Shown: piece by piece, positions 1-51,561 of the stretch
How positions within the stretch are numbered: position 1 is the stretch's first letter
Layout: the number at the start of each line of letters is the position of its first letter
Notes under the pieces: model-generated
The model's input: only the letters and a program-made list of their open reading frames with translations
The model's database searches: none
What the model was told of the DNA's origin: nothing
Program-made: the position numbers and the translations under genes
Origin: an uncultured Pelagibacteraceae bacterium
GTDB lineage: Bacteria > Pseudomonadota > Alphaproteobacteria > Pelagibacterales > Pelagibacteraceae
Assembly (NCBI GenBank): GCA_902578115.1
Contig: CACHBR010000006.1
Span: forward strand, 1-51,561
Reading direction: 5' to 3'
Length of the DNA: 51,561 bases

Positions 1-77
1 TTACTAATTCATTACCTTTAAGTGTTGATACAGAAAAAGATTTACAAGAAATTAAAAAAAACATGGAAAACCAATGA
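1..77 (+). CDS. kdsB: C-terminal end of 3-deoxy-manno-octulosonate cytidylyltransferase (partial)
   Basis: An open frame enters from the left edge and stops at 75-77. The tail contains SVDTEKDL, which resembles the VDTxEDL motif near the C-terminus of CMP-KDO synthetases, the enzyme that activates KDO for lipopolysaccharide. Its stop overlaps the pheA start as ATGA, so the two are probably translationally coupled. Only about 24 codons are visible, so the assignment rests on this short motif and on the presence of other KDO/lipid A genes (waaA, lpxK) further on. Confidence 0.6.
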   Translation, partial: TNSLPLSVDTEKDLQEIKKNMENQ

Positions 78-919
78 CCAAGGAAATTGTTGCATTTCAA
101 GGAGAGAAAGGTGCCTATTCACACTTAGCTTGTGAAGAAATATTTCCTCAAGCTACCATCAAAACTTGTGCTACTTTTGAAGAAACTTTTAAGATGGCTT
201 CAGAAGATGAAAATATTAAAATAATGGTTCCAATTGAAAATTCTTTAGCTGGAAGGGTTGCTGATATACATTATTTATTGACAAAATATAAACTTCAAAT
301 TTATTCAGAACACTTTCAAAATGTCGAACATAATCTTTTAGTTAAAGAGGGGACTGCATTAAAAGATATAAAATATGTGAGAAGCCATGCTCAAGCTATA
401 GATCAATGTCAAAAAATCATATCTAAAAACAAATTTAAAACTATTATTTCAGCTGATACCGCGGGCTCAGCTAAAGATCTCTCAACAAGTAATGATAAAT
501 CAATAGCTGCTATAGCATCTAAATTATCTGCAAAAATTTATAATCTAAAAATCTTAAAATCAAATATCGAGGATGATACCGGAAATGTAACTAGATTTTT
601 AATAATGGGTAAAAAAGTAAATCAACCAGAAAATATCAAAAATAAAAAATATATTACAAGCTGTATTTTTAGATTAAAAAGTATTCCAGCTGCCCTTTAT
701 AAGTGTTTAGGAGGTTTTGCAACTAACCAGGTGAATTTAACAAAATTAGAGAGTTTTTCTGTTAAGAATACATTTGATCAAACAAATTTTTATCTTGATA
801 TGGAGGGACATATTGAGGACTCTTCAGTTCAAAAAGCTTTAGAAGAGTTAGGTTTTCATACAGAAAGCTTAGATATTTTAGGTGTTTACGAAGCTGCTGC
901 TTTTAGACAAAAGAAGTAG
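74..919 (+). CDS. pheA: Prephenate dehydratase
   Basis: Converts prephenate to phenylpyruvate, the step committing to phenylalanine. The 281-residue protein is a stand-alone dehydratase with no chorismate mutase domain. The N-terminus shows the FQGEKGAYS substrate-site motif (residues 8-16), and the conserved TRF motif is at 173-175. Residues about 195-275 form an ACT regulatory domain with TKLES, the alphaproteobacterial variant of the ESRP phenylalanine-binding motif. The ATG overlaps the kdsB stop by four bases. Feedback inhibition by phenylalanine is expected from the ACT domain; that is family knowledge, not visible directly. Confidence 0.95.
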   Translation: MTKEIVAFQGEKGAYSHLACEEIFPQATIKTCATFEETFKMASEDENIKIMVPIENSLAGRVADIHYLLTKYKLQIYSEHFQNVEHNLLVKEGTALKDIKYVRSHAQAIDQCQKIISKNKFKTIISADTAGSAKDLSTSNDKSIAAIASKLSAKIYNLKILKSNIEDDTGNVTRFLIMGKKVNQPENIKNKKYITSCIFRLKSIPAALYKCLGGFATNQVNLTKLESFSVKNTFDQTNFYLDMEGHIEDSSVQKALEELGFHTESLDILGVYEAAAFRQKK

Positions 920-943
920 TCCACAAATTTTAGTAAACATGTC

Positions 944-973
944 TTGTAGAATTGATTTTTATATTGATATAAT
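944..973 (+). promoter_or_regulatory. Sigma-70-type promoter of ffs
   Basis: A perfect TATAAT lies at 968-973. It is preceded, with an 18-base spacer, by TTGTAG at 944-949, which keeps the TTG of the -35 consensus. The -10 box ends 5 bases before the first paired base of the predicted SRP RNA (979), exactly where transcription would start. It would also transcribe dnaX-ybaB-recR. Confidence 0.7.
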
Positions 974-978
974 AATTT

Positions 979-1067
979 GGAGGCCATTCAGGCGATTTTG
1001 ATATGTTTAATGTGTCAGGGTGTAACAACAGCAGCACGAACTTTTGAAAGCGGGTTGTTTGGTCTCC
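979..1067 (+). ncRNA. ffs: Small (4.5S-type) signal recognition particle RNA
   Basis: The ends form a closed 7-base-pair helix: GGAGGCC (979-985) pairs with GGTCTCC (1061-1067) with one G-U pair. Near the apex are GTCAGG (about 1014-1019) and AGCAG (about 1030-1034), the two strands of the conserved symmetric loop that binds Ffh. The length of about 89 bases suits a bacterial 4.5S RNA without an Alu domain. A strong -10 box sits immediately upstream, and the position in front of dnaX is familiar in alphaproteobacteria. It acts in co-translational targeting of membrane proteins. Exact ends are inferred from the pairing. Confidence 0.85.
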
Positions 1068-1074
1068 TGAAACG

Positions 1075-2754
1075 ATGAACAAAAATAAATCAAAAATTCT
1101 GGCACTTAAATACAGGCCGAGTACCTTTAAAGAATTAATAGGTCAGGAAGTAATCTCGGAAACTATTTCAAATGCAATTAAAATGAATAAAACCCCTAAT
1201 GCCTATCTTTTAACAGGGATTAGAGGTGTTGGAAAAACAACAACTGCTCGATTAATTGCAAAGGCATTGAACTGTTTTAAAAATTTTGAAAAAGATGAAA
1301 AGTGCGGTGAAAAAGAAACTTGCCACTGTAGGGAAATAGAAAATTCAAATCATATTGATGTTCTTGAGATGGACGCAGCGTCTAAAACCGGTATTGATGA
1401 TGTAAGGGAACTTATTGAAAATTCAAAATATAATCCAACTAGTGCAAAATATAAAATATTTATTATAGACGAAGTTCATATGCTTTCTAAACAAGCATTT
1501 AACGGTTTATTAAAAACACTAGAGGAACCTCCTGAAAAACTTAAATTTATTTTAGCAACCACTGAAGTTAGAAAAATCCCAATAACAGTTTTGTCGAGAT
1601 GTCAAAGATTTGATTTGAAAAGAGTAAGTTTAATTGCAATTTCAAAACATTTAAAAGAAATATGCACTATCGAGAAAGGGAATGTAACCGAGCAAGCGCT
1701 AAATATAATTTCTAGAGCCTCTGAAGGATCTGTTAGAGATGCTGTCTCTCTTCTTGATAGAACATTAATTCACCAAAGCTTAAAACCTGATCAAGCAATT
1801 GATGCTAAAGAAGTAAGAGATATGCTAGGTTTAGTAGATAAATCTAAGTTGATAAATTTACTTGGTTTTGTATTTAAGGGTGATCAAAAAAATACACTAA
1901 AGATTTTTAAAGAAATTTTTGATGATGGTTTAGACGGCAAACTATTTTTGAATGATATTCTTGAGATTATATATCTATTAAGTAGAAGAATAAATCTTGG
2001 TCCAATTGATAAAGATCTTTTTTTGTCAGAGAACGAGGTAGAATTGATTGAGTTAAATAGTAAAAACTTAAATACTAAAGACCTAGCACTATTTTGGCAA
2101 TTAACCATTAAAACAATTGAGGATTTAAGAACAGTATCAAGCGAACAATCAGCTTTAGAGATGTACTTAATTCAATTAATGCACATAAAAGATATTGAGG
2201 ACACTGATACGATTGAAGATTTAAATATGAAAAGTATTAGTGAACAGCCAGTATCAAAAAAAAAAATTGAAGAGAAAAATATCGAGCAAAATTTAGTTAA
2301 TCCAGTTAAACAACAATTAAAAAGCGTGGAACAAATTAAGGTTTTTAAAGAAAAAAGCGAAAAAAAAAATAATGAGGTAGCTTCAAATTTTGAAATTAAG
2401 TCTTTCACAGATTTAATATTTATGGCTGGTAAGGAAAAAGATGCTGAACTCAAATTTGATTTAGAAAGAAATGTAAAATTAATCAAATTTGAAAATGGAA
2501 AAATTGATATTAATTTCAATGAAAAATTAAATAAAAACTTTATTAAAAAATTGTCCCAAAGTTTACTTAAATGGACAAATAAAAGATGGATAATAACTCT
2601 AAGTAAAGAAGATGGTGGAAAAACTTTTATGGAAGAAAAAAAGGACGAAAAGAAAAGACTATTAGAAAATGAAAAAAATACAAATTTATACAAAGAAATT
2701 TCAAGTATATTTCCAGATGCTGATTTAACCGATGTAAAGGAAGAAAATGACTAA
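1075..2754 (+). CDS. dnaX: DNA polymerase III subunit tau/gamma
   Basis: Clamp-loader ATPase of 559 residues. The Walker A motif GIRGVGKTTTA is at residues 48-58, followed by a Cys cluster (about 67-86) for the clamp-loader zinc, the Walker B IIDEVHML and the sensor region ending TVLSRCQRF. Domains I-III end near residue 380. The lysine-rich remainder corresponds to the tau C-terminus that binds polymerase and helicase. An 11-A run at 2256-2266 falls at the junction (residues 394-397), and either frameshift there meets a stop within a few codons. The start lies 7 bases after ffs, with no Shine-Dalgarno sequence. It overlaps ybaB by 8 bases. Confidence 0.96.
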   Translation: MNKNKSKILALKYRPSTFKELIGQEVISETISNAIKMNKTPNAYLLTGIRGVGKTTTARLIAKALNCFKNFEKDEKCGEKETCHCREIENSNHIDVLEMDAASKTGIDDVRELIENSKYNPTSAKYKIFIIDEVHMLSKQAFNGLLKTLEEPPEKLKFILATTEVRKIPITVLSRCQRFDLKRVSLIAISKHLKEICTIEKGNVTEQALNIISRASEGSVRDAVSLLDRTLIHQSLKPDQAIDAKEVRDMLGLVDKSKLINLLGFVFKGDQKNTLKIFKEIFDDGLDGKLFLNDILEIIYLLSRRINLGPIDKDLFLSENEVELIELNSKNLNTKDLALFWQLTIKTIEDLRTVSSEQSALEMYLIQLMHIKDIEDTDTIEDLNMKSISEQPVSKKKIEEKNIEQNLVNPVKQQLKSVEQIKVFKEKSEKKNNEVASNFEIKSFTDLIFMAGKEKDAELKFDLERNVKLIKFENGKIDINFNEKLNKNFIKKLSQSLLKWTNKRWIITLSKEDGGKTFMEEKKDEKKRLLENEKNTNLYKEISSIFPDADLTDVKEEND

Positions 2755-3067
2755 TTTTTCAGACATGTTATTAAAGGCAAAAAAAGTTCAGGAACAAATG
2801 AAAGAAGTACAAGAAAATATTAAAAAAATTGAAGTTGAGGGTACAGCTGGGGGCAACTTAGTCAAAGTTGTGCTTAAAGGAGATTATGAAATGAAATCAA
2901 TTATTTTGTCACCGAATGCAAAAAATGAGAAACACGAAATTATTAATGACCTTATAATTGCTGCACATAATGATGCCAAAGAAAAATTAAAAAAGAAAAC
3001 ATCAGAGGAACTTCTAAAAGCAACTGGAGTTTCAAATTTTCCACTAGATTTTAAACTACCGTTTTAA
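2747..3067 (+). CDS. YbaB/EbfC nucleoid-associated DNA-binding protein
   Basis: A 106-residue protein of the YbaB/EbfC family: N-terminal helix rich in Lys, Glu and Gln (residues about 5-30), then a central beta region containing VEGTAGGNLVKVVLKGDYE. Family members are dimeric tweezers-like proteins that bind DNA. The order dnaX-ybaB-recR is conserved across many bacteria, and here the gene overlaps dnaX by 8 bases and abuts recR with no gap (TAAATG), so the three form one transcription and translation unit. Confidence 0.92.
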   Translation: MTNFSDMLLKAKKVQEQMKEVQENIKKIEVEGTAGGNLVKVVLKGDYEMKSIILSPNAKNEKHEIINDLIIAAHNDAKEKLKKKTSEELLKATGVSNFPLDFKLPF

Positions 3068-3676
3068 ATGAATAATAATATTCCAGAAATAGAAGATTTA
3101 ATAAAAAAATTCTCAAAACTACCTGGTCTAGGCCCTAAATCTGCTAAAAGAATTATTTTAAAATTAATTAATAATAAAGAAAATATGATTAAGCCTTTAG
3201 CTAAAGTTTTAGCTGCGGTTTACAAAAATGTTTCTCGATGTATTGATTGTGGGAATCTCAAAGTAGTAAATCAAAAGTGCATATGTGAAACAGACAATAA
3301 TAGTTATGATAAAATTTGTGTTGTTGAAAACTTATCTGATATGTGGGTTATTGAGTCTGCCAATATTTACAAAGGATACTTTCATATTCTTGGAGGAACA
3401 CTGAATTCAGATGAAAAATACGAAAAGAAAAATTTATTAATAGACTCGCTAGTAAAAAGGGTAAAAAAAAATAATTTGAAAGAAGTTATTATTGCTACAA
3501 GCGCAACTGTTGAAGGTCAAACTACCGCTCATTATATTGAGGATGTTATAAAAAATAACAAGATTAAAGTATCAAAGTTAGGACAAGGATTGCCAGTTGG
3601 AGGAGAAATCGAACAATTAGACGACGGTACTTTGGTTTCTGCTTTCAAAAATAGAGTTCCAGTTTCTAGTGACTAG
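3068..3676 (+). CDS. recR: Recombination protein RecR
   Basis: RecR acts with RecO and RecF to load RecA at single-strand gaps. The 202-residue protein begins with a helix-hairpin-helix carrying LPGLGPKSAKRI. A four-Cys zinc motif follows (CIDCGNL, then CIC), and then a Toprim domain starting at KICVVE. The length is normal for the family. The start codon immediately follows the ybaB stop. The 3' end overlaps the convergent glcB by 11 bases. Confidence 0.96.
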   Translation: MNNNIPEIEDLIKKFSKLPGLGPKSAKRIILKLINNKENMIKPLAKVLAAVYKNVSRCIDCGNLKVVNQKCICETDNNSYDKICVVENLSDMWVIESANIYKGYFHILGGTLNSDEKYEKKNLLIDSLVKRVKKNNLKEVIIATSATVEGQTTAHYIEDVIKNNKIKVSKLGQGLPVGGEIEQLDDGTLVSAFKNRVPVSSD

Positions 3677-5810
3677 ATTTTTTCTCAAGCCTTTTCTTAT
3701 GTAATAATGGCTCAGTATAACCCGAAGGTTGAGATCTACCTTTAAAAATTAAGTCACAAGCTGCTGAAAACGCAAATGATTTTTCAAAATTTTGTGACAT
3801 TGGTAGGTAATTTTTATCTTTCGAATTTTGATGATCCACGATTGCTGCCATCTTTTTTAAAACTTTCATAACCTGTTCTTCTGTACAAATATTATGATGT
3901 AACCAGTTTGCCATATGTTGAGATGATATTCTCAAAGTCGCTCTATCTTCCATTAAACCTATATTATTAATATCAGGCACTTTTGAACAACCTACTCCTT
4001 GATCGATCCATCTAACAACATAACCCAATATTCCTTGAGCATTATTTTCCAATTCTTTATTAATATCTTCAACCGACCAGTTTGGTCTATCTGCTTTAGG
4101 TATCTCAAGAATATTTTTTAAGTCTGCCTTTCCTCTTTCACTTATCTCACCATGTTTTTTAAATACATCTACTTTGTGATAATGAGTTGCGTGAAGTGTT
4201 GCTGCTGTCGGCGAAGGTACCCATGCACAATTTGCTCCAGCATTTGGATGATTAATTTTTTGTTGCATCATATCCGACATTCTATCAGGCATTGCCCACA
4301 TTCCTTTACCGATTTGTGCTTTACCCGAAAAGCCACATGATAAACCAATATCAACATTCCAGTTTTCATAAGAGTTTAGCCAAGTTGATTTTTTCATATC
4401 AGCCTTAAAAATCATAGGACCAGCCTCAAAAGATGTATGCATCTCGTCACCAGTTCTATCCAAAAATCCAGTATTAATAAAAACCACTCTGTCTTTTACT
4501 TTCCTTATACATTCTTTTAAATTAACTGTAGTTCTTCTTTCTTCGTCCATAATTCCAACTTTAATTGTATTTTTTTTTAAGTTAAGAACTTTCTCAACAT
4601 TTTCAAAAATTTCATTGGTAAAGTCTACTTCCTCTGGTCCGTGCATTTTTGGTTTAACTATATAAACAGAATTTGTTCTTGAATTTTTTTTATTTTTGAA
4701 ATCATGTAGTGCACAAAGTGTTGAAAAGAAAGCATCCATAATGCCCTCAGGTATTTCTGAGCCATCTTTTAAAACAATTGCAGGATTCGTCATAAGATGA
4801 CCAACATTTCTATTAAGTAATAAAGCTCTTCCATGTAAAGTAATCTTTGATCCATCTGGAGATTTATAGACTCTATCTGGGTTAAGTTTTCTTGTGAATT
4901 TTTTGTTATTTTTTTGAACTTCTGTTTTTAAATCCCCTTTCATTAAACCAAGCCAATTTCTATAACATTTTACTTTATCTTTTGAATCTACTGCTGCAAC
5001 GGAGTCTTCATTATCTACTATAGTGGATATAGCAGACTCAATAATTATGTCAGATATACCTGCTTTGTCATTTTTTCCAACAGCGCTTTTTGGATCAATC
5101 AATATATCAATGTGTAAATTGTTATTTTTTAAAAGAATTGAGTTTAAATTTTCAGCCTCACCATTAAAACCAACAAATTGTTTTTTATTTTTTAGATAAA
5201 ATTTTTTTTCATTTATCAAAAGAGCTAAATTTTTTTCTTCTAACTTAATTTTTGTAATATCTTTCCAGCTAGCATCAGTAATAGAAAAAATATTATCTAA
5301 AAATTCTCTTGAATAATTAATTACCTTTTTTGCTCTTTCATGATCATAGCCCTTGTTTGTTTTACCAGGTATCACATCGGTGCCATAAAGGGCATCATAA
5401 AAACTTCCCCACCGGGCGTTTGCAGCATTTAAAGCATACCTTGCGTTATCTACGGGAACAACTAACTGTGGTCCAGGGATTGATGAGATTTCTTGATCAA
5501 CATTAGAAGTACTAATTTTAAAATTAGATTTCTCTTCAACGATATACCCAATAGATTTTAAAAAATTAATGTACTCTTTTTTGTCAAAAATAGACTCTTT
5601 TTTAGATATATGCCATTCATCTATCTTTTTTTGAATTTCAGCTCTTTTTTGAATTAAACTTTTATTTTTTGGGGCTAACTTATTAACAACCTCGCTAAAG
5701 CTATCCCAAAATTTTTTAACATTAACATTTGTACCGGGTATAACCTCATCATTTATGAATTTTACCAGGTTCTCATCAACACTCAGATTGCTAATATTAA
5801 TTTTTTCCAT
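3666..5810 (-). CDS. glcB: Malate synthase G
   Basis: Condenses glyoxylate and acetyl-CoA to malate. At 714 residues it matches the long G isoform. Signature stretches include KPKMHGPEEVDFTNEIF, GIMDEERRTTVNLKE, a long block from SCGFSGKAQIGKGMWAMPDR to SPTAATLHATHYH, and EDRATLRISSQH, which holds the catalytic Asp. In SAR11 this enzyme is linked to glyoxylate and glycine use. Published work describes a glycine riboswitch controlling it in cultured strains, but the 97 bases upstream here show no such motif. It is divergent from accA and its 3' end overlaps recR. Confidence 0.96.
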   Translation of the reverse strand: MEKINISNLSVDENLVKFINDEVIPGTNVNVKKFWDSFSEVVNKLAPKNKSLIQKRAEIQKKIDEWHISKKESIFDKKEYINFLKSIGYIVEEKSNFKISTSNVDQEISSIPGPQLVVPVDNARYALNAANARWGSFYDALYGTDVIPGKTNKGYDHERAKKVINYSREFLDNIFSITDASWKDITKIKLEEKNLALLINEKKFYLKNKKQFVGFNGEAENLNSILLKNNNLHIDILIDPKSAVGKNDKAGISDIIIESAISTIVDNEDSVAAVDSKDKVKCYRNWLGLMKGDLKTEVQKNNKKFTRKLNPDRVYKSPDGSKITLHGRALLLNRNVGHLMTNPAIVLKDGSEIPEGIMDAFFSTLCALHDFKNKKNSRTNSVYIVKPKMHGPEEVDFTNEIFENVEKVLNLKKNTIKVGIMDEERRTTVNLKECIRKVKDRVVFINTGFLDRTGDEMHTSFEAGPMIFKADMKKSTWLNSYENWNVDIGLSCGFSGKAQIGKGMWAMPDRMSDMMQQKINHPNAGANCAWVPSPTAATLHATHYHKVDVFKKHGEISERGKADLKNILEIPKADRPNWSVEDINKELENNAQGILGYVVRWIDQGVGCSKVPDINNIGLMEDRATLRISSQHMANWLHHNICTEEQVMKVLKKMAAIVDHQNSKDKNYLPMSQNFEKSFAFSAACDLIFKGRSQPSGYTEPLLHKKRLEKKSSH

Positions 5811-5853
5811 TCCAAATAGTACAACAAATTAACAATGTTTTAACAACACTTTA

Positions 5854-5880
5854 TTGACACATTTGAAATCTAATTAAAAT
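5854..5880 (+). promoter_or_regulatory. Candidate promoter for accA
   Basis: A consensus TTGACA at 5854-5859 is followed after 15 bases by TAAAAT (5875-5880), about 27 bases before the accA start. The spacer is shorter than ideal and the region is AT-rich, so the -10 box is uncertain. It lies in the 97-base divergent region shared with glcB. I could not find an equally good promoter for glcB on the other strand. Confidence 0.35.
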
Positions 5881-5907
5881 AAATATATTATTTTTTTTTA
5901 TTAATTT

Positions 5908-7020
5908 ATGAGAAATTACCTTGATTTTGAAAAAGAAATTAAAAACCTTGAAGAAGATTTAGATGCTTCCAAAAATCCTTTCGATAAGGAAGGTATCTCA
6001 GAAGTTGACACTAAAAAAATTGAAAAAATTCAAGATGAGATTAATGAAAAATTAAGATCAACATATTCAAGCTTAAATAGTTGGCAAAAAGTTCAGGTAG
6101 CAAGACACGAGGATAGACCTAGAGCAAATTTTTACATTAAAAAAATTTTTTCAAACTTTACACTACTCTCCGGCGACAGACTCTTTGCTGAAGACAAATC
6201 AATCATAGCAGGTTTTGGGTTGATAGAAGGAAAATCTGTTTTGATTTTAGGTCAGGAAAAAGGAGACAATTTAAATACAAGGCTTGAAAGAAACTTTGGA
6301 ATGATGAAACCCGAAGGATACAGAAAATGTATAAGACTTATGAAACTCGCAGACCGATTTAGAATACCTGTAATATCTTTTATCGATACTCCAGGTGCTT
6401 ATCCTGGAATAGGTGCAGAACAAAGAGGTCAGGCAACTGCTATTGCTAACTCAATAGAATGTTGTATGTCATTAAAAGTTCCGAACATATCCATAATTAT
6501 TGGGGAGGGAGGATCTGGTGGAGCGATAGCTCTAGCCTCATCAAACAAAGTTATCATGTTAGAGCATTCAATTTATTCTGTAATTTCTCCAGAAGGATGT
6601 GCCTCTATTCTTTGGAGAGACCCTACTAAGTCTTTGGAGGCAGCTGAAGCAATGAAATTAACAGCAGATGAATTATTAAATTTAAAAATTATTGATGAAA
6701 TTATACCAGAGCCGATAGGTGGAGCTCATAGAGACACAGATCAAATAGCTGACGAAATTAAAAAATCAATTCTAAAAAATTTAGAGGGATTTGAAAATTT
6801 ATCTGGCGATCAAATTTTTGATCACAGAAAAAATAGATTTTTAAAAATTGGGAGAGACCAAGGTTTTAAGAAATCGACAAACACAGAGTCATTTCAGGGT
6901 TTAAGCTATGTTCAGCCAGGATATAATAAGCTTGTTAGATTTTTTAATAAAAACAAAAGTATTTCATTAATTACCCTTGGGGTCTTAGGATTAGCCGCAT
7001 TTCTTTACTTATTAGTGTAG
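5908..7020 (+). CDS. accA: Acetyl-CoA carboxylase carboxyltransferase alpha subunit with C-terminal membrane tail
   Basis: Forms the carboxyltransferase with AccD and makes malonyl-CoA for fatty acid synthesis. Conserved AccA stretches include LSGDRLFAED (88-97), GMMKPEGYRK (131-140), FIDTPGAYPGIGAEQRG (158-174) and GEGGSGGAIALA (199-210). The usual enzyme ends near residue 318. This one has about 50 extra residues ending in a hydrophobic segment at 351-370 after a Lys/Asn-rich stretch, which looks like a single membrane anchor at the extreme C-terminus. The other carboxylase genes are not nearby. Confidence 0.96.
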   Translation: MRNYLDFEKEIKNLEEDLDASKNPFDKEGISEVDTKKIEKIQDEINEKLRSTYSSLNSWQKVQVARHEDRPRANFYIKKIFSNFTLLSGDRLFAEDKSIIAGFGLIEGKSVLILGQEKGDNLNTRLERNFGMMKPEGYRKCIRLMKLADRFRIPVISFIDTPGAYPGIGAEQRGQATAIANSIECCMSLKVPNISIIIGEGGSGGAIALASSNKVIMLEHSIYSVISPEGCASILWRDPTKSLEAAEAMKLTADELLNLKIIDEIIPEPIGGAHRDTDQIADEIKKSILKNLEGFENLSGDQIFDHRKNRFLKIGRDQGFKKSTNTESFQGLSYVQPGYNKLVRFFNKNKSISLITLGVLGLAAFLYLLV

Positions 7021-7068
7021 TAAATGGGCATTAAAACAGATTTTCTCTAATTTATAACGATCAATAGC

Positions 7069-7097
7069 TTGACATTTATTCTCTAATTCAGTTAAAG
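7069..7097 (+). promoter_or_regulatory. Candidate promoter of the cold-shock gene
   Basis: A consensus TTGACA is at 7069-7074, with a TTAAAG box 17 bases downstream at 7092-7097. This would give a leader of about 60 bases before the cspA start. That leader contains an AT-only palindrome at 7109-7128 (a T run, then AAA, TTTT, then an A run), which could fold weakly at low temperature. The -10 match is poor. Confidence 0.35.
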
Positions 7098-7162
7098 AGC
7101 CATATTGGTTTTTTTAAATTTTAAAAAAGCTAATATTAAGTTAATAAATAAGGAAGAAAAAA

Positions 7163-7369
7163 ATGAGTCTAAAAGGAAAAGTAAAATGGTTCAATGGAAC
7201 TAAAGGTTACGGTTTTATTGAAAGAGAAGATAAGGAAAAGGACGTTTTCGTTCATTCTTCAGCAGTAAGAGCAGCTGGTTTAAAACATTTAAACGAAGGT
7301 GATGAGCTTACTTTTGATGTAGAGAACGGAGAAAAAGGACCTGCCGCGGTAAATCTACAGAAATCTTAA
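7163..7369 (+). CDS. Cold-shock domain protein (CspA family)
   Basis: A 68-residue single cold-shock domain that binds single-stranded RNA and DNA. It carries both nucleic-acid-binding motifs, RNP1 as KGYGFIE and RNP2 as DVFVHSSAV, and begins [16 protein letters not shown]. It has an AAGGAA ribosome-binding site 6-7 bases before the ATG, one of the few visible here. It stands alone, flanked by noncoding DNA on both sides, with a candidate promoter upstream and an 11-base-pair hairpin 25 bases downstream. Confidence 0.95.
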
Positions 7370-7394
7370 ATCTTAATTACCAGCAAAATAATCA

Positions 7395-7432
7395 ATTGGG
7401 ACAAAGACTAAGATTTATGTTTTTGTCCCAAT
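7395..7432 (+). other. Perfect 11-base-pair hairpin downstream of the cold-shock gene
   Basis: ATTGGGACAAA (7395-7405) is the exact reverse complement of 7422-7432, separated by a 16-base loop. It follows the cspA stop by 25 bases and would form in the mRNA tail. No U tract follows on the plus strand, so it is not a textbook intrinsic terminator; it may protect the 3' end or end a processed transcript. Between this hairpin and the His-rich leader at 7480 I see only possible promoter sequence. Confidence 0.6.
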
Positions 7433-7479
7433 AATCAGGGGTTGAATTTAATTTTGAATTTGTTAAAACACCAATATTA

Positions 7480-7554
7480 ATGAAAAGTCAAAACATCATT
7501 GCTAAAATACACTCACACTCTCACAGAGTGCATGCTAGGCTATTGCTTAGCTAA
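7480..7554 (+). CDS. Putative histidine leader peptide (24 residues)
   Basis: A 24-codon ORF (ATG 7480, TAA 7552-7554) ends 55 bases before tRNA-His. Residues 11-18 read HSHSHRVH, so four of eight residues are His (codons at 7510, 7516, 7522 and 7531). The next genes are tRNA-His, histidyl-tRNA synthetase, HisZ and HisG, exactly the set expected under histidine control. Two hairpins overlap the ORF. The layout resembles his leader peptides of enterobacteria, where ribosome stalling at His codons senses charged tRNA-His. No Shine-Dalgarno sequence is visible and no U-tract terminator follows, so the mechanism is unknown and the peptide is a prediction. Confidence 0.6.
   Translation: MKSQNIIAKIHSHSHRVHARLLLS
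7516..7551 (+). promoter_or_regulatory. Tandem hairpins within the His leader
   Basis: Hairpin A pairs CACTC (7516-7520) with GAGTG (7526-7530). A second copy of CACTC at 7510-7514 could pair with the same GAGTG, giving two exclusive forms. Hairpin B pairs GCTAGGC (7534-7540) with GCTTAGC (7545-7551) around a TATT loop, with one G-U pair. The His codons lie in the strands of hairpin A, so a stalled ribosome would block A and leave B free. No terminator U tract follows B. Confidence 0.45.
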
Positions 7555-7609
7555 ATCTCAACATATTTAAAATACAAATTTATAAATAATTAATATAAAA
7601 AGGAGTTAT

Positions 7610-7686
7610 GCAGCAGTAGCTCAGTTGGTTAGAGCACTAGTTTGTGGAACTAGGGGTCGGTGGTTCGAATCCACCCTGCTGTACCA
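7610..7686 (+). tRNA. tRNA-His (GTG anticodon)
   Basis: A complete cloverleaf: acceptor GCAGCAG with CTGCTGT (first pair G-U), D arm GCTCAG...GAGC, anticodon stem CTAGT/ACTAG with loop TTGTGGA (anticodon GTG), T arm GGTGG-TTCGAAT-CCACC, and encoded CCA. The discriminator at 7683 is A and the base before G1 is T. It therefore lacks the G-1:C73 pair that marks tRNA-His in most bacteria. That loss is a known alphaproteobacterial trait accompanied by a divergent HisRS. The synthetase gene starts 4 bases after the CCA. A possible own -10 box (TATAAA, 7594-7599) lies just upstream. Confidence 0.96.
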
Positions 7687-7690
7687 AAAA

Positions 7691-9025
7691 ATGGTAAAAG
7701 ATAAAAAAACAACACCTTCTAGGGAATTACCTTTAGGTTTTGTAGATAGACAAGAAAAAGAATTATTAATCCGTGATTTTGTAATTTCTAATATTAAAGA
7801 AGTTATGATCAAGTACGGTTTTCAATATCTCGAAACACCAAGTTTCGAGTATTCGGATAGTATTGGCAAATTTTTACCAGATAAGGAAAGACCAGACTCC
7901 GGAGTATTTTCTTTTAAAGATGAGAAAAAGTGGATGTCCCTTCGTTATGATCTCACTGCTCCTCTAGCAAGATATGTTGCAAAAAATTATCTAGAAATAC
8001 CAAAACCATTCAAACGTTACCAATTAGGCGCTGTTTGGAGAAATGAGAAACCTGGACCAGGAAGATTTAGAGAATTTTTACAATTTGATGCTGACTATGT
8101 GGGAACAAAAAATCTCCAGGCAGACGCAGAGCTTTGTGTTTTAATTTCTGAGATATTAGAAAAATGTGGTTTAGATAAAAAAGATTATACTGTAAAAATT
8201 TCATCTAGAAAATTAACAGATAAATTATTCCAAAATTTGAAAATTACATCTAAAGATCAAATCTCAACCACGCTGCGAGCCCTTGATAAAATTGACAGAC
8301 TTGGTTGGAATGAGGCAAAAAAACTTCTTGGAGAGGGTCGAAAAGATAAATCAGGAGATTATACAAAGGGAGCAAACCTTAGTAATGACCAAATAGAAAC
8401 AATCGAAACTGCCTTAAAAGATAAAATTCCTGATAGTGAAGATATCTTAGAGATCATAAAAATATTTGAGGCTTACAATTTTAAAAATTACAAATTTGAT
8501 CCATCGGTTATAAGGGGACTAGAATATTATACAGGACCAATTTTTGAGGTTAATTTAAATTTTCAAGTAAAAAATTTAAAAGGACAGACTATACAATTTG
8601 GATCAATCGGTGGCGGAGGGAGGTATGATAATCTTGTTAGTAACTTTGGAAATTTAGATTGTCCTGCAACTGGGATTTCAATTGGTTTAGATAGACTTGT
8701 ATTTGCCTTGATGCAGAAAAAAGATTTTAAAATAAAGTCCACACGACCTGTTATTATTTGTATTTTTGATAAGGATAAAATCAAACAATATGTAGATATA
8801 CTAAATAAACTCAGAGCCTCAAATATTAGTTCGGAAATTTATCCAGGCGAGGGCAAGTTAAAAAAGCAAATGGAGTATGCAAACAAGTTAGGATCCCCAG
8901 CAGTTATTTTGTACGGTGACGATGAAATAAAATCAGGTAAAGCGACTTTAAAAAATCTAGAAAGCGGAAATGAGAGTTCAGTTAAAATTGAGGAACTGGT
9001 AAATGAAATTAAAAAATTACTCTGA
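7691..9025 (+). CDS. hisS: Histidine-tRNA ligase
   Basis: Charges tRNA-His. I place the start at ATG 7691 (444 residues): a longer frame open from 7625 would translate the tRNA gene itself. Class II features include VIRGLEYYTGPIFEV (histidine site), GGGGRYDNLV and the motif-3 stretch SIGLDRLVFAL, followed by a C-terminal anticodon-binding domain. Only CAAAA separates the tRNA CCA from the start, so there is no room for a Shine-Dalgarno sequence and the mRNA must be generated by tRNA 3' processing or read as a joint transcript. It overlaps hisZ by 23 bases. Confidence 0.95.
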   Translation: MVKDKKTTPSRELPLGFVDRQEKELLIRDFVISNIKEVMIKYGFQYLETPSFEYSDSIGKFLPDKERPDSGVFSFKDEKKWMSLRYDLTAPLARYVAKNYLEIPKPFKRYQLGAVWRNEKPGPGRFREFLQFDADYVGTKNLQADAELCVLISEILEKCGLDKKDYTVKISSRKLTDKLFQNLKITSKDQISTTLRALDKIDRLGWNEAKKLLGEGRKDKSGDYTKGANLSNDQIETIETALKDKIPDSEDILEIIKIFEAYNFKNYKFDPSVIRGLEYYTGPIFEVNLNFQVKNLKGQTIQFGSIGGGGRYDNLVSNFGNLDCPATGISIGLDRLVFALMQKKDFKIKSTRPVIICIFDKDKIKQYVDILNKLRASNISSEIYPGEGKLKKQMEYANKLGSPAVILYGDDEIKSGKATLKNLESGNESSVKIEELVNEIKKLL

Positions 9026-10052
9026 AAATATAATAAAAGTATTTAAGAAAGATGGATTTGTTTTATCAGAACCAGATGTGCTTTTAGATTCAGATTATAT
9101 TATCGAAAGATCTGGCGAGAATTTTAGGAAGATAATGCTTACTTTCGAAGATGATACTGGAAAAAGCATGTGTTTAAGACCAGATTTGACAGTTGCTTCG
9201 TGTATTAAATACTTAAAAGATAACTCCAAAGCAAATTCAAAGATATATTATTCCGGTCAAGCTTATAGAAGATCGAAAAGTTTAAAGAAAGTTGTTAATT
9301 ATCAATTAGGTTTAGAAATTTTTGGTTCTAAAAATAAATCTTTGGATGATTTAAAAGTTTTAAAAACAATAACTAATTCAATCAATAAAATAAAAATTAA
9401 AAATATATCAATTAAAGTTGGAGATGTAAGTTTATTCAAGCAATTAATCGATTCTTTAAAAATACCGGAAAGATGGAGAATGAGATTAAAAAGACACTTT
9501 TGGAGGCCAAAATATTTTGAAGATTTACTTAAAAGGCTTGAAACAAATTCTGACGTCGATCCTGCTACAGTTGAATTAGATAAGAAAAAGTTTTTTGAAA
9601 TGAAGAATATTGATCAGAACAAAGAAGTTGCAAGCAGAAAAGTTTCAGAAATCATATCCAGGTTTGATAGAAAAATTAAAGATCCAAGATCATTCAAGGA
9701 AAATAAAAAAACAGTAAAAATTATAAAAGATTTTTTAAAAATAAATTGTCCATTAGATAAATTAGAAAAAACATTAAATAATTTTATTAACAATAATAAA
9801 TTAAGTAAGAGTGTTTTTAATGATATATCAAGTTTGAAAAATTTATCTAGATTAAATTCTAAAATTATCTTTTCCACTAATTTTGGTAGAGATATCGAAT
9901 ACTATTCTGGAGTAGTATTTGAAATATATAATTCATCAAAAAAAGAAATAGCTAGAGGTGGTAGGTATGATGGTTTATTGAAGAGTCTCGGAGCTGATAA
10001 AAATATTTCAGCAGTAGGTGCTGCAATTAATTTAAATAATTTAAAAACATGA
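9003..10052 (+). CDS. hisZ: ATP phosphoribosyltransferase regulatory subunit HisZ
   Basis: A HisRS-like paralogue that lacks synthetase activity and forms the regulatory subunit of the first histidine biosynthesis enzyme. The 349-residue protein retains the class II fold signatures CLRPDLTVA, DIEYYSGVVFEIY and RGGRYDGLL. It lacks the HisRS C-terminal anticodon-binding domain. Its start lies inside the end of hisS (23-base overlap) and its stop overlaps the hisG start as ATGA. HisZ is needed only with the short HisG, which is the next gene. Confidence 0.9.
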   Translation: MKLKNYSENIIKVFKKDGFVLSEPDVLLDSDYIIERSGENFRKIMLTFEDDTGKSMCLRPDLTVASCIKYLKDNSKANSKIYYSGQAYRRSKSLKKVVNYQLGLEIFGSKNKSLDDLKVLKTITNSINKIKIKNISIKVGDVSLFKQLIDSLKIPERWRMRLKRHFWRPKYFEDLLKRLETNSDVDPATVELDKKKFFEMKNIDQNKEVASRKVSEIISRFDRKIKDPRSFKENKKTVKIIKDFLKINCPLDKLEKTLNNFINNNKLSKSVFNDISSLKNLSRLNSKIIFSTNFGRDIEYYSGVVFEIYNSSKKEIARGGRYDGLLKSLGADKNISAVGAAINLNNLKT

Positions 10053-10726
10053 AAAATTTAATAACTATAGGATTACCAAGCAAGGGGAGATTAAGAGAGG
10101 GAGCAATCCAATTTTTCGAAAAAAATAATTTTAAACTTACTTCAAATGGCGGAGATAGAAATTATTTTGCAAAATTTGAAAATTATCCAAACATAAAAAT
10201 TATATATTTACACGCTAAGGAGATTATTCAAAGAATCAGTGATGATACCCTTGATATAGGAATTTCAGGTTTAGATCTTTTGAACGAATCGGCTGCGAAC
10301 CTTAAACAAAAAATTGAAGTTAAGAAAAAATTAGATTTTGGTTCAGCTAATGTTGTGGTTGCTATTCCCAATGATTGGATCGATGTTCAAACTGTTGCTG
10401 ATTTAGAGGAAGTATCCTTTGATTTTAGAGATAAAAAAAATACTAGATTGAGAGTTGCAACAAAGTACCCAAATTTGACAAATAATTTTTTAGTTTCGAA
10501 AGGTGTTACACAGTACAAATTGGTTACTAGCCTTGGAGCAACAGAAACTTATCCCTTTATCGGTTCATCAGAAATAATTACAGATATAACTTCTACAGGA
10601 AAAACGTTGAAAGATAATAATCTCAGAATTTTAAAAGACGGCTTAATTTTAAAATCACAGGCTTGTTTATTTTACTCAAAAAAAAAGGCTGCCAAATTGC
10701 AGCCTTTTTTAAATTCCTTAAAGTGA
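10049..10726 (+). CDS. hisG: ATP phosphoribosyltransferase, short form
   Basis: Catalytic subunit for the first step of histidine synthesis (ATP + PRPP). At 225 residues it is the short HisG that lacks the C-terminal regulatory domain and works with HisZ, encoded directly upstream. Visible family features are GLPSKGRLREG near the N-terminus, DIGISGLDLL, and LGATETYPFIGSSEIITDITSTG in the PRPP region. The last codons carry a GC-rich inverted repeat flanked by A and T runs, a terminator built into the coding sequence. It ends 6 bases from the convergent groEL. Confidence 0.95.
   Translation: MKNLITIGLPSKGRLREGAIQFFEKNNFKLTSNGGDRNYFAKFENYPNIKIIYLHAKEIIQRISDDTLDIGISGLDLLNESAANLKQKIEVKKKLDFGSANVVVAIPNDWIDVQTVADLEEVSFDFRDKKNTRLRVATKYPNLTNNFLVSKGVTQYKLVTSLGATETYPFIGSSEIITDITSTGKTLKDNNLRILKDGLILKSQACLFYSKKKAAKLQPFLNSLK
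10681..10710. terminator. Bidirectional intrinsic terminator inside the hisG 3' end
   Basis: GGCTGC (10687-10692) and GCAGCC (10699-10704) enclose a 6-base loop. An A run lies on the left (10678-10686) and a T run on the right (10705-10710), so it has a U tract on both strands. It can terminate hisG from the left and groEL from the right. The hairpin encodes part of the hisG C-terminus, ending 16 bases before the hisG stop. Confidence 0.85.
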
Positions 10727-10732
10727 TAGGGA

Positions 10733-12385
<1,653 letters not shown>

Positions 12386-12404
12386 TTAAATCTCCTTTTT
12401 ATAT

Positions 12405-12698
12405 TTATTTACTTTTTGTAATTCCCATAATGTCTGACTCTTTCATTATGCTATATTCTTTACCATCAATTTTTACTTCTGTTCCAGACCATTTCCCAAA
12501 TAAAACGCGGTCGCCAATTTTAACGTCCATTTTAATGATTTTTCCATCATCAGTTTTTGCACCATTTCCCACTGCTACAACCTCGCCCTCTTGCGGTTTT
12601 TCTTTTGCAGTGTCAGGTATAATAATTCCACCTTTTGTTTTTTCTTCACTATCAAGCACTTTTATTAGTACTCTGTCATGTAGCGGTCTAAATTTCAT
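12405..12698 (-). CDS. groES: Co-chaperonin GroES (10 kDa)
   Basis: Seven-fold lid of the GroEL chamber; 97 residues. It shows [11 protein letters not shown] at the N-terminus, then the mobile-loop region [21 protein letters not shown] and [18 protein letters not shown]. It is preceded by an AGGAG ribosome-binding site and, further upstream, a sigma-32-like promoter. It is first in the groES-groEL operon. Confidence 0.97.
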
Positions 12699-12727
12699 GA
12701 AAACTCCTATAATTTATAATAGTGTGG

Positions 12728-12756
12728 AATATGGTATGTATTTAGAATTTTGCAAG
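12728..12756 (-). promoter_or_regulatory. Heat-shock (RpoH-type) promoter of groES-groEL
   Basis: On the minus strand CTTGCAA (complement of 12750-12756) is followed after 15 bases by CCATATT (complement of 12728-12734). This resembles the heat-shock sigma consensus CTTGAAA / CCCATnT. It lies about 30 bases upstream of the groES start, with an AGGAG site between. Being in front of the chaperonin operon supports the call. Confidence 0.6.
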
Positions 12757-12799
12757 AGTATGATAAAAAAAATTTATCTAAAAAAGGCTTGAATTTCCT

Positions 12800-13612
12800 A
12801 TGAAAATTAAAAAATTAGATCATCTATCTGCGATTTTTCATGAATATGATGCATTTATAATCGATTTATGGGGAGTAATGCATAATGGAGTTAGTTTAAA
12901 CAACTCAGCAGTCAAAGCAGTAAGCGAGTTACAGTCTAATGGAAAAAGAATTGTTTTTTTATCTAATGCACCTCGGCCTACTAAAAAAGTTGTTGAATTT
13001 TTAAAGAAGATGAAAATGGAAGATAGATTTCTAAAGAATGTTTTGACCTCAGGTGAGGCGGCAATAAATTCTCTTAAAAAGAATAAATTTGGTTTAAAAT
13101 TTTATCATCTTGGTCCTAAAAGAGATGACTCACTTTTTTCCGATATAAAAACAAATAAAACTACATTAGACAAATGTGACTTTATACTTTGTACTGGACT
13201 TTTTGACGAGGAAAGTGAAAATTTACAATTCTATAATGATTTATTAAAAAACTTTACAAAAAAAAAGTTAGTTTGTACCAATCCAGATTTAATTGTTCAT
13301 AGGGGAGGCGAAGAAGAATATTGTGCAGGAAAAATAGCTGAAATTTTTGAAAGTCTTGGTGGCAAAGTAGTATATTTTGGTAAACCTCATAAAGAAGTTT
13401 ATATCTCGTGTTTAAAATCAGATCAAAAAACTTTGGTGATCGGAGACAATCTAAAAACTGATATTAAAGGAGCTAATAATATGAATTTAGACTCGATATT
13501 TATTACTAGTGGTGTACATAAATCTAAAACAATAGATGAAAAATTAATGGATAAATTATTAGCTGAACATAATGTAACAGCTAACTATTTTCAAAAGGAA
13601 TTAACCTGGTAA
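12800..13612 (+). CDS. HAD-superfamily class IIA phosphatase (TIGR01459-like)
   Basis: A 270-residue HAD phosphatase. Motif I is IIDLWGVMHNG (from about residue 19); the second Asp of the usual DxD is Trp, as is typical of this subfamily. Motif II is VFLSNAPRP, and motif IV is LVIGDNLKTDIKGANN in the C-terminal part. The cap arrangement is that of NagD-like class IIA enzymes, which dephosphorylate small metabolites. The substrate is unknown. It starts a plus-strand run directly joined to ribF (TAAATG), so a role in nucleotide or flavin phosphate turnover is possible but only inferred from position. Confidence 0.85.
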   Translation: MKIKKLDHLSAIFHEYDAFIIDLWGVMHNGVSLNNSAVKAVSELQSNGKRIVFLSNAPRPTKKVVEFLKKMKMEDRFLKNVLTSGEAAINSLKKNKFGLKFYHLGPKRDDSLFSDIKTNKTTLDKCDFILCTGLFDEESENLQFYNDLLKNFTKKKLVCTNPDLIVHRGGEEEYCAGKIAEIFESLGGKVVYFGKPHKEVYISCLKSDQKTLVIGDNLKTDIKGANNMNLDSIFITSGVHKSKTIDEKLMDKLLAEHNVTANYFQKELTW

Positions 13613-14515
13613 ATGAAAATTTATAAGAATTTTAATATTTCAAATAAATTTAAAAACGCAGCTATAGCAATTGGAAATTTTGATGGATTTCACTTAGGAC
13701 ATCAAAAGGTGATCAAGAAAGGAAAAAATTTTGCTAAAAAATATAGGCTTAAGTTCGGTTTATTGGTTTTTCATCCTTTACCTGTAATGTTTTTTAATAA
13801 AAAAATAAATAATTTTAGGATAGATACCTTAAAGCAAAAAATTGAACATTCAAAAAAATTAGGAATTGATTTTATAATTATAAAAAAGTTTGATAAAAAA
13901 TTCTCAAAAACGAGTGCAGAGAATTTTATAAGTCAAATACTTCACAAAAAATTAAAAGCAAAACTAATTTTTATTAGCCAAAACTTTAAATTCGGCAAAA
14001 ATCGAATTGGTAATATAAATTTATTAAAAAAAAAAGAAATATTATTTAATTACAAAACAAAAACTGTTGATCCTTTAATAAAAAATAAGCTTCTAATCTC
14101 CTCAACATTAATAAGAAAAAATATTAAAAAAGGAAAAATAGCCTTTGTAAATAAAATGTTGGGAAGGCCCTGGACAATTGAAGGAATTGTTAAACGCGGA
14201 GAAAAACGAGGAAGAAAAATTGGGTTCCCAACTTGTAATCTAGAGCTTGGTGATTATGTCATTCCAAAAACTGGTGTGTACGCATCTAAAATAATTTTAA
14301 ATGAAAATTCAAAAAAAGGTATTGTAAATGTAGGTTATAAGCCGACTTTTGGAAAAAATAAACTTTTGTTAGAAGCACATATTTTTGGTTTCAAAAAAAA
14401 TTTATATGATAAAACTATAAAAATAATGTTACTTAAATTTATAAGAAAAGAAAAAAAATTTAAAAACATTACAGAATTAAAAAAACAAATTAATAAAGAT
14501 ATAAAAGGTGCTTAA
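13613..14515 (+). CDS. ribF: Bifunctional riboflavin kinase/FAD synthetase
   Basis: Makes FMN and FAD from riboflavin. The N-terminal adenylyltransferase domain has IAIGNFDGFHLGHQKVI with the HxGH-type nucleotide site (about residues 20-36). The C-terminal riboflavin kinase domain has GRPWTIEGIVKRGEKRGRKIGFPT and NLELGDYVIPKTGVYA. The total of 300 residues is normal. It abuts the HAD phosphatase gene and is followed four bases later by ileS; the ribF-ileS-lspA order is widespread in bacteria. Confidence 0.95.
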   Translation: MKIYKNFNISNKFKNAAIAIGNFDGFHLGHQKVIKKGKNFAKKYRLKFGLLVFHPLPVMFFNKKINNFRIDTLKQKIEHSKKLGIDFIIIKKFDKKFSKTSAENFISQILHKKLKAKLIFISQNFKFGKNRIGNINLLKKKEILFNYKTKTVDPLIKNKLLISSTLIRKNIKKGKIAFVNKMLGRPWTIEGIVKRGEKRGRKIGFPTCNLELGDYVIPKTGVYASKIILNENSKKGIVNVGYKPTFGKNKLLLEAHIFGFKKNLYDKTIKIMLLKFIRKEKKFKNITELKKQINKDIKGA

Positions 14516-14519
14516 ATAA

Positions 14520-17264
14520 ATGGCAGAAAATAACCTTAATCTTCCGAAAACAGCTTTTTCAATGAAGGCTAATTTACCTTCAAAAGAACCAAAAATTTTG
14601 GAAAATTGGGACAAAACAAAACTTTACGAAAAACTTCGAAAGAGGTCTTCAGGAAGAGAAAAGTTTATACTTCATGATGGACCACCCTATGCAAATGGTC
14701 ATATACATATGGGAACAGCTCTAAATAAAATTTTAAAAGATATAGTAACTAAGTTCCATCAAATGAATAATAAAGACTCTATTTACGTACCCGGGTGGGA
14801 TTGTCATGGCTTACCAATAGAATGGAAGATCGAGGAGCAATATAAAAAAAAGAAAAAAAATAAAGATGAAATTCCAACTAAGGATTTTAGAAAAGAATGT
14901 CGAGAATTTGCACAAAAATGGATTGATATACATAGAACTGAATTTAAAAGACTTGGTGTTATAGGTGACTGGGAAAATTATTATTCAACAATGAGTTTTG
15001 ACGCCGAAGCTCAGATTGTAAGAGAACTGGGAAAATTTTTACTTGAGGGAAGTTTATACAGAGGTTTTAAACCAGTCCTGTGGTCAACTGTAGAAAAAAC
15101 AGCGTTAGCCGATGCTGAGGTCGAATATAAAGACCATAAATCAAATACTATATACGCACAGTTTAAAATTGAAAATACTGATCAAAATTTTTTAAAAGAT
15201 GCTTTTATTGTTATTTGGACAACTACCCCATGGACGATTCCTGCAAATAAGGCATTAGCGTATAATCAAAATTTAACATATTCAGTTTTGCAGGTTAATA
15301 ACAAGAAAATTGTAGTAGCAGAAAAATTAATTAATTCTGTTGTTGAAAATTGTAGTTTAGGTAAATATAAAATTGTTAAATCTTTTGAAGGTAAATTATT
15401 TAATAAAACAATTTGTTCTCATCCATTTAAAAATCTTGGTTATAACTTAGATATTCCAATGTTAGATGCTGATTTTGTAACTCTTGAACAAGGAACTGGA
15501 ATTGTCCATTGCGCACCAAGTCATGGTCCAGATGATTTTAACTTATGTTTGAAGCATGGAATGAAGGCAATTGAGACAGTCAATAACGATGGAAGATATA
15601 CTAAAAACATTCCTATTTTTGAAGGTACACATGTATTTAAGGCAGACGATATTATTATCAAAAATTTAGATGAGCAAAAAAATCTTCTAGCAAGTGGTAG
15701 TTTAGTCCACAGTTATCCTCATTCTTGGAGATCTAAGGCTCCTTTAGTTCACAGAGCGACACCACAATGGTTTATTTCAATGGAAAGTCACAAGCTAAGA
15801 AACAAAGCTTTAGACTCAATTGATCAAACATCTTTTTATCCAGAAAAAGGAAAAGCAAGAATTAGAGCAATGATTGAAACACGTCCTGACTGGTGTATTT
15901 CAAGACAAAGATCTTGGGGTGTTCCTTTGCCAATTTTTGTAAATAAAAAAACAAACGAACCTTTAAGAGATAAGGGAGTTATTGAAAATATTGCAAAAAT
16001 TTATGAAAAAGAAGGATCCGATTGTTGGTTTTATGATGACCCTCAAAGATTCCTCGGAAATAAATATAAAAAAGAAGATTATATAAAATCTAGCGATATT
16101 GTTGAGGTTTGGTTTGATAGTGGATCTACTCATTCATTTGTTTTGGAAAAAAGAAAAGATTTAAAATGGCCTGCATCAATGTATTTAGAGGGTTCCGACC
16201 AACACAGAGGTTGGTTTCACTCGTCTCTTTTAGAGTCTTGTGGAACTAGGGGCAGAGCTCCTTTTGAAAGTATACTTTCACACGGCTTTGTTGTGGACGG
16301 AAAAGGGATGAAAATGTCTAAATCTGCCGGCAATATTATCTCACCTGAAGATATATTAAAAAAATACGGTGCAGATATTCTTAGACTTTGGGTTGCTTCT
16401 TCAGACTATGCGGAGGATTTAAGGATAGATCATACGATATTAGAACAACACGCTGAGTCTTATAGAAAAATAAGAAATACTTTTAGATATATATTGGGAA
16501 ATTTAAAGGACAATTTCATTCCACAAAATTTCAAGTCAATTAAGGTGAAAGAATTACCAGAGTTAGAGCAAGTAATTTTGCATAAACTTTACTTGTTAAG
16601 TTTAGAAATTAAAAAGAGTTTAAAAGATTATAACTTCCACAAGCTTCAAAAGGAGTTGCTAAATTTTTGCACGCTTGATCTATCTTCATTTTATTTTGAT
16701 ATAAGAAAAGATACATTGTATTGTGATGATGTAAATTCACAAAAAAGAAAGTCATGTGTAACTTCACTAAACATAATTCTTGAGTGTCTATTAAAATGGT
16801 ACGCACCAGTTTTATCATTCACAACTGAGGAAATAACTGACTTATCAAATAAAAATAAAAAAATAAGTATCCATGAGGAAATTTTTTCTGAATTACCAAA
16901 AAATTGGGAAAATGAAACTCTGCACAAAAAATGGCAAAAATTAATTTCTTTTAGACAGGAAGTTAATATCGCTATAGAAGAGAAAAGGTCAAAAAAAATA
17001 ATTGGCTCTAGTTTAGAAGCTGATTTAAAAATTTCATTATCTAAAAAAGACTATGAAATTCTAAATAGTGTAGATGCAGAGGAACTTTTTATTACATCTA
17101 ATGTTACAAAAACTATACAGGATGATATAAAAGGTAAATTATCAATATCAGTAAACAAAGCTGACGGAACAAAATGTTCAAGATGCTGGAAAATAATATC
17201 AAGTGAAAGTAAAAATAAATGTTCGAGAAACAAAATTTGTCCGTTACAAAATGTTGCAAAATAA
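14520..17264 (+). CDS. ileS: Isoleucine-tRNA ligase
   Basis: Class I synthetase, 914 residues. The HIGH-type signature is HIHMG (61-65) and KMSKS is at 598-602. Between them lies the CP1 editing domain with WTTTPWTIPANKALAY. The C-terminus carries CSRCWK as the first half of the usual zinc site. The second half reads CSRNKIC, a CX5C pair where CX2C is common, so the site may be altered. The last codons overlap lspA. Neighbours ribF and lspA match the common bacterial arrangement. Confidence 0.97.
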   Translation: MAENNLNLPKTAFSMKANLPSKEPKILENWDKTKLYEKLRKRSSGREKFILHDGPPYANGHIHMGTALNKILKDIVTKFHQMNNKDSIYVPGWDCHGLPIEWKIEEQYKKKKKNKDEIPTKDFRKECREFAQKWIDIHRTEFKRLGVIGDWENYYSTMSFDAEAQIVRELGKFLLEGSLYRGFKPVLWSTVEKTALADAEVEYKDHKSNTIYAQFKIENTDQNFLKDAFIVIWTTTPWTIPANKALAYNQNLTYSVLQVNNKKIVVAEKLINSVVENCSLGKYKIVKSFEGKLFNKTICSHPFKNLGYNLDIPMLDADFVTLEQGTGIVHCAPSHGPDDFNLCLKHGMKAIETVNNDGRYTKNIPIFEGTHVFKADDIIIKNLDEQKNLLASGSLVHSYPHSWRSKAPLVHRATPQWFISMESHKLRNKALDSIDQTSFYPEKGKARIRAMIETRPDWCISRQRSWGVPLPIFVNKKTNEPLRDKGVIENIAKIYEKEGSDCWFYDDPQRFLGNKYKKEDYIKSSDIVEVWFDSGSTHSFVLEKRKDLKWPASMYLEGSDQHRGWFHSSLLESCGTRGRAPFESILSHGFVVDGKGMKMSKSAGNIISPEDILKKYGADILRLWVASSDYAEDLRIDHTILEQHAESYRKIRNTFRYILGNLKDNFIPQNFKSIKVKELPELEQVILHKLYLLSLEIKKSLKDYNFHKLQKELLNFCTLDLSSFYFDIRKDTLYCDDVNSQKRKSCVTSLNIILECLLKWYAPVLSFTTEEITDLSNKNKKISIHEEIFSELPKNWENETLHKKWQKLISFRQEVNIAIEEKRSKKIIGSSLEADLKISLSKKDYEILNSVDAEELFITSNVTKTIQDDIKGKLSISVNKADGTKCSRCWKIISSESKNKCSRNKICPLQNVAK

Positions 17265-17742
17265 AATAAAAGTAAAAAAATTTGATATTTTTAGTTTAAT
17301 AATAATAATTCTTACTTTTGGTTTAGATAGACTTTCAAAAGTATATGTAATCAACCTTATCGAAAAGAATCAAAGTGAACTCTTTATAAATGATTATTTG
17401 AATATTACTTTAAATTGGAACAGAGGTATAGCATTTGGATTGTTAAGCTTTAATGCTACAACAGTTTATCATTTAATATCAATCTTAATTTTGACAATAA
17501 TTATTTATTTAATTTATCTGATGGTTAAATCAGACTCATTTGGAAAAATTTTATTTGCACTAATTATTGGTGGAGCGGTCGGAAACTTATTTGATAGATT
17601 TACTTATTTTGCAGTTGCAGACTTTATTGATTTTCATATTGAGTCTTATCACTGGTTCACATTTAATCTAGCAGACATTTTTATTTCTATAGGAATATTT
17701 TTAATGATTATTAAAGAATTATTCTATAAACAAAATCTATGA
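17251..17742 (+). CDS. lspA: Lipoprotein signal peptidase
   Basis: Aspartic protease of the inner membrane that cleaves prolipoprotein signal peptides. I choose ATG 17251 (163 residues, overlapping ileS by 14 bases); an in-frame ATG at 17203 would add 16 non-hydrophobic residues unlike the family. Four hydrophobic segments are visible. Conserved motifs are LDRLSKVYV, NRGIAFGL, GGAVGNLFDRF, VADFIDFH and FNLADIFI, the last two with the catalytic Asp pair. The next gene encodes a lipoprotein, a likely substrate. Confidence 0.95.
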   Translation: MLQNKIKVKKFDIFSLIIIILTFGLDRLSKVYVINLIEKNQSELFINDYLNITLNWNRGIAFGLLSFNATTVYHLISILILTIIIYLIYLMVKSDSFGKILFALIIGGAVGNLFDRFTYFAVADFIDFHIESYHWFTFNLADIFISIGIFLMIIKELFYKQNL

Positions 17743-18053
17743 GTAAATTTTTTAAAATTTTAATTTATCTTAAACTTTTTATTTTTTTAATAAATTGTGG
17801 TGGGGGCTGGGGTGATTTCAAAAAAACTATGAGCGGACAAAAAACTACTAATGCAGATGAATTTTTAATTAAAAAAAAGGATCCACTTGTTTTACCTCCA
17901 GAGTATGGAGAACTTCCTTTACCAAAATCAAATAAAAAAAAATCTCAGGAAGTTTCAATTGAAAATATTTTGAGATCAAATGATAATACCAAAAATGAAA
18001 CAAAGCCGTCATCTGATCTAGAAAATATAATCCTAAGAGAATTAAAAAAATAA
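17739..18053 (+). CDS. BamF-like (DUF3035) outer-membrane lipoprotein
   Basis: A 104-residue protein with a hydrophobic N-terminal helix ending in LINC followed by Gly-Gly, a lipobox with Cys near residue 21. The mature part has TTNADEFLIKKKDPLVLPPE and YGELPLPKS, the core pattern of DUF3035, a family that includes BamF, an alphaproteobacterial subunit of the outer-membrane protein assembly machine. It overlaps the lspA stop (ATGA), and its maturation would need that enzyme. The Ser/Lys/Asn-rich tail appears disordered. Assignment is by motif and context. Confidence 0.75.
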   Translation: MSKFFKILIYLKLFIFLINCGGGWGDFKKTMSGQKTTNADEFLIKKKDPLVLPPEYGELPLPKSNKKKSQEVSIENILRSNDNTKNETKPSSDLENIILRELKK

Positions 18054-18056
18054 TTT

Positions 18057-19181
18057 ATGCTATCTAATACAAAAATTATACAGGAAGTGCTTAAGGACAA
18101 TAGTATTTTATTTAAACATATGATTTCAGATATTAAATTTGATGCAAAGTACAGCAACTTAAAAAAATATAAGACTATTGTTATTATTGGAATGGGTGGC
18201 TCTATACTAGGAACAAAGGCTATTTATTCATTCTTAAAATATAAAATAAAAAAAAAACTTATTTTTCTCGACAACCTCGATGAGAATTATTTAAAACAAA
18301 TAAAGAAAAATAAAAACCTATCTAAAAGCCTTTTTTTAATTATTTCTAAATCTGGAAATACGGACGAAACAATTTTAAATATGTATTTTTTAAAAAATTT
18401 CTTAAAACATAACAATACGATTATTTTAGCTGAGAATAGAGACAACTTTCTTAGAAAGATTGCTATTAAAAATAAACATTTTTTTGTTAATCATAATAAA
18501 CTTATTGGCGGTAGATACTCAGTATTATCTAATGTTGGAATGTTACCGGCTTATTTAATGGATCTTAAAATTGAACATTTTAAAAAAAATTTAAGAAAAT
18601 TAATAAATAATAAAAAGTTTTTATTAAAATCATTAAATTTGATAAAAAAATTCAAATCAAAAAAAAAAAATATCCTTATTTTCTTCAATTATATTCCAGA
18701 GTTAAATGATTTTTTGTTATGGGTTCAACAACTTTTTGCGGAAAGTTTAGGTAAAAAACAAAAAGGATTTATTCCGGTAATTTCTAATGCTCCAAAAGAC
18801 CATCACAGTCTATTACAACTCTATTTGGATGGACCTAAAGACAAAATTTTTTATGTTTTCAGTTCAGAAAAAAAATCAAGTATTAAGACTAGATCTACGT
18901 TTTTCAATCAAGGAATGCAGCACCTCGATAAAAAAAAGTATAACACAATAATAAACTCACAAAAAAATGCTTTTTTAACTGCTCTAAAATCGAAAAAAAT
19001 TACTTTTAGAGAAATAAAGATAAAAAAATTTGACGAGGACACCTTAGGTAAATTATTTTTGTCTTTTACAATTGAAACAATTTTACTTGGAAAAATTATG
19101 AATATTAATCCTTTTGATCAACCAGCCGTAGAGCAAGTAAAAATATTAACTAAGAAGTTTCTTAAATCAAAAAAGTCTTAG
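18057..19181 (+). CDS. pgi: Glucose-6-phosphate isomerase (short)
   Basis: Interconverts glucose-6-phosphate and fructose-6-phosphate. Motifs present: IIGMGGSILGTKA, ISKSGNTDET (sugar-phosphate site), GGRYSVLS, QQLFAESLGK, DHHSLLQL and NPFDQPAVE. At 374 residues it is well below the common 440-550. The N-terminal segment before GMGGS is only about 45 residues and several helices seem trimmed, although the sugar-phosphate motifs survive. It is very lysine-rich. It starts 3 bases after the lipoprotein gene, and its 3' end overlaps the convergent rsmD by 15 bases. Confidence 0.88.
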   Translation: MLSNTKIIQEVLKDNSILFKHMISDIKFDAKYSNLKKYKTIVIIGMGGSILGTKAIYSFLKYKIKKKLIFLDNLDENYLKQIKKNKNLSKSLFLIISKSGNTDETILNMYFLKNFLKHNNTIILAENRDNFLRKIAIKNKHFFVNHNKLIGGRYSVLSNVGMLPAYLMDLKIEHFKKNLRKLINNKKFLLKSLNLIKKFKSKKKNILIFFNYIPELNDFLLWVQQLFAESLGKKQKGFIPVISNAPKDHHSLLQLYLDGPKDKIFYVFSSEKKSSIKTRSTFFNQGMQHLDKKKYNTIINSQKNAFLTALKSKKITFREIKIKKFDEDTLGKLFLSFTIETILLGKIMNINPFDQPAVEQVKILTKKFLKSKKS

Positions 19182-19727
19182 AAAGAAGATCTCTGATCTT
19201 CCGTAAATTTTATTTTCAACAATACTAAATTTTTTTATAACGTTATTATCAGAGTTTTTCTCTCTGTGTATGAGCACTATATGTTTTTTACTTAAAAAAT
19301 TTTCTTTTAAAATTTCTAAAAAATTATGAAAATCATTGTTTTTATATGGAGGATCCAAAAATACTATATCAAATTTACCTAATGATTTTATATCTTTAAA
19401 AAAATTAACTATATTTAATGAATAAATACTTGTTTGTTTCTCAACATTTAATGAGACAATATTCATTTTTAAATTTGTTAACGCAACTTTATCATCTTCA
19501 ACAAAAGAAATTCTTTTAGCCCCTCGTGAAATACATTCTAAACCAAAAGATCCTATGCCTGCATATAAATCTAAAACCTGTGAATTTTTTATTTTTACAT
19601 CAATTTTATTAGAATGCTCAATAATATTAAAAATATTTTCTTTTACATTGTCCTTTAAAGGTCTGGTTTTAAGACTTTTAGGAAAATTTAATTTTTTATT
19701 TTTAAAATTTCCACTTATTATTCTCAT
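19167..19727 (-). CDS. rsmD: 16S rRNA (guanine966-N2)-methyltransferase
   Basis: A 186-residue SAM-dependent methyltransferase modifying G966 of 16S rRNA. It begins MRIISGNFKNKKL, followed by TRPLKDNVKENIFNII, the SAM-binding motif VLDLYAGIGSFGLE and the catalytic motif FLDPPY. Length is typical. It overlaps purD by four bases upstream and converges with pgi with a 15-base overlap. Confidence 0.93.
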   Translation of the reverse strand: MRIISGNFKNKKLNFPKSLKTRPLKDNVKENIFNIIEHSNKIDVKIKNSQVLDLYAGIGSFGLECISRGAKRISFVEDDKVALTNLKMNIVSLNVEKQTSIYSLNIVNFFKDIKSLGKFDIVFLDPPYKNNDFHNFLEILKENFLSKKHIVLIHREKNSDNNVIKKFSIVENKIYGRSEIFFLRLF

Positions 19728-20992
19728 TTTTTATTAACTGCTCGCCAGCCAATATCCCTTCTAAAAAAACCATCAATCCAAGATATTTTTTTTAAATTTT
19801 CTAAGGATTTATCTCTTGCTACTTTAAGTTTATTTGCCTTTGATGTTATATTTAATACTCTTCCTCCACTGGAAAAAACCCTATTATCTTTAATGTATGT
19901 CCCAGCATGGAAGATTTGATTATTTTTATCAGTCTCAACCTTATAAATATTTTTAATTTCGCTATCTTTAATATAGTTCCCTGGATAACCCTTTGCACAC
20001 AAAACTACTGTAATAGCATTGTCATCATACCACTCAATATTTACTTTTTTTAATTCATTTTTTGTTACTAAATCTAAAATTTCTAACAAATCAGTTTTTA
20101 ACCTCATCATTAAAACTTGGCATTCTGGATCTCCCATTCTTATATTGTACTCAATCAAATATGGTTCACCATTTGAAATCATCAACCCTGCATAGAGAAA
20201 ACCTGTGTAAGGATGGCCCAAATTTTTCATTTCTTTGAGCGTAGGTTCAATTATTTTTTTTTTTATTTTATTTTCAAGTTCATCATTTAATAAATTTGAA
20301 GGTGAATAAGCTCCCATGCCACCTGTATTTGGACCAACATCCCCCTCACCAACTTTTTTATGATCTTGAGCTGATCCAAAAAATTTGTAACAATTGTTGT
20401 CTGATATAACAAAGTAACTTAATTCCTCTCCCTCCAAAAATTCTTCTAAAACTACTTTCTTAGATGATTTAAACTTTCCCTCCATTATTTCCTTTATCTT
20501 ATTTTTGGCCTCTTCTATATTATTACAAATTGAAACACCTTTTCCTGCAGCCAAACCATCGGCTTTAACAACTATGGGTGTTTTATTACTTTTCAGAAAA
20601 TGAATTGCACTATCGTAATCCTCAAATACTCCGAATTTTGCAGTTGGTATATTATTTTTTTTGCATAAATCTTTCATAAATGCTTTGGAGCCCTCAAGTT
20701 TAGAAGCAAATTTATCTGGACCTAACACTTTCACTCCTTCTTTATTTAAAAAGTCTACAATACCATTTACCAAAGGCTCTTCTGGTCCAATTACGACAAT
20801 ATCTATATTTTTAATTTTAATTATTTTAAGAATTTCCTTAAAGTTTTTAATATCAATATTGATATTTTCTGCTAAAGTTTGTGTACCAGCATTTCCAGGA
20901 ATACAAATTAACTTATCGATTTTATTGGATTGTTTTAATTTATAACAAATTGAGTGTTCTCTACCACCACTTCCTATAACAGCCAAATTCAT
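19724..20992 (-). CDS. purD: Phosphoribosylamine-glycine ligase
   Basis: Second step of purine synthesis: joins phosphoribosylamine and glycine using ATP. The 422-residue protein shows the N-terminal IGSGGREHSICYKL, VVKADGLAAGKGV in the ATP-grasp domain, the GARS signature region EGDVGPNTGGMGAYSP, and YNIRMGDPECQ with metal ligands. It is transcribed with rsmD (4-base overlap). The start is 37 bases from the divergent DUF2093 gene. It uses glycine, an amino acid whose supply is notable in SAR11. Confidence 0.96.
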   Translation of the reverse strand: MNLAVIGSGGREHSICYKLKQSNKIDKLICIPGNAGTQTLAENINIDIKNFKEILKIIKIKNIDIVVIGPEEPLVNGIVDFLNKEGVKVLGPDKFASKLEGSKAFMKDLCKKNNIPTAKFGVFEDYDSAIHFLKSNKTPIVVKADGLAAGKGVSICNNIEEAKNKIKEIMEGKFKSSKKVVLEEFLEGEELSYFVISDNNCYKFFGSAQDHKKVGEGDVGPNTGGMGAYSPSNLLNDELENKIKKKIIEPTLKEMKNLGHPYTGFLYAGLMISNGEPYLIEYNIRMGDPECQVLMMRLKTDLLEILDLVTKNELKKVNIEWYDDNAITVVLCAKGYPGNYIKDSEIKNIYKVETDKNNQIFHAGTYIKDNRVFSSGGRVLNITSKANKLKVARDKSLENLKKISWIDGFFRRDIGWRAVNKK

Positions 20993-21029
20993 ATAATATT
21001 AACCTAAGATTATTAATTGTATAACTAGC

Positions 21030-21230
21030 ATGAACAAGAATAAAGCAAAACTAAAATTTGGACCCAATACTTTTGAAGTATTAGAGAATGGAGATTACGT
21101 AGAATGTGCAGTTTCAGGAAAAAATATACCTTTAAAGGATTTAGAATATTGGAATGTAGAGTTACAAGAGGCTTACTTCTCTCCCAAAGAGGTAAAAATA
21201 AGATTTGAAATACTAAAATCTAAAAAATAA
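21030..21230 (+). CDS. DUF2093 family small protein
   Basis: A 66-residue soluble protein with the pattern FGPNTFEVLENGDYVECAV followed by SGKNIPLKDLEYW and QEAYFSP. This matches what I recall of DUF2093, a small alphaproteobacterial family of unknown function. The single Cys in the ECAVSG stretch is conserved in that family. It stands alone on the plus strand between divergent purD and convergent lpxL-type gene, ending directly where the latter ends. No function can be assigned. Confidence 0.75.
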   Translation: MNKNKAKLKFGPNTFEVLENGDYVECAVSGKNIPLKDLEYWNVELQEAYFSPKEVKIRFEILKSKK

Positions 21231-22106
21231 TTATTTCCATCTGCCATGTGTCCAAATCCATTGGCCAGGATTTCTTCTTACCATATCTTCAATAATTTGA
21301 TTAATTTGAATTGTTATAAATTTTTTATCATTCTCGGGTACACCAGTTTTTTTAATATTTATTGGATTTAAAATTTCCATTTCGAAAAAATCTTCATTAA
21401 CTCTCTTCAAATAAATAGGAATAATATTACAATTAAATTTTAAAGCTAATTGTGCTGGCAATGTGGTTGTGTGTGCAGGTATATTAAAAAAAGGATATCT
21501 GTCTGACTCACCAAGTCTTTGGTCTACCATTAATGCAATACTGTGTTTTTTTTTCATAAATCCAATCACTTCTTTAGCCCCAGCGATGCCTTTCTTAATT
21601 TGATTTTTACAAATATATTTTTTTCTAATTGAGACCATAAATGGGTTTATAAAATAATTGTTGAGAGGTCGGTAAATTGCCGCAAGATTTATTTTATTTT
21701 TTTCTAATTCCATTGCCATAAGTTCAAAATTTGCAAAATGCCCTGAAACGAAAATAGCTTGTTTTCCAGATTGAATTATTTCATCTAGCTTATCTTTTCC
21801 TTTAATTGAAATGTGTGGTTTTGAAAATTTATCTAAGCGAAATTTTTTCATAAACAAATACTCTGCAAAAGTATATCCATAATTTTTCCACATTGAATTT
21901 GTTATATTTTTTTTTTCAATTTCAGAAATATTACCTAGAGCTTTAGTGATATTTTCATTTATAATTTTTTTTGATCTAAAAATAGATCCAAAATTTAATA
22001 TTATAATTGAAGAGATCTTCCTTCCTATTTTTATACCAACTAGTTTGATTACTAAAAATATAAAATAAATAAATACAGCCTCAAAAATATATTTAATAGT
22101 CTTCAT
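21231..22106 (-). CDS. Lipid A biosynthesis lauroyl/late acyltransferase (LpxL/HtrB family)
   Basis: Adds a secondary acyl chain to KDO-lipid IVA at the inner membrane. The 291-residue protein has an N-terminal membrane segment (about 10-30), the acyltransferase motif SGHFANFE (His and Glu of HX4D/E), YRPLNN, and DQRLGESDRYPFFN followed by PAHTTTLPA. It overlaps lpxK by four bases and is the last gene of the minus-strand lipid A cluster msbA-waaA-lpxK-lpxL. Which acyl chain is used cannot be read from sequence. Confidence 0.9.
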   Translation of the reverse strand: MKTIKYIFEAVFIYFIFLVIKLVGIKIGRKISSIIILNFGSIFRSKKIINENITKALGNISEIEKKNITNSMWKNYGYTFAEYLFMKKFRLDKFSKPHISIKGKDKLDEIIQSGKQAIFVSGHFANFELMAMELEKNKINLAAIYRPLNNYFINPFMVSIRKKYICKNQIKKGIAGAKEVIGFMKKKHSIALMVDQRLGESDRYPFFNIPAHTTTLPAQLALKFNCNIIPIYLKRVNEDFFEMEILNPINIKKTGVPENDKKFITIQINQIIEDMVRRNPGQWIWTHGRWK

Positions 22107-23035
22107 TTTATTAATTCTTTTAATTTTTTTTTAAATTTATCTTCATTTTCAAATTTAATCCCAACTTTTATAAAATCATATTTTTTTCTTATAAATGGGT
22201 TGATCCTCATAAAATCTTTTTCTGTGGTTATTAATTTTGCATTATATATTTTCTCAAATTTATTTAATTTATCTAATTCTTTCTCATCGAAAGAGTAATG
22301 ATCTGGATAAGATACCTCTTTTACGATGTTTAAATGATTCTGTTTAAGTAAGAAAAAAAAATTTTCGGGGTTACCAATCCCTCCAAATGCTATTAGCTTT
22401 TTATTTTTATAACTTTCGATATTTTTTGGATAATAATTATAGTAAAAAAATTCAATATCTGAATTGTATCGTTTTAATTTAAGTTCGAATTCTAAATCTT
22501 TCTTACCATTAACTAAAATAATTTGACAATTTTTTAATTCTTTTAAACTTTCTCTTAATGGACCTGATGGAATTGTTAATCCATTACCCACTTTTTGATT
22601 TTCATGAAAACATATAATACTTAAATCTTTTTTAATACTTTGATCTTGATATCCATCATCTAACACAGCAAAATTATATTTTTTCTCAATTGCTTTATTT
22701 ATTGCTTCTGATCTTTTTTTTGCAACTAAAACTTTGCTATATTTTTTTAAGAGATGAATTTCATCATCCTGATCTGGATATTTTTTTTTTATAACAACTG
22801 GATTTTGATCGAACTCTTTTAAAAATTTACAAATTTCTATTGAAACTGGTGTTTTACCAGTTCCTCCAATATATAAATTTCCAACGCAGATCACAGAAAT
22901 AGGAAACTTCTTTTGTGAGACTAATTTTTTTCTTAAAAAGATTATTAAACCATACAAGAAAGTAATAGGTAATAGAAGTATGGACAAAAAGGTAAAATAA
23001 TTCTGATCCCAAAATTTAGGTTTTAAGATTTTCAT
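22103..23035 (-). CDS. lpxK: Tetraacyldisaccharide 4'-kinase
   Basis: Phosphorylates the lipid A disaccharide at the 4' position. The 310-residue protein has an N-terminal membrane helix (about 15-33), the Walker A variant VGNLYIGGTGKTPVSIEI, LDDGYQDQSIKKDL (catalytic Asp region) and SGPLRESLKELK. Start and stop overlap neighbours by four bases each, fitting a translationally coupled lipid A operon. Confidence 0.94.
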   Translation of the reverse strand: MKILKPKFWDQNYFTFLSILLLPITFLYGLIIFLRKKLVSQKKFPISVICVGNLYIGGTGKTPVSIEICKFLKEFDQNPVVIKKKYPDQDDEIHLLKKYSKVLVAKKRSEAINKAIEKKYNFAVLDDGYQDQSIKKDLSIICFHENQKVGNGLTIPSGPLRESLKELKNCQIILVNGKKDLEFELKLKRYNSDIEFFYYNYYPKNIESYKNKKLIAFGGIGNPENFFFLLKQNHLNIVKEVSYPDHYSFDEKELDKLNKFEKIYNAKLITTEKDFMRINPFIRKKYDFIKVGIKFENEDKFKKKLKELIK

Positions 23036-24297
23036 TTGATGTATTTGTTATACTCATTAATTAAATTTTTAAAAATTTCATTACTAAAAGTATTTATTTT
23101 TTCTATTTTTTCACTATTTATCTCTATGTTTTTTTTGAAATTTTTTTCTAATTTATTTGCAAGATCGTCTGCGTTAGTTATTTCTTCAGATATTCCAGTG
23201 TCGTCTAAAAATTTATAAATATCTTCAAAGTTAGATACGTACGGACCATGATAAATATGACATCCTATTTTTGCTGCATCCAAAGGATTTTGGCCCCCAC
23301 TATTTTTAAATTTCTCAATTGTAGATTTTCCTATAAAAATTTGATTTATGTTTTTTAAATATTTATTAACAGATCCATAATAATTAACTAAAATTACATC
23401 TGCAAAATTATTAATATCATCTATCTCCTCTTTAATCTGAACTTCAAGGCCTAAATTTCTCAAATTTGCATAAATTTTATTTATTCTATGAATATGTCTT
23501 GGAATAATTACTGTGAGAATATTTTCCACTTTTTTTTTTGCTATTAAATGGGTTTTAGCACATAAGTTTTCCTCATCAAAATGTGTGCTTAAGGCACACC
23601 AAACTTTTCGCTTAGTGATATTATTAAATTGATTTTTATTATTTGAATCTTTCTCTATGGATGAACAAAATTTTATATTTCCATAAAATTTAATATTTTG
23701 CGCACCAAGAGTATTTAAGTACTGCGAAGTAATTGTGCTTGATGAGATACAAGATGAGAAGCAACCGAAAATTTTTTTGGTAGATTTACCCAAAACTTTC
23801 CATCTTTGGAAACTTTTTTTTGTTAATCGAGCATTAAGTAATATCAATGGTATTTTTTCTTTATTAATTTTTAGTATAAAATTAGGCCAAATCTCAGAGT
23901 CCACAAATGATGCAATGTCTGGGCGCCAGTTTTTAAAAAAATTTTCTATTAAGAAATTGAAATCATAAGGCATAAATTGATGAAAAACTCTTTTATTAGA
24001 ATTAAATCTTCTTTTAAATTCATTATAAGAACTTAAGGTAACGGTTGTAATAAGAAAGCAACTATTAGGATTTTGTTTTAAATAATATTCAACTAAAGGC
24101 AAAATACTTTTAAGTTCTCCAATACTAGCAGCATGAAACCAAATAAGAAAACCTTTTGGTCTTATTATTTTGTTTAAAAATATCTTTTCTTTATATTTGT
24201 GTGGATGTTCCTTTTTAATTAATTTTCTTAAAAAAATTAAAATAATATAAGGCAAATAGAAAATAAATATTAAAAATTTATATAAAATTATAAGCAT
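23032..24297 (-). CDS. waaA: KDO transferase
   Basis: Transfers KDO from CMP-KDO to lipid IVA. The 421-residue protein has an N-terminal membrane anchor (about 1-22), then WFHAASIGELKSILPLVEY with the catalytic Glu, FMPYDF, DSEIWPNFI, LNARLTKKSFQRW and the C-terminal GGQNPLDAAKIGCHIYHGP typical of KdtA/WaaA glycosyltransferases. Its donor comes from KdsB, whose gene end lies at the left edge of this window. It overlaps lpxK by four bases and starts 2 bases from the msbA end. Confidence 0.94.
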   Translation of the reverse strand: MLIILYKFLIFIFYLPYIILIFLRKLIKKEHPHKYKEKIFLNKIIRPKGFLIWFHAASIGELKSILPLVEYYLKQNPNSCFLITTVTLSSYNEFKRRFNSNKRVFHQFMPYDFNFLIENFFKNWRPDIASFVDSEIWPNFILKINKEKIPLILLNARLTKKSFQRWKVLGKSTKKIFGCFSSCISSSTITSQYLNTLGAQNIKFYGNIKFCSSIEKDSNNKNQFNNITKRKVWCALSTHFDEENLCAKTHLIAKKKVENILTVIIPRHIHRINKIYANLRNLGLEVQIKEEIDDINNFADVILVNYYGSVNKYLKNINQIFIGKSTIEKFKNSGGQNPLDAAKIGCHIYHGPYVSNFEDIYKFLDDTGISEEITNADDLANKLEKNFKKNIEINSEKIEKINTFSNEIFKNLINEYNKYIK

Positions 24298-24299
24298 GT

Positions 24300-26045
24300 T
24301 TAATGCAATATTTGTTTCCTATAAAGACTTTCATATTCAGGTGAGTTTTTTAAAAGTTCGCTGTGAGTTCCAGATTTTAAAACCTTTCCCTCTTTCATAA
24401 GAATTATTTTGTTTGCTTTGTTTATAGTAGATAATCTATGAGCAATAACTAATGTTGTTCTATTTTTTGTAAGATTGAAAATAGCATTTTGTACTTTTTC
24501 TTCAGACTCAGCGTCTAAGGATGAAGTTGCTTCATCAAGTAAGATTATTGGCGAATTTTTTAAAATTGCTCTTGCAATTGATATTCTTTGTTTTTGACCA
24601 CCTGAGAGTCTAACTGCATTTTCCCCTATTAAAGTTTTGTATTTATTTGGAAGCTTATCTATAAACTCATCCGCAGCTGCAAGTTTACAAGCTTCTTTAA
24701 TCTCATTATCAGTAGCATTTAATTTTGCGTATTTAATATTATTTTCAACACTATCATCAAAAAGTATAACATCTTGACTTACCAATGAAATTTTATCTCT
24801 TAAAGATCTAAGAGATACTTTATTAATTTGCTGACCATCTAATAATATTTTACCTCCCTGAGGTTCATAAAATCTTGGTATTAAATTTAATATTGTACTT
24901 TTACCAGCGCCGCTGTGACCAACTAAAGCAGTGATTTTTTCTCCTTCAATATCAATACTAATATTTCTTATCGCTTTATCTTTACCGGTACTATACTTAA
25001 AGCTTACATCATCAAATTTTATATATGATTTACTAATTTTAATTTTAGGTAAATTTTCATCGTCTTTAATTTGTATTTCTCTATCTATAATTTGAAAAAC
25101 CCTATCTGCAGCCGCAGCACCTTGATACACAAGCATGTTTACTGTAGCTAAAGACCTAACCGGCTGGTATGCAAGCATCATTGCAGCTAAAAATGAAAAA
25201 AAATTATTTATGCCAATCTCACCTTGGGCAATCAATAATCCTGCGTAATAAATAAAACCTGCAATCATAAAACCTGTTAAAGTTTCCATAATTGGAGCTG
25301 CTCTAATTTGAACTTTTCCAATTTTAATTTGTGTATCCGTCAAATCTTGAATTGCATCAGAGCTTCTTTTTTTTTCAAATTCTTCTCTTTGGTAAATTTT
25401 TATTATTTTTGAACTTTTTAATATTTCTGAAATTAATGTAGTAAAATTTCCAGAAGAAATAACACTTTTAGTTGTGGCTTTACCCATTCTTTTTCCTAAA
25501 GATTTAGCAACTATCGCTGCCAATGGCATCATGACTAAGGAAAAAATTGCTAATTTCCAATTTTGGTAAAACATCAAACAAATCAAGGTTATAAGAGTTA
25601 AGCTATCCTTCATTATGTTTAAAACACCAGTGCTTACCAATTCTTGAACCATTGCGACATCATATAAAAATGTCGATATATACTTTCCAGAATGTTTTGC
25701 TTCTATTGTTTGAGAATCTGACAAAAGTATATTGTCAGTCATTTTATTTTGTAAACGCTGTTTTATTCTATTTCCAAGAACTATAACAATAGACCTTGCA
25801 AAATATAAGGAAATACCTTTGCCTGCAAAGGCAAAAACTATAATAATTGGAATAAAAATTGCATAGGTTTTATTTTGTTCGATAAAGATTTTTTTTACTG
25901 CAGGATCTAGTAACCACGCAATAGCTGAAGTTGACCCGGCAACAATTATTGAAAGTATTATAGCTACAATTAATCTACTTATGTATTTTTTTATATACTC
26001 TCTATAAAGTCTCTTAACAATAATTATAACTTCGTTTAATTTCAT
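24300..26045 (-). CDS. msbA: Lipid A export ABC transporter (MsbA type)
   Basis: Fused permease-ATPase half transporter of 581 residues that flips core lipid A. Six hydrophobic segments occupy residues 23-315. The ATPase has Walker A VGHSGAGKST (about 375-384), signature LSGGQKQRISIARAIL, Walker B IILLDEATSSLD and H-loop VIAHRLST. MsbA is chosen over other ABC exporters because waaA, lpxK and lpxL follow in the same operon. Its start shares one base with the ubiA stop. Confidence 0.88.
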   Translation of the reverse strand: MKLNEVIIIVKRLYREYIKKYISRLIVAIILSIIVAGSTSAIAWLLDPAVKKIFIEQNKTYAIFIPIIIVFAFAGKGISLYFARSIVIVLGNRIKQRLQNKMTDNILLSDSQTIEAKHSGKYISTFLYDVAMVQELVSTGVLNIMKDSLTLITLICLMFYQNWKLAIFSLVMMPLAAIVAKSLGKRMGKATTKSVISSGNFTTLISEILKSSKIIKIYQREEFEKKRSSDAIQDLTDTQIKIGKVQIRAAPIMETLTGFMIAGFIYYAGLLIAQGEIGINNFFSFLAAMMLAYQPVRSLATVNMLVYQGAAAADRVFQIIDREIQIKDDENLPKIKISKSYIKFDDVSFKYSTGKDKAIRNISIDIEGEKITALVGHSGAGKSTILNLIPRFYEPQGGKILLDGQQINKVSLRSLRDKISLVSQDVILFDDSVENNIKYAKLNATDNEIKEACKLAAADEFIDKLPNKYKTLIGENAVRLSGGQKQRISIARAILKNSPIILLDEATSSLDAESEEKVQNAIFNLTKNRTTLVIAHRLSTINKANKIILMKEGKVLKSGTHSELLKNSPEYESLYRKQILH

Positions 26046-26911
26046 TAGATATTAAAATTTAAAAAGAAAAAACTTAGAAAAATCATTAACCCTGACCAAT
26101 TGTTAATTTTAAACGCTTTTAAACAATTTGAAGGTTTTTTTACTTTAAAAATTTTGATTTGATATATTAATGTCAATACAAAAAATCCTAAAAAAATTAA
26201 TGAATAATTGAAATTTAAATTATACATAACCAACATAATCGCCACCAAACTTAATGAATAACAACTTATTACAAAAAAGTTTAGATTATTTTTAAATTTT
26301 ATTGCTGTAGATTTTACTCCAATCACTTCGTCATCCGAAATATCTTGCACTCCATAAATCGTGTCATATCCTAGTGTCCAAAATATGGCCCCTAAATAAA
26401 GAAGTATGGGCAAATATGTAATGTCATTCATAATAGAGGCCCAAGCCATAATAATCCCCCAATTAAAAGTAAATCCCAAAAATAATTGAGGCCAATAAGT
26501 GAATCTTTTCATAAAAGGATAACTAAATGCAAATAACATTGAAAACGCACCAAGTGATATAGTTAAAAAATTAAATTGTATCAAAACCAAAAGTGCTAGT
26601 GCACATAAAATTAAAACATATATCCATGCTAAAGATTTATTCAATTTTCCAGAAGCGATTGGTCTACTTTTTGTTCTTTCGACCTTCCTATCTATCTTTT
26701 CATCTATGATATCATTTACAATACAACCGGCGCTTCTCATCAAAACTGATCCTAAAAAAAATAAAATTAAATAGTAAAAGAAAACATTAAAATTTTTATC
26801 AAAGTAAAAAGCTAATGATAATCCCCAAGAACAGGGCCAAAATAATAGTAGAAAACCAATTGGCTTATTGAGCCTAGTTACATAAATGAAATTTTGAATA
26901 TGTTTTGACAT
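26045..26911 (-). CDS. ubiA: 4-hydroxybenzoate octaprenyltransferase
   Basis: Membrane prenyltransferase attaching the polyprenyl chain in ubiquinone synthesis. The 288-residue protein has about eight hydrophobic segments. The first Asp-rich motif is NDIIDEKIDRKVERTKSRPI (about 65-84) and the second is GVQDISDDEVIGVKST. The N-terminus LNKPIGFLLLFWPCSWGL is characteristic. Together with the oxidase genes and ispH in this window it belongs to respiratory and isoprenoid metabolism. It is divergent from the DUF2721 gene, with 52 bases between. Confidence 0.92.
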   Translation of the reverse strand: MSKHIQNFIYVTRLNKPIGFLLLFWPCSWGLSLAFYFDKNFNVFFYYLILFFLGSVLMRSAGCIVNDIIDEKIDRKVERTKSRPIASGKLNKSLAWIYVLILCALALLVLIQFNFLTISLGAFSMLFAFSYPFMKRFTYWPQLFLGFTFNWGIIMAWASIMNDITYLPILLYLGAIFWTLGYDTIYGVQDISDDEVIGVKSTAIKFKNNLNFFVISCYSLSLVAIMLVMYNLNFNYSLIFLGFFVLTLIYQIKIFKVKKPSNCLKAFKINNWSGLMIFLSFFFLNFNI

Positions 26912-26963
26912 TAATAGTTCTTGTAAATATCAAACACTAAATACATAATCAATCCGATTCGAA

Positions 26964-27368
26964 ATGAATATAGATTATACAGTAACAGCATTAATGTTTC
27001 CGGCTATTCCACTTATAATGGCAGTTTACAGTAATAGATTTCATACTTTGAGTGCTCTAATCAGAAAACTTCACGACGAATATGTATTTGAAAAACACAT
27101 TCCACCTGAATGGGAAAAACAACTTAAAAACTTAAGTCGAAGAATTAATTATCTAAAATTTTCAATTGGAGCTGCTGGTTTAGGTTTTTTATTTAATATG
27201 ATGACTGTTCTAGGACTGTACCTTGGTAAAATATTTGTAGCTAGATTGATATTTGCTACTTGTTGTATATCAATGATTATATCAATAGTTTTATTCTTAT
27301 TTGAAATTTTCCTGTCTACAAATGCGTTAAAATTACATTTGTCAGACATGAAATTTGATGGCAAGTAA
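26964..27368 (+). CDS. DUF2721 family membrane protein
   Basis: A 134-residue protein with three hydrophobic segments (about 8-22, 56-75, 83-110) and a basic loop containing NRFHTLSALIRKLHDEY and RRINYLKFSIGAAG. This matches DUF2721, a proteobacterial membrane family of unknown function. It opens a short plus-strand set of three small membrane proteins, spaced by 5 and 2 bases, which are probably cotranscribed. The function is unknown. Confidence 0.7.
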   Translation: MNIDYTVTALMFPAIPLIMAVYSNRFHTLSALIRKLHDEYVFEKHIPPEWEKQLKNLSRRINYLKFSIGAAGLGFLFNMMTVLGLYLGKIFVARLIFATCCISMIISIVLFLFEIFLSTNALKLHLSDMKFDGK

Positions 27369-27373
27369 ATAAT

Positions 27374-27475
27374 ATGAAAATTAATGCTATTCGGGCTTTT
27401 ATAATCGCAGCAATAATAATTATCCTTTTGTATGCATTAGGATTGTTTTTACCGATTATAATGGTATCAAGTTAA
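27374..27475 (+). CDS. Single-span small membrane protein (33 residues)
   Basis: A 33-codon ORF with ATG at 27374, 5 bases after the DUF2721 stop, ending 2 bases before the next start. After a short basic N-terminus (MKINAIR) nearly the whole chain is hydrophobic (AFIIAAIIIILLYALGLFL), predicting one membrane span. The tight spacing between two membrane-protein genes argues it is translated. No family is recognised. Confidence 0.55.
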   Translation: MKINAIRAFIIAAIIIILLYALGLFLPIIMVSS

Positions 27476-27477
27476 TT

Positions 27478-27669
27478 ATGTTTTCAAAACCAATTATACT
27501 TGTCATTTTATTAGTCCTTCTACTAGTTTTTTACTTAGTTATTAGATTTGGTGCAGGTAAAAAGAAAGATATCGAAGAGTCAAAAAACTTAACAAGGTAC
27601 TTATTCGGAATACGGATTCTGATAATTCTTCTTGCTATAGTTGGTTTAGGACTTTGGTTTTTTCTCTAA
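27478..27669 (+). CDS. Small protein with two membrane spans (DUF2909-like)
   Basis: A 63-residue protein with two hydrophobic helices (about 5-24 and 43-62) joined by a charged loop GAGKKKDIEESKNLTRYL. The layout resembles the twin-transmembrane DUF2909 proteins found near cytochrome oxidase genes, and here the cox operon begins about 2 kb downstream. The family match is by architecture only. Its last 24 bases overlap the convergent DUF1289 gene. Confidence 0.6.
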   Translation: MFSKPIILVILLVLLLVFYLVIRFGAGKKKDIEESKNLTRYLFGIRILIILLAIVGLGLWFFL

Positions 27670-27909
27670 ATTTTTAGAATAGACTAATTTTCCAAATTTA
27701 ATCTTCTCATCATACGATTGATTAAAAGTTTTTAATTGTGTTTCACTCATTCTTGAAGTTAGCACTTTCAAATTTTTATTCTTCCATTCATTGGTTGTTT
27801 CTAAATTTTTCCAAATCTTCTTTTCCTGGTCTGTTCTTGCACATCCATAACAAAAACCAGTTTTAGGATCGCTTTTACATATACTAATACATGGACTTAT
27901 AATTTTCAT
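27646..27909 (-). CDS. DUF1289 cysteine-cluster protein
   Basis: An 87-residue protein starting MKIISPCISICKSDPKTGFC, then YGCARTDQEKKIW. The four Cys (about residues 7, 11, 20, 23) and the CxRT motif define DUF1289, a small, probably metal-binding (possibly Fe-S) family. Function is unknown. The C-terminal half is Lys-rich and lacks a known domain. It lies 3 bases after the quinone oxidoreductase gene on the minus strand, so the two are likely cotranscribed. Confidence 0.8.
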   Translation of the reverse strand: MKIISPCISICKSDPKTGFCYGCARTDQEKKIWKNLETTNEWKNKNLKVLTSRMSETQLKTFNQSYDEKIKFGKLVYSKNLEKKPKS

Positions 27910-27912
27910 ATT

Positions 27913-28890
27913 TTAATTTGGTATTAAAACAGCTGGACCTAAAATTTTTCTTCCCTCAAGATCCTCATGAGCTTTTTTTGCATCAGATAACTTGTATTCT
28001 TTAAAAATTTTTATTTTAACTTTACCAAATTTTATTTGTTCAAAAAGAGCAGTTGTTCCCTCTTCAAGTGCTGCTCTTCCTGCTCCATAATCAGCTAATC
28101 CTGGTCTTGTAAAAAATAAACTTTTATGTGCTATATATTTTTTTACATCTATTGGATCAAGAGCTCCAGATGCATTTCCGAAAGAAATCATCGTGCCCAT
28201 TGGTTTTAAACAATTAATAGATTTTTCAAAAGTTTTTTTTCCAACGCCATCATAAACTACTCCGATACCTTTATTATTGGTAATCTCAAGAACCTTTTTA
28301 TCAAAATCCTCTTTATTATAATTAATAACAAACTCGCATCCATTTTCTTTTGCAATATCAATTTTGCTGTCAGATCCTACAGTTCCAATAATTCTACACC
28401 CAATACTTTTTGCCCACTGACAAAAAACTTGTCCAACTCCACCAGCAGCGGCATGAAATAAAATTAATTCACCTGCTTTTGCTTTATAAGTTTTAAATAA
28501 TAGATAATGTGAAGTTAAACCTTTTGTCATTATACTTGCCGCAACTTTCTCGTTTACCCCTTCTGGTATTTTTACAGCAATTTTTTCAGGAATTATCCTT
28601 TCTTCAGAGTAAGATCCTAAAGGCATTTGTGAGTAAGTTATTCTATCTCCTTTATTAAAATATTTTACTTCAGAGCCAATTTCTTGAACAATACCAGCTC
28701 CCTCCATTCCAATACCTGATGGCAGCTTTAATTTATAAAGTCCAGATCTGTGGTATGTATCAATAAAATTTAAACCAATAGCTAAATTTTTGATTTTAAT
28801 TTCTTCAGGACCAGGCGAACCAACCTTTACCTCCTTTAATGCCAAAACTTCTGGACCACCATGTTTGCTAATAATAATTGATTTTACCAT
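27913..28890 (-). CDS. qor: Zinc-independent quinone oxidoreductase (NADPH), MDR family
   Basis: Medium-chain dehydrogenase/reductase of 325 residues. It has the GroES-like N-terminal domain with GIGMEGAGIVQEIG and a Rossmann domain with HAAAGGVGQVFCQWAKSIG (NADPH site). The structural and catalytic zinc ligands of alcohol dehydrogenases are absent, as in Qor. It reduces quinones or other carbonyl compounds; the actual substrate is not readable. It is divergent from rsmE with only 21 bases between starts. Confidence 0.85.
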   Translation of the reverse strand: MVKSIIISKHGGPEVLALKEVKVGSPGPEEIKIKNLAIGLNFIDTYHRSGLYKLKLPSGIGMEGAGIVQEIGSEVKYFNKGDRITYSQMPLGSYSEERIIPEKIAVKIPEGVNEKVAASIMTKGLTSHYLLFKTYKAKAGELILFHAAAGGVGQVFCQWAKSIGCRIIGTVGSDSKIDIAKENGCEFVINYNKEDFDKKVLEITNNKGIGVVYDGVGKKTFEKSINCLKPMGTMISFGNASGALDPIDVKKYIAHKSLFFTRPGLADYGAGRAALEEGTTALFEQIKFGKVKIKIFKEYKLSDAKKAHEDLEGRKILGPAVLIPN

Positions 28891-28911
28891 CTTAACTTAT
28901 ATAAATTCTTC

Positions 28912-29631
28912 ATGGCATCAAAAGCAAGACTTTTTTATCCTGACAAATTAAAAACAGGTACTATTTCTAGACTTTCTGAAAAACAATCTCATTATACTAA
29001 GAATGTAATGAGACTAAAAGCAGGAGATAAAATTTCACTTTTTAATTCTCAAGATGGGGAGTGGGATATAAGAATTATAGATCAAGGAAAAATTTTTACC
29101 GAATTTAAAGTTGAAAAATTATCAAGACCTATATCTAAAGAAAAAAATATTTGGTTAGCTTTTTCACCAATTAAAAAAATTCCTCAAGACTTAATGATTC
29201 AAAAAACTACAGAACTTGGAATTCAAAAATTTATTCCATTATTATGTGAAAGAAGTGTAGTCAGAGAAATTAACACAAAAAGAGCTGAGAAGATTATAAC
29301 CGAAGCTTGTGAGCAATCTAATCGAATTACAGTACCTGAAATTTTAGATATGCAGAGACTTATTGATTTTATTAAAACTTTCCCCGATGAAGGAAAAATT
29401 ATATTTTGTGATATTAATTCAAATTTAAAAGATTTTAAAAATAAATTATCCAAAAAAAATCCAATTTGCATTTTAATTGGACCAGAGGGTGATTTTACTG
29501 AAGAGGAAAGGCAATTTATAATTAATAATAAAAATGTAATATCAATCACTTTAGCTAAGAATATTTTACGTGCAGAGACAGCTGCAATTGCATCAACAAC
29601 AATTTTAAATTACAACTTGGAAAACAACTAA
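28912..29631 (+). CDS. rsmE: 16S rRNA (uracil1498-N3)-methyltransferase
   Basis: A 239-residue SPOUT-class methyltransferase for U1498 of 16S rRNA. An N-terminal PUA-like domain carries HYTKNVMRLKAGDKISLF. The C-terminal knot has ILIGPEGDFTEEE and LRAETAAIAS, the SAM-binding signatures. Length is normal. It is followed by about 100 noncoding bases before the cox operon. Confidence 0.94.
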   Translation: MASKARLFYPDKLKTGTISRLSEKQSHYTKNVMRLKAGDKISLFNSQDGEWDIRIIDQGKIFTEFKVEKLSRPISKEKNIWLAFSPIKKIPQDLMIQKTTELGIQKFIPLLCERSVVREINTKRAEKIITEACEQSNRITVPEILDMQRLIDFIKTFPDEGKIIFCDINSNLKDFKNKLSKKNPICILIGPEGDFTEEERQFIINNKNVISITLAKNILRAETAAIASTTILNYNLENN

Positions 29632-29660
29632 ATACCACCAAATTTAAAGCAATTTTAACC

Positions 29661-29688
29661 TTGCAAAAATGTCGCAAAACCTTATTAA
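29661..29688 (+). promoter_or_regulatory. Candidate promoter of the cytochrome oxidase operon
   Basis: In the 99-base gap before the first oxidase-cluster gene, TTGCAA (29661-29666) is followed after 16 bases by TATTAA (29683-29688), about 42 bases upstream of the first start codon. A second AT run (TATATATA, about 29705-29712) may serve instead. This gap is the largest in the neighbourhood and the natural place for the operon promoter. Confidence 0.35.
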
Positions 29689-29730
29689 ACATGCATATAG
29701 TTTATATATATAGTAAATAGATATTAAATT

Positions 29731-29991
29731 ATGAGTACAGCTTACGCACTATTACTAGGTCTGGTTATTTTTTTAGGACTTTTTATTTATTTTGTTTTTT
29801 TCACAGTCTCTTTAAGACTAGAGAAAAATGAAAATGAAGCTGAAATTGCTGTTAAAAGAAAACCAGTACCATTTAGATGGAAGGATTTAATTGATCCAAA
29901 AAATAAGAAAATTGGTTTAATAGATTTGGGAAACCATATTTTAATTGCAGGTGTTGTACTTTTAGGAATTTTTATTATTTCGAACGCATAA
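29731..29991 (+). CDS. Small membrane protein at the head of the cox operon
   Basis: An 86-residue protein with two hydrophobic segments (about 5-27 and 69-85) joined by a charged loop that contains VPFRWKDLIDPKNKK. I do not recognise the family. It ends one base before the subunit II start, so it is cotranscribed and perhaps translationally coupled with the oxidase. A structural accessory subunit or assembly factor is a reasonable inference from position only. Confidence 0.7.
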   Translation: MSTAYALLLGLVIFLGLFIYFVFFTVSLRLEKNENEAEIAVKRKPVPFRWKDLIDPKNKKIGLIDLGNHILIAGVVLLGIFIISNA

Positions 29992-29992
29992 A

Positions 29993-30829
29993 ATGATAGT
30001 AGCTCTAAGTATATTTTTAATAACCATCGGCTCAATAGCATTTCACTTTTGGTCTCCTTGGTGGTGGACTGAAGTTGCATCAAATTGGGGTAACATGGAT
30101 GATACAATCCTCTTAACCTTCTGGATAACTGGTGCAGTGTTTGTAGCTATTTGTTTTTTCGTTGCTTATTGTGTTTGGAAATTCAGCTACAAAAAAGAGA
30201 GAAGAGCGGAATATAAACCAGAAGACAAAAAGTTAGAAAGCAGGCTAACATGGGCTACCGCAATTGGAGTTGCTGCTCTTTTGGCTCCTGGACTAGTTGT
30301 GTGGAATCAATATGTTACAGTTCCAGAAAATGCATACAAAGTAGAAGTATTCGCCTACCAATGGGGATGGAAATACAGACTTCCTGGAGAAGACGGTAAA
30401 CTTGGAAAGACCGACATTAAATATATTAATGATGACAATCCTTTTGGATTAATAATAGAAGATCCTAATGGCAAAGATGATTTATTGGTAGATGCAGACG
30501 AGCTTCACGTGCTGAAGGATAGACCTGTAAAGTTTGAACTAAGAACTATTGATGTCTTGCACAATTTTTACGTTCCTCAATTTAGAGGAAAAATGGATAT
30601 GGTTCCTGGAATTATAACTTATTATTGGTTGACTCCAACTAGAGTAGGGGATTTTGAAGTTTTGTGTGCTGAGTATTGTGGGACTGGTCATTATGCTATG
30701 AGGGGAAGAGTTATCGTGGATGAAGAGAAAGACTATAAGAAATGGGAAGCCAAACAGATAACTTTTGAGAAAATGTTAGCAAAAAGTAAAAAAAATGACA
30801 ATTTGCAACTAGTAAAAAAGGAAAAATAA
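29993..30829 (+). CDS. coxB: Cytochrome c oxidase subunit II
   Basis: Carries the CuA centre that accepts electrons from cytochrome c. Of 278 residues, three hydrophobic segments lie before about residue 105 (the first may act as a signal or anchor). The periplasmic domain follows, with YQWGWKY, DVLHNFYVPQFRGKMDMVPG and the CuA motif CAEYCGTGHYAM, holding both Cys, the His and the Met. There is no fused cytochrome c domain. It lies directly before subunit I. Confidence 0.95.
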   Translation: MIVALSIFLITIGSIAFHFWSPWWWTEVASNWGNMDDTILLTFWITGAVFVAICFFVAYCVWKFSYKKERRAEYKPEDKKLESRLTWATAIGVAALLAPGLVVWNQYVTVPENAYKVEVFAYQWGWKYRLPGEDGKLGKTDIKYINDDNPFGLIIEDPNGKDDLLVDADELHVLKDRPVKFELRTIDVLHNFYVPQFRGKMDMVPGIITYYWLTPTRVGDFEVLCAEYCGTGHYAMRGRVIVDEEKDYKKWEAKQITFEKMLAKSKKNDNLQLVKKEK

Positions 30830-30850
30830 TCTATAAAACGGTAAATTATT

Positions 30851-32680
30851 ATGTCAGACGAACAAGATCATAAACTAGAAGCTAAATCAGACTACGTAGC
30901 TGATGCCTCATCTGTATCAACGCCCGATATTGATGCAGTTCCAGAAGCTGAATTGCCGGATCAAGAACTTTATCACTCGCATAGTTGGTGGACTACTTAT
31001 GTGTTTTCGCAGGACGCTAAGTACATTGGAATTCAGTACGCCTTAACAGCTATTGGAACAGGACTTCTTGGATTAGTTTTATCATGGTTAATGAGAATTC
31101 AGTTGGCTTTCCCAGGACTCGGTTGGCTTGAACCATCCTCTTATTATCAGTTCGTTACGATGCATGGAATGATCATGGTCGTATATCTTTTGACAGCACT
31201 GTTTCTTGGAGGTTTTGGAAATTTATTAATACCTCTAATGTGTGGAGCCAGAGATATGGCATTCCCATACGTAAACATGCTCAGCTACTGGGCATTTGTT
31301 GTTGCCGTTTTAGTTTTGCTAGCAAGCTTTTTTGTACCTGGAGGTCCCACCGGAGCAGGGTGGACTCTTTATCCTCCACAAGCAATTACAGCCGGAACAC
31401 CTGGCTACAACGGGGGGATAATTTTAATGTTAATTTCACTAATATTATTTGTAGCTGGTTTTACAATGGGTGGACTAAATTATATCATTACAGTTTTACA
31501 GTTAAGAGCTAGAGGTATGACACTTATGAGAATGCCTTTAACGATTTGGGGAATTTTTACCGCAACTGTACTAGCAATGTTTGCTTTTCCAGCACTTTTA
31601 GTTGGTTGTTTGATGATGACACTTGATAGTTTGCTAGGAACAAGTTTCTTCATGCCAGCAATGGTTTCATTAGGAGAAACTTTAACTCATGAAGGCGGAA
31701 GCCCAATACTTTTCCAGCACCTATTTTGGTTTTTTGGTCATCCAGAAGTTTACATTGTTGCATTACCCGCTTTTGGTATAGTTTCAGATTTACTATCCGT
31801 CCACTCAAGAAAAACTATTTTTGGTTATAGAATGATGGTTTGGGCAATTGTTGGAATTGGTGCATTAAGCTTTTTTGTATGGGCCCACCACATGTATGTA
31901 AGCGGAATGAACCCATGGTTTGGTTTCTTCTTTGCAACAACAACATTAATAATTGCAGTTCCAACAGCGATAAAAGTTTATAACTGGATTTTAACTTTGT
32001 GGAGAGGAAATATACAGTTATCTCTTCCTATGTTATTTTCACTTGGCTTTATAGTAACTTTTTTAAATGGTGGGTTGACTGGTCTATTTTTAGGAAACGT
32101 AACAGTCGATGTTCCTTTATCAGATACTTACTTTGTTGTTGCTCATTTCCACATGGTTATGGGTATTGCTCCTATACTTGTTATCTTCGGAGCTATTTAT
32201 CACTGGTACCCATTAATTACTGGTCGTATGATGAACGAAACTCTGGGTAAAATTCATTTTTGGATTACATTTTTAGGATCGTATGCAATTTATTTCCCAA
32301 TGCATTATCAAGGCTTCGTTGGAGTTCCTAGAAGATATTTTGAAATTTACGATAGCCCGTACATCGACACATCAACTTTACTTTTAAATAAATTTATTAC
32401 TATCGCAGTACTAATAGTAGGAGCTGCTCAGTTATTGTTTTTATATAACTTATTTGCAAGCGCCAGACTTGGAAAAAAATCTGAAAAAAATCCTTGGAAA
32501 GCTAATTCTTTAGAATGGCAAACTCCACAAATGCCTCCAGAACATGGTAACTGGGGCAAAGAACTTCCAAAAGTTTATAGATGGCCATACGACTTCAGTG
32601 TTCCTGGTGCAAAAGAGGATTATATTCCACAAAACCAACCTCCAAGTGAGATTATAGGAGCGAAAGTTGAGAAGACGTGA
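30851..32680 (+). CDS. coxA: Cytochrome c oxidase subunit I
   Basis: Proton-pumping heme-copper oxidase core of 609 residues with about 12 membrane helices. Heme ligands are seen in TMHGMIMVVYL and HFHMVMG. The CuB site is in GHPEVYIVALPAFG, with the Glu and the cross-linked Tyr of A-type oxidases, and in the WAHHMYVSGM His pair. The GPTGAGWTLYPPQ loop is conserved. The C-terminal extension (about 540-609) is soluble and Pro-rich. Its stop overlaps the GTG start of the next gene (GTGA). Confidence 0.97.
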   Translation: MSDEQDHKLEAKSDYVADASSVSTPDIDAVPEAELPDQELYHSHSWWTTYVFSQDAKYIGIQYALTAIGTGLLGLVLSWLMRIQLAFPGLGWLEPSSYYQFVTMHGMIMVVYLLTALFLGGFGNLLIPLMCGARDMAFPYVNMLSYWAFVVAVLVLLASFFVPGGPTGAGWTLYPPQAITAGTPGYNGGIILMLISLILFVAGFTMGGLNYIITVLQLRARGMTLMRMPLTIWGIFTATVLAMFAFPALLVGCLMMTLDSLLGTSFFMPAMVSLGETLTHEGGSPILFQHLFWFFGHPEVYIVALPAFGIVSDLLSVHSRKTIFGYRMMVWAIVGIGALSFFVWAHHMYVSGMNPWFGFFFATTTLIIAVPTAIKVYNWILTLWRGNIQLSLPMLFSLGFIVTFLNGGLTGLFLGNVTVDVPLSDTYFVVAHFHMVMGIAPILVIFGAIYHWYPLITGRMMNETLGKIHFWITFLGSYAIYFPMHYQGFVGVPRRYFEIYDSPYIDTSTLLLNKFITIAVLIVGAAQLLFLYNLFASARLGKKSEKNPWKANSLEWQTPQMPPEHGNWGKELPKVYRWPYDFSVPGAKEDYIPQNQPPSEIIGAKVEKT

Positions 32681-33309
32681 ACAGGAAAAAATCTATTTTT
32701 CAATTACTAACTGAAAAACCTTGGGAAACGGATCAAATAGAGGCTGATAACGACCACGAAGGAAGAACAGTAAATATATCAAAACAAAAGCTGGGGCTGA
32801 GAACAATAATGGCGGCAAGTACCGTTCTATTTTCATTATTTGTAGTTGCTTATTCTGATCGAATGCTTGTAAACGATTGGAGAAATATGCCAGAACCTTG
32901 GCTTCTTTGGTTTAATACAGGAATTTTAGTAATAAGCAGTATAGTTTTTCACCAGGCAACAAAATATGCTAAAAAAGAAATCTTTGATAAAACTAAGAAC
33001 TGTTTGTATTTCATTGGTTTCCTTGCATATTCATTTTTAATCGGACAGCTAATAGTTTGGTATCAATTAATCAACACTGGGTATTATGCAACAAGTAATG
33101 TAGCAAATGCTTTCTTCTATTTATTTACAACAATCCACGGCCTTCACATTATTGGAGGTATATATTTTTGGGGAAAAACAACTTCAAAATTCATAAAAAG
33201 AAGTCTTAAGAAAGAAGATATTAATAATTTAATTGATATTTGCGCAGTTTACTGGCATTTTTTATTAGTAGTTTGGTTAGTGCTTTTTGGATTAATGTTA
33301 TCAAGTTAA
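32677..33309 (+). CDS. Heme-copper oxidase subunit III-like protein (first copy)
   Basis: A 210-residue protein of the COX3-like family with five hydrophobic segments. It includes FFYLFTTIHGLHIIGGIYFW and VYWHFLLVVWLVLFGLML, the two most conserved helices of subunit III. The start is GTG at 32677, overlapping the subunit I stop by four bases. A soluble N-terminal stretch of about 45 residues precedes the first helix. A second subunit III gene follows 12 bases later, so this is either a short paralogue or a distinct subunit of the same complex. Confidence 0.85.
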   Translation: MNRKKSIFQLLTEKPWETDQIEADNDHEGRTVNISKQKLGLRTIMAASTVLFSLFVVAYSDRMLVNDWRNMPEPWLLWFNTGILVISSIVFHQATKYAKKEIFDKTKNCLYFIGFLAYSFLIGQLIVWYQLINTGYYATSNVANAFFYLFTTIHGLHIIGGIYFWGKTTSKFIKRSLKKEDINNLIDICAVYWHFLLVVWLVLFGLMLSS

Positions 33310-33321
33310 GGAAAACTAATT

Positions 33322-34026
33322 ATGTCAGACTCATCATTAGATAATCTACCTAAAGGTTGGAAAAGCGTTCCTAACGACTTAGGTTCAGACCAAACTGCTT
33401 TCAAAGGAGTTCAATGGGGTAAAGCAATGATGTGGATTTTCCTATTGAGTGATACTTTTATATTCAGCTGTTTTTTAATTTCTTATATGAAGGGAAGGGC
33501 TTCAACCGTCGTTGATTGGCCTAATACTAGTCACGTATTTTCGTTAGATTTTATGGGAGTGCCAGTACCATTGCTTCTTATTGCTATCATGACCTTTGTT
33601 CTTATCACTAGCAGCGGAACTATGGCTTTAGCAGTAAAGTATGGTTATGAAAAAAACAGAAAAATGTGTGGTCATCTTATTCTTGCTACAGCGATTGGTG
33701 GATTAATTTTTGTCGGGATGCAAGCTTTTGAGTGGTCAAAACTAATACACGAAGGTGTAAGACCATGGTCAAATCCTTTTGGCGCTGGTCAATTTGGATC
33801 TTATTTTTTCATGATAACCGGTTTTCATGGCACCCATGTTTCGATAGGTGTAATATTTCTTTTTATTTTTGCTAGAAAAGTTTACAGAGGAGATTTTGAT
33901 AAAGGTAGACGTGGATTTTTTACAACAATGAAATCAGACTATGTTTCAATTGAAATATTGGGTCTTTATTGGCACTTTGTGGATTTAGTTTGGGTTTTTA
34001 TTTTCGCATTCTTCTATCTTTGGTAA
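33322..34026 (+). CDS. coxC: Cytochrome c oxidase subunit III (second copy)
   Basis: A 234-residue membrane protein with about five to six helices. FFMITGFHGTHVSIGVIFLF and EILGLYWHFVDLVWVFIFAF are the subunit III signatures. The N-terminal helix MMWIFLLSDTFIFSCFLISY is also typical. It has the same key His-containing helices as the preceding gene but is otherwise distinct, so the two arose from separate lineages or an old duplication. It lies in the oxidase operon before subunit IV. Confidence 0.92.
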   Translation: MSDSSLDNLPKGWKSVPNDLGSDQTAFKGVQWGKAMMWIFLLSDTFIFSCFLISYMKGRASTVVDWPNTSHVFSLDFMGVPVPLLLIAIMTFVLITSSGTMALAVKYGYEKNRKMCGHLILATAIGGLIFVGMQAFEWSKLIHEGVRPWSNPFGAGQFGSYFFMITGFHGTHVSIGVIFLFIFARKVYRGDFDKGRRGFFTTMKSDYVSIEILGLYWHFVDLVWVFIFAFFYLW

Positions 34027-34035
34027 GGTTTTACA

Positions 34036-34386
34036 ATGAATGAAAATACAGAAATAGATAAAAATAAAGAGAAACCAGCACAAACACATAAGATTGGAAT
34101 ATATCTTTGGATATGGGGCCTTCTATTTGTTTTGAGTTTTTTTTCTTACATGGTTGACTGGTACCAATTTCAAGGAATTTTAAGATGGTCTCTAATATTA
34201 TTTTTTATGTTCCTGAAAGCAGGTCTAATTATGGCCTTCTTTATGCATCTGTTTTGGGAACGATATACTCTTGTGAATGTATTACTGTGGCCAATGACAG
34301 CAATTGCGTGTTTTGTTGGTCTAATGGTTGCTGAAGCTAAATACACGTTTTTTTCAAGACTTATTTATTTTGTCTTGGGCGGATAA
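34036..34386 (+). CDS. Cytochrome c oxidase subunit IV (prokaryotic type)
   Basis: A 116-residue protein with three hydrophobic segments. The middle contains LKAGLIMAFFMHLFWERYTL, matching the KxxLIxxFFMHLxxE pattern of bacterial subunit IV. The first 20 residues are charged and cytoplasmic. It starts 9 bases after the second subunit III gene. It probably stabilises the oxidase complex. Confidence 0.88.
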   Translation: MNENTEIDKNKEKPAQTHKIGIYLWIWGLLFVLSFFSYMVDWYQFQGILRWSLILFFMFLKAGLIMAFFMHLFWERYTLVNVLLWPMTAIACFVGLMVAEAKYTFFSRLIYFVLGG

Positions 34387-34404
34387 TTAATAACAGGATC
34401 TCAA

Positions 34405-35319
34405 TTGTTAAATACCAACACAAAAACTAGAGAATTTAAATTGGACAGCATTCACTATATCAAGGCTTTGTTTGAATTAATGAAGCCTAGAGTAATGTCT
34501 CTTGCTATTTTTACATGTGTAGTTGGCTTTTTAATTGCACCATATAAAAGTGTAGATTATTTATATGCAATTCTATCCATTACCGCTGTTGCTCTCGGAT
34601 CTGGTGCCGCTGGCTCACTTAACTGTTGGTACGAATCCGATGTTGATAAATTAATGTCTAGAACCTGTTTAAGACCCATTCCAACTGGAAGATTAACAAG
34701 AAAAGAAGCATTAACTTTTGGAGTAATATCGTCTTTTGTTTCCGTTGGAGGCTTATATTTTTTTTCAAACCTAATGGCTGCATCTTTACTCGCGTTGACG
34801 ATTTTATTTTATGTTTTCGTTTATACAATTTGGCTTAAAAGAAAAACCCCACAAAATATTGTAATTGGAGGTGCAGCAGGTGCACTACCACCAGTAATTG
34901 GATGGGCAATAGCTACAGGGAGTGTTTCAATAGAACCTATAATTTTATTTTTAATAATTTTTGTTTGGACGCCATCTCATTTTTGGGCCTTAAGTCTATT
35001 TAAATCTGAAGATTACAAAAAAGCCAATATACCTATGTTGCCTGTCACATCAGGAGTAGAAACTACTAAAAAAAATATTTTTGTATATTCAATATTATTA
35101 TTTCCAGTAGAAATATCTCCGTACTATCTTGATTTCTTAGGTCTTATCTATTTACTATTTTCATTTCCTTTAAGTGCATATTATATTTTTATTTGTTTTA
35201 GACTTTTAAGAACAAAAGATAAAAAATCTGAAAGAAGCATTTCTAAACAAATATTTGCTTTTTCAATTCTGTATTTATTCGCAATTTTTATATCAATTTT
35301 AGTGGACAAATTTGCATAA
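34405..35319 (+). CDS. ctaB: Protoheme IX farnesyltransferase (heme O synthase)
   Basis: Attaches farnesyl to heme B to give heme O for the oxidase. Of 304 residues, LMKPRVMSLAIFT begins the first helix, and the Asp-rich motif NCWYESDVDKLMSRTCLRPI is the prenyl-diphosphate site. GAAGALPPVIGWA follows. The start is TTG at 34405 with AGGA six bases before it; the next ATG would remove the family's N-terminal residues. It overlaps the Cox11 gene by eight bases. Confidence 0.94.
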   Translation: MLNTNTKTREFKLDSIHYIKALFELMKPRVMSLAIFTCVVGFLIAPYKSVDYLYAILSITAVALGSGAAGSLNCWYESDVDKLMSRTCLRPIPTGRLTRKEALTFGVISSFVSVGGLYFFSNLMAASLLALTILFYVFVYTIWLKRKTPQNIVIGGAAGALPPVIGWAIATGSVSIEPIILFLIIFVWTPSHFWALSLFKSEDYKKANIPMLPVTSGVETTKKNIFVYSILLFPVEISPYYLDFLGLIYLLFSFPLSAYYIFICFRLLRTKDKKSERSISKQIFAFSILYLFAIFISILVDKFA

Positions 35320-35749
35320 AAATAAAAAATTAATTTTCATATTAATAAGTGTTATTACTTTAATAATAATTCTTCCTTTTTTATTTTTTGAAAAAGGAAA
35401 AAATATTGTCCAACAAATTCCAACTAAACTAATAACAAGTGTTCATAAAGATTTGCCATTAAAGTTTGAGTCTGATCAGACAAATATCATTTTGCAGCCA
35501 GGTGAGGTACAAACAATAAATTATTCAGTAGAAAATTTGGGTAGCAAAAGTGTTTCAGCAATGGCAACCTTTCAGGTTTACCCCCCTGAACTCAAAGATT
35601 TTATGACTAAAATGAACTGTTTTTGCTATGAGAAACAAACTTTAAAAGCAGGAGAAAAAGAAAAATACGCGTTAGTTTTATTGGTTGACCCAAATGTGAC
35701 AAAGAATATAAAAGAAGCTATAATTCAATTTGTATATTTTAAAAAATGA
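35312..35749 (+). CDS. ctaG: Cytochrome c oxidase assembly protein Cox11/CtaG (short)
   Basis: Copper chaperone delivering Cu to the CuB site. The 145-residue protein has one N-terminal membrane span (about 7-25) and then a periplasmic domain with MNCFCYEKQTLKAGEKEKY, the CFCF-type copper-binding motif with Tyr in place of the last Phe, and LLVDPNV. It is shorter than the usual 180-200 residues, and the segment linking the membrane helix to the domain lacks the common FCxxTG motif. No ATG is available: the start appears to be TTG 35312 inside ctaB. Confidence 0.85.
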   Translation: MHKNKKLIFILISVITLIIILPFLFFEKGKNIVQQIPTKLITSVHKDLPLKFESDQTNIILQPGEVQTINYSVENLGSKSVSAMATFQVYPPELKDFMTKMNCFCYEKQTLKAGEKEKYALVLLVDPNVTKNIKEAIIQFVYFKK

Positions 35750-35820
35750 TTATTGATATTTCAAACCCTGAAACACTTAAAATGTGCGCCGTATGTATCT
35801 AAGAGACATCAGGTGGTCAA

Positions 35821-35919
35821 ATGGCTTTATTAATTATTGTAGTTTCACTTTCTCTTTTAGGATTACTGAACAGATCGTGGAAGAAAAACTTTAAAAAAGA
35901 AGTAAAGCTATCTAACTAG
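35821..35919 (+). CDS. Single-span small membrane protein (32 residues) before thrC
   Basis: A 32-codon ORF starting ATG 35821 with AGGTGG at 35811-35816, a good ribosome-binding site in a genome where such sites are rare. Residues 2-16 are hydrophobic (ALLIIVVSLSLLGLL), followed by a basic tail (RSWKKNFKKEVK): a one-span protein with a positive C-terminus. Its stop TAG overlaps the GTG start of thrC by one base (TAGTG). It may belong functionally to the oxidase operon upstream. No family is recognised. Confidence 0.6.
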   Translation: MALLIIVVSLSLLGLLNRSWKKNFKKEVKLSN

Positions 35920-37295
35920 TGGAATACATCAGCACAAGGAATAAAAATCTTAAATACAATTTTAAGGATATTTTTTTTAGAGGTCTAGCTCCCGATGGAG
36001 GACTTTTTATTCCAAATCAAATCAAAAAGTATAATGAAGCAGAGATTAAAAAATTAAGTACCTTAAATTATGTTGATCTAGCAACAGAAATTATATTCAA
36101 TTTTTGCTCATCTAGTCTAGAAAAAAATAAATTAAAAAATATAATTAAAAAATCATACAAAAACTTTTCTTCCGAAGAAGTTATAGAACTCAAGAAGTTT
36201 GGAAATTTAAATTTAATAGAGCTTTATCATGGTCCTACTTTGGCCTTCAAAGATATAGCAATGCAAGTTCTAGGAAACATGTATGATGAATTTAATATTT
36301 CCTCAGACAACAAAGTAAATATTATAGTTGCTACATCAGGTGATACTGGTTCAGCAGCTATCGCAGCATTAAATGATAGAAAAAATATTAATGTATTTGT
36401 TTTACACCCACATAAAAAAATTTCAAATATACAAAGAAAAATAATGACAACAATTGGATCCAATAATGTTTACAACATTGCTATCAAAGGAACATTTGAT
36501 GATTGCCAAAAACTTGTAAAAGAAATGTTTTCTGAAAATGAATTTAGACAAAAAATTAACATGTCGGGTGTAAATTCTATAAATTGGGCAAGAATAATTT
36601 GTCAGATTGTTTATTATTTTTATTCTTATTTTAAATTTCAAAATAAAAAAGTTAGTTTCGCAGTTCCAACTGGAAATTTCGGGGATGTTTTTGCAGGATA
36701 TGTAGCTAAAAAAATGGGGTTACCGATTGAAAAATTAATAGTAGCCACTAATGAAAATGATATTTTAGAAAGAGTTATAAATACAGGCGAATATAAACCG
36801 ACTAAAGTAAAACCATCCCTATCCCCAAGTATGGATGTTCAAATATCAAGTAATTTTGAAAGACTACTTTTTGATGTGCTTAATGAAGATGATAAAAAAG
36901 TAACAATCTTTATGAATGATTTAAAATCTAAAGGTTCATTTTTACTCAATAAAGAACAGATTGCCATCATAAAAAAAGATTTCAATGCTAAAAAAATAAA
37001 TGACAAAGAAACTATTGAAATAATAAAAAATTTTTCAAAAGAATATAATTTTGTTATTGACCCACATACAGCAACTGCAGTCGGTGCCTCCAAAGATATA
37101 AAAGACGGTTCAGAAATTTTAATTTTGAGCACAGCTCACCCTTATAAATTTTTGGAAACAATTAAAATGGCAACTTCACTGGAAGTTGAAACTCCAAAAC
37201 AGATAGCTCATTTAATGGATAAAAAAGAAAATTATGATATTTTGGATAACAAAATAAACGATGTGAAAAGCTATATATTAGGAAAAATATTATGA
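35919..37295 (+). CDS. thrC: Threonine synthase
   Basis: PLP enzyme converting phosphohomoserine to threonine, 458 residues. It begins with GLAPDGGLFIP; LYHGPTLAFKDIAMQ contains the PLP-binding Lys, and ATSGDTGSAAIAAL and VPTGNFGDVFAGY bind phosphate. The start is GTG at 35919, overlapping the stop of the preceding small ORF. The partner homoserine kinase (thrB) lies about 1.3 kb away on the opposite strand. The stop overlaps the peroxiredoxin start (ATGA). Confidence 0.95.
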   Translation: MEYISTRNKNLKYNFKDIFFRGLAPDGGLFIPNQIKKYNEAEIKKLSTLNYVDLATEIIFNFCSSSLEKNKLKNIIKKSYKNFSSEEVIELKKFGNLNLIELYHGPTLAFKDIAMQVLGNMYDEFNISSDNKVNIIVATSGDTGSAAIAALNDRKNINVFVLHPHKKISNIQRKIMTTIGSNNVYNIAIKGTFDDCQKLVKEMFSENEFRQKINMSGVNSINWARIICQIVYYFYSYFKFQNKKVSFAVPTGNFGDVFAGYVAKKMGLPIEKLIVATNENDILERVINTGEYKPTKVKPSLSPSMDVQISSNFERLLFDVLNEDDKKVTIFMNDLKSKGSFLLNKEQIAIIKKDFNAKKINDKETIEIIKNFSKEYNFVIDPHTATAVGASKDIKDGSEILILSTAHPYKFLETIKMATSLEVETPKQIAHLMDKKENYDILDNKINDVKSYILGKIL

Positions 37296-37780
37296 AAACA
37301 AAACCTGGTGATAAATTACCTGAAAATGATTTTTTTTATTTGGACGATTCAAATGAAGTAAAAAAAATTTCAACTAATGATTTATTTAAATCTGGGAAAT
37401 CAATAATTTTAGGGATGCCTGGAGCTTTCACAAAAACTTGTTCAGCAATTCATTTACCGGGTTACATAAAAAACTATGATCTAGCAAAAAAAAAGGGGGT
37501 TACAAAAATAGTTTGTTTAGCGGTGAATGATCCAAACGTGATGAAAGCTTGGGGACAAAATCAAAACGTAGGAAATAAAATATTAATGGTGGGAGATCCT
37601 TTTTGTAAATTTACTAAAGCTATTGGGGCTGAAGTAGATAAATCAGCAAAAGGTTTGGGAATAAGGTCAAACAGATATACAATGTTATTGGAAGACGGAA
37701 TTGTTAAAAAAATCGAAGAAGAAAAAGAAACAGCAACTTGTGAATTGTCTGCAGCTGAAAATTTTTTAGACAAAATTTAA
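37292..37780 (+). CDS. Peroxiredoxin (Prx5 type)
   Basis: A 162-residue thiol peroxidase reducing peroxides. The peroxidatic Cys is Cys50 in GMPGAFTKTCSAIHLPGY, and the pattern with His after the Cys is that of the Prx5/hybrid group. A second Cys in ETATCELSAAE near the C-terminus could be the resolving residue. Its start overlaps the thrC stop. It lies between the oxidase operon and the convergent rhodanese gene, consistent with redox protection. Confidence 0.92.
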   Translation: MKTKPGDKLPENDFFYLDDSNEVKKISTNDLFKSGKSIILGMPGAFTKTCSAIHLPGYIKNYDLAKKKGVTKIVCLAVNDPNVMKAWGQNQNVGNKILMVGDPFCKFTKAIGAEVDKSAKGLGIRSNRYTMLLEDGIVKKIEEEKETATCELSAAENFLDKI

Positions 37781-38161
37781 TTATTTAGTTGGAAGTTGAT
37801 TATTTTTCCAACCAATTTTCTCTCCACCGTCTCCTCTAAAACCATCTGAAACATTTAAGCATTTAAAACCTTTTTCAGTTAAAAGTTCCGCCGCTCTTTG
37901 GGATCTATTACCTGATCCACACATTACTAGAATTTCAGAATTTTTATCAATTTTTAAATCTTCAAATTCTTTTATAAAATTTTCATTAATAATTCTTCCT
38001 TGAAACTGGGACGATAAAAAATATGTTTTAATTCCTATTTTATCACCATCTGGTTTTCCTATTTGGTCCCACTCTTCTTTTGTTCTCACATCAAGCAAAA
38101 CACTTTTTGGATTTTCTTTTATGAAGTCTTTGATTTTATCGCTTGGAATTTGTTTAATCAT
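37781..38161 (-). CDS. Rhodanese-like domain protein
   Basis: A 126-residue single rhodanese domain. LLDVRTKEEWDQIG is the N-terminal CH2A-type motif, and the active-site loop is VMCGSGNRSQRAAELL with the catalytic Cys. These domains carry sulfur as persulfide. It is the last gene of the long minus-strand run, ending one base from the convergent peroxiredoxin. Its physiological acceptor is not visible. Confidence 0.9.
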   Translation of the reverse strand: MIKQIPSDKIKDFIKENPKSVLLDVRTKEEWDQIGKPDGDKIGIKTYFLSSQFQGRIINENFIKEFEDLKIDKNSEILVMCGSGNRSQRAAELLTEKGFKCLNVSDGFRGDGGEKIGWKNNQLPTK

Positions 38162-38590
38162 TTATCTTTTTATAGCTCCTTGTGCAATTTCATCAACAAG
38201 ATTATTGTACTTATTTTGAGCGTGACCCTTTATCCATATCCATTTTATAGAATGTTTTGACGATAAATTTTTTAATTTTTTCCATAATTCGATATTTTTA
38301 ACTGGTTTTTTTGAAGCAGTTTTCCACCCGTTTTTTTCCCATTTTTTTATCCAAGTTGTAATACCATCTTTTACGTAAGTAGAGTCTGTGTAAATTAAAA
38401 TTTCAGATTTTTTTTTAAATTTTTGTATCGCTCTAATTGGTGCTAACAACTCCATTTTGTTATTTGTTGTGTTTTTTTCACTACCCGAGATCTCGTCTTT
38501 GATTTTATCATCTACTAGTATTATCGCAGCCCATCCACCAGGACCTGGATTACCAGAGCATGCACCGTCAGTGTATATTTTATATCTCAT
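38162..38590 (-). CDS. rnhA: Ribonuclease HI
   Basis: Degrades RNA in RNA-DNA hybrids. The 142-residue enzyme has the full Asp-Glu-Asp-Asp set: YTDGACSGNPGPGGWA (first Asp), KMELLAPIRAI (Glu), IYTDSTYVKDGI (Asp), and the C-terminal HAQNKYNNLVDEIA with the last Asp. Length is normal. It follows thrB by one base and abuts the rhodanese gene, inside the same transcription unit. Confidence 0.96.
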   Translation of the reverse strand: MRYKIYTDGACSGNPGPGGWAAIILVDDKIKDEISGSEKNTTNNKMELLAPIRAIQKFKKKSEILIYTDSTYVKDGITTWIKKWEKNGWKTASKKPVKNIELWKKLKNLSSKHSIKWIWIKGHAQNKYNNLVDEIAQGAIKR

Positions 38591-38591
38591 A

Positions 38592-39560
38592 TTAAATTAA
38601 ATAATCCTCAAAACTTTTCGCATTTTTATGAAATTCTAGTCTTTTTAGATATTCTTCGGGATCTTTTATTTTCACAGCTGCGTTATCAACTGTATTTATG
38701 TAATCAAAAACCCTCGTTAGAAGAAATCTTAAAGCAGCGCCTTGGGATAGAACCTTAATAGCAACTTTTTCATCTTTCGATATTTTTCTAACTTCATTAT
38801 ATCCCTCCATTAATTTTTTTGCTTTTGTTACATTAAAACTTAAATTTTGTTTCATGCCATCAAAGCATAGTGCATTGAAGCATATTGCTATTTCAAAAGC
38901 ATAAAAGTCATTACATGAAAAATAAAAATCAATAAATCCGGAAAACTTATTATTCTTGAAAAAAATATTATCACTAAATAAATCTGCATGGATAATTCCA
39001 GAAGGTAAGTTTTTTGGCCACTCTTTTTCTATACTTATTAGGTTCGCCTCAATTAAATTTGGAAGGTCAGGATGAATTTTATTACACGTATCTTTAACTT
39101 GCGAAAAAATATTTCTCCACGATCTTACAGATAAATCATTTTTTCTCGTAAATGTAAAATTTTTTGTAATTTGATGTAACCTAGCAATTTGGCCACCAAC
39201 TGTTTTACACTCAAGAGGTGACAGATTACTTTTAGATTTACCATCTAAAAAACTTACAATCATGAACTTTTTATTATTTAGATTTGAAATATAATCATTA
39301 TCTTTGTTAGGTATAGGTTTTGGACAAATAAATCCACTTTTACTAAGTTCAACCATTAAATTTGAAAAAAAAGGTAGATCAGTTTCCCTAACCCTTCTCT
39401 CGTAAATTGTTAAAATATATTTACCCTTTTCAGTTTCAATAGAGTAATTTGTATTTTCAATACCTTCTTTAATCCCTTCAAATTTTTTGAGCTTACCAAG
39501 TTTATAATTTAGTAAAATATTATTAATTTCTTCTTTTTCTAATTTTGTGTATACAGCCAT
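38592..39560 (-). CDS. thrB: Homoserine kinase (type II, aminoglycoside phosphotransferase fold)
   Basis: Phosphorylates homoserine for ThrC. The 322-residue protein has the choline-kinase/APH fold with GIIHADLFSDNIFF (catalytic Asp), FSGFIDFYFSCND (metal site) and the N-terminal YSIETEKGKYILTIYERR. This is the ThrB type common in alphaproteobacteria rather than the GHMP kinase. It starts directly after the ispH stop. The thrB-rnhA adjacency is common in alphaproteobacteria. Confidence 0.92.
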   Translation of the reverse strand: MAVYTKLEKEEINNILLNYKLGKLKKFEGIKEGIENTNYSIETEKGKYILTIYERRVRETDLPFFSNLMVELSKSGFICPKPIPNKDNDYISNLNNKKFMIVSFLDGKSKSNLSPLECKTVGGQIARLHQITKNFTFTRKNDLSVRSWRNIFSQVKDTCNKIHPDLPNLIEANLISIEKEWPKNLPSGIIHADLFSDNIFFKNNKFSGFIDFYFSCNDFYAFEIAICFNALCFDGMKQNLSFNVTKAKKLMEGYNEVRKISKDEKVAIKVLSQGAALRFLLTRVFDYINTVDNAAVKIKDPEEYLKRLEFHKNAKSFEDYLI

Positions 39561-40496
39561 TTAATTCACTTCTTTTGGCAATTTAAAAACTACTTTTTCG
39601 TTTGCGGTAACAATTTCTTCAATTGAAACCTTCATGCTCTTTTTAATTTCAGAAATAAAGTTTTGTACTAATTCTTCAGGTGCTGACGCACCAGATGAAA
39701 GACCAATAGTCTTGCAATTTTTAATTTTATCTATTGGAGCTTTTTTGCCATAAAAAATTAATTCCGAATTTTCACATCCAGATTTTTTTGCTACCTCAAC
39801 TAATCTTGCTGAATTTGATGAATTTCTACTTCCTAAAACAAAAAACATTTCACAATTTGGAGCAATTTTTTTAACCGCTGATTGTCTATTCGTTGTTGCA
39901 TAACAAATATCTTCTTTAATTGGTCCTTTTATACCTGGAAATTTTTGTTTCAAAACACCAATAATTTCTTTTGTATCGTCAACCGATAGCGTTGTTTGAG
40001 TAACATAGGCAACTGGTTTTGAAAAACTTAAATTTTTAACATCTCCAATAGTCTCGACAAGCTTAATAGAACCTTTCGGTAGTTGTCCCATTGTGCCAAT
40101 GACCTCTGGATGATTTTTATGACCAACTAAAACAATATCAAATCCCTTCTTAAATAGCTGTTCTGTTTCTCGGTGTACTTTCGAAACAAGAGGGCAAGTA
40201 GCATCAACATAAAATATTTTTTTTGATTTTGCCTCCTCCGGTACTTCTTTTGGCACGCCATGTGCTGAAAAAATAACCGGCCTAGATGCATCCTTTATTT
40301 CAGATAACTCCTCCACAAAAACGGCACCTAATTTTTTTAAGGATTCGACTACATTTTTATTATGAACTATCTCGTGTCTTACATAGACTGGAGAACCATA
40401 TTTATCTAAAGCTTTTTTTACTATCTCTATAGCTCTATCCACACCAGCACAAAAACCTCTTGGAGCGGCTAAATAAATTTTAATTTCGTTTTTCAT
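39561..40496 (-). CDS. ispH: 4-hydroxy-3-methylbut-2-enyl diphosphate reductase
   Basis: Last step of the MEP pathway, giving IPP and DMAPP. The 311-residue Fe-S enzyme has the three cluster Cys in AAPRGFCAGVDRAI, VDATCPLVSKVHRE and LSSGASAPEEL-associated regions (Cys in the NCKTIGLSSGAS stretch), plus SAHGVPKEV. Its start overlaps the end of blh by 17 bases, so isoprenoid supply is coupled to the retinal genes upstream. IPP also feeds ubiquinone (ubiA) and heme O (ctaB). Confidence 0.95.
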   Translation of the reverse strand: MKNEIKIYLAAPRGFCAGVDRAIEIVKKALDKYGSPVYVRHEIVHNKNVVESLKKLGAVFVEELSEIKDASRPVIFSAHGVPKEVPEEAKSKKIFYVDATCPLVSKVHRETEQLFKKGFDIVLVGHKNHPEVIGTMGQLPKGSIKLVETIGDVKNLSFSKPVAYVTQTTLSVDDTKEIIGVLKQKFPGIKGPIKEDICYATTNRQSAVKKIAPNCEMFFVLGSRNSSNSARLVEVAKKSGCENSELIFYGKKAPIDKIKNCKTIGLSSGASAPEELVQNFISEIKKSMKVSIEEIVTANEKVVFKLPKEVN

Positions 40497-41421
40497 TAAT
40501 TTCTAACAAATATTCTAACAATATATGCGGAAAAGTTAGTGACGCCAAACCAATAAATATTACTTTAACAATCACATCGTTTAAACCGTAGGATTTTGAT
40601 AAAAAAATACTTGCTACTAAATATAAAATTGCTGTTACAACCGTTAAAGGTAAAGCTTTTTTAATAAAAATCTTTACACCATTTGAAAAGTCATTTTTAT
40701 CAAGTTCGATAGACAAAGATATAATATGTCTTATTGAGTGAAGAAAACAAAAGTAAACTGTAAAAGCAATTACTGGTGAAAAAATATAATTTAAAATTAC
40801 AATTGACAACATATCTAAAAACAAAATCTCAAAATCTTCAAATTTATTTTTATTTGCAAAGTATAAATAACCAATAAAGCTTAAAAAAAGACAAAAATTT
40901 ATAATCCAATGTTCTAACTCAAGGAAATCCAAAAATACTTTACTTACCATTAAAGTTTCAAAAATCTTTAATGTTTCATCAAAATGAAAAAAAAGTGGCG
41001 CAAAAACTATCAATGATCCTTTAATTAAATAAAAAAATTGATCAAGGAATGAATTTCCCCCGTGTAAAAATGAAGTATCTTCAAGTCCAAAATGATAAGA
41101 AGCAACAATTAAAAAAGCTAATAAAGTGTAGGTACTATATAAACTCCAAATAAAAATTACTAATGCGGATATAAAAACGTAAATTAAAAAAAAAATAGCC
41201 TTATTGTTTACCCTATAGATTTTGAGTAATTTGTTTGCTTTATAATTATCCAAAGCTCCATGTGAAATTCCAATTGATAAAATCAGAAATAAACAAACAA
41301 ATAAAATAACTAACTCATTTAAAGATGAAAAAAAATCTTTACCTAATAAAGCAAAAATCGACAATCCAACAGTTAGCAATGTAAATAGAAATGTATGTTT
41401 GCCGTATATTTTTTTAATCAT
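40480..41421 (-). CDS. blh: Beta-carotene 15,15'-dioxygenase (Brp/Blh family)
   Basis: Cleaves beta-carotene to two retinals, the chromophore of proteorhodopsin. The 313-residue protein is largely membrane-embedded. The iron-ligand His residues fall in the family motifs SHGALDNYK, ASYHFGLEDT, HSIRHI and FPHILLEY. It starts one base after the crtY stop and overlaps ispH by 17 bases. No rhodopsin gene is present in the window, so the opsin must be encoded elsewhere. Confidence 0.92.
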   Translation of the reverse strand: MIKKIYGKHTFLFTLLTVGLSIFALLGKDFFSSLNELVILFVCLFLILSIGISHGALDNYKANKLLKIYRVNNKAIFFLIYVFISALVIFIWSLYSTYTLLAFLIVASYHFGLEDTSFLHGGNSFLDQFFYLIKGSLIVFAPLFFHFDETLKIFETLMVSKVFLDFLELEHWIINFCLFLSFIGYLYFANKNKFEDFEILFLDMLSIVILNYIFSPVIAFTVYFCFLHSIRHIISLSIELDKNDFSNGVKIFIKKALPLTVVTAILYLVASIFLSKSYGLNDVIVKVIFIGLASLTFPHILLEYLLEINEKRN

Positions 41422-41422
41422 T

Positions 41423-42487
41423 TTAATTGAAAATAGATTTAATAAATATCCATTTTGGCATTTTTAAAATTATAGATATATCCTCAATAATATTACTTTT
41501 ATTCGATAAAAACTTAATAGCTGTTCTGTACGAGCTATTGAATATTTTTGAGAATATATTTGGCATTTTTTCAGGATGTTTCTTTAAAACTCTAAGAAAA
41601 ATTTTGTCTAAAAATCTATATTTTTTACCAATTTCAAAAACTTTTGTCATTTCTATATTTTCAATATTTTTACGGATATATTTTGAATGTTCTTGAATAT
41701 TTAAAAAGGTATAACCTGTACTGAGTCTTGTCATCCCACCAGCAGTTCCAATATTAATTTTATTGTTTTCTTTTCTGTTGATCGGATAAAAAAGTGGGAT
41801 AGCGCCTTCCTCCCTATAATTAATTTTATAGTCTTTGATACCCAAATCATTTAAATAAACTTTTATTTGAGATTCATAATCTTTTAAAGAATCATTTTTT
41901 TTTGATAACCATGTACTTTCAATCATTGCTCTATTTTTACTAAAAGGCAAAACATAAAAGAAATGAACCCCATCTCTCTGTTCACAGTTAAAATCCATTA
42001 AATTTACAGTACTCTCATTAAAACAATCTTCTACTGTTTCAATTTCTACACCATGAAAAAGTTGCCAAAGATTAGAATCATTATCTTCTTTTATAGTTGG
42101 TAAGCTGTTAAATATAAATGACTTTGTGGTATTTAGGTCATTTATATTTTTAAAAAATTTAATGTTTTTATTTTTTTTTAACCTTGTATTTATTTTGTCA
42201 TAAAAAAGTCCACTATCTATACTCTCATATGGAAATTGATCACATTTAATAACTTTTGTTTCTGAATTAGTTTTTATTGAAAACTGCTTCCAAGTTTTTT
42301 TAATGCAATCATTAAAATTATGTTCATTTACTTTCCAAAATGACCAAGTTTTATCTCTCTTGTACTCTTCTCTAGTTTCAACAATCGCAAGTGTTTTATC
42401 ATTAAGTTTATTATGTATATCAAGCTCATAAGCCAAAGATAAGCCCGCACAACCACCGCCTATTATTACAAAATCATATTCTTTCAT
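41423..42487 (-). CDS. crtY: Lycopene beta-cyclase
   Basis: Closes both ends of lycopene to beta-rings. The 354-residue flavoprotein has the N-terminal dinucleotide motif VIIGGGCAGLSLAYEL, then TWSFWKVNEHNF, FYVLPFSKNRAMIESTWLS and GTAGGMTRLSTGYTF, which are characteristic of CrtY/CrtL cyclases. It overlaps crtB by 14 bases. It makes the substrate for Blh, the next gene. Confidence 0.92.
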   Translation of the reverse strand: MKEYDFVIIGGGCAGLSLAYELDIHNKLNDKTLAIVETREEYKRDKTWSFWKVNEHNFNDCIKKTWKQFSIKTNSETKVIKCDQFPYESIDSGLFYDKINTRLKKNKNIKFFKNINDLNTTKSFIFNSLPTIKEDNDSNLWQLFHGVEIETVEDCFNESTVNLMDFNCEQRDGVHFFYVLPFSKNRAMIESTWLSKKNDSLKDYESQIKVYLNDLGIKDYKINYREEGAIPLFYPINRKENNKINIGTAGGMTRLSTGYTFLNIQEHSKYIRKNIENIEMTKVFEIGKKYRFLDKIFLRVLKKHPEKMPNIFSKIFNSSYRTAIKFLSNKSNIIEDISIILKMPKWIFIKSIFN

Positions 42488-43337
42488 TTAAACCTATATC
42501 TTCACTAATTAAATTGTACTCCAATTCCTTTTCGTATTTTTTTTTCTTTAAAAAAAAAAGTATTATCAAATCTTTCAATGAAAAAAGTGTTTGAATTACT
42601 TTTCCAAAGTTAGATACATAAATTTTTCCAGATCGTCGGTAATTTTGAATATCTTTTTTATCTAAAATTTTTTTTCCTATTTGTCTATAAACTCTTCTAG
42701 CAACTATTATCGAAAAACGACTATTCAGAGGTATATCTCTAATGCCTTCGAAAGAGCTGTCATAAAAAGAATCGGCTTTTAAAATTATATTTTTAATACT
42801 TTTAAAAATATCATTTGAACTTTTTATCAAATATACTCTATTTTTTTTTTCATCTTCAACAACATCCCTCGCAATATTTGTTAATTGCATTGCAATTCCT
42901 AAATCAATAGCTCTTTGTAATGACTCTTTTTTTTTTACACCAAATATTTTTGCCATCATTAAACCAACTGTTCCAGCCACTCTATAAGAATAAATTAACA
43001 ACTCTTTTTCTGTTTCTATCCTTACTTCTTTTTTTAGATCAGAATTCACCCCATCAAATAAATCATCTACTATTTTTTTTGAAATATTTCTTTCACTCAT
43101 TAAATTCCACATATTTTTTATCACACTGTCATTTTTATCCTTTTGCTCAAACTTTTTTCGAAATTCTTCAAGCTCTTTTTTTTTAATTTCCAAGCCTTTG
43201 TTTTGATCAGCAATATTATCTATTGTCCTACAAAAATCATATAAGACAGAACACTTATAATAGATTTTTTTTGGCAAAAAGAAACCAGACCAATTAAATG
43301 ATTTTGCATAAATAGATAAATAATTTTTTGTAGTCAT
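42474..43337 (-). CDS. crtB: Phytoene synthase
   Basis: Condenses two geranylgeranyl diphosphates to phytoene. The 287-residue protein has the first Asp-rich motif FCRTIDNIADQ (about 35-45) and the second in QLTNIARDVVEDEKKNRVYL, with RAIDLGIAMQ before it. Overlaps: one base with crtI upstream, 14 with crtY downstream. The GGPP synthase gene (crtE) is not in this cluster, so substrate must come from elsewhere. Confidence 0.94.
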   Translation of the reverse strand: MTTKNYLSIYAKSFNWSGFFLPKKIYYKCSVLYDFCRTIDNIADQNKGLEIKKKELEEFRKKFEQKDKNDSVIKNMWNLMSERNISKKIVDDLFDGVNSDLKKEVRIETEKELLIYSYRVAGTVGLMMAKIFGVKKKESLQRAIDLGIAMQLTNIARDVVEDEKKNRVYLIKSSNDIFKSIKNIILKADSFYDSSFEGIRDIPLNSRFSIIVARRVYRQIGKKILDKKDIQNYRRSGKIYVSNFGKVIQTLFSLKDLIILFFLKKKKYEKELEYNLISEDIGLNERI

Positions 43338-44803
43338 TATAAAATTTTATCCAAAACTTTAGCCGAAGAGATAACTCCTGGCATCCCAGCACCCGGATGT
43401 GTTCCTGCTCCAACAAAATATAAATTATCAAAAACTTCTGATTGATTGTGAAATCTGAAATAAGCTGATTGAGAAAATTTTGGCTGTATGGAAAATCCTG
43501 AACCATGCAGAGTTGCCAAATCTTTCTCGAAGTAATCTGGTGTAAGATAAAAATCGCTCACTACATTTTCTTTTATACCAGGTAAAACTGTTTTATCCAT
43601 TTTATCTAAAACTAAATTCTTAAATTTTTCACCCTCATTTAACCAATTAATATTTGATAAATTGTTTGGAACCGGAACTAATACATAAAAAGCATCCTGG
43701 TTGTTTGGTGCCATATTCGGGTCAGTTGCAGATGGTCGATGCAAATAATAGCTTATATCTTCGGATAAAACTTTCTTTTCAAAAATTTTCTCTAAGTGTT
43801 TTTCATAAGATTTTCCAAAATAAATCGTATGATGTGCTACATCATTATATTGTTTTTTTGATCCAAAATAATAAACAAAAAGTCCCATAGAATAGTCCAT
43901 TCTTTTAATTTTCTGTTTAAATAAAAAATTATAATTTTTTTTAGATTTAATTAAATTTTTGTATACATTTGGTGGATCTGAATTACACACAACGTAATCA
44001 CAATTAATAATATTAGATTTATTTATTTTTACGGCCTTGACATCTTTATTATCAGAAATTATTTCAGTTACTTCTGCATCTTTAATAATTTTTATACCTT
44101 CTTCTTTCATTAATTTTTCAAGAGCTTTTACGACACTTCCTGTACCACCCATTGAATAATGAATGCCCCACTTTTTTTCTAAAAAGAGTATAAGCGTATA
44201 TATTGATGTAGTAGTAAAAGGATTTCCACCCACCAGAAGAGGGTGCATACTAAAAACTCTTCTTAATTTTTCATTTGATACATAACTTGAAACTAATCCA
44301 TAAACAGACTGATAACTTTTTAAATTTAGTAAAGAGGGAATTTGTTTAAGCATGAAAGATAAATTATTAAAAGGTTTATCAGATAAGTCAGTAAAACCTT
44401 TATCGAAAATTTTCTCCGTAAACTTAACTAGTTTATTATATCCTTCATAGTCTTTCTCTGAAAATTTTTTAATTTCTTTCTCCATTGATTTTTCATTACC
44501 TGAATAATCAAAGGTATCACCATCACTAAAAACAAAACGGTACCATAAATCTAAAGGCACTATTTTTACGTAGTCAGATATTTTTTTATTATATAATGAA
44601 AATAACTCCTCTATTAAATAAGGAGCGGTTATAACAGTTGGACCACCATCATAAATAAAATTGCCCTTTCTAAAAACTCTAGCTCTTCCACCTAAATCAG
44701 GGTGTTTTTCTACTAAAGTTACCTCGTAACCTTTTGCTCTTAATCTCAAAGCTGAGGCCAAACCACCAAATCCTGACCCGACAACAATTACTTTTTTTGT
44801 CAT
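43337..44803 (-). CDS. crtI: Phytoene desaturase
   Basis: Four-step CrtI-type desaturation of phytoene to lycopene, 488 residues. The N-terminal FAD site is VVGSGFGGLASALRLRAKGY, followed by GGRARVFRKGNFIYDGGPTV. The C-terminal carotenoid-desaturase signature is NLYFVGAGTHPGAGMPGV. The gene begins 16 bases after the ATP synthase b subunit on the same strand, with no terminator between, so it may be read from the atp operon. It heads crtI-crtB-crtY-blh. Confidence 0.95.
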   Translation of the reverse strand: MTKKVIVVGSGFGGLASALRLRAKGYEVTLVEKHPDLGGRARVFRKGNFIYDGGPTVITAPYLIEELFSLYNKKISDYVKIVPLDLWYRFVFSDGDTFDYSGNEKSMEKEIKKFSEKDYEGYNKLVKFTEKIFDKGFTDLSDKPFNNLSFMLKQIPSLLNLKSYQSVYGLVSSYVSNEKLRRVFSMHPLLVGGNPFTTTSIYTLILFLEKKWGIHYSMGGTGSVVKALEKLMKEEGIKIIKDAEVTEIISDNKDVKAVKINKSNIINCDYVVCNSDPPNVYKNLIKSKKNYNFLFKQKIKRMDYSMGLFVYYFGSKKQYNDVAHHTIYFGKSYEKHLEKIFEKKVLSEDISYYLHRPSATDPNMAPNNQDAFYVLVPVPNNLSNINWLNEGEKFKNLVLDKMDKTVLPGIKENVVSDFYLTPDYFEKDLATLHGSGFSIQPKFSQSAYFRFHNQSEVFDNLYFVGAGTHPGAGMPGVISSAKVLDKIL

Positions 44804-44819
44804 AGATTTGGATCTTACG

Positions 44820-45317
44820 CTAGATTGATTTGTTTTTTAAAATTTTTTTTGCCTCATCGACGCTTGAAATATAAATTTTATCAAGCTTTTTCTTATCTAC
44901 AGAATTTTTAATGATTTTTTCGAGTGCAATTATTGCTACTTCAACAGAATAATTTTTAATATCTTTCGTGGCCTGAAGTTTCATCTGTTTAATTTTATCT
45001 TCTGCCATTTTTTTTCTATTTTCAAAAATGCTATGGAATTGATCATTAATTTTAATTATATTTGTTTCAGATTCCTTTTGTGCATTTTTAATCATAAGGT
45101 CAACTTCAACTTTAGACTTACTTAATTTAGCTTCATATTCACTAAGAATATTTTTAGCTTCCTCTTTTAACTTTTCTGCCTCATCAATATCTTTCTTAAT
45201 CTTATTAATACTTTCATTTAATGCCCCAAATACTTTTTGAGGAACTTTAAAATAAAATAAAACTCCCAAAAATATAAAAAAAGAAATGGCAACCCAAAAC
45301 GTAGCATCAAAGTTCAT
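44820..45317 (-). CDS. atpF: ATP synthase F0 subunit b
   Basis: Peripheral stalk subunit, 165 residues: one N-terminal membrane helix (about 6-24, containing FWVAISFFIFLGVLFYFKV) and then a long charged coiled coil rich in Lys and Glu with no Pro or Gly after about residue 35. It follows the b' gene by two bases. Having two distinct b-type genes is normal in alphaproteobacteria. The crt genes start 16 bases downstream. Confidence 0.9.
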   Translation of the reverse strand: MNFDATFWVAISFFIFLGVLFYFKVPQKVFGALNESINKIKKDIDEAEKLKEEAKNILSEYEAKLSKSKVEVDLMIKNAQKESETNIIKINDQFHSIFENRKKMAEDKIKQMKLQATKDIKNYSVEVAIIALEKIIKNSVDKKKLDKIYISSVDEAKKILKNKSI

Positions 45318-45319
45318 AC

Positions 45320-45886
45320 TTAATTTCTTCTCTCCTTCATAACCTCTGAAACGGTAGCTTTAATACTGCTTTTGTTCAAATCTTCTTTAAAAATATCTTT
45401 TATAATATCTGACACAATTTCTTCTGAAATAATATTTATCTTTTTCAAAGAATTAATTTTAAATTTTTCTATTTCTTTTGTAGCACTTAAAGTCTCTTTT
45501 TGAATATCCTTTTCAATCTGCTCTTTTTTTAATTGAATATCCTCGTTAATTTTTTTTCTTCCCTCAGATATTAGCTTTTTTGCTTCTAGCTTAGCTTCAT
45601 CGATAATTTTATTATACTCCTTTAATTTTTTATCTGCTTCTTCCTTAAGAGAATTTGCCTCGTTGATATCTTTCCTTATTTGACTCTCTCTAGCATCAAT
45701 ATTTCCTTTTATTTTAGGTACAAAAATTTTGGCTATTAAAAAGTAAATTGCGGAAAAAATTAAAGTTAACCAAAATACTTGAGATGCCCAATATGTTGGG
45801 TCAAGCTGAGGCATGCCAGCCTCAGCTGCATATGCATTTCTTAGAATAAACAACGATAAAGTTGTTAAACTTATAATTTTAATCAT
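45320..45886 (-). CDS. ATP synthase F0 subunit b'
   Basis: Second peripheral stalk subunit, 188 residues. The N-terminus looks like a signal sequence (hydrophobic 1-20 ending NAYAAEAGMP). PQLDPTYWASQVFWLTLIFS then introduces the membrane helix, a typical b' feature, followed by a long Lys/Glu-rich coiled coil. It lies between subunit c and subunit b. It is assigned as b' rather than b from this N-terminal pattern and gene order. Confidence 0.9.
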   Translation of the reverse strand: MIKIISLTTLSLFILRNAYAAEAGMPQLDPTYWASQVFWLTLIFSAIYFLIAKIFVPKIKGNIDARESQIRKDINEANSLKEEADKKLKEYNKIIDEAKLEAKKLISEGRKKINEDIQLKKEQIEKDIQKETLSATKEIEKFKINSLKKINIISEEIVSDIIKDIFKEDLNKSSIKATVSEVMKERRN

Positions 45887-45901
45887 GCTTTTGTCTTTTT
45901 G

Positions 45902-46129
45902 CTAAAAGGCAAAAAGTATTATTAAAGCAACAACCAGCCCGAAAAGTCCAGTCGCTTCTGCTAAAGCAAATCCTAAAAGTAAGTTAGGAAATTGTTTTTG
46001 AGCGGCTGATGGGTTTCTCATAGCACCAGATAGATAATTTCCGAATATCAATCCAATACCAACACCAGCACCAGCTAAAGCAATTGCAGCTAATCCTGCG
46101 CCGATCATTTTTGCTGCTTCTAGTTCCAT
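45902..46129 (-). CDS. atpE: ATP synthase F0 subunit c
   Basis: The 75-residue rotor-ring proteolipid: two membrane helices with the Gly/Ala-rich first helix GAGLAAIALAGAGVGIGLIF, the polar loop RNPSAAQKQ, and the ion-binding Glu in GFALAEATGLFGL. Absence of the Gln/Ser/Thr Na+ ligands in helix 1 points to proton coupling. A perfect AGGAGG ribosome-binding site precedes it, which fits the high copy number of c per complex. Confidence 0.96.
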   Translation of the reverse strand: MELEAAKMIGAGLAAIALAGAGVGIGLIFGNYLSGAMRNPSAAQKQFPNLLLGFALAEATGLFGLVVALIILFAF

Positions 46130-46134
46130 GGTTT

Positions 46135-46140
46135 CCTCCT
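46135..46140 (-). promoter_or_regulatory. Strong ribosome-binding site of atpE
   Basis: On the minus strand AGGAGG lies five bases before the atpE ATG. It is the strongest Shine-Dalgarno match I saw in the window, where most genes have none. It probably raises subunit c synthesis relative to its operon neighbours. Confidence 0.75.
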
Positions 46141-46151
46141 TTTTTTTATTG

Positions 46152-46886
46152 TTAGTGATGTAAATTTAACGCGTCATTTAAATAAATGCATGTTAAAATC
46201 GCAAATACGTAAGCTTGTAAAAACGCTACTAAAATTTCTAAACCGGTTAAAGCAACAGAAAAAGTAAGTGGAAGCCATCCAGCAACCAAACCAAGACTAA
46301 TTACAAATCCCCCAAAAACCTTTAACATTGTATGACCAGCCATCATATTTGCAAATAATCTTACAGATAGACTTACCGGTCTACTTAAATAAGATATAAT
46401 TTCAATTATCATTATTATTGGCAACAGAACCATAGGAACACCACTTGGTACGAAAATTTTAAGATACTTAAAACCATGTATTACAAAACCCAAAATAGTA
46501 ACTCCAATGAAAATAAACATTGCAAAAGCTAGTGTAACAATAATGTGGCTAGTTACTGTAAAAGAGTAGGGTAGCATCCCCACCATGTTACAAAACAAGA
46601 CAAAAATAAAAAGACTAAATATAAATGAAAAATAAGGTTTAGCTTTCTTTCCAGCAGTATCACTAATCATTTTGGAAATAAAATTGTATAACATTTCTGA
46701 TATCAGCTGGAATTTTCCTGGAACAATTTTTCTATCTTTCGTCCCCAATAATAAAAAAAGAGATATAAAAATCCCACTTATAAGCATAAATAGGCTAGCA
46801 TTAGTGAAAGAAAGGTCTATACCATTAATTTTTATTTCAGGTCCAATTTTGTAAACATTGAACTGATGCATCGGGTTTGTTGCCAT
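46152..46886 (-). CDS. atpB: ATP synthase F0 subunit a
   Basis: Proton-channel stator subunit, 244 residues with five to six membrane helices. The conserved Arg facing the c-ring lies in SRPVSLSVRLFANMMAGHT, and the C-terminal helix has LEILVAFLQAYVFAILTCIY. It sits between atpI and atpE in the standard alphaproteobacterial F0 order. The F1 genes are not in the window, in line with the split F0/F1 operons of this class. Confidence 0.96.
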   Translation of the reverse strand: MATNPMHQFNVYKIGPEIKINGIDLSFTNASLFMLISGIFISLFLLLGTKDRKIVPGKFQLISEMLYNFISKMISDTAGKKAKPYFSFIFSLFIFVLFCNMVGMLPYSFTVTSHIIVTLAFAMFIFIGVTILGFVIHGFKYLKIFVPSGVPMVLLPIIMIIEIISYLSRPVSLSVRLFANMMAGHTMLKVFGGFVISLGLVAGWLPLTFSVALTGLEILVAFLQAYVFAILTCIYLNDALNLHH

Positions 46887-46889
46887 ATT

Positions 46890-47177
46890 TTATTCCTTGT
46901 TTTCCTGCATCTTTTTTGCTGCTTTTATAACATTGTAAATTCCAGCTGCAGAACCAAAAAGAAAAAACAATATTATTAGTAAAGGTTTAGTACCAAACCA
47001 ATTATCTAAAATAAACCCAATAATTGATCCCACTGCAACTGCGGCAACAAGTTCTGTACCAAGTTTAAATGCATTTCCTAGAAAAACACCTTTTTTTCTA
47101 TCAGTTTTTATTTCACTATTTTCTAATTTAGATTTTGCAATTTTAAGGCGAGTATCTAAATCATCAGACTTTTTCAT
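46890..47177 (-). CDS. atpI: ATP synthase accessory protein AtpI
   Basis: A 95-residue protein with a charged N-terminus (about 1-30) and two membrane helices (about 37-56 and 66-85), the second followed by a short charged tail. It matches the AtpI/AtpQ family by GTELVAAVAVGSIIGFILDNWFG-like architecture and position as first F0 gene. It is thought to assist c-ring assembly or ion supply. It starts six bases after smc ends, so the atp operon has no promoter gap of its own. Confidence 0.88.
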   Translation of the reverse strand: MKKSDDLDTRLKIAKSKLENSEIKTDRKKGVFLGNAFKLGTELVAAVAVGSIIGFILDNWFGTKPLLIILFFLFGSAAGIYNVIKAAKKMQENKE

Positions 47178-47183
47178 TAATTC

Positions 47184-49622
47184 CTATGCAACTAATTCTT
47201 CGGCTCTCTCTAAGTTAACAGCCACCAACTTACTAATACCTTTTTCTGGCATGGTTACACCATAAAGTCTGTTCATTTTAGACATAGTCAAAGCATGGTG
47301 AGTAATTATAATAAACTTTGTTTTTGTGATTGTTGACAGTTCTTCTAAAAGAGAACAAAAACGGGTTACATTAGCATCATCCAATGGTGCATCTACCTCA
47401 TCTAGGACACAAATAGGAGAGGGATTAGTTAAAAAAATTGCAAATACCAATGACAAAGCTGTTAACGCCTGTTCCCCACCAGATAATAAAGTGATTGATT
47501 GCAATCTTTTGCCTGGAGGTGAAACTAACATTTCTAATCCAGCTTCAAGAGGGTCTTCGGAGTCGACTAGTTCAAGTTTAGCACTTCCTCCATTAAACAG
47601 TTTTACATATACCTCATTAAATTTTTTATTAATTTTTGAAAATGCATCTAAAAGTCTTTCACGCCCCTTTTGATTAAGTTCGTTTATACTTGATTTGAGT
47701 TTTATAATTGCAGATACTAAGTCAGCTCTATCATCCTCCATTTTTTTTATAGTAACTTTAAATTTCTCAGTTTCTAAGTCTGCTCTCAAATTTACAGAGC
47801 CTAATGCTTCTCGACTTTTTTTTAATTCTACAAGATTGTTTTCCTGTTCATCAATCGAAGGTAATTTTTCTGGATCAGAGAAACCTGTTATTGAAAATAA
47901 ATTATTAATATTTTCAATTTTAAGTTCTTTTTTGACAATATAAATTAAGTCCATTTTTCTTTGGTCAATACCTTCTACAGTAGCTTCAAATCTTGCTTTA
48001 TTTTCCCTTAATACCGCAAATTTTTCTTGTAGAGATTTTAATTCCTCATTAATTGAATTGTATTTATTTTCAGCTGAACTTATTTCAACCTCAAGTTCCT
48101 CGCTTTGTTTTTTTGTATTTTCTAAATTTTGTAAATTTTGCCCTTTATTAATAGCTATTCTTTCTGGATTTTTTTGACTTTCTTCTAATTCAATGTTTAA
48201 CTTTTTTCTTCTGTCAGTTAATTCTAAAATCATTTTCTCTGAATTGAGTTTTAGATCTTTCCAATTCTCAAGTTCTTGGTCTATATTACTTATTCTTTCT
48301 TTCCTTTTTATAGAGTCACTTTTAATAGTTTCATTTTTCCCAAAATATATTGCATACTCTTCCTGACTAGAAGTAATCATATTGATAAGTTTTTTGAGTT
48401 CCTCAAAGATTTCTTTGGAAAGTTTTCTATCAGTTTCAATGTATGTCCCAATCTCACTTATTAGATTATCCAATTTATTTTTTAAATCATTAAGTTTTCC
48501 ACTTGATAAATCTAGATCTAATTTCGATTTATTTTCAATTTCAAAAAGCTCTTTTTCCGTCTTCAAAAGTTCATTTTTTTCCTCTAACATACGTTTCTCG
48601 TTCAAAGAAGCATCTAACGAAATACTTTTTTCTCTTTCTAAGTCAGAGTCGATAGTTTTTAAATTATTTTGAATTTTTTTATTAAGATCTTTTATTCTTT
48701 CTTCCTCTTTTTGTAAGTTGGCTATTTCTAAATTAATTTTTTGTAGTTTAGAAAGATTTTCTATTTTTTTATCTTTTAAGGGTTGCAGTCTCTTATTTTC
48801 CTCTTGAAGTAAAGTATTTGAACTATCAATACTATTTTTTAAAGTATTTATTTGAGTATTTATACCTGTAGACTGATCTTTTAACTGACTTTTCTCTTTT
48901 TCAATATTTTGAATTTTTAAATAATATAAAGCTGCCTCAGAAGACTTTATTTTTTCAGAAATTTCCCGATATTTTGTTGCCTCTTCGGCTTGTTTTTTTA
49001 AATTATCTAATAATTTTTCTTGTTGTCTTTTTAGCTCGTCTGCTCTTTTTAAATTATTTTCTGCTGCATTAAGTCTGGTTTCTGCTTCGTGTCTTCTCAT
49101 ATGTATTCCTGAAATACCTGCAGCTTCTTCTAAAACGGATTTTCTTTCAGAAGGTTTGGCTGTCACAATCATACCAATTCTTCCTTGGCTAATTATAGAT
49201 GGTGAATGTGCACCAGTTGAAAGGTCAGCAAAAAAAGTTTGTGCATCTTTTGCCCTAACTTCTTTACCATTCATAAAATATTTTGAACCTTTATCTCGCT
49301 CGATTTTTCTTTTTATTTGTATTTCATCTAGATCAACGAACCGTCCTTGTCCTTCTTTTCGTGAATTATCAATTGTAATAGAAACTTCTGAAATGTTTTT
49401 TTGAGGACGGTTTGAAGTACCAGAGAAAATTACATCCTCCATACCTGAGCCACGCATACTTTTTGCCGAAGTTTCACCCATACACCACCTAAGAGCTTCT
49501 ACAATATTAGATTTACCACAACCGTTAGGTCCAACTATTCCAGTTAGACCATCTTCAATATAGAAATTAGTTTTATCAAAAAATGATTTAAATCCTGATA
49601 GCTCCAGCTTTTTAAATTGCAT
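47184..49622 (-). CDS. smc: Short chromosome segregation SMC protein without a recognisable hinge
   Basis: ABC-type SMC ATPase, 812 residues against roughly 1150 in most bacteria. The heads are complete: Walker A GPNGCGKS (31-38), RDKGSKYFMNGKEVR, SQGRIGMIVTAKPSERK, the C-head start ALGSVNLRADLE (606-617), signature LSGGEQ (713-718) and Walker B VLDEVDAPLDDANV (739-752). Only about 430 residues (175-605), nearly all coiled coil, lie between the heads. No globular hinge with its Gly-rich motifs is seen, nor a zinc hook CxxC. The turn may lie near residues 386-430. It follows a dsbA-like gene by three bases. Confidence 0.9.
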   Translation of the reverse strand: MQFKKLELSGFKSFFDKTNFYIEDGLTGIVGPNGCGKSNIVEALRWCMGETSAKSMRGSGMEDVIFSGTSNRPQKNISEVSITIDNSRKEGQGRFVDLDEIQIKRKIERDKGSKYFMNGKEVRAKDAQTFFADLSTGAHSPSIISQGRIGMIVTAKPSERKSVLEEAAGISGIHMRRHEAETRLNAAENNLKRADELKRQQEKLLDNLKKQAEEATKYREISEKIKSSEAALYYLKIQNIEKEKSQLKDQSTGINTQINTLKNSIDSSNTLLQEENKRLQPLKDKKIENLSKLQKINLEIANLQKEEERIKDLNKKIQNNLKTIDSDLEREKSISLDASLNEKRMLEEKNELLKTEKELFEIENKSKLDLDLSSGKLNDLKNKLDNLISEIGTYIETDRKLSKEIFEELKKLINMITSSQEEYAIYFGKNETIKSDSIKRKERISNIDQELENWKDLKLNSEKMILELTDRRKKLNIELEESQKNPERIAINKGQNLQNLENTKKQSEELEVEISSAENKYNSINEELKSLQEKFAVLRENKARFEATVEGIDQRKMDLIYIVKKELKIENINNLFSITGFSDPEKLPSIDEQENNLVELKKSREALGSVNLRADLETEKFKVTIKKMEDDRADLVSAIIKLKSSINELNQKGRERLLDAFSKINKKFNEVYVKLFNGGSAKLELVDSEDPLEAGLEMLVSPPGKRLQSITLLSGGEQALTALSLVFAIFLTNPSPICVLDEVDAPLDDANVTRFCSLLEELSTITKTKFIIITHHALTMSKMNRLYGVTMPEKGISKLVAVNLERAEELVA

Positions 49623-49625
49623 AGT

Positions 49626-50222
49626 TTAAAGATATTTTAAAATTGCTTTCTTAAAATCCTCATAATTATGTTGCCCACTATATTTTTTTTCATTAATAAA
49701 AATTGTAGGTGTTGCCTCGATTGAATATTTTTTACTTGCATTTATTCTTTCATTTAAAATCTCATCTTCTAAATCCTGATCATTTAAACATCTTTTGTTT
49801 TTATCATTATTCAGTCCGTAATTATTAGTAATTTTAAAGATTTTCTGATTAATGCTGTTAATATCTGAACCACGCGCCCAACTATCTTGATTTTTGTAAA
49901 GCTCATTTAATAATTTTAATTTCTTTTCATCATTTTCAACGCAGCCTAGAACCTTTTCTGCATTTAATGCCGCTAAATCTAGAGGAAAGGCATGATGCTC
50001 ATATTTAACTTTATTTTTATCTACAAAATCTATCTTTAACTTTTGAAAAATTTTTATATGAAAATTTGCACAGTGGGGACATGTTAAAGATGAAAAAACC
50101 TTTACAGTCACTTTTGCATTTTCACTCCCAACGGTTAAAACCGCTCTGTTTTCGCTACTATTTGAATTAAAATTAAATAATAAAAAAAATGTAGCTAAAA
50201 AGAATATTGGATTTAATTTCAT
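49626..50222 (-). CDS. DsbA-like periplasmic thiol-disulfide oxidoreductase
   Basis: Thioredoxin-fold protein of 198 residues from ATG 50222; a longer frame from 50255 would overlap dciA and place extra residues before the signal. The N-terminus is a signal peptide (KLNPIFFLATFFLLF). The active site is SSLTCPHCANFH, the CPHC of DsbA, and the cis-Pro loop is ATPTIFINEKKY. It likely oxidises or isomerises disulfides in exported proteins, including perhaps oxidase or outer-membrane proteins. Being followed by smc is a conserved alphaproteobacterial arrangement. Confidence 0.9.
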   Translation of the reverse strand: MKLNPIFFLATFFLLFNFNSNSSENRAVLTVGSENAKVTVKVFSSLTCPHCANFHIKIFQKLKIDFVDKNKVKYEHHAFPLDLAALNAEKVLGCVENDEKKLKLLNELYKNQDSWARGSDINSINQKIFKITNNYGLNNDKNKRCLNDQDLEDEILNERINASKKYSIEATPTIFINEKKYSGQHNYEDFKKAILKYL

Positions 50223-50232
50223 ATAACGAAGA

Positions 50233-50721
50233 TTATTTTTTCTTATTAAAAACATTTATAAGATTTGTTAAATTCTGTTTTAAATTGGAATCGTTAATTT
50301 TATCAATTTTATTTTGAAACTTATTTTTTTCTACTTTACTAAAGTTATATTTACTTACTTTTTTCATCTTTTCTTTGATCAAAACAAGTCTTATCTCTTT
50401 AATAAACTGATAACCGAAGAAAACATTGATTTTATCAATTATCTCTTTTTTGCTATATTCAACAAGTACTTGATCACCATGAAAAACATTTAAAATTAAA
50501 ACTCCATCTTTAAGTTCTTTATTTGTTTTTACAGACTTAGGATAACAAGCATCTGAAATTTTTTTTCCAACTAAATTTGACCAGTTTTCTATTATCGTGT
50601 TGTAGTTGTGACCACCCTTTTTTAGAATTTTTTTTAATCCTTTCGGTAAAGAATTTGATACAGTCCTTAGACCTTGAATAGAGTACATTGATTTACTAGT
50701 ATAAACTTTTTTATCATGCAT
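50233..50721 (-). CDS. DciA-like DUF721 protein
   Basis: A 162-residue protein with the DUF721 domain in its first ~105 residues: GLKKILKKGGHNYNTIIENW, LVGKKISDACYPKSV, and GVLILNVFHGDQVLVEYSK. DUF721 includes DciA, which loads the replicative helicase in bacteria lacking DnaC. The Lys/Asn-rich tail (about 110-162) looks disordered. The start at 50721 shares the palindrome ATGCAT with mutY; an internal Met (residue 12, 50688) is an alternative start that would separate the genes. Confidence 0.8.
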   Translation of the reverse strand: MHDKKVYTSKSMYSIQGLRTVSNSLPKGLKKILKKGGHNYNTIIENWSNLVGKKISDACYPKSVKTNKELKDGVLILNVFHGDQVLVEYSKKEIIDKINVFFGYQFIKEIRLVLIKEKMKKVSKYNFSKVEKNKFQNKIDKINDSNLKQNLTNLINVFNKKK

Positions 50722-51561
50722 ATTAAAACAAATTTATCAAAAAAAATAATTACTTGGTATGATAATAATAAGCGCGTTTTACCATGGAGGGTACCTTATA
50801 ATTCACCAAGAAAGCTTTATTATAGATTGTTAAGTGAATTTATGTTGCAACAAACACAAGTAAAGACTGTGATTCCCTATTTTAATAAATTTACAAGAGA
50901 AATTAAAAGTTTAAGAAAACTTTCTTTAACCAGTGAAAGAAAAGTTTTGAAGTTGTGGGAAGGGTTGGGGTATTACAGAAGATGTAAAAATTTAATTGCT
51001 ACAGCAAAAATTATTGTAAAAAAAGAAAGATCAAAATTACCTAAAACTTTAGTAGATATAAAAAAACTTCCTGGGATAGGTGATTATACTGGAAATGTGT
51101 TACTTGCACTCATTTATAATCAGCCTCGCTTAGCTTTAGACGGAAATGTAAAGAGGGTTTTCTCTAGAATATTTAATAAACATGAAAAAAAATTAGATTA
51201 TGAAAAAATTATTGCAACAAACAGGAAAAAACTATTTTTTAAGAGGAATTCAGATTTAGTTGAAGCAATGATAGAATTCGGTGCTTTAATTTGTAAACCA
51301 AAAGAACCTTGTTGTAATATTTGCCCAATTAGTAAAATTTGTAAATTTTATCACTCAGGGAAAAATAAAAAATTGACTGATAAAGATAAAAAAAATAAAA
51401 AAAGCTATAATATTTTTTGTTATTTAAATAAAAAAAAACAAATTGGCCTAACCAAAAATAATGATCTAGGTTTTTTAAAAGAATATAGTTTGCCAATAGT
51501 TAAAGAAAAATCATTAGAAAATAAATTCAAAAATTGGAATTTTTTATGTAATTATAAGAAT
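50716..51561 (+). CDS. mutY: A/G-specific adenine glycosylase MutY (partial, runs off the right edge)
   Basis: Removes adenine mispaired with 8-oxoguanine. From ATG 50716 the frame is open to the window end (282 codons). It shows VLPWRVPYNSPRKL, FMLQQTQVKTVIPYF, KLWEGLGYYRR, the helix-hairpin-helix LPGIGDYTGNVLLAL with the catalytic Asp in LALDGNVKRVFSR, and the Fe-S cluster Cys set in CKPKEPCCNICPISKICKF. The C-terminal 8-oxoG-recognition domain is only partly included. It is divergent from dciA with a six-base start overlap. Confidence 0.95.
   Translation, partial: MHIKTNLSKKIITWYDNNKRVLPWRVPYNSPRKLYYRLLSEFMLQQTQVKTVIPYFNKFTREIKSLRKLSLTSERKVLKLWEGLGYYRRCKNLIATAKIIVKKERSKLPKTLVDIKKLPGIGDYTGNVLLALIYNQPRLALDGNVKRVFSRIFNKHEKKLDYEKIIATNRKKLFFKRNSDLVEAMIEFGALICKPKEPCCNICPISKICKFYHSGKNKKLTDKDKKNKKSYNIFCYLNKKKQIGLTKNNDLGFLKEYSLPIVKEKSLENKFKNWNFLCNYKN

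Follow-up and report, generated by a model that had tools for sequence, protein, structure and literature searches.

The window, by which we mean the whole 51,561-nt stretch of DNA that was analysed, comes from a genome of the Pelagibacteraceae (SAR11) whose closest named relatives are single-cell genomes of the same family. Within it, a short histidine-rich ORF follows the cold-shock gene cspA and lies upstream of tRNA-His, hisS, hisZ and hisG, with a promoter-like element before its ATG; the start site and the co-transcription of these genes are predictions (Table 1). The first-pass annotation had described a 24-codon ORF with four His in eight residues (11-18), ending 55 bases before tRNA-His and followed by genes for HisRS, HisZ and HisG. 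This description was borne out, with His at residues 11, 13, 15 and 18, tRNA-His at 7610-7686, products of hisS and hisG that match TIGR00442 and TIGR00070 above cut-off, and HisZ models as the best NCBIfam matches for 9003-10052, at scores below the curated cut-offs. The tRNA-His gene is the sole copy detected in this 82%-complete genome. Searches of the window with Rfam at gathering thresholds returned tRNA only, with no match to His_leader or to the T-box.

Table 1. Coordinates of genes, predicted signals and RNA hairpins around the histidine leader
Feature	Position	Strand	Remarks
cspA, cold-shock gene	7163-7369		Upstream of the leader
cspA 3'-end hairpin, ATTGGGACAAA...TTTGTCCCAAT	7395-7432	+	No U-tract; between cspA and the leader; read from the sequence
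Predicted promoter P1	7442-7468	+	TTGAAT (7442-7447) and TTAAAA (7463-7468), 15 nt apart; consensus only
Histidine leader ORF, MKSQNIIAKIHSHSHRVHARLLLS	7480-7554	+	24 codons; no Shine-Dalgarno; 55 nt to tRNA-His
His codon 1 (CAC)	7510-7512	+	Residue 11; not kept in all relatives
His codon 2 (CAC)	7516-7518	+	Residue 13
His codon 3 (CAC)	7522-7524	+	Residue 15; in the loop of hairpin 1
Last His codon (CAT)	7531-7533	+	Residue 18; directly adjoins hairpin 2
Hairpin 1, CACTCT-CAC-AGAGTG	7516-7530	+	Covers His codons; some clades only
Hairpin 2, GCTAGGC-TATT-GCTTAGC	7534-7551	+	Proposed attenuator hairpin; ends at the stop codon
-10-like TAATAT, possible second promoter P2 of tRNA-His	7591-7596	+	No clear -35; overlapping TATAAA at 7594-7599
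tRNA-His (GTG)	7610-7686	+	ARAGORN, Rfam
hisS, histidyl-tRNA synthetase	7691-9025	+	TIGR00442 above cut-off
hisZ, ATP phosphoribosyltransferase regulatory subunit	9003-10052	+	HisZ models best, below curated cut-offs
hisG, ATP phosphoribosyltransferase	10049-10726	+	TIGR00070 above cut-off

The tRNA and synthetase genes are packed closely. The ATG of hisS stands 4 nt after the CCA end of tRNA-His (gap 7687-7690), a space into which a Shine-Dalgarno sequence would not fit, and the same gap measures 3-6 nt in 87 of 89 distinct loci. This spacing suggests that translation of hisS probably depends on 3' processing of the tRNA, which may yield a near-leaderless hisS mRNA. At one locus (L026, G004:C2) the leader and tRNA-His are retained while HisS is 55% identical to that of the window, compared with 88-98% in most of the genus; hisS may have been replaced there without loss of the conserved control region in front of it.

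Four His within eight residues occurred in 1 of the 397 short ATG ORFs of the window and 0.15 times per window in shuffled sequence, so that the cluster alone is only suggestive against chance; conservation decides the matter. We gathered the regions upstream of tRNA-His and hisS within the genus, at 80 named loci and in 40 additional members of the family, and after exclusion of two loci with no readable tRNA-His upstream and removal of duplicates, 118 distinct regions remained. All 118 of these Pelagibacteraceae loci, which span at least 11 genera, have an ORF that begins with ATG (the start was set at an internal ATG in a few), contains no fewer than two His codons and ends 42-89 nt from tRNA-His. 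Examples from relatives are MLKRKYIVISHKHSHRVHARLLLS, MIENLKIINILNAKHHFAHARLLLS, MIKNNKFLAINHRHHFHAGCMLAI, MIKKYISTHRHHPHAEHTLSY, MKNIVLNHTHHHTHAKHGLGN and MLKKALFHIIPHHGF. A sister family of the same order carries an 11-codon leader at 16 of 16 hisS loci examined (for example MITLLHHHYHI and MFIIKHHHLHI); this leader lies upstream of the hisS match by about 125-150 nt, and tRNA-His is not adjacent to hisS. A His leader thus precedes hisS in both families, with or without the tRNA. Among the best-matching hisS loci examined from other alphaproteobacterial families, 0 of 28 had a convincing leader, and the linkage of tRNA-His to hisS differs in these loci.

The reading frame itself carries a signature. 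In the 12 codons that precede the hairpin, the 118 relatives average 3.4 CAY triplets in the ORF frame, compared with 0.8 and 0.2 in the remaining two, and the two His codons are used interchangeably (CAC 211, CAT 198). The sequences share descent, and these counts describe them without amounting to independent trials. Pairwise comparison of codons 2-11 within the genus gave differences of 0.28, 0.44 and 0.38 at codon positions 1, 2 and 3. Judged from these alignments, the N-terminal peptide is without visible selection, a pattern expected of a sensor ORF and not of a functional peptide. Free variation at the N-terminus together with retention of the His codons indicates that translation and the His codons matter, not the peptide.

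A functional His-rich micropeptide (for example, one that binds metal) or a metal-sensing leader could also lie beside hisS by coincidence. A peptide with a cluster of three to five His might bind metal, and the leader RNA could, like rnTrpL (PMC7298713), be set free as a small mRNA. Against this idea, the number, spacing and neighbours of the His residues vary (HSHSHRVH, KHHFAH, HRHHFH, HHHYH, THRLCFH), the remaining peptide is unconserved, and the linkage to tRNA-His and hisS recurs every time, leaving it barely plausible to us. The leader very probably lets a ribosome sense histidine supply, a reading that is well supported, with histidine itself as the inferred signal.

Folding of the leader RNA agreed with the earlier description of hairpins that overlap the His codons. 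Both hairpins are real, and the leader has a minimum free energy of -16.7 kcal/mol, compared with -10.4 kcal/mol for shuffled sequences (z -2.4). The two are compatible with each other, separated by a 3-nt gap. Hairpin 1 shows compensatory changes (C-G/U-A and U-A/A-U) in clades A and D, with a covariation score reached by 0 of 500 shuffles; it is absent from clade C, g3, g5, g7, g9 and g12, and clade B has an unrelated counterpart. We rejected hairpin 1 as a universal element, as it is confined to some clades. The competition of two CACTC copies for one GAGTG that the first-pass annotation had proposed did not hold up, since the first copy (7510-7514) is missing from most relatives.

Hairpin 2 is the element that persists. 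In 117 of 118 loci a stem of 6-9 bp begins 1-4 nt from the first nucleotide of the last His codon that precedes it, and some leaders carry an extra His codon inside the hairpin loop. The exception, L092, is the single degenerate leader, in which the last His is replaced by Tyr, a stop comes early and the hairpin is broken; sequencing error or decay is possible. The arms of hairpin 2 are swapped wholesale by lineage (GCTAGGC/GCTTAGC, GCTGGC/GCTAGC, ATAGCC/GGCTAT, ACGGCT/AGCCGT). The amino acids encoded there vary, and the stop codon shifts from the loop to just behind the hairpin, while the pairing and its adjacency to the His codon are kept. Within one class of 19 distinct sequences there were 0 broken pairs in 133 cells; the changes in that class are one-sided swaps (A-U/G-U or U-A/U-G), so it provides no two-sided covariation by itself. 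In the genus, the hairpin 2 pattern occurs as one copy per genome and at the leader locus only. The sister family has a hairpin of 9-11 bp right behind the leader stop codon, with compensatory differences between sequences. At the loci of that family (L202-L217), a conserved ACNACCCC-like box follows the leader and hairpin and precedes hisS. What comparison across genomes shows is an ORF with its His codons and a hairpin, held at a constant position relative to one another.

We next consider how the leader RNA could begin. The predicted promoter P1 has counterparts in the relatives: at 102 of 118 loci a TTG -35-like element precedes the leader ATG by 34-38 nt, and in the sister family the distance is about 35-36 nt. 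With usual promoter geometry, this spacing places the predicted RNA 5' end 0-5 nt before the AUG, making the leader ORF nearly leaderless, and a Shine-Dalgarno match, even a weak one, was found for 6 of the 118 leaders only. A hairpin equivalent to that at the 3' end of cspA precedes the leader in many relatives, and in g5 and g12 relatives the gene upstream of the leader is tRNA-Phe, which indicates that the leader is its own transcription unit. The cspA hairpin has no U-tract in the genus, and at another locus (L143) there is a run of T behind the hairpin that precedes the leader; SAR11 terminators may be unusual.

The possible -10 box before the tRNA (TATAAA, 7594-7599), which the first-pass annotation had raised as a complication, falls in a conserved region. 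Nearly all relatives have TANNAT ahead of tRNA-His, at a distance of 13 or 15 nt, and similar boxes stand ahead of other tRNA genes of this genome. This conservation and likeness make basal transcription of tRNA-His and hisS from P2 likely, and the sequence suggests that P2 is a second, unregulated promoter. P2 could feed the genes independently of the leader, which counts against reading the leader as an attenuator. In its strong form, the argument would make the leader an upstream relic or minor transcript, with tRNA-His and hisS expressed constitutively from the box at 7591-7596, and the near-invariant TANNAT is what speaks for it. We consider this very improbable, because in a relic the ORF, the His codons, the placement of the hairpin against them and the promoter spacing would not all have been kept in both families, and because the leader promoter and the tRNA promoter are mutually compatible.

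A further observation that counts against a histidine attenuator is that the regions upstream of hisB and hisD in this genome showed no His leader. On balance, comparison argues for the earlier reading of a histidine-sensing attenuator, with hairpin 2 as the key hairpin, its 5' arm following directly on the last upstream His codon. The ORF, clustered His codons with synonymous variation and paired hairpins, which the first-pass annotation had proposed to look for in SAR11 relatives, came back from the 118 family loci and the 16 sister-family loci alike.

Modelling of ribosome coverage supported such a role for hairpin 2. The mean probability of hairpin 2 was 0.98 in free RNA and fell to 0.00 when the A site held the last upstream His codon. 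For A-site His codons farther upstream it was 0.06 at 9 nt, 0.79 at 12 nt and 0.95-1.00 beyond that, up to 24 nt. A ribosome modelled at the stop codon also opened hairpin 2 (probability 0.00). Polarity is therefore not given by geometry alone, and the fed state requires release of the ribosome before the hairpin acts. The polarity that we assign is borrowed, by analogy, from known amino-acid leaders and physiology.

With that polarity, the leader would work as follows. Transcription would begin at or just before the leader ATG, and a ribosome would load on the 5' AUG with no Shine-Dalgarno sequence. Hairpin 2 would fold by default, and transcription would be stopped or aborted there. When charged tRNA-His is scarce, the ribosome would wait with the last His codon or codons in its A site, its leading edge covering the 5' arm of hairpin 2 and keeping the hairpin open, so that RNA polymerase could proceed into tRNA-His, hisS, hisZ and hisG. 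When His-tRNA is plentiful, the ribosome would reach the stop codon at the hairpin and leave, and hairpin 2 could reform. The probable second promoter before the tRNA would add a basal, unregulated level. We think it probable that a histidine-sensing leader governs these four genes through ribosome-mediated attenuation of this kind.

As the first-pass annotation had noted, there is no visible U-tract terminator, and in the genus of the window the 12 nt after hairpin 2 hold 3 T. The tails are U-richer in other clades (U-rich in clade C, g3 and L136) and seldom canonical. A scan of the window with an intrinsic-terminator consensus gave a single minus-strand site, not above shuffles, and a canonical terminator at the leader was rejected because the scan performed no better than shuffles. 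No conserved alternative (antiterminator) structure was found in the leader, and the part of an antiterminator could be taken by the ribosome itself.

In several other clades (L081, L094, L123, L147) the leader RNA begins with bases, in many cases the AUG among them, that complement about 10 nt just after hairpin 2, as in AUGAUUAAA/UUUAAUCAU and AAAUAGUUU/AAACUAUUU. Such pairing could close the leader to further ribosomes. It is strong in several clades but missing from the genus of the window, and for this reason it was left out of the model.

The leader could also sense histidine with an output other than intrinsic termination, in which hairpin 2 and the stalled ribosome control a pause, RNA cleavage or the stability of the tRNA-His/hisS precursor. 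The tail of hairpin 2 in the genus, the probable tie between hisS translation and tRNA 3' processing, and the leader-start pairing of other clades, which is possible only once polymerase has moved on, all fit an output of this type. A short GC-rich hairpin placed strictly against the last His codon is attenuator-like geometry, however, and the U-rich tails of clade C, g3 and L136 also point toward termination; we regard the pausing or processing output as unlikely.

The leader can be read as working like the his leader attenuator, and the likenesses to the enterobacterial element (hisL; Rfam His_leader) are a short leader, clustered His codons, hairpins over those codons and a place upstream of histidine genes. 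The SAR11 leader differs in having no Rfam match and no U-tract terminator or separate antiterminator that we could find, in preceding tRNA-His and the synthetase, in a hairpin that lies inside the end of the ORF, and in being predicted to be leaderless. Since there is no Rfam match, no U-tract and no antiterminator found, it should not be filed under the described his-attenuator families. In E. coli, the pyrBI-type leader also has its attenuating hairpin within the leader ORF, where a ribosome on the hairpin blocks folding, as proposed here for SAR11; unlike the SAR11 leader, pyrBI senses UTP via polymerase pausing and not an amino acid.

Within the alphaproteobacteria, trpL/rnTrpL of Sinorhizobium meliloti is a leaderless leader ORF of 14 aa whose RNA starts at the ATG and which acts through a classical terminator/antiterminator switch (PMC7298713). 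The SAR11 leader resembles it as an alphaproteobacterial leader ORF with a (predicted) RNA start at the ATG, and differs in using His in place of Trp and in that classical switch. His leader peptides have been described in bacilli, where they precede hisZ and hisS paralogues (PMC2965389), and in the B. cereus group and other Firmicutes, where they precede his operons (PMC9413887). These His-codon leaders likewise stand ahead of synthetase-related or his genes; they belong to another phylum and were recognised by terminators/antiterminators, and the passages that describe them mention no tRNA gene in the unit. A text search of the open-access literature found no report of this leader in SAR11 or Pelagibacter, and the main text of a published search for structured RNAs in Pelagibacter contains no mention of histidine or hisS.

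Beyond attenuation as such, we tentatively propose a narrower design, which we hold to be possible though somewhat doubtful. It would be a minimal attenuator with neither antiterminator nor U-tract, in which the ribosome stalled on a leaderless ORF directly masks the hairpin. The device would be family-wide, with a variant in the sister family and with sequences that turn over, and it would set the tRNA, the synthetase and the first pathway enzyme jointly. If true, SAR11 would have to use a non-canonical step of termination, pausing or processing.

SAR11 are the most abundant marine bacteria and are regarded as very poor in regulators. The locus described here points to a leader that is probably translated and amino-acid-sensing, is conserved throughout the order and stands ahead of the genes for tRNA-His, histidyl-tRNA synthetase and the first enzyme of the pathway. 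Its design, with a predicted leaderless ORF, the last His codon at the hairpin and no canonical terminator, allows direct tests of the minimal size of a ribosome-mediated attenuator and of the way in which transcription stops in SAR11.
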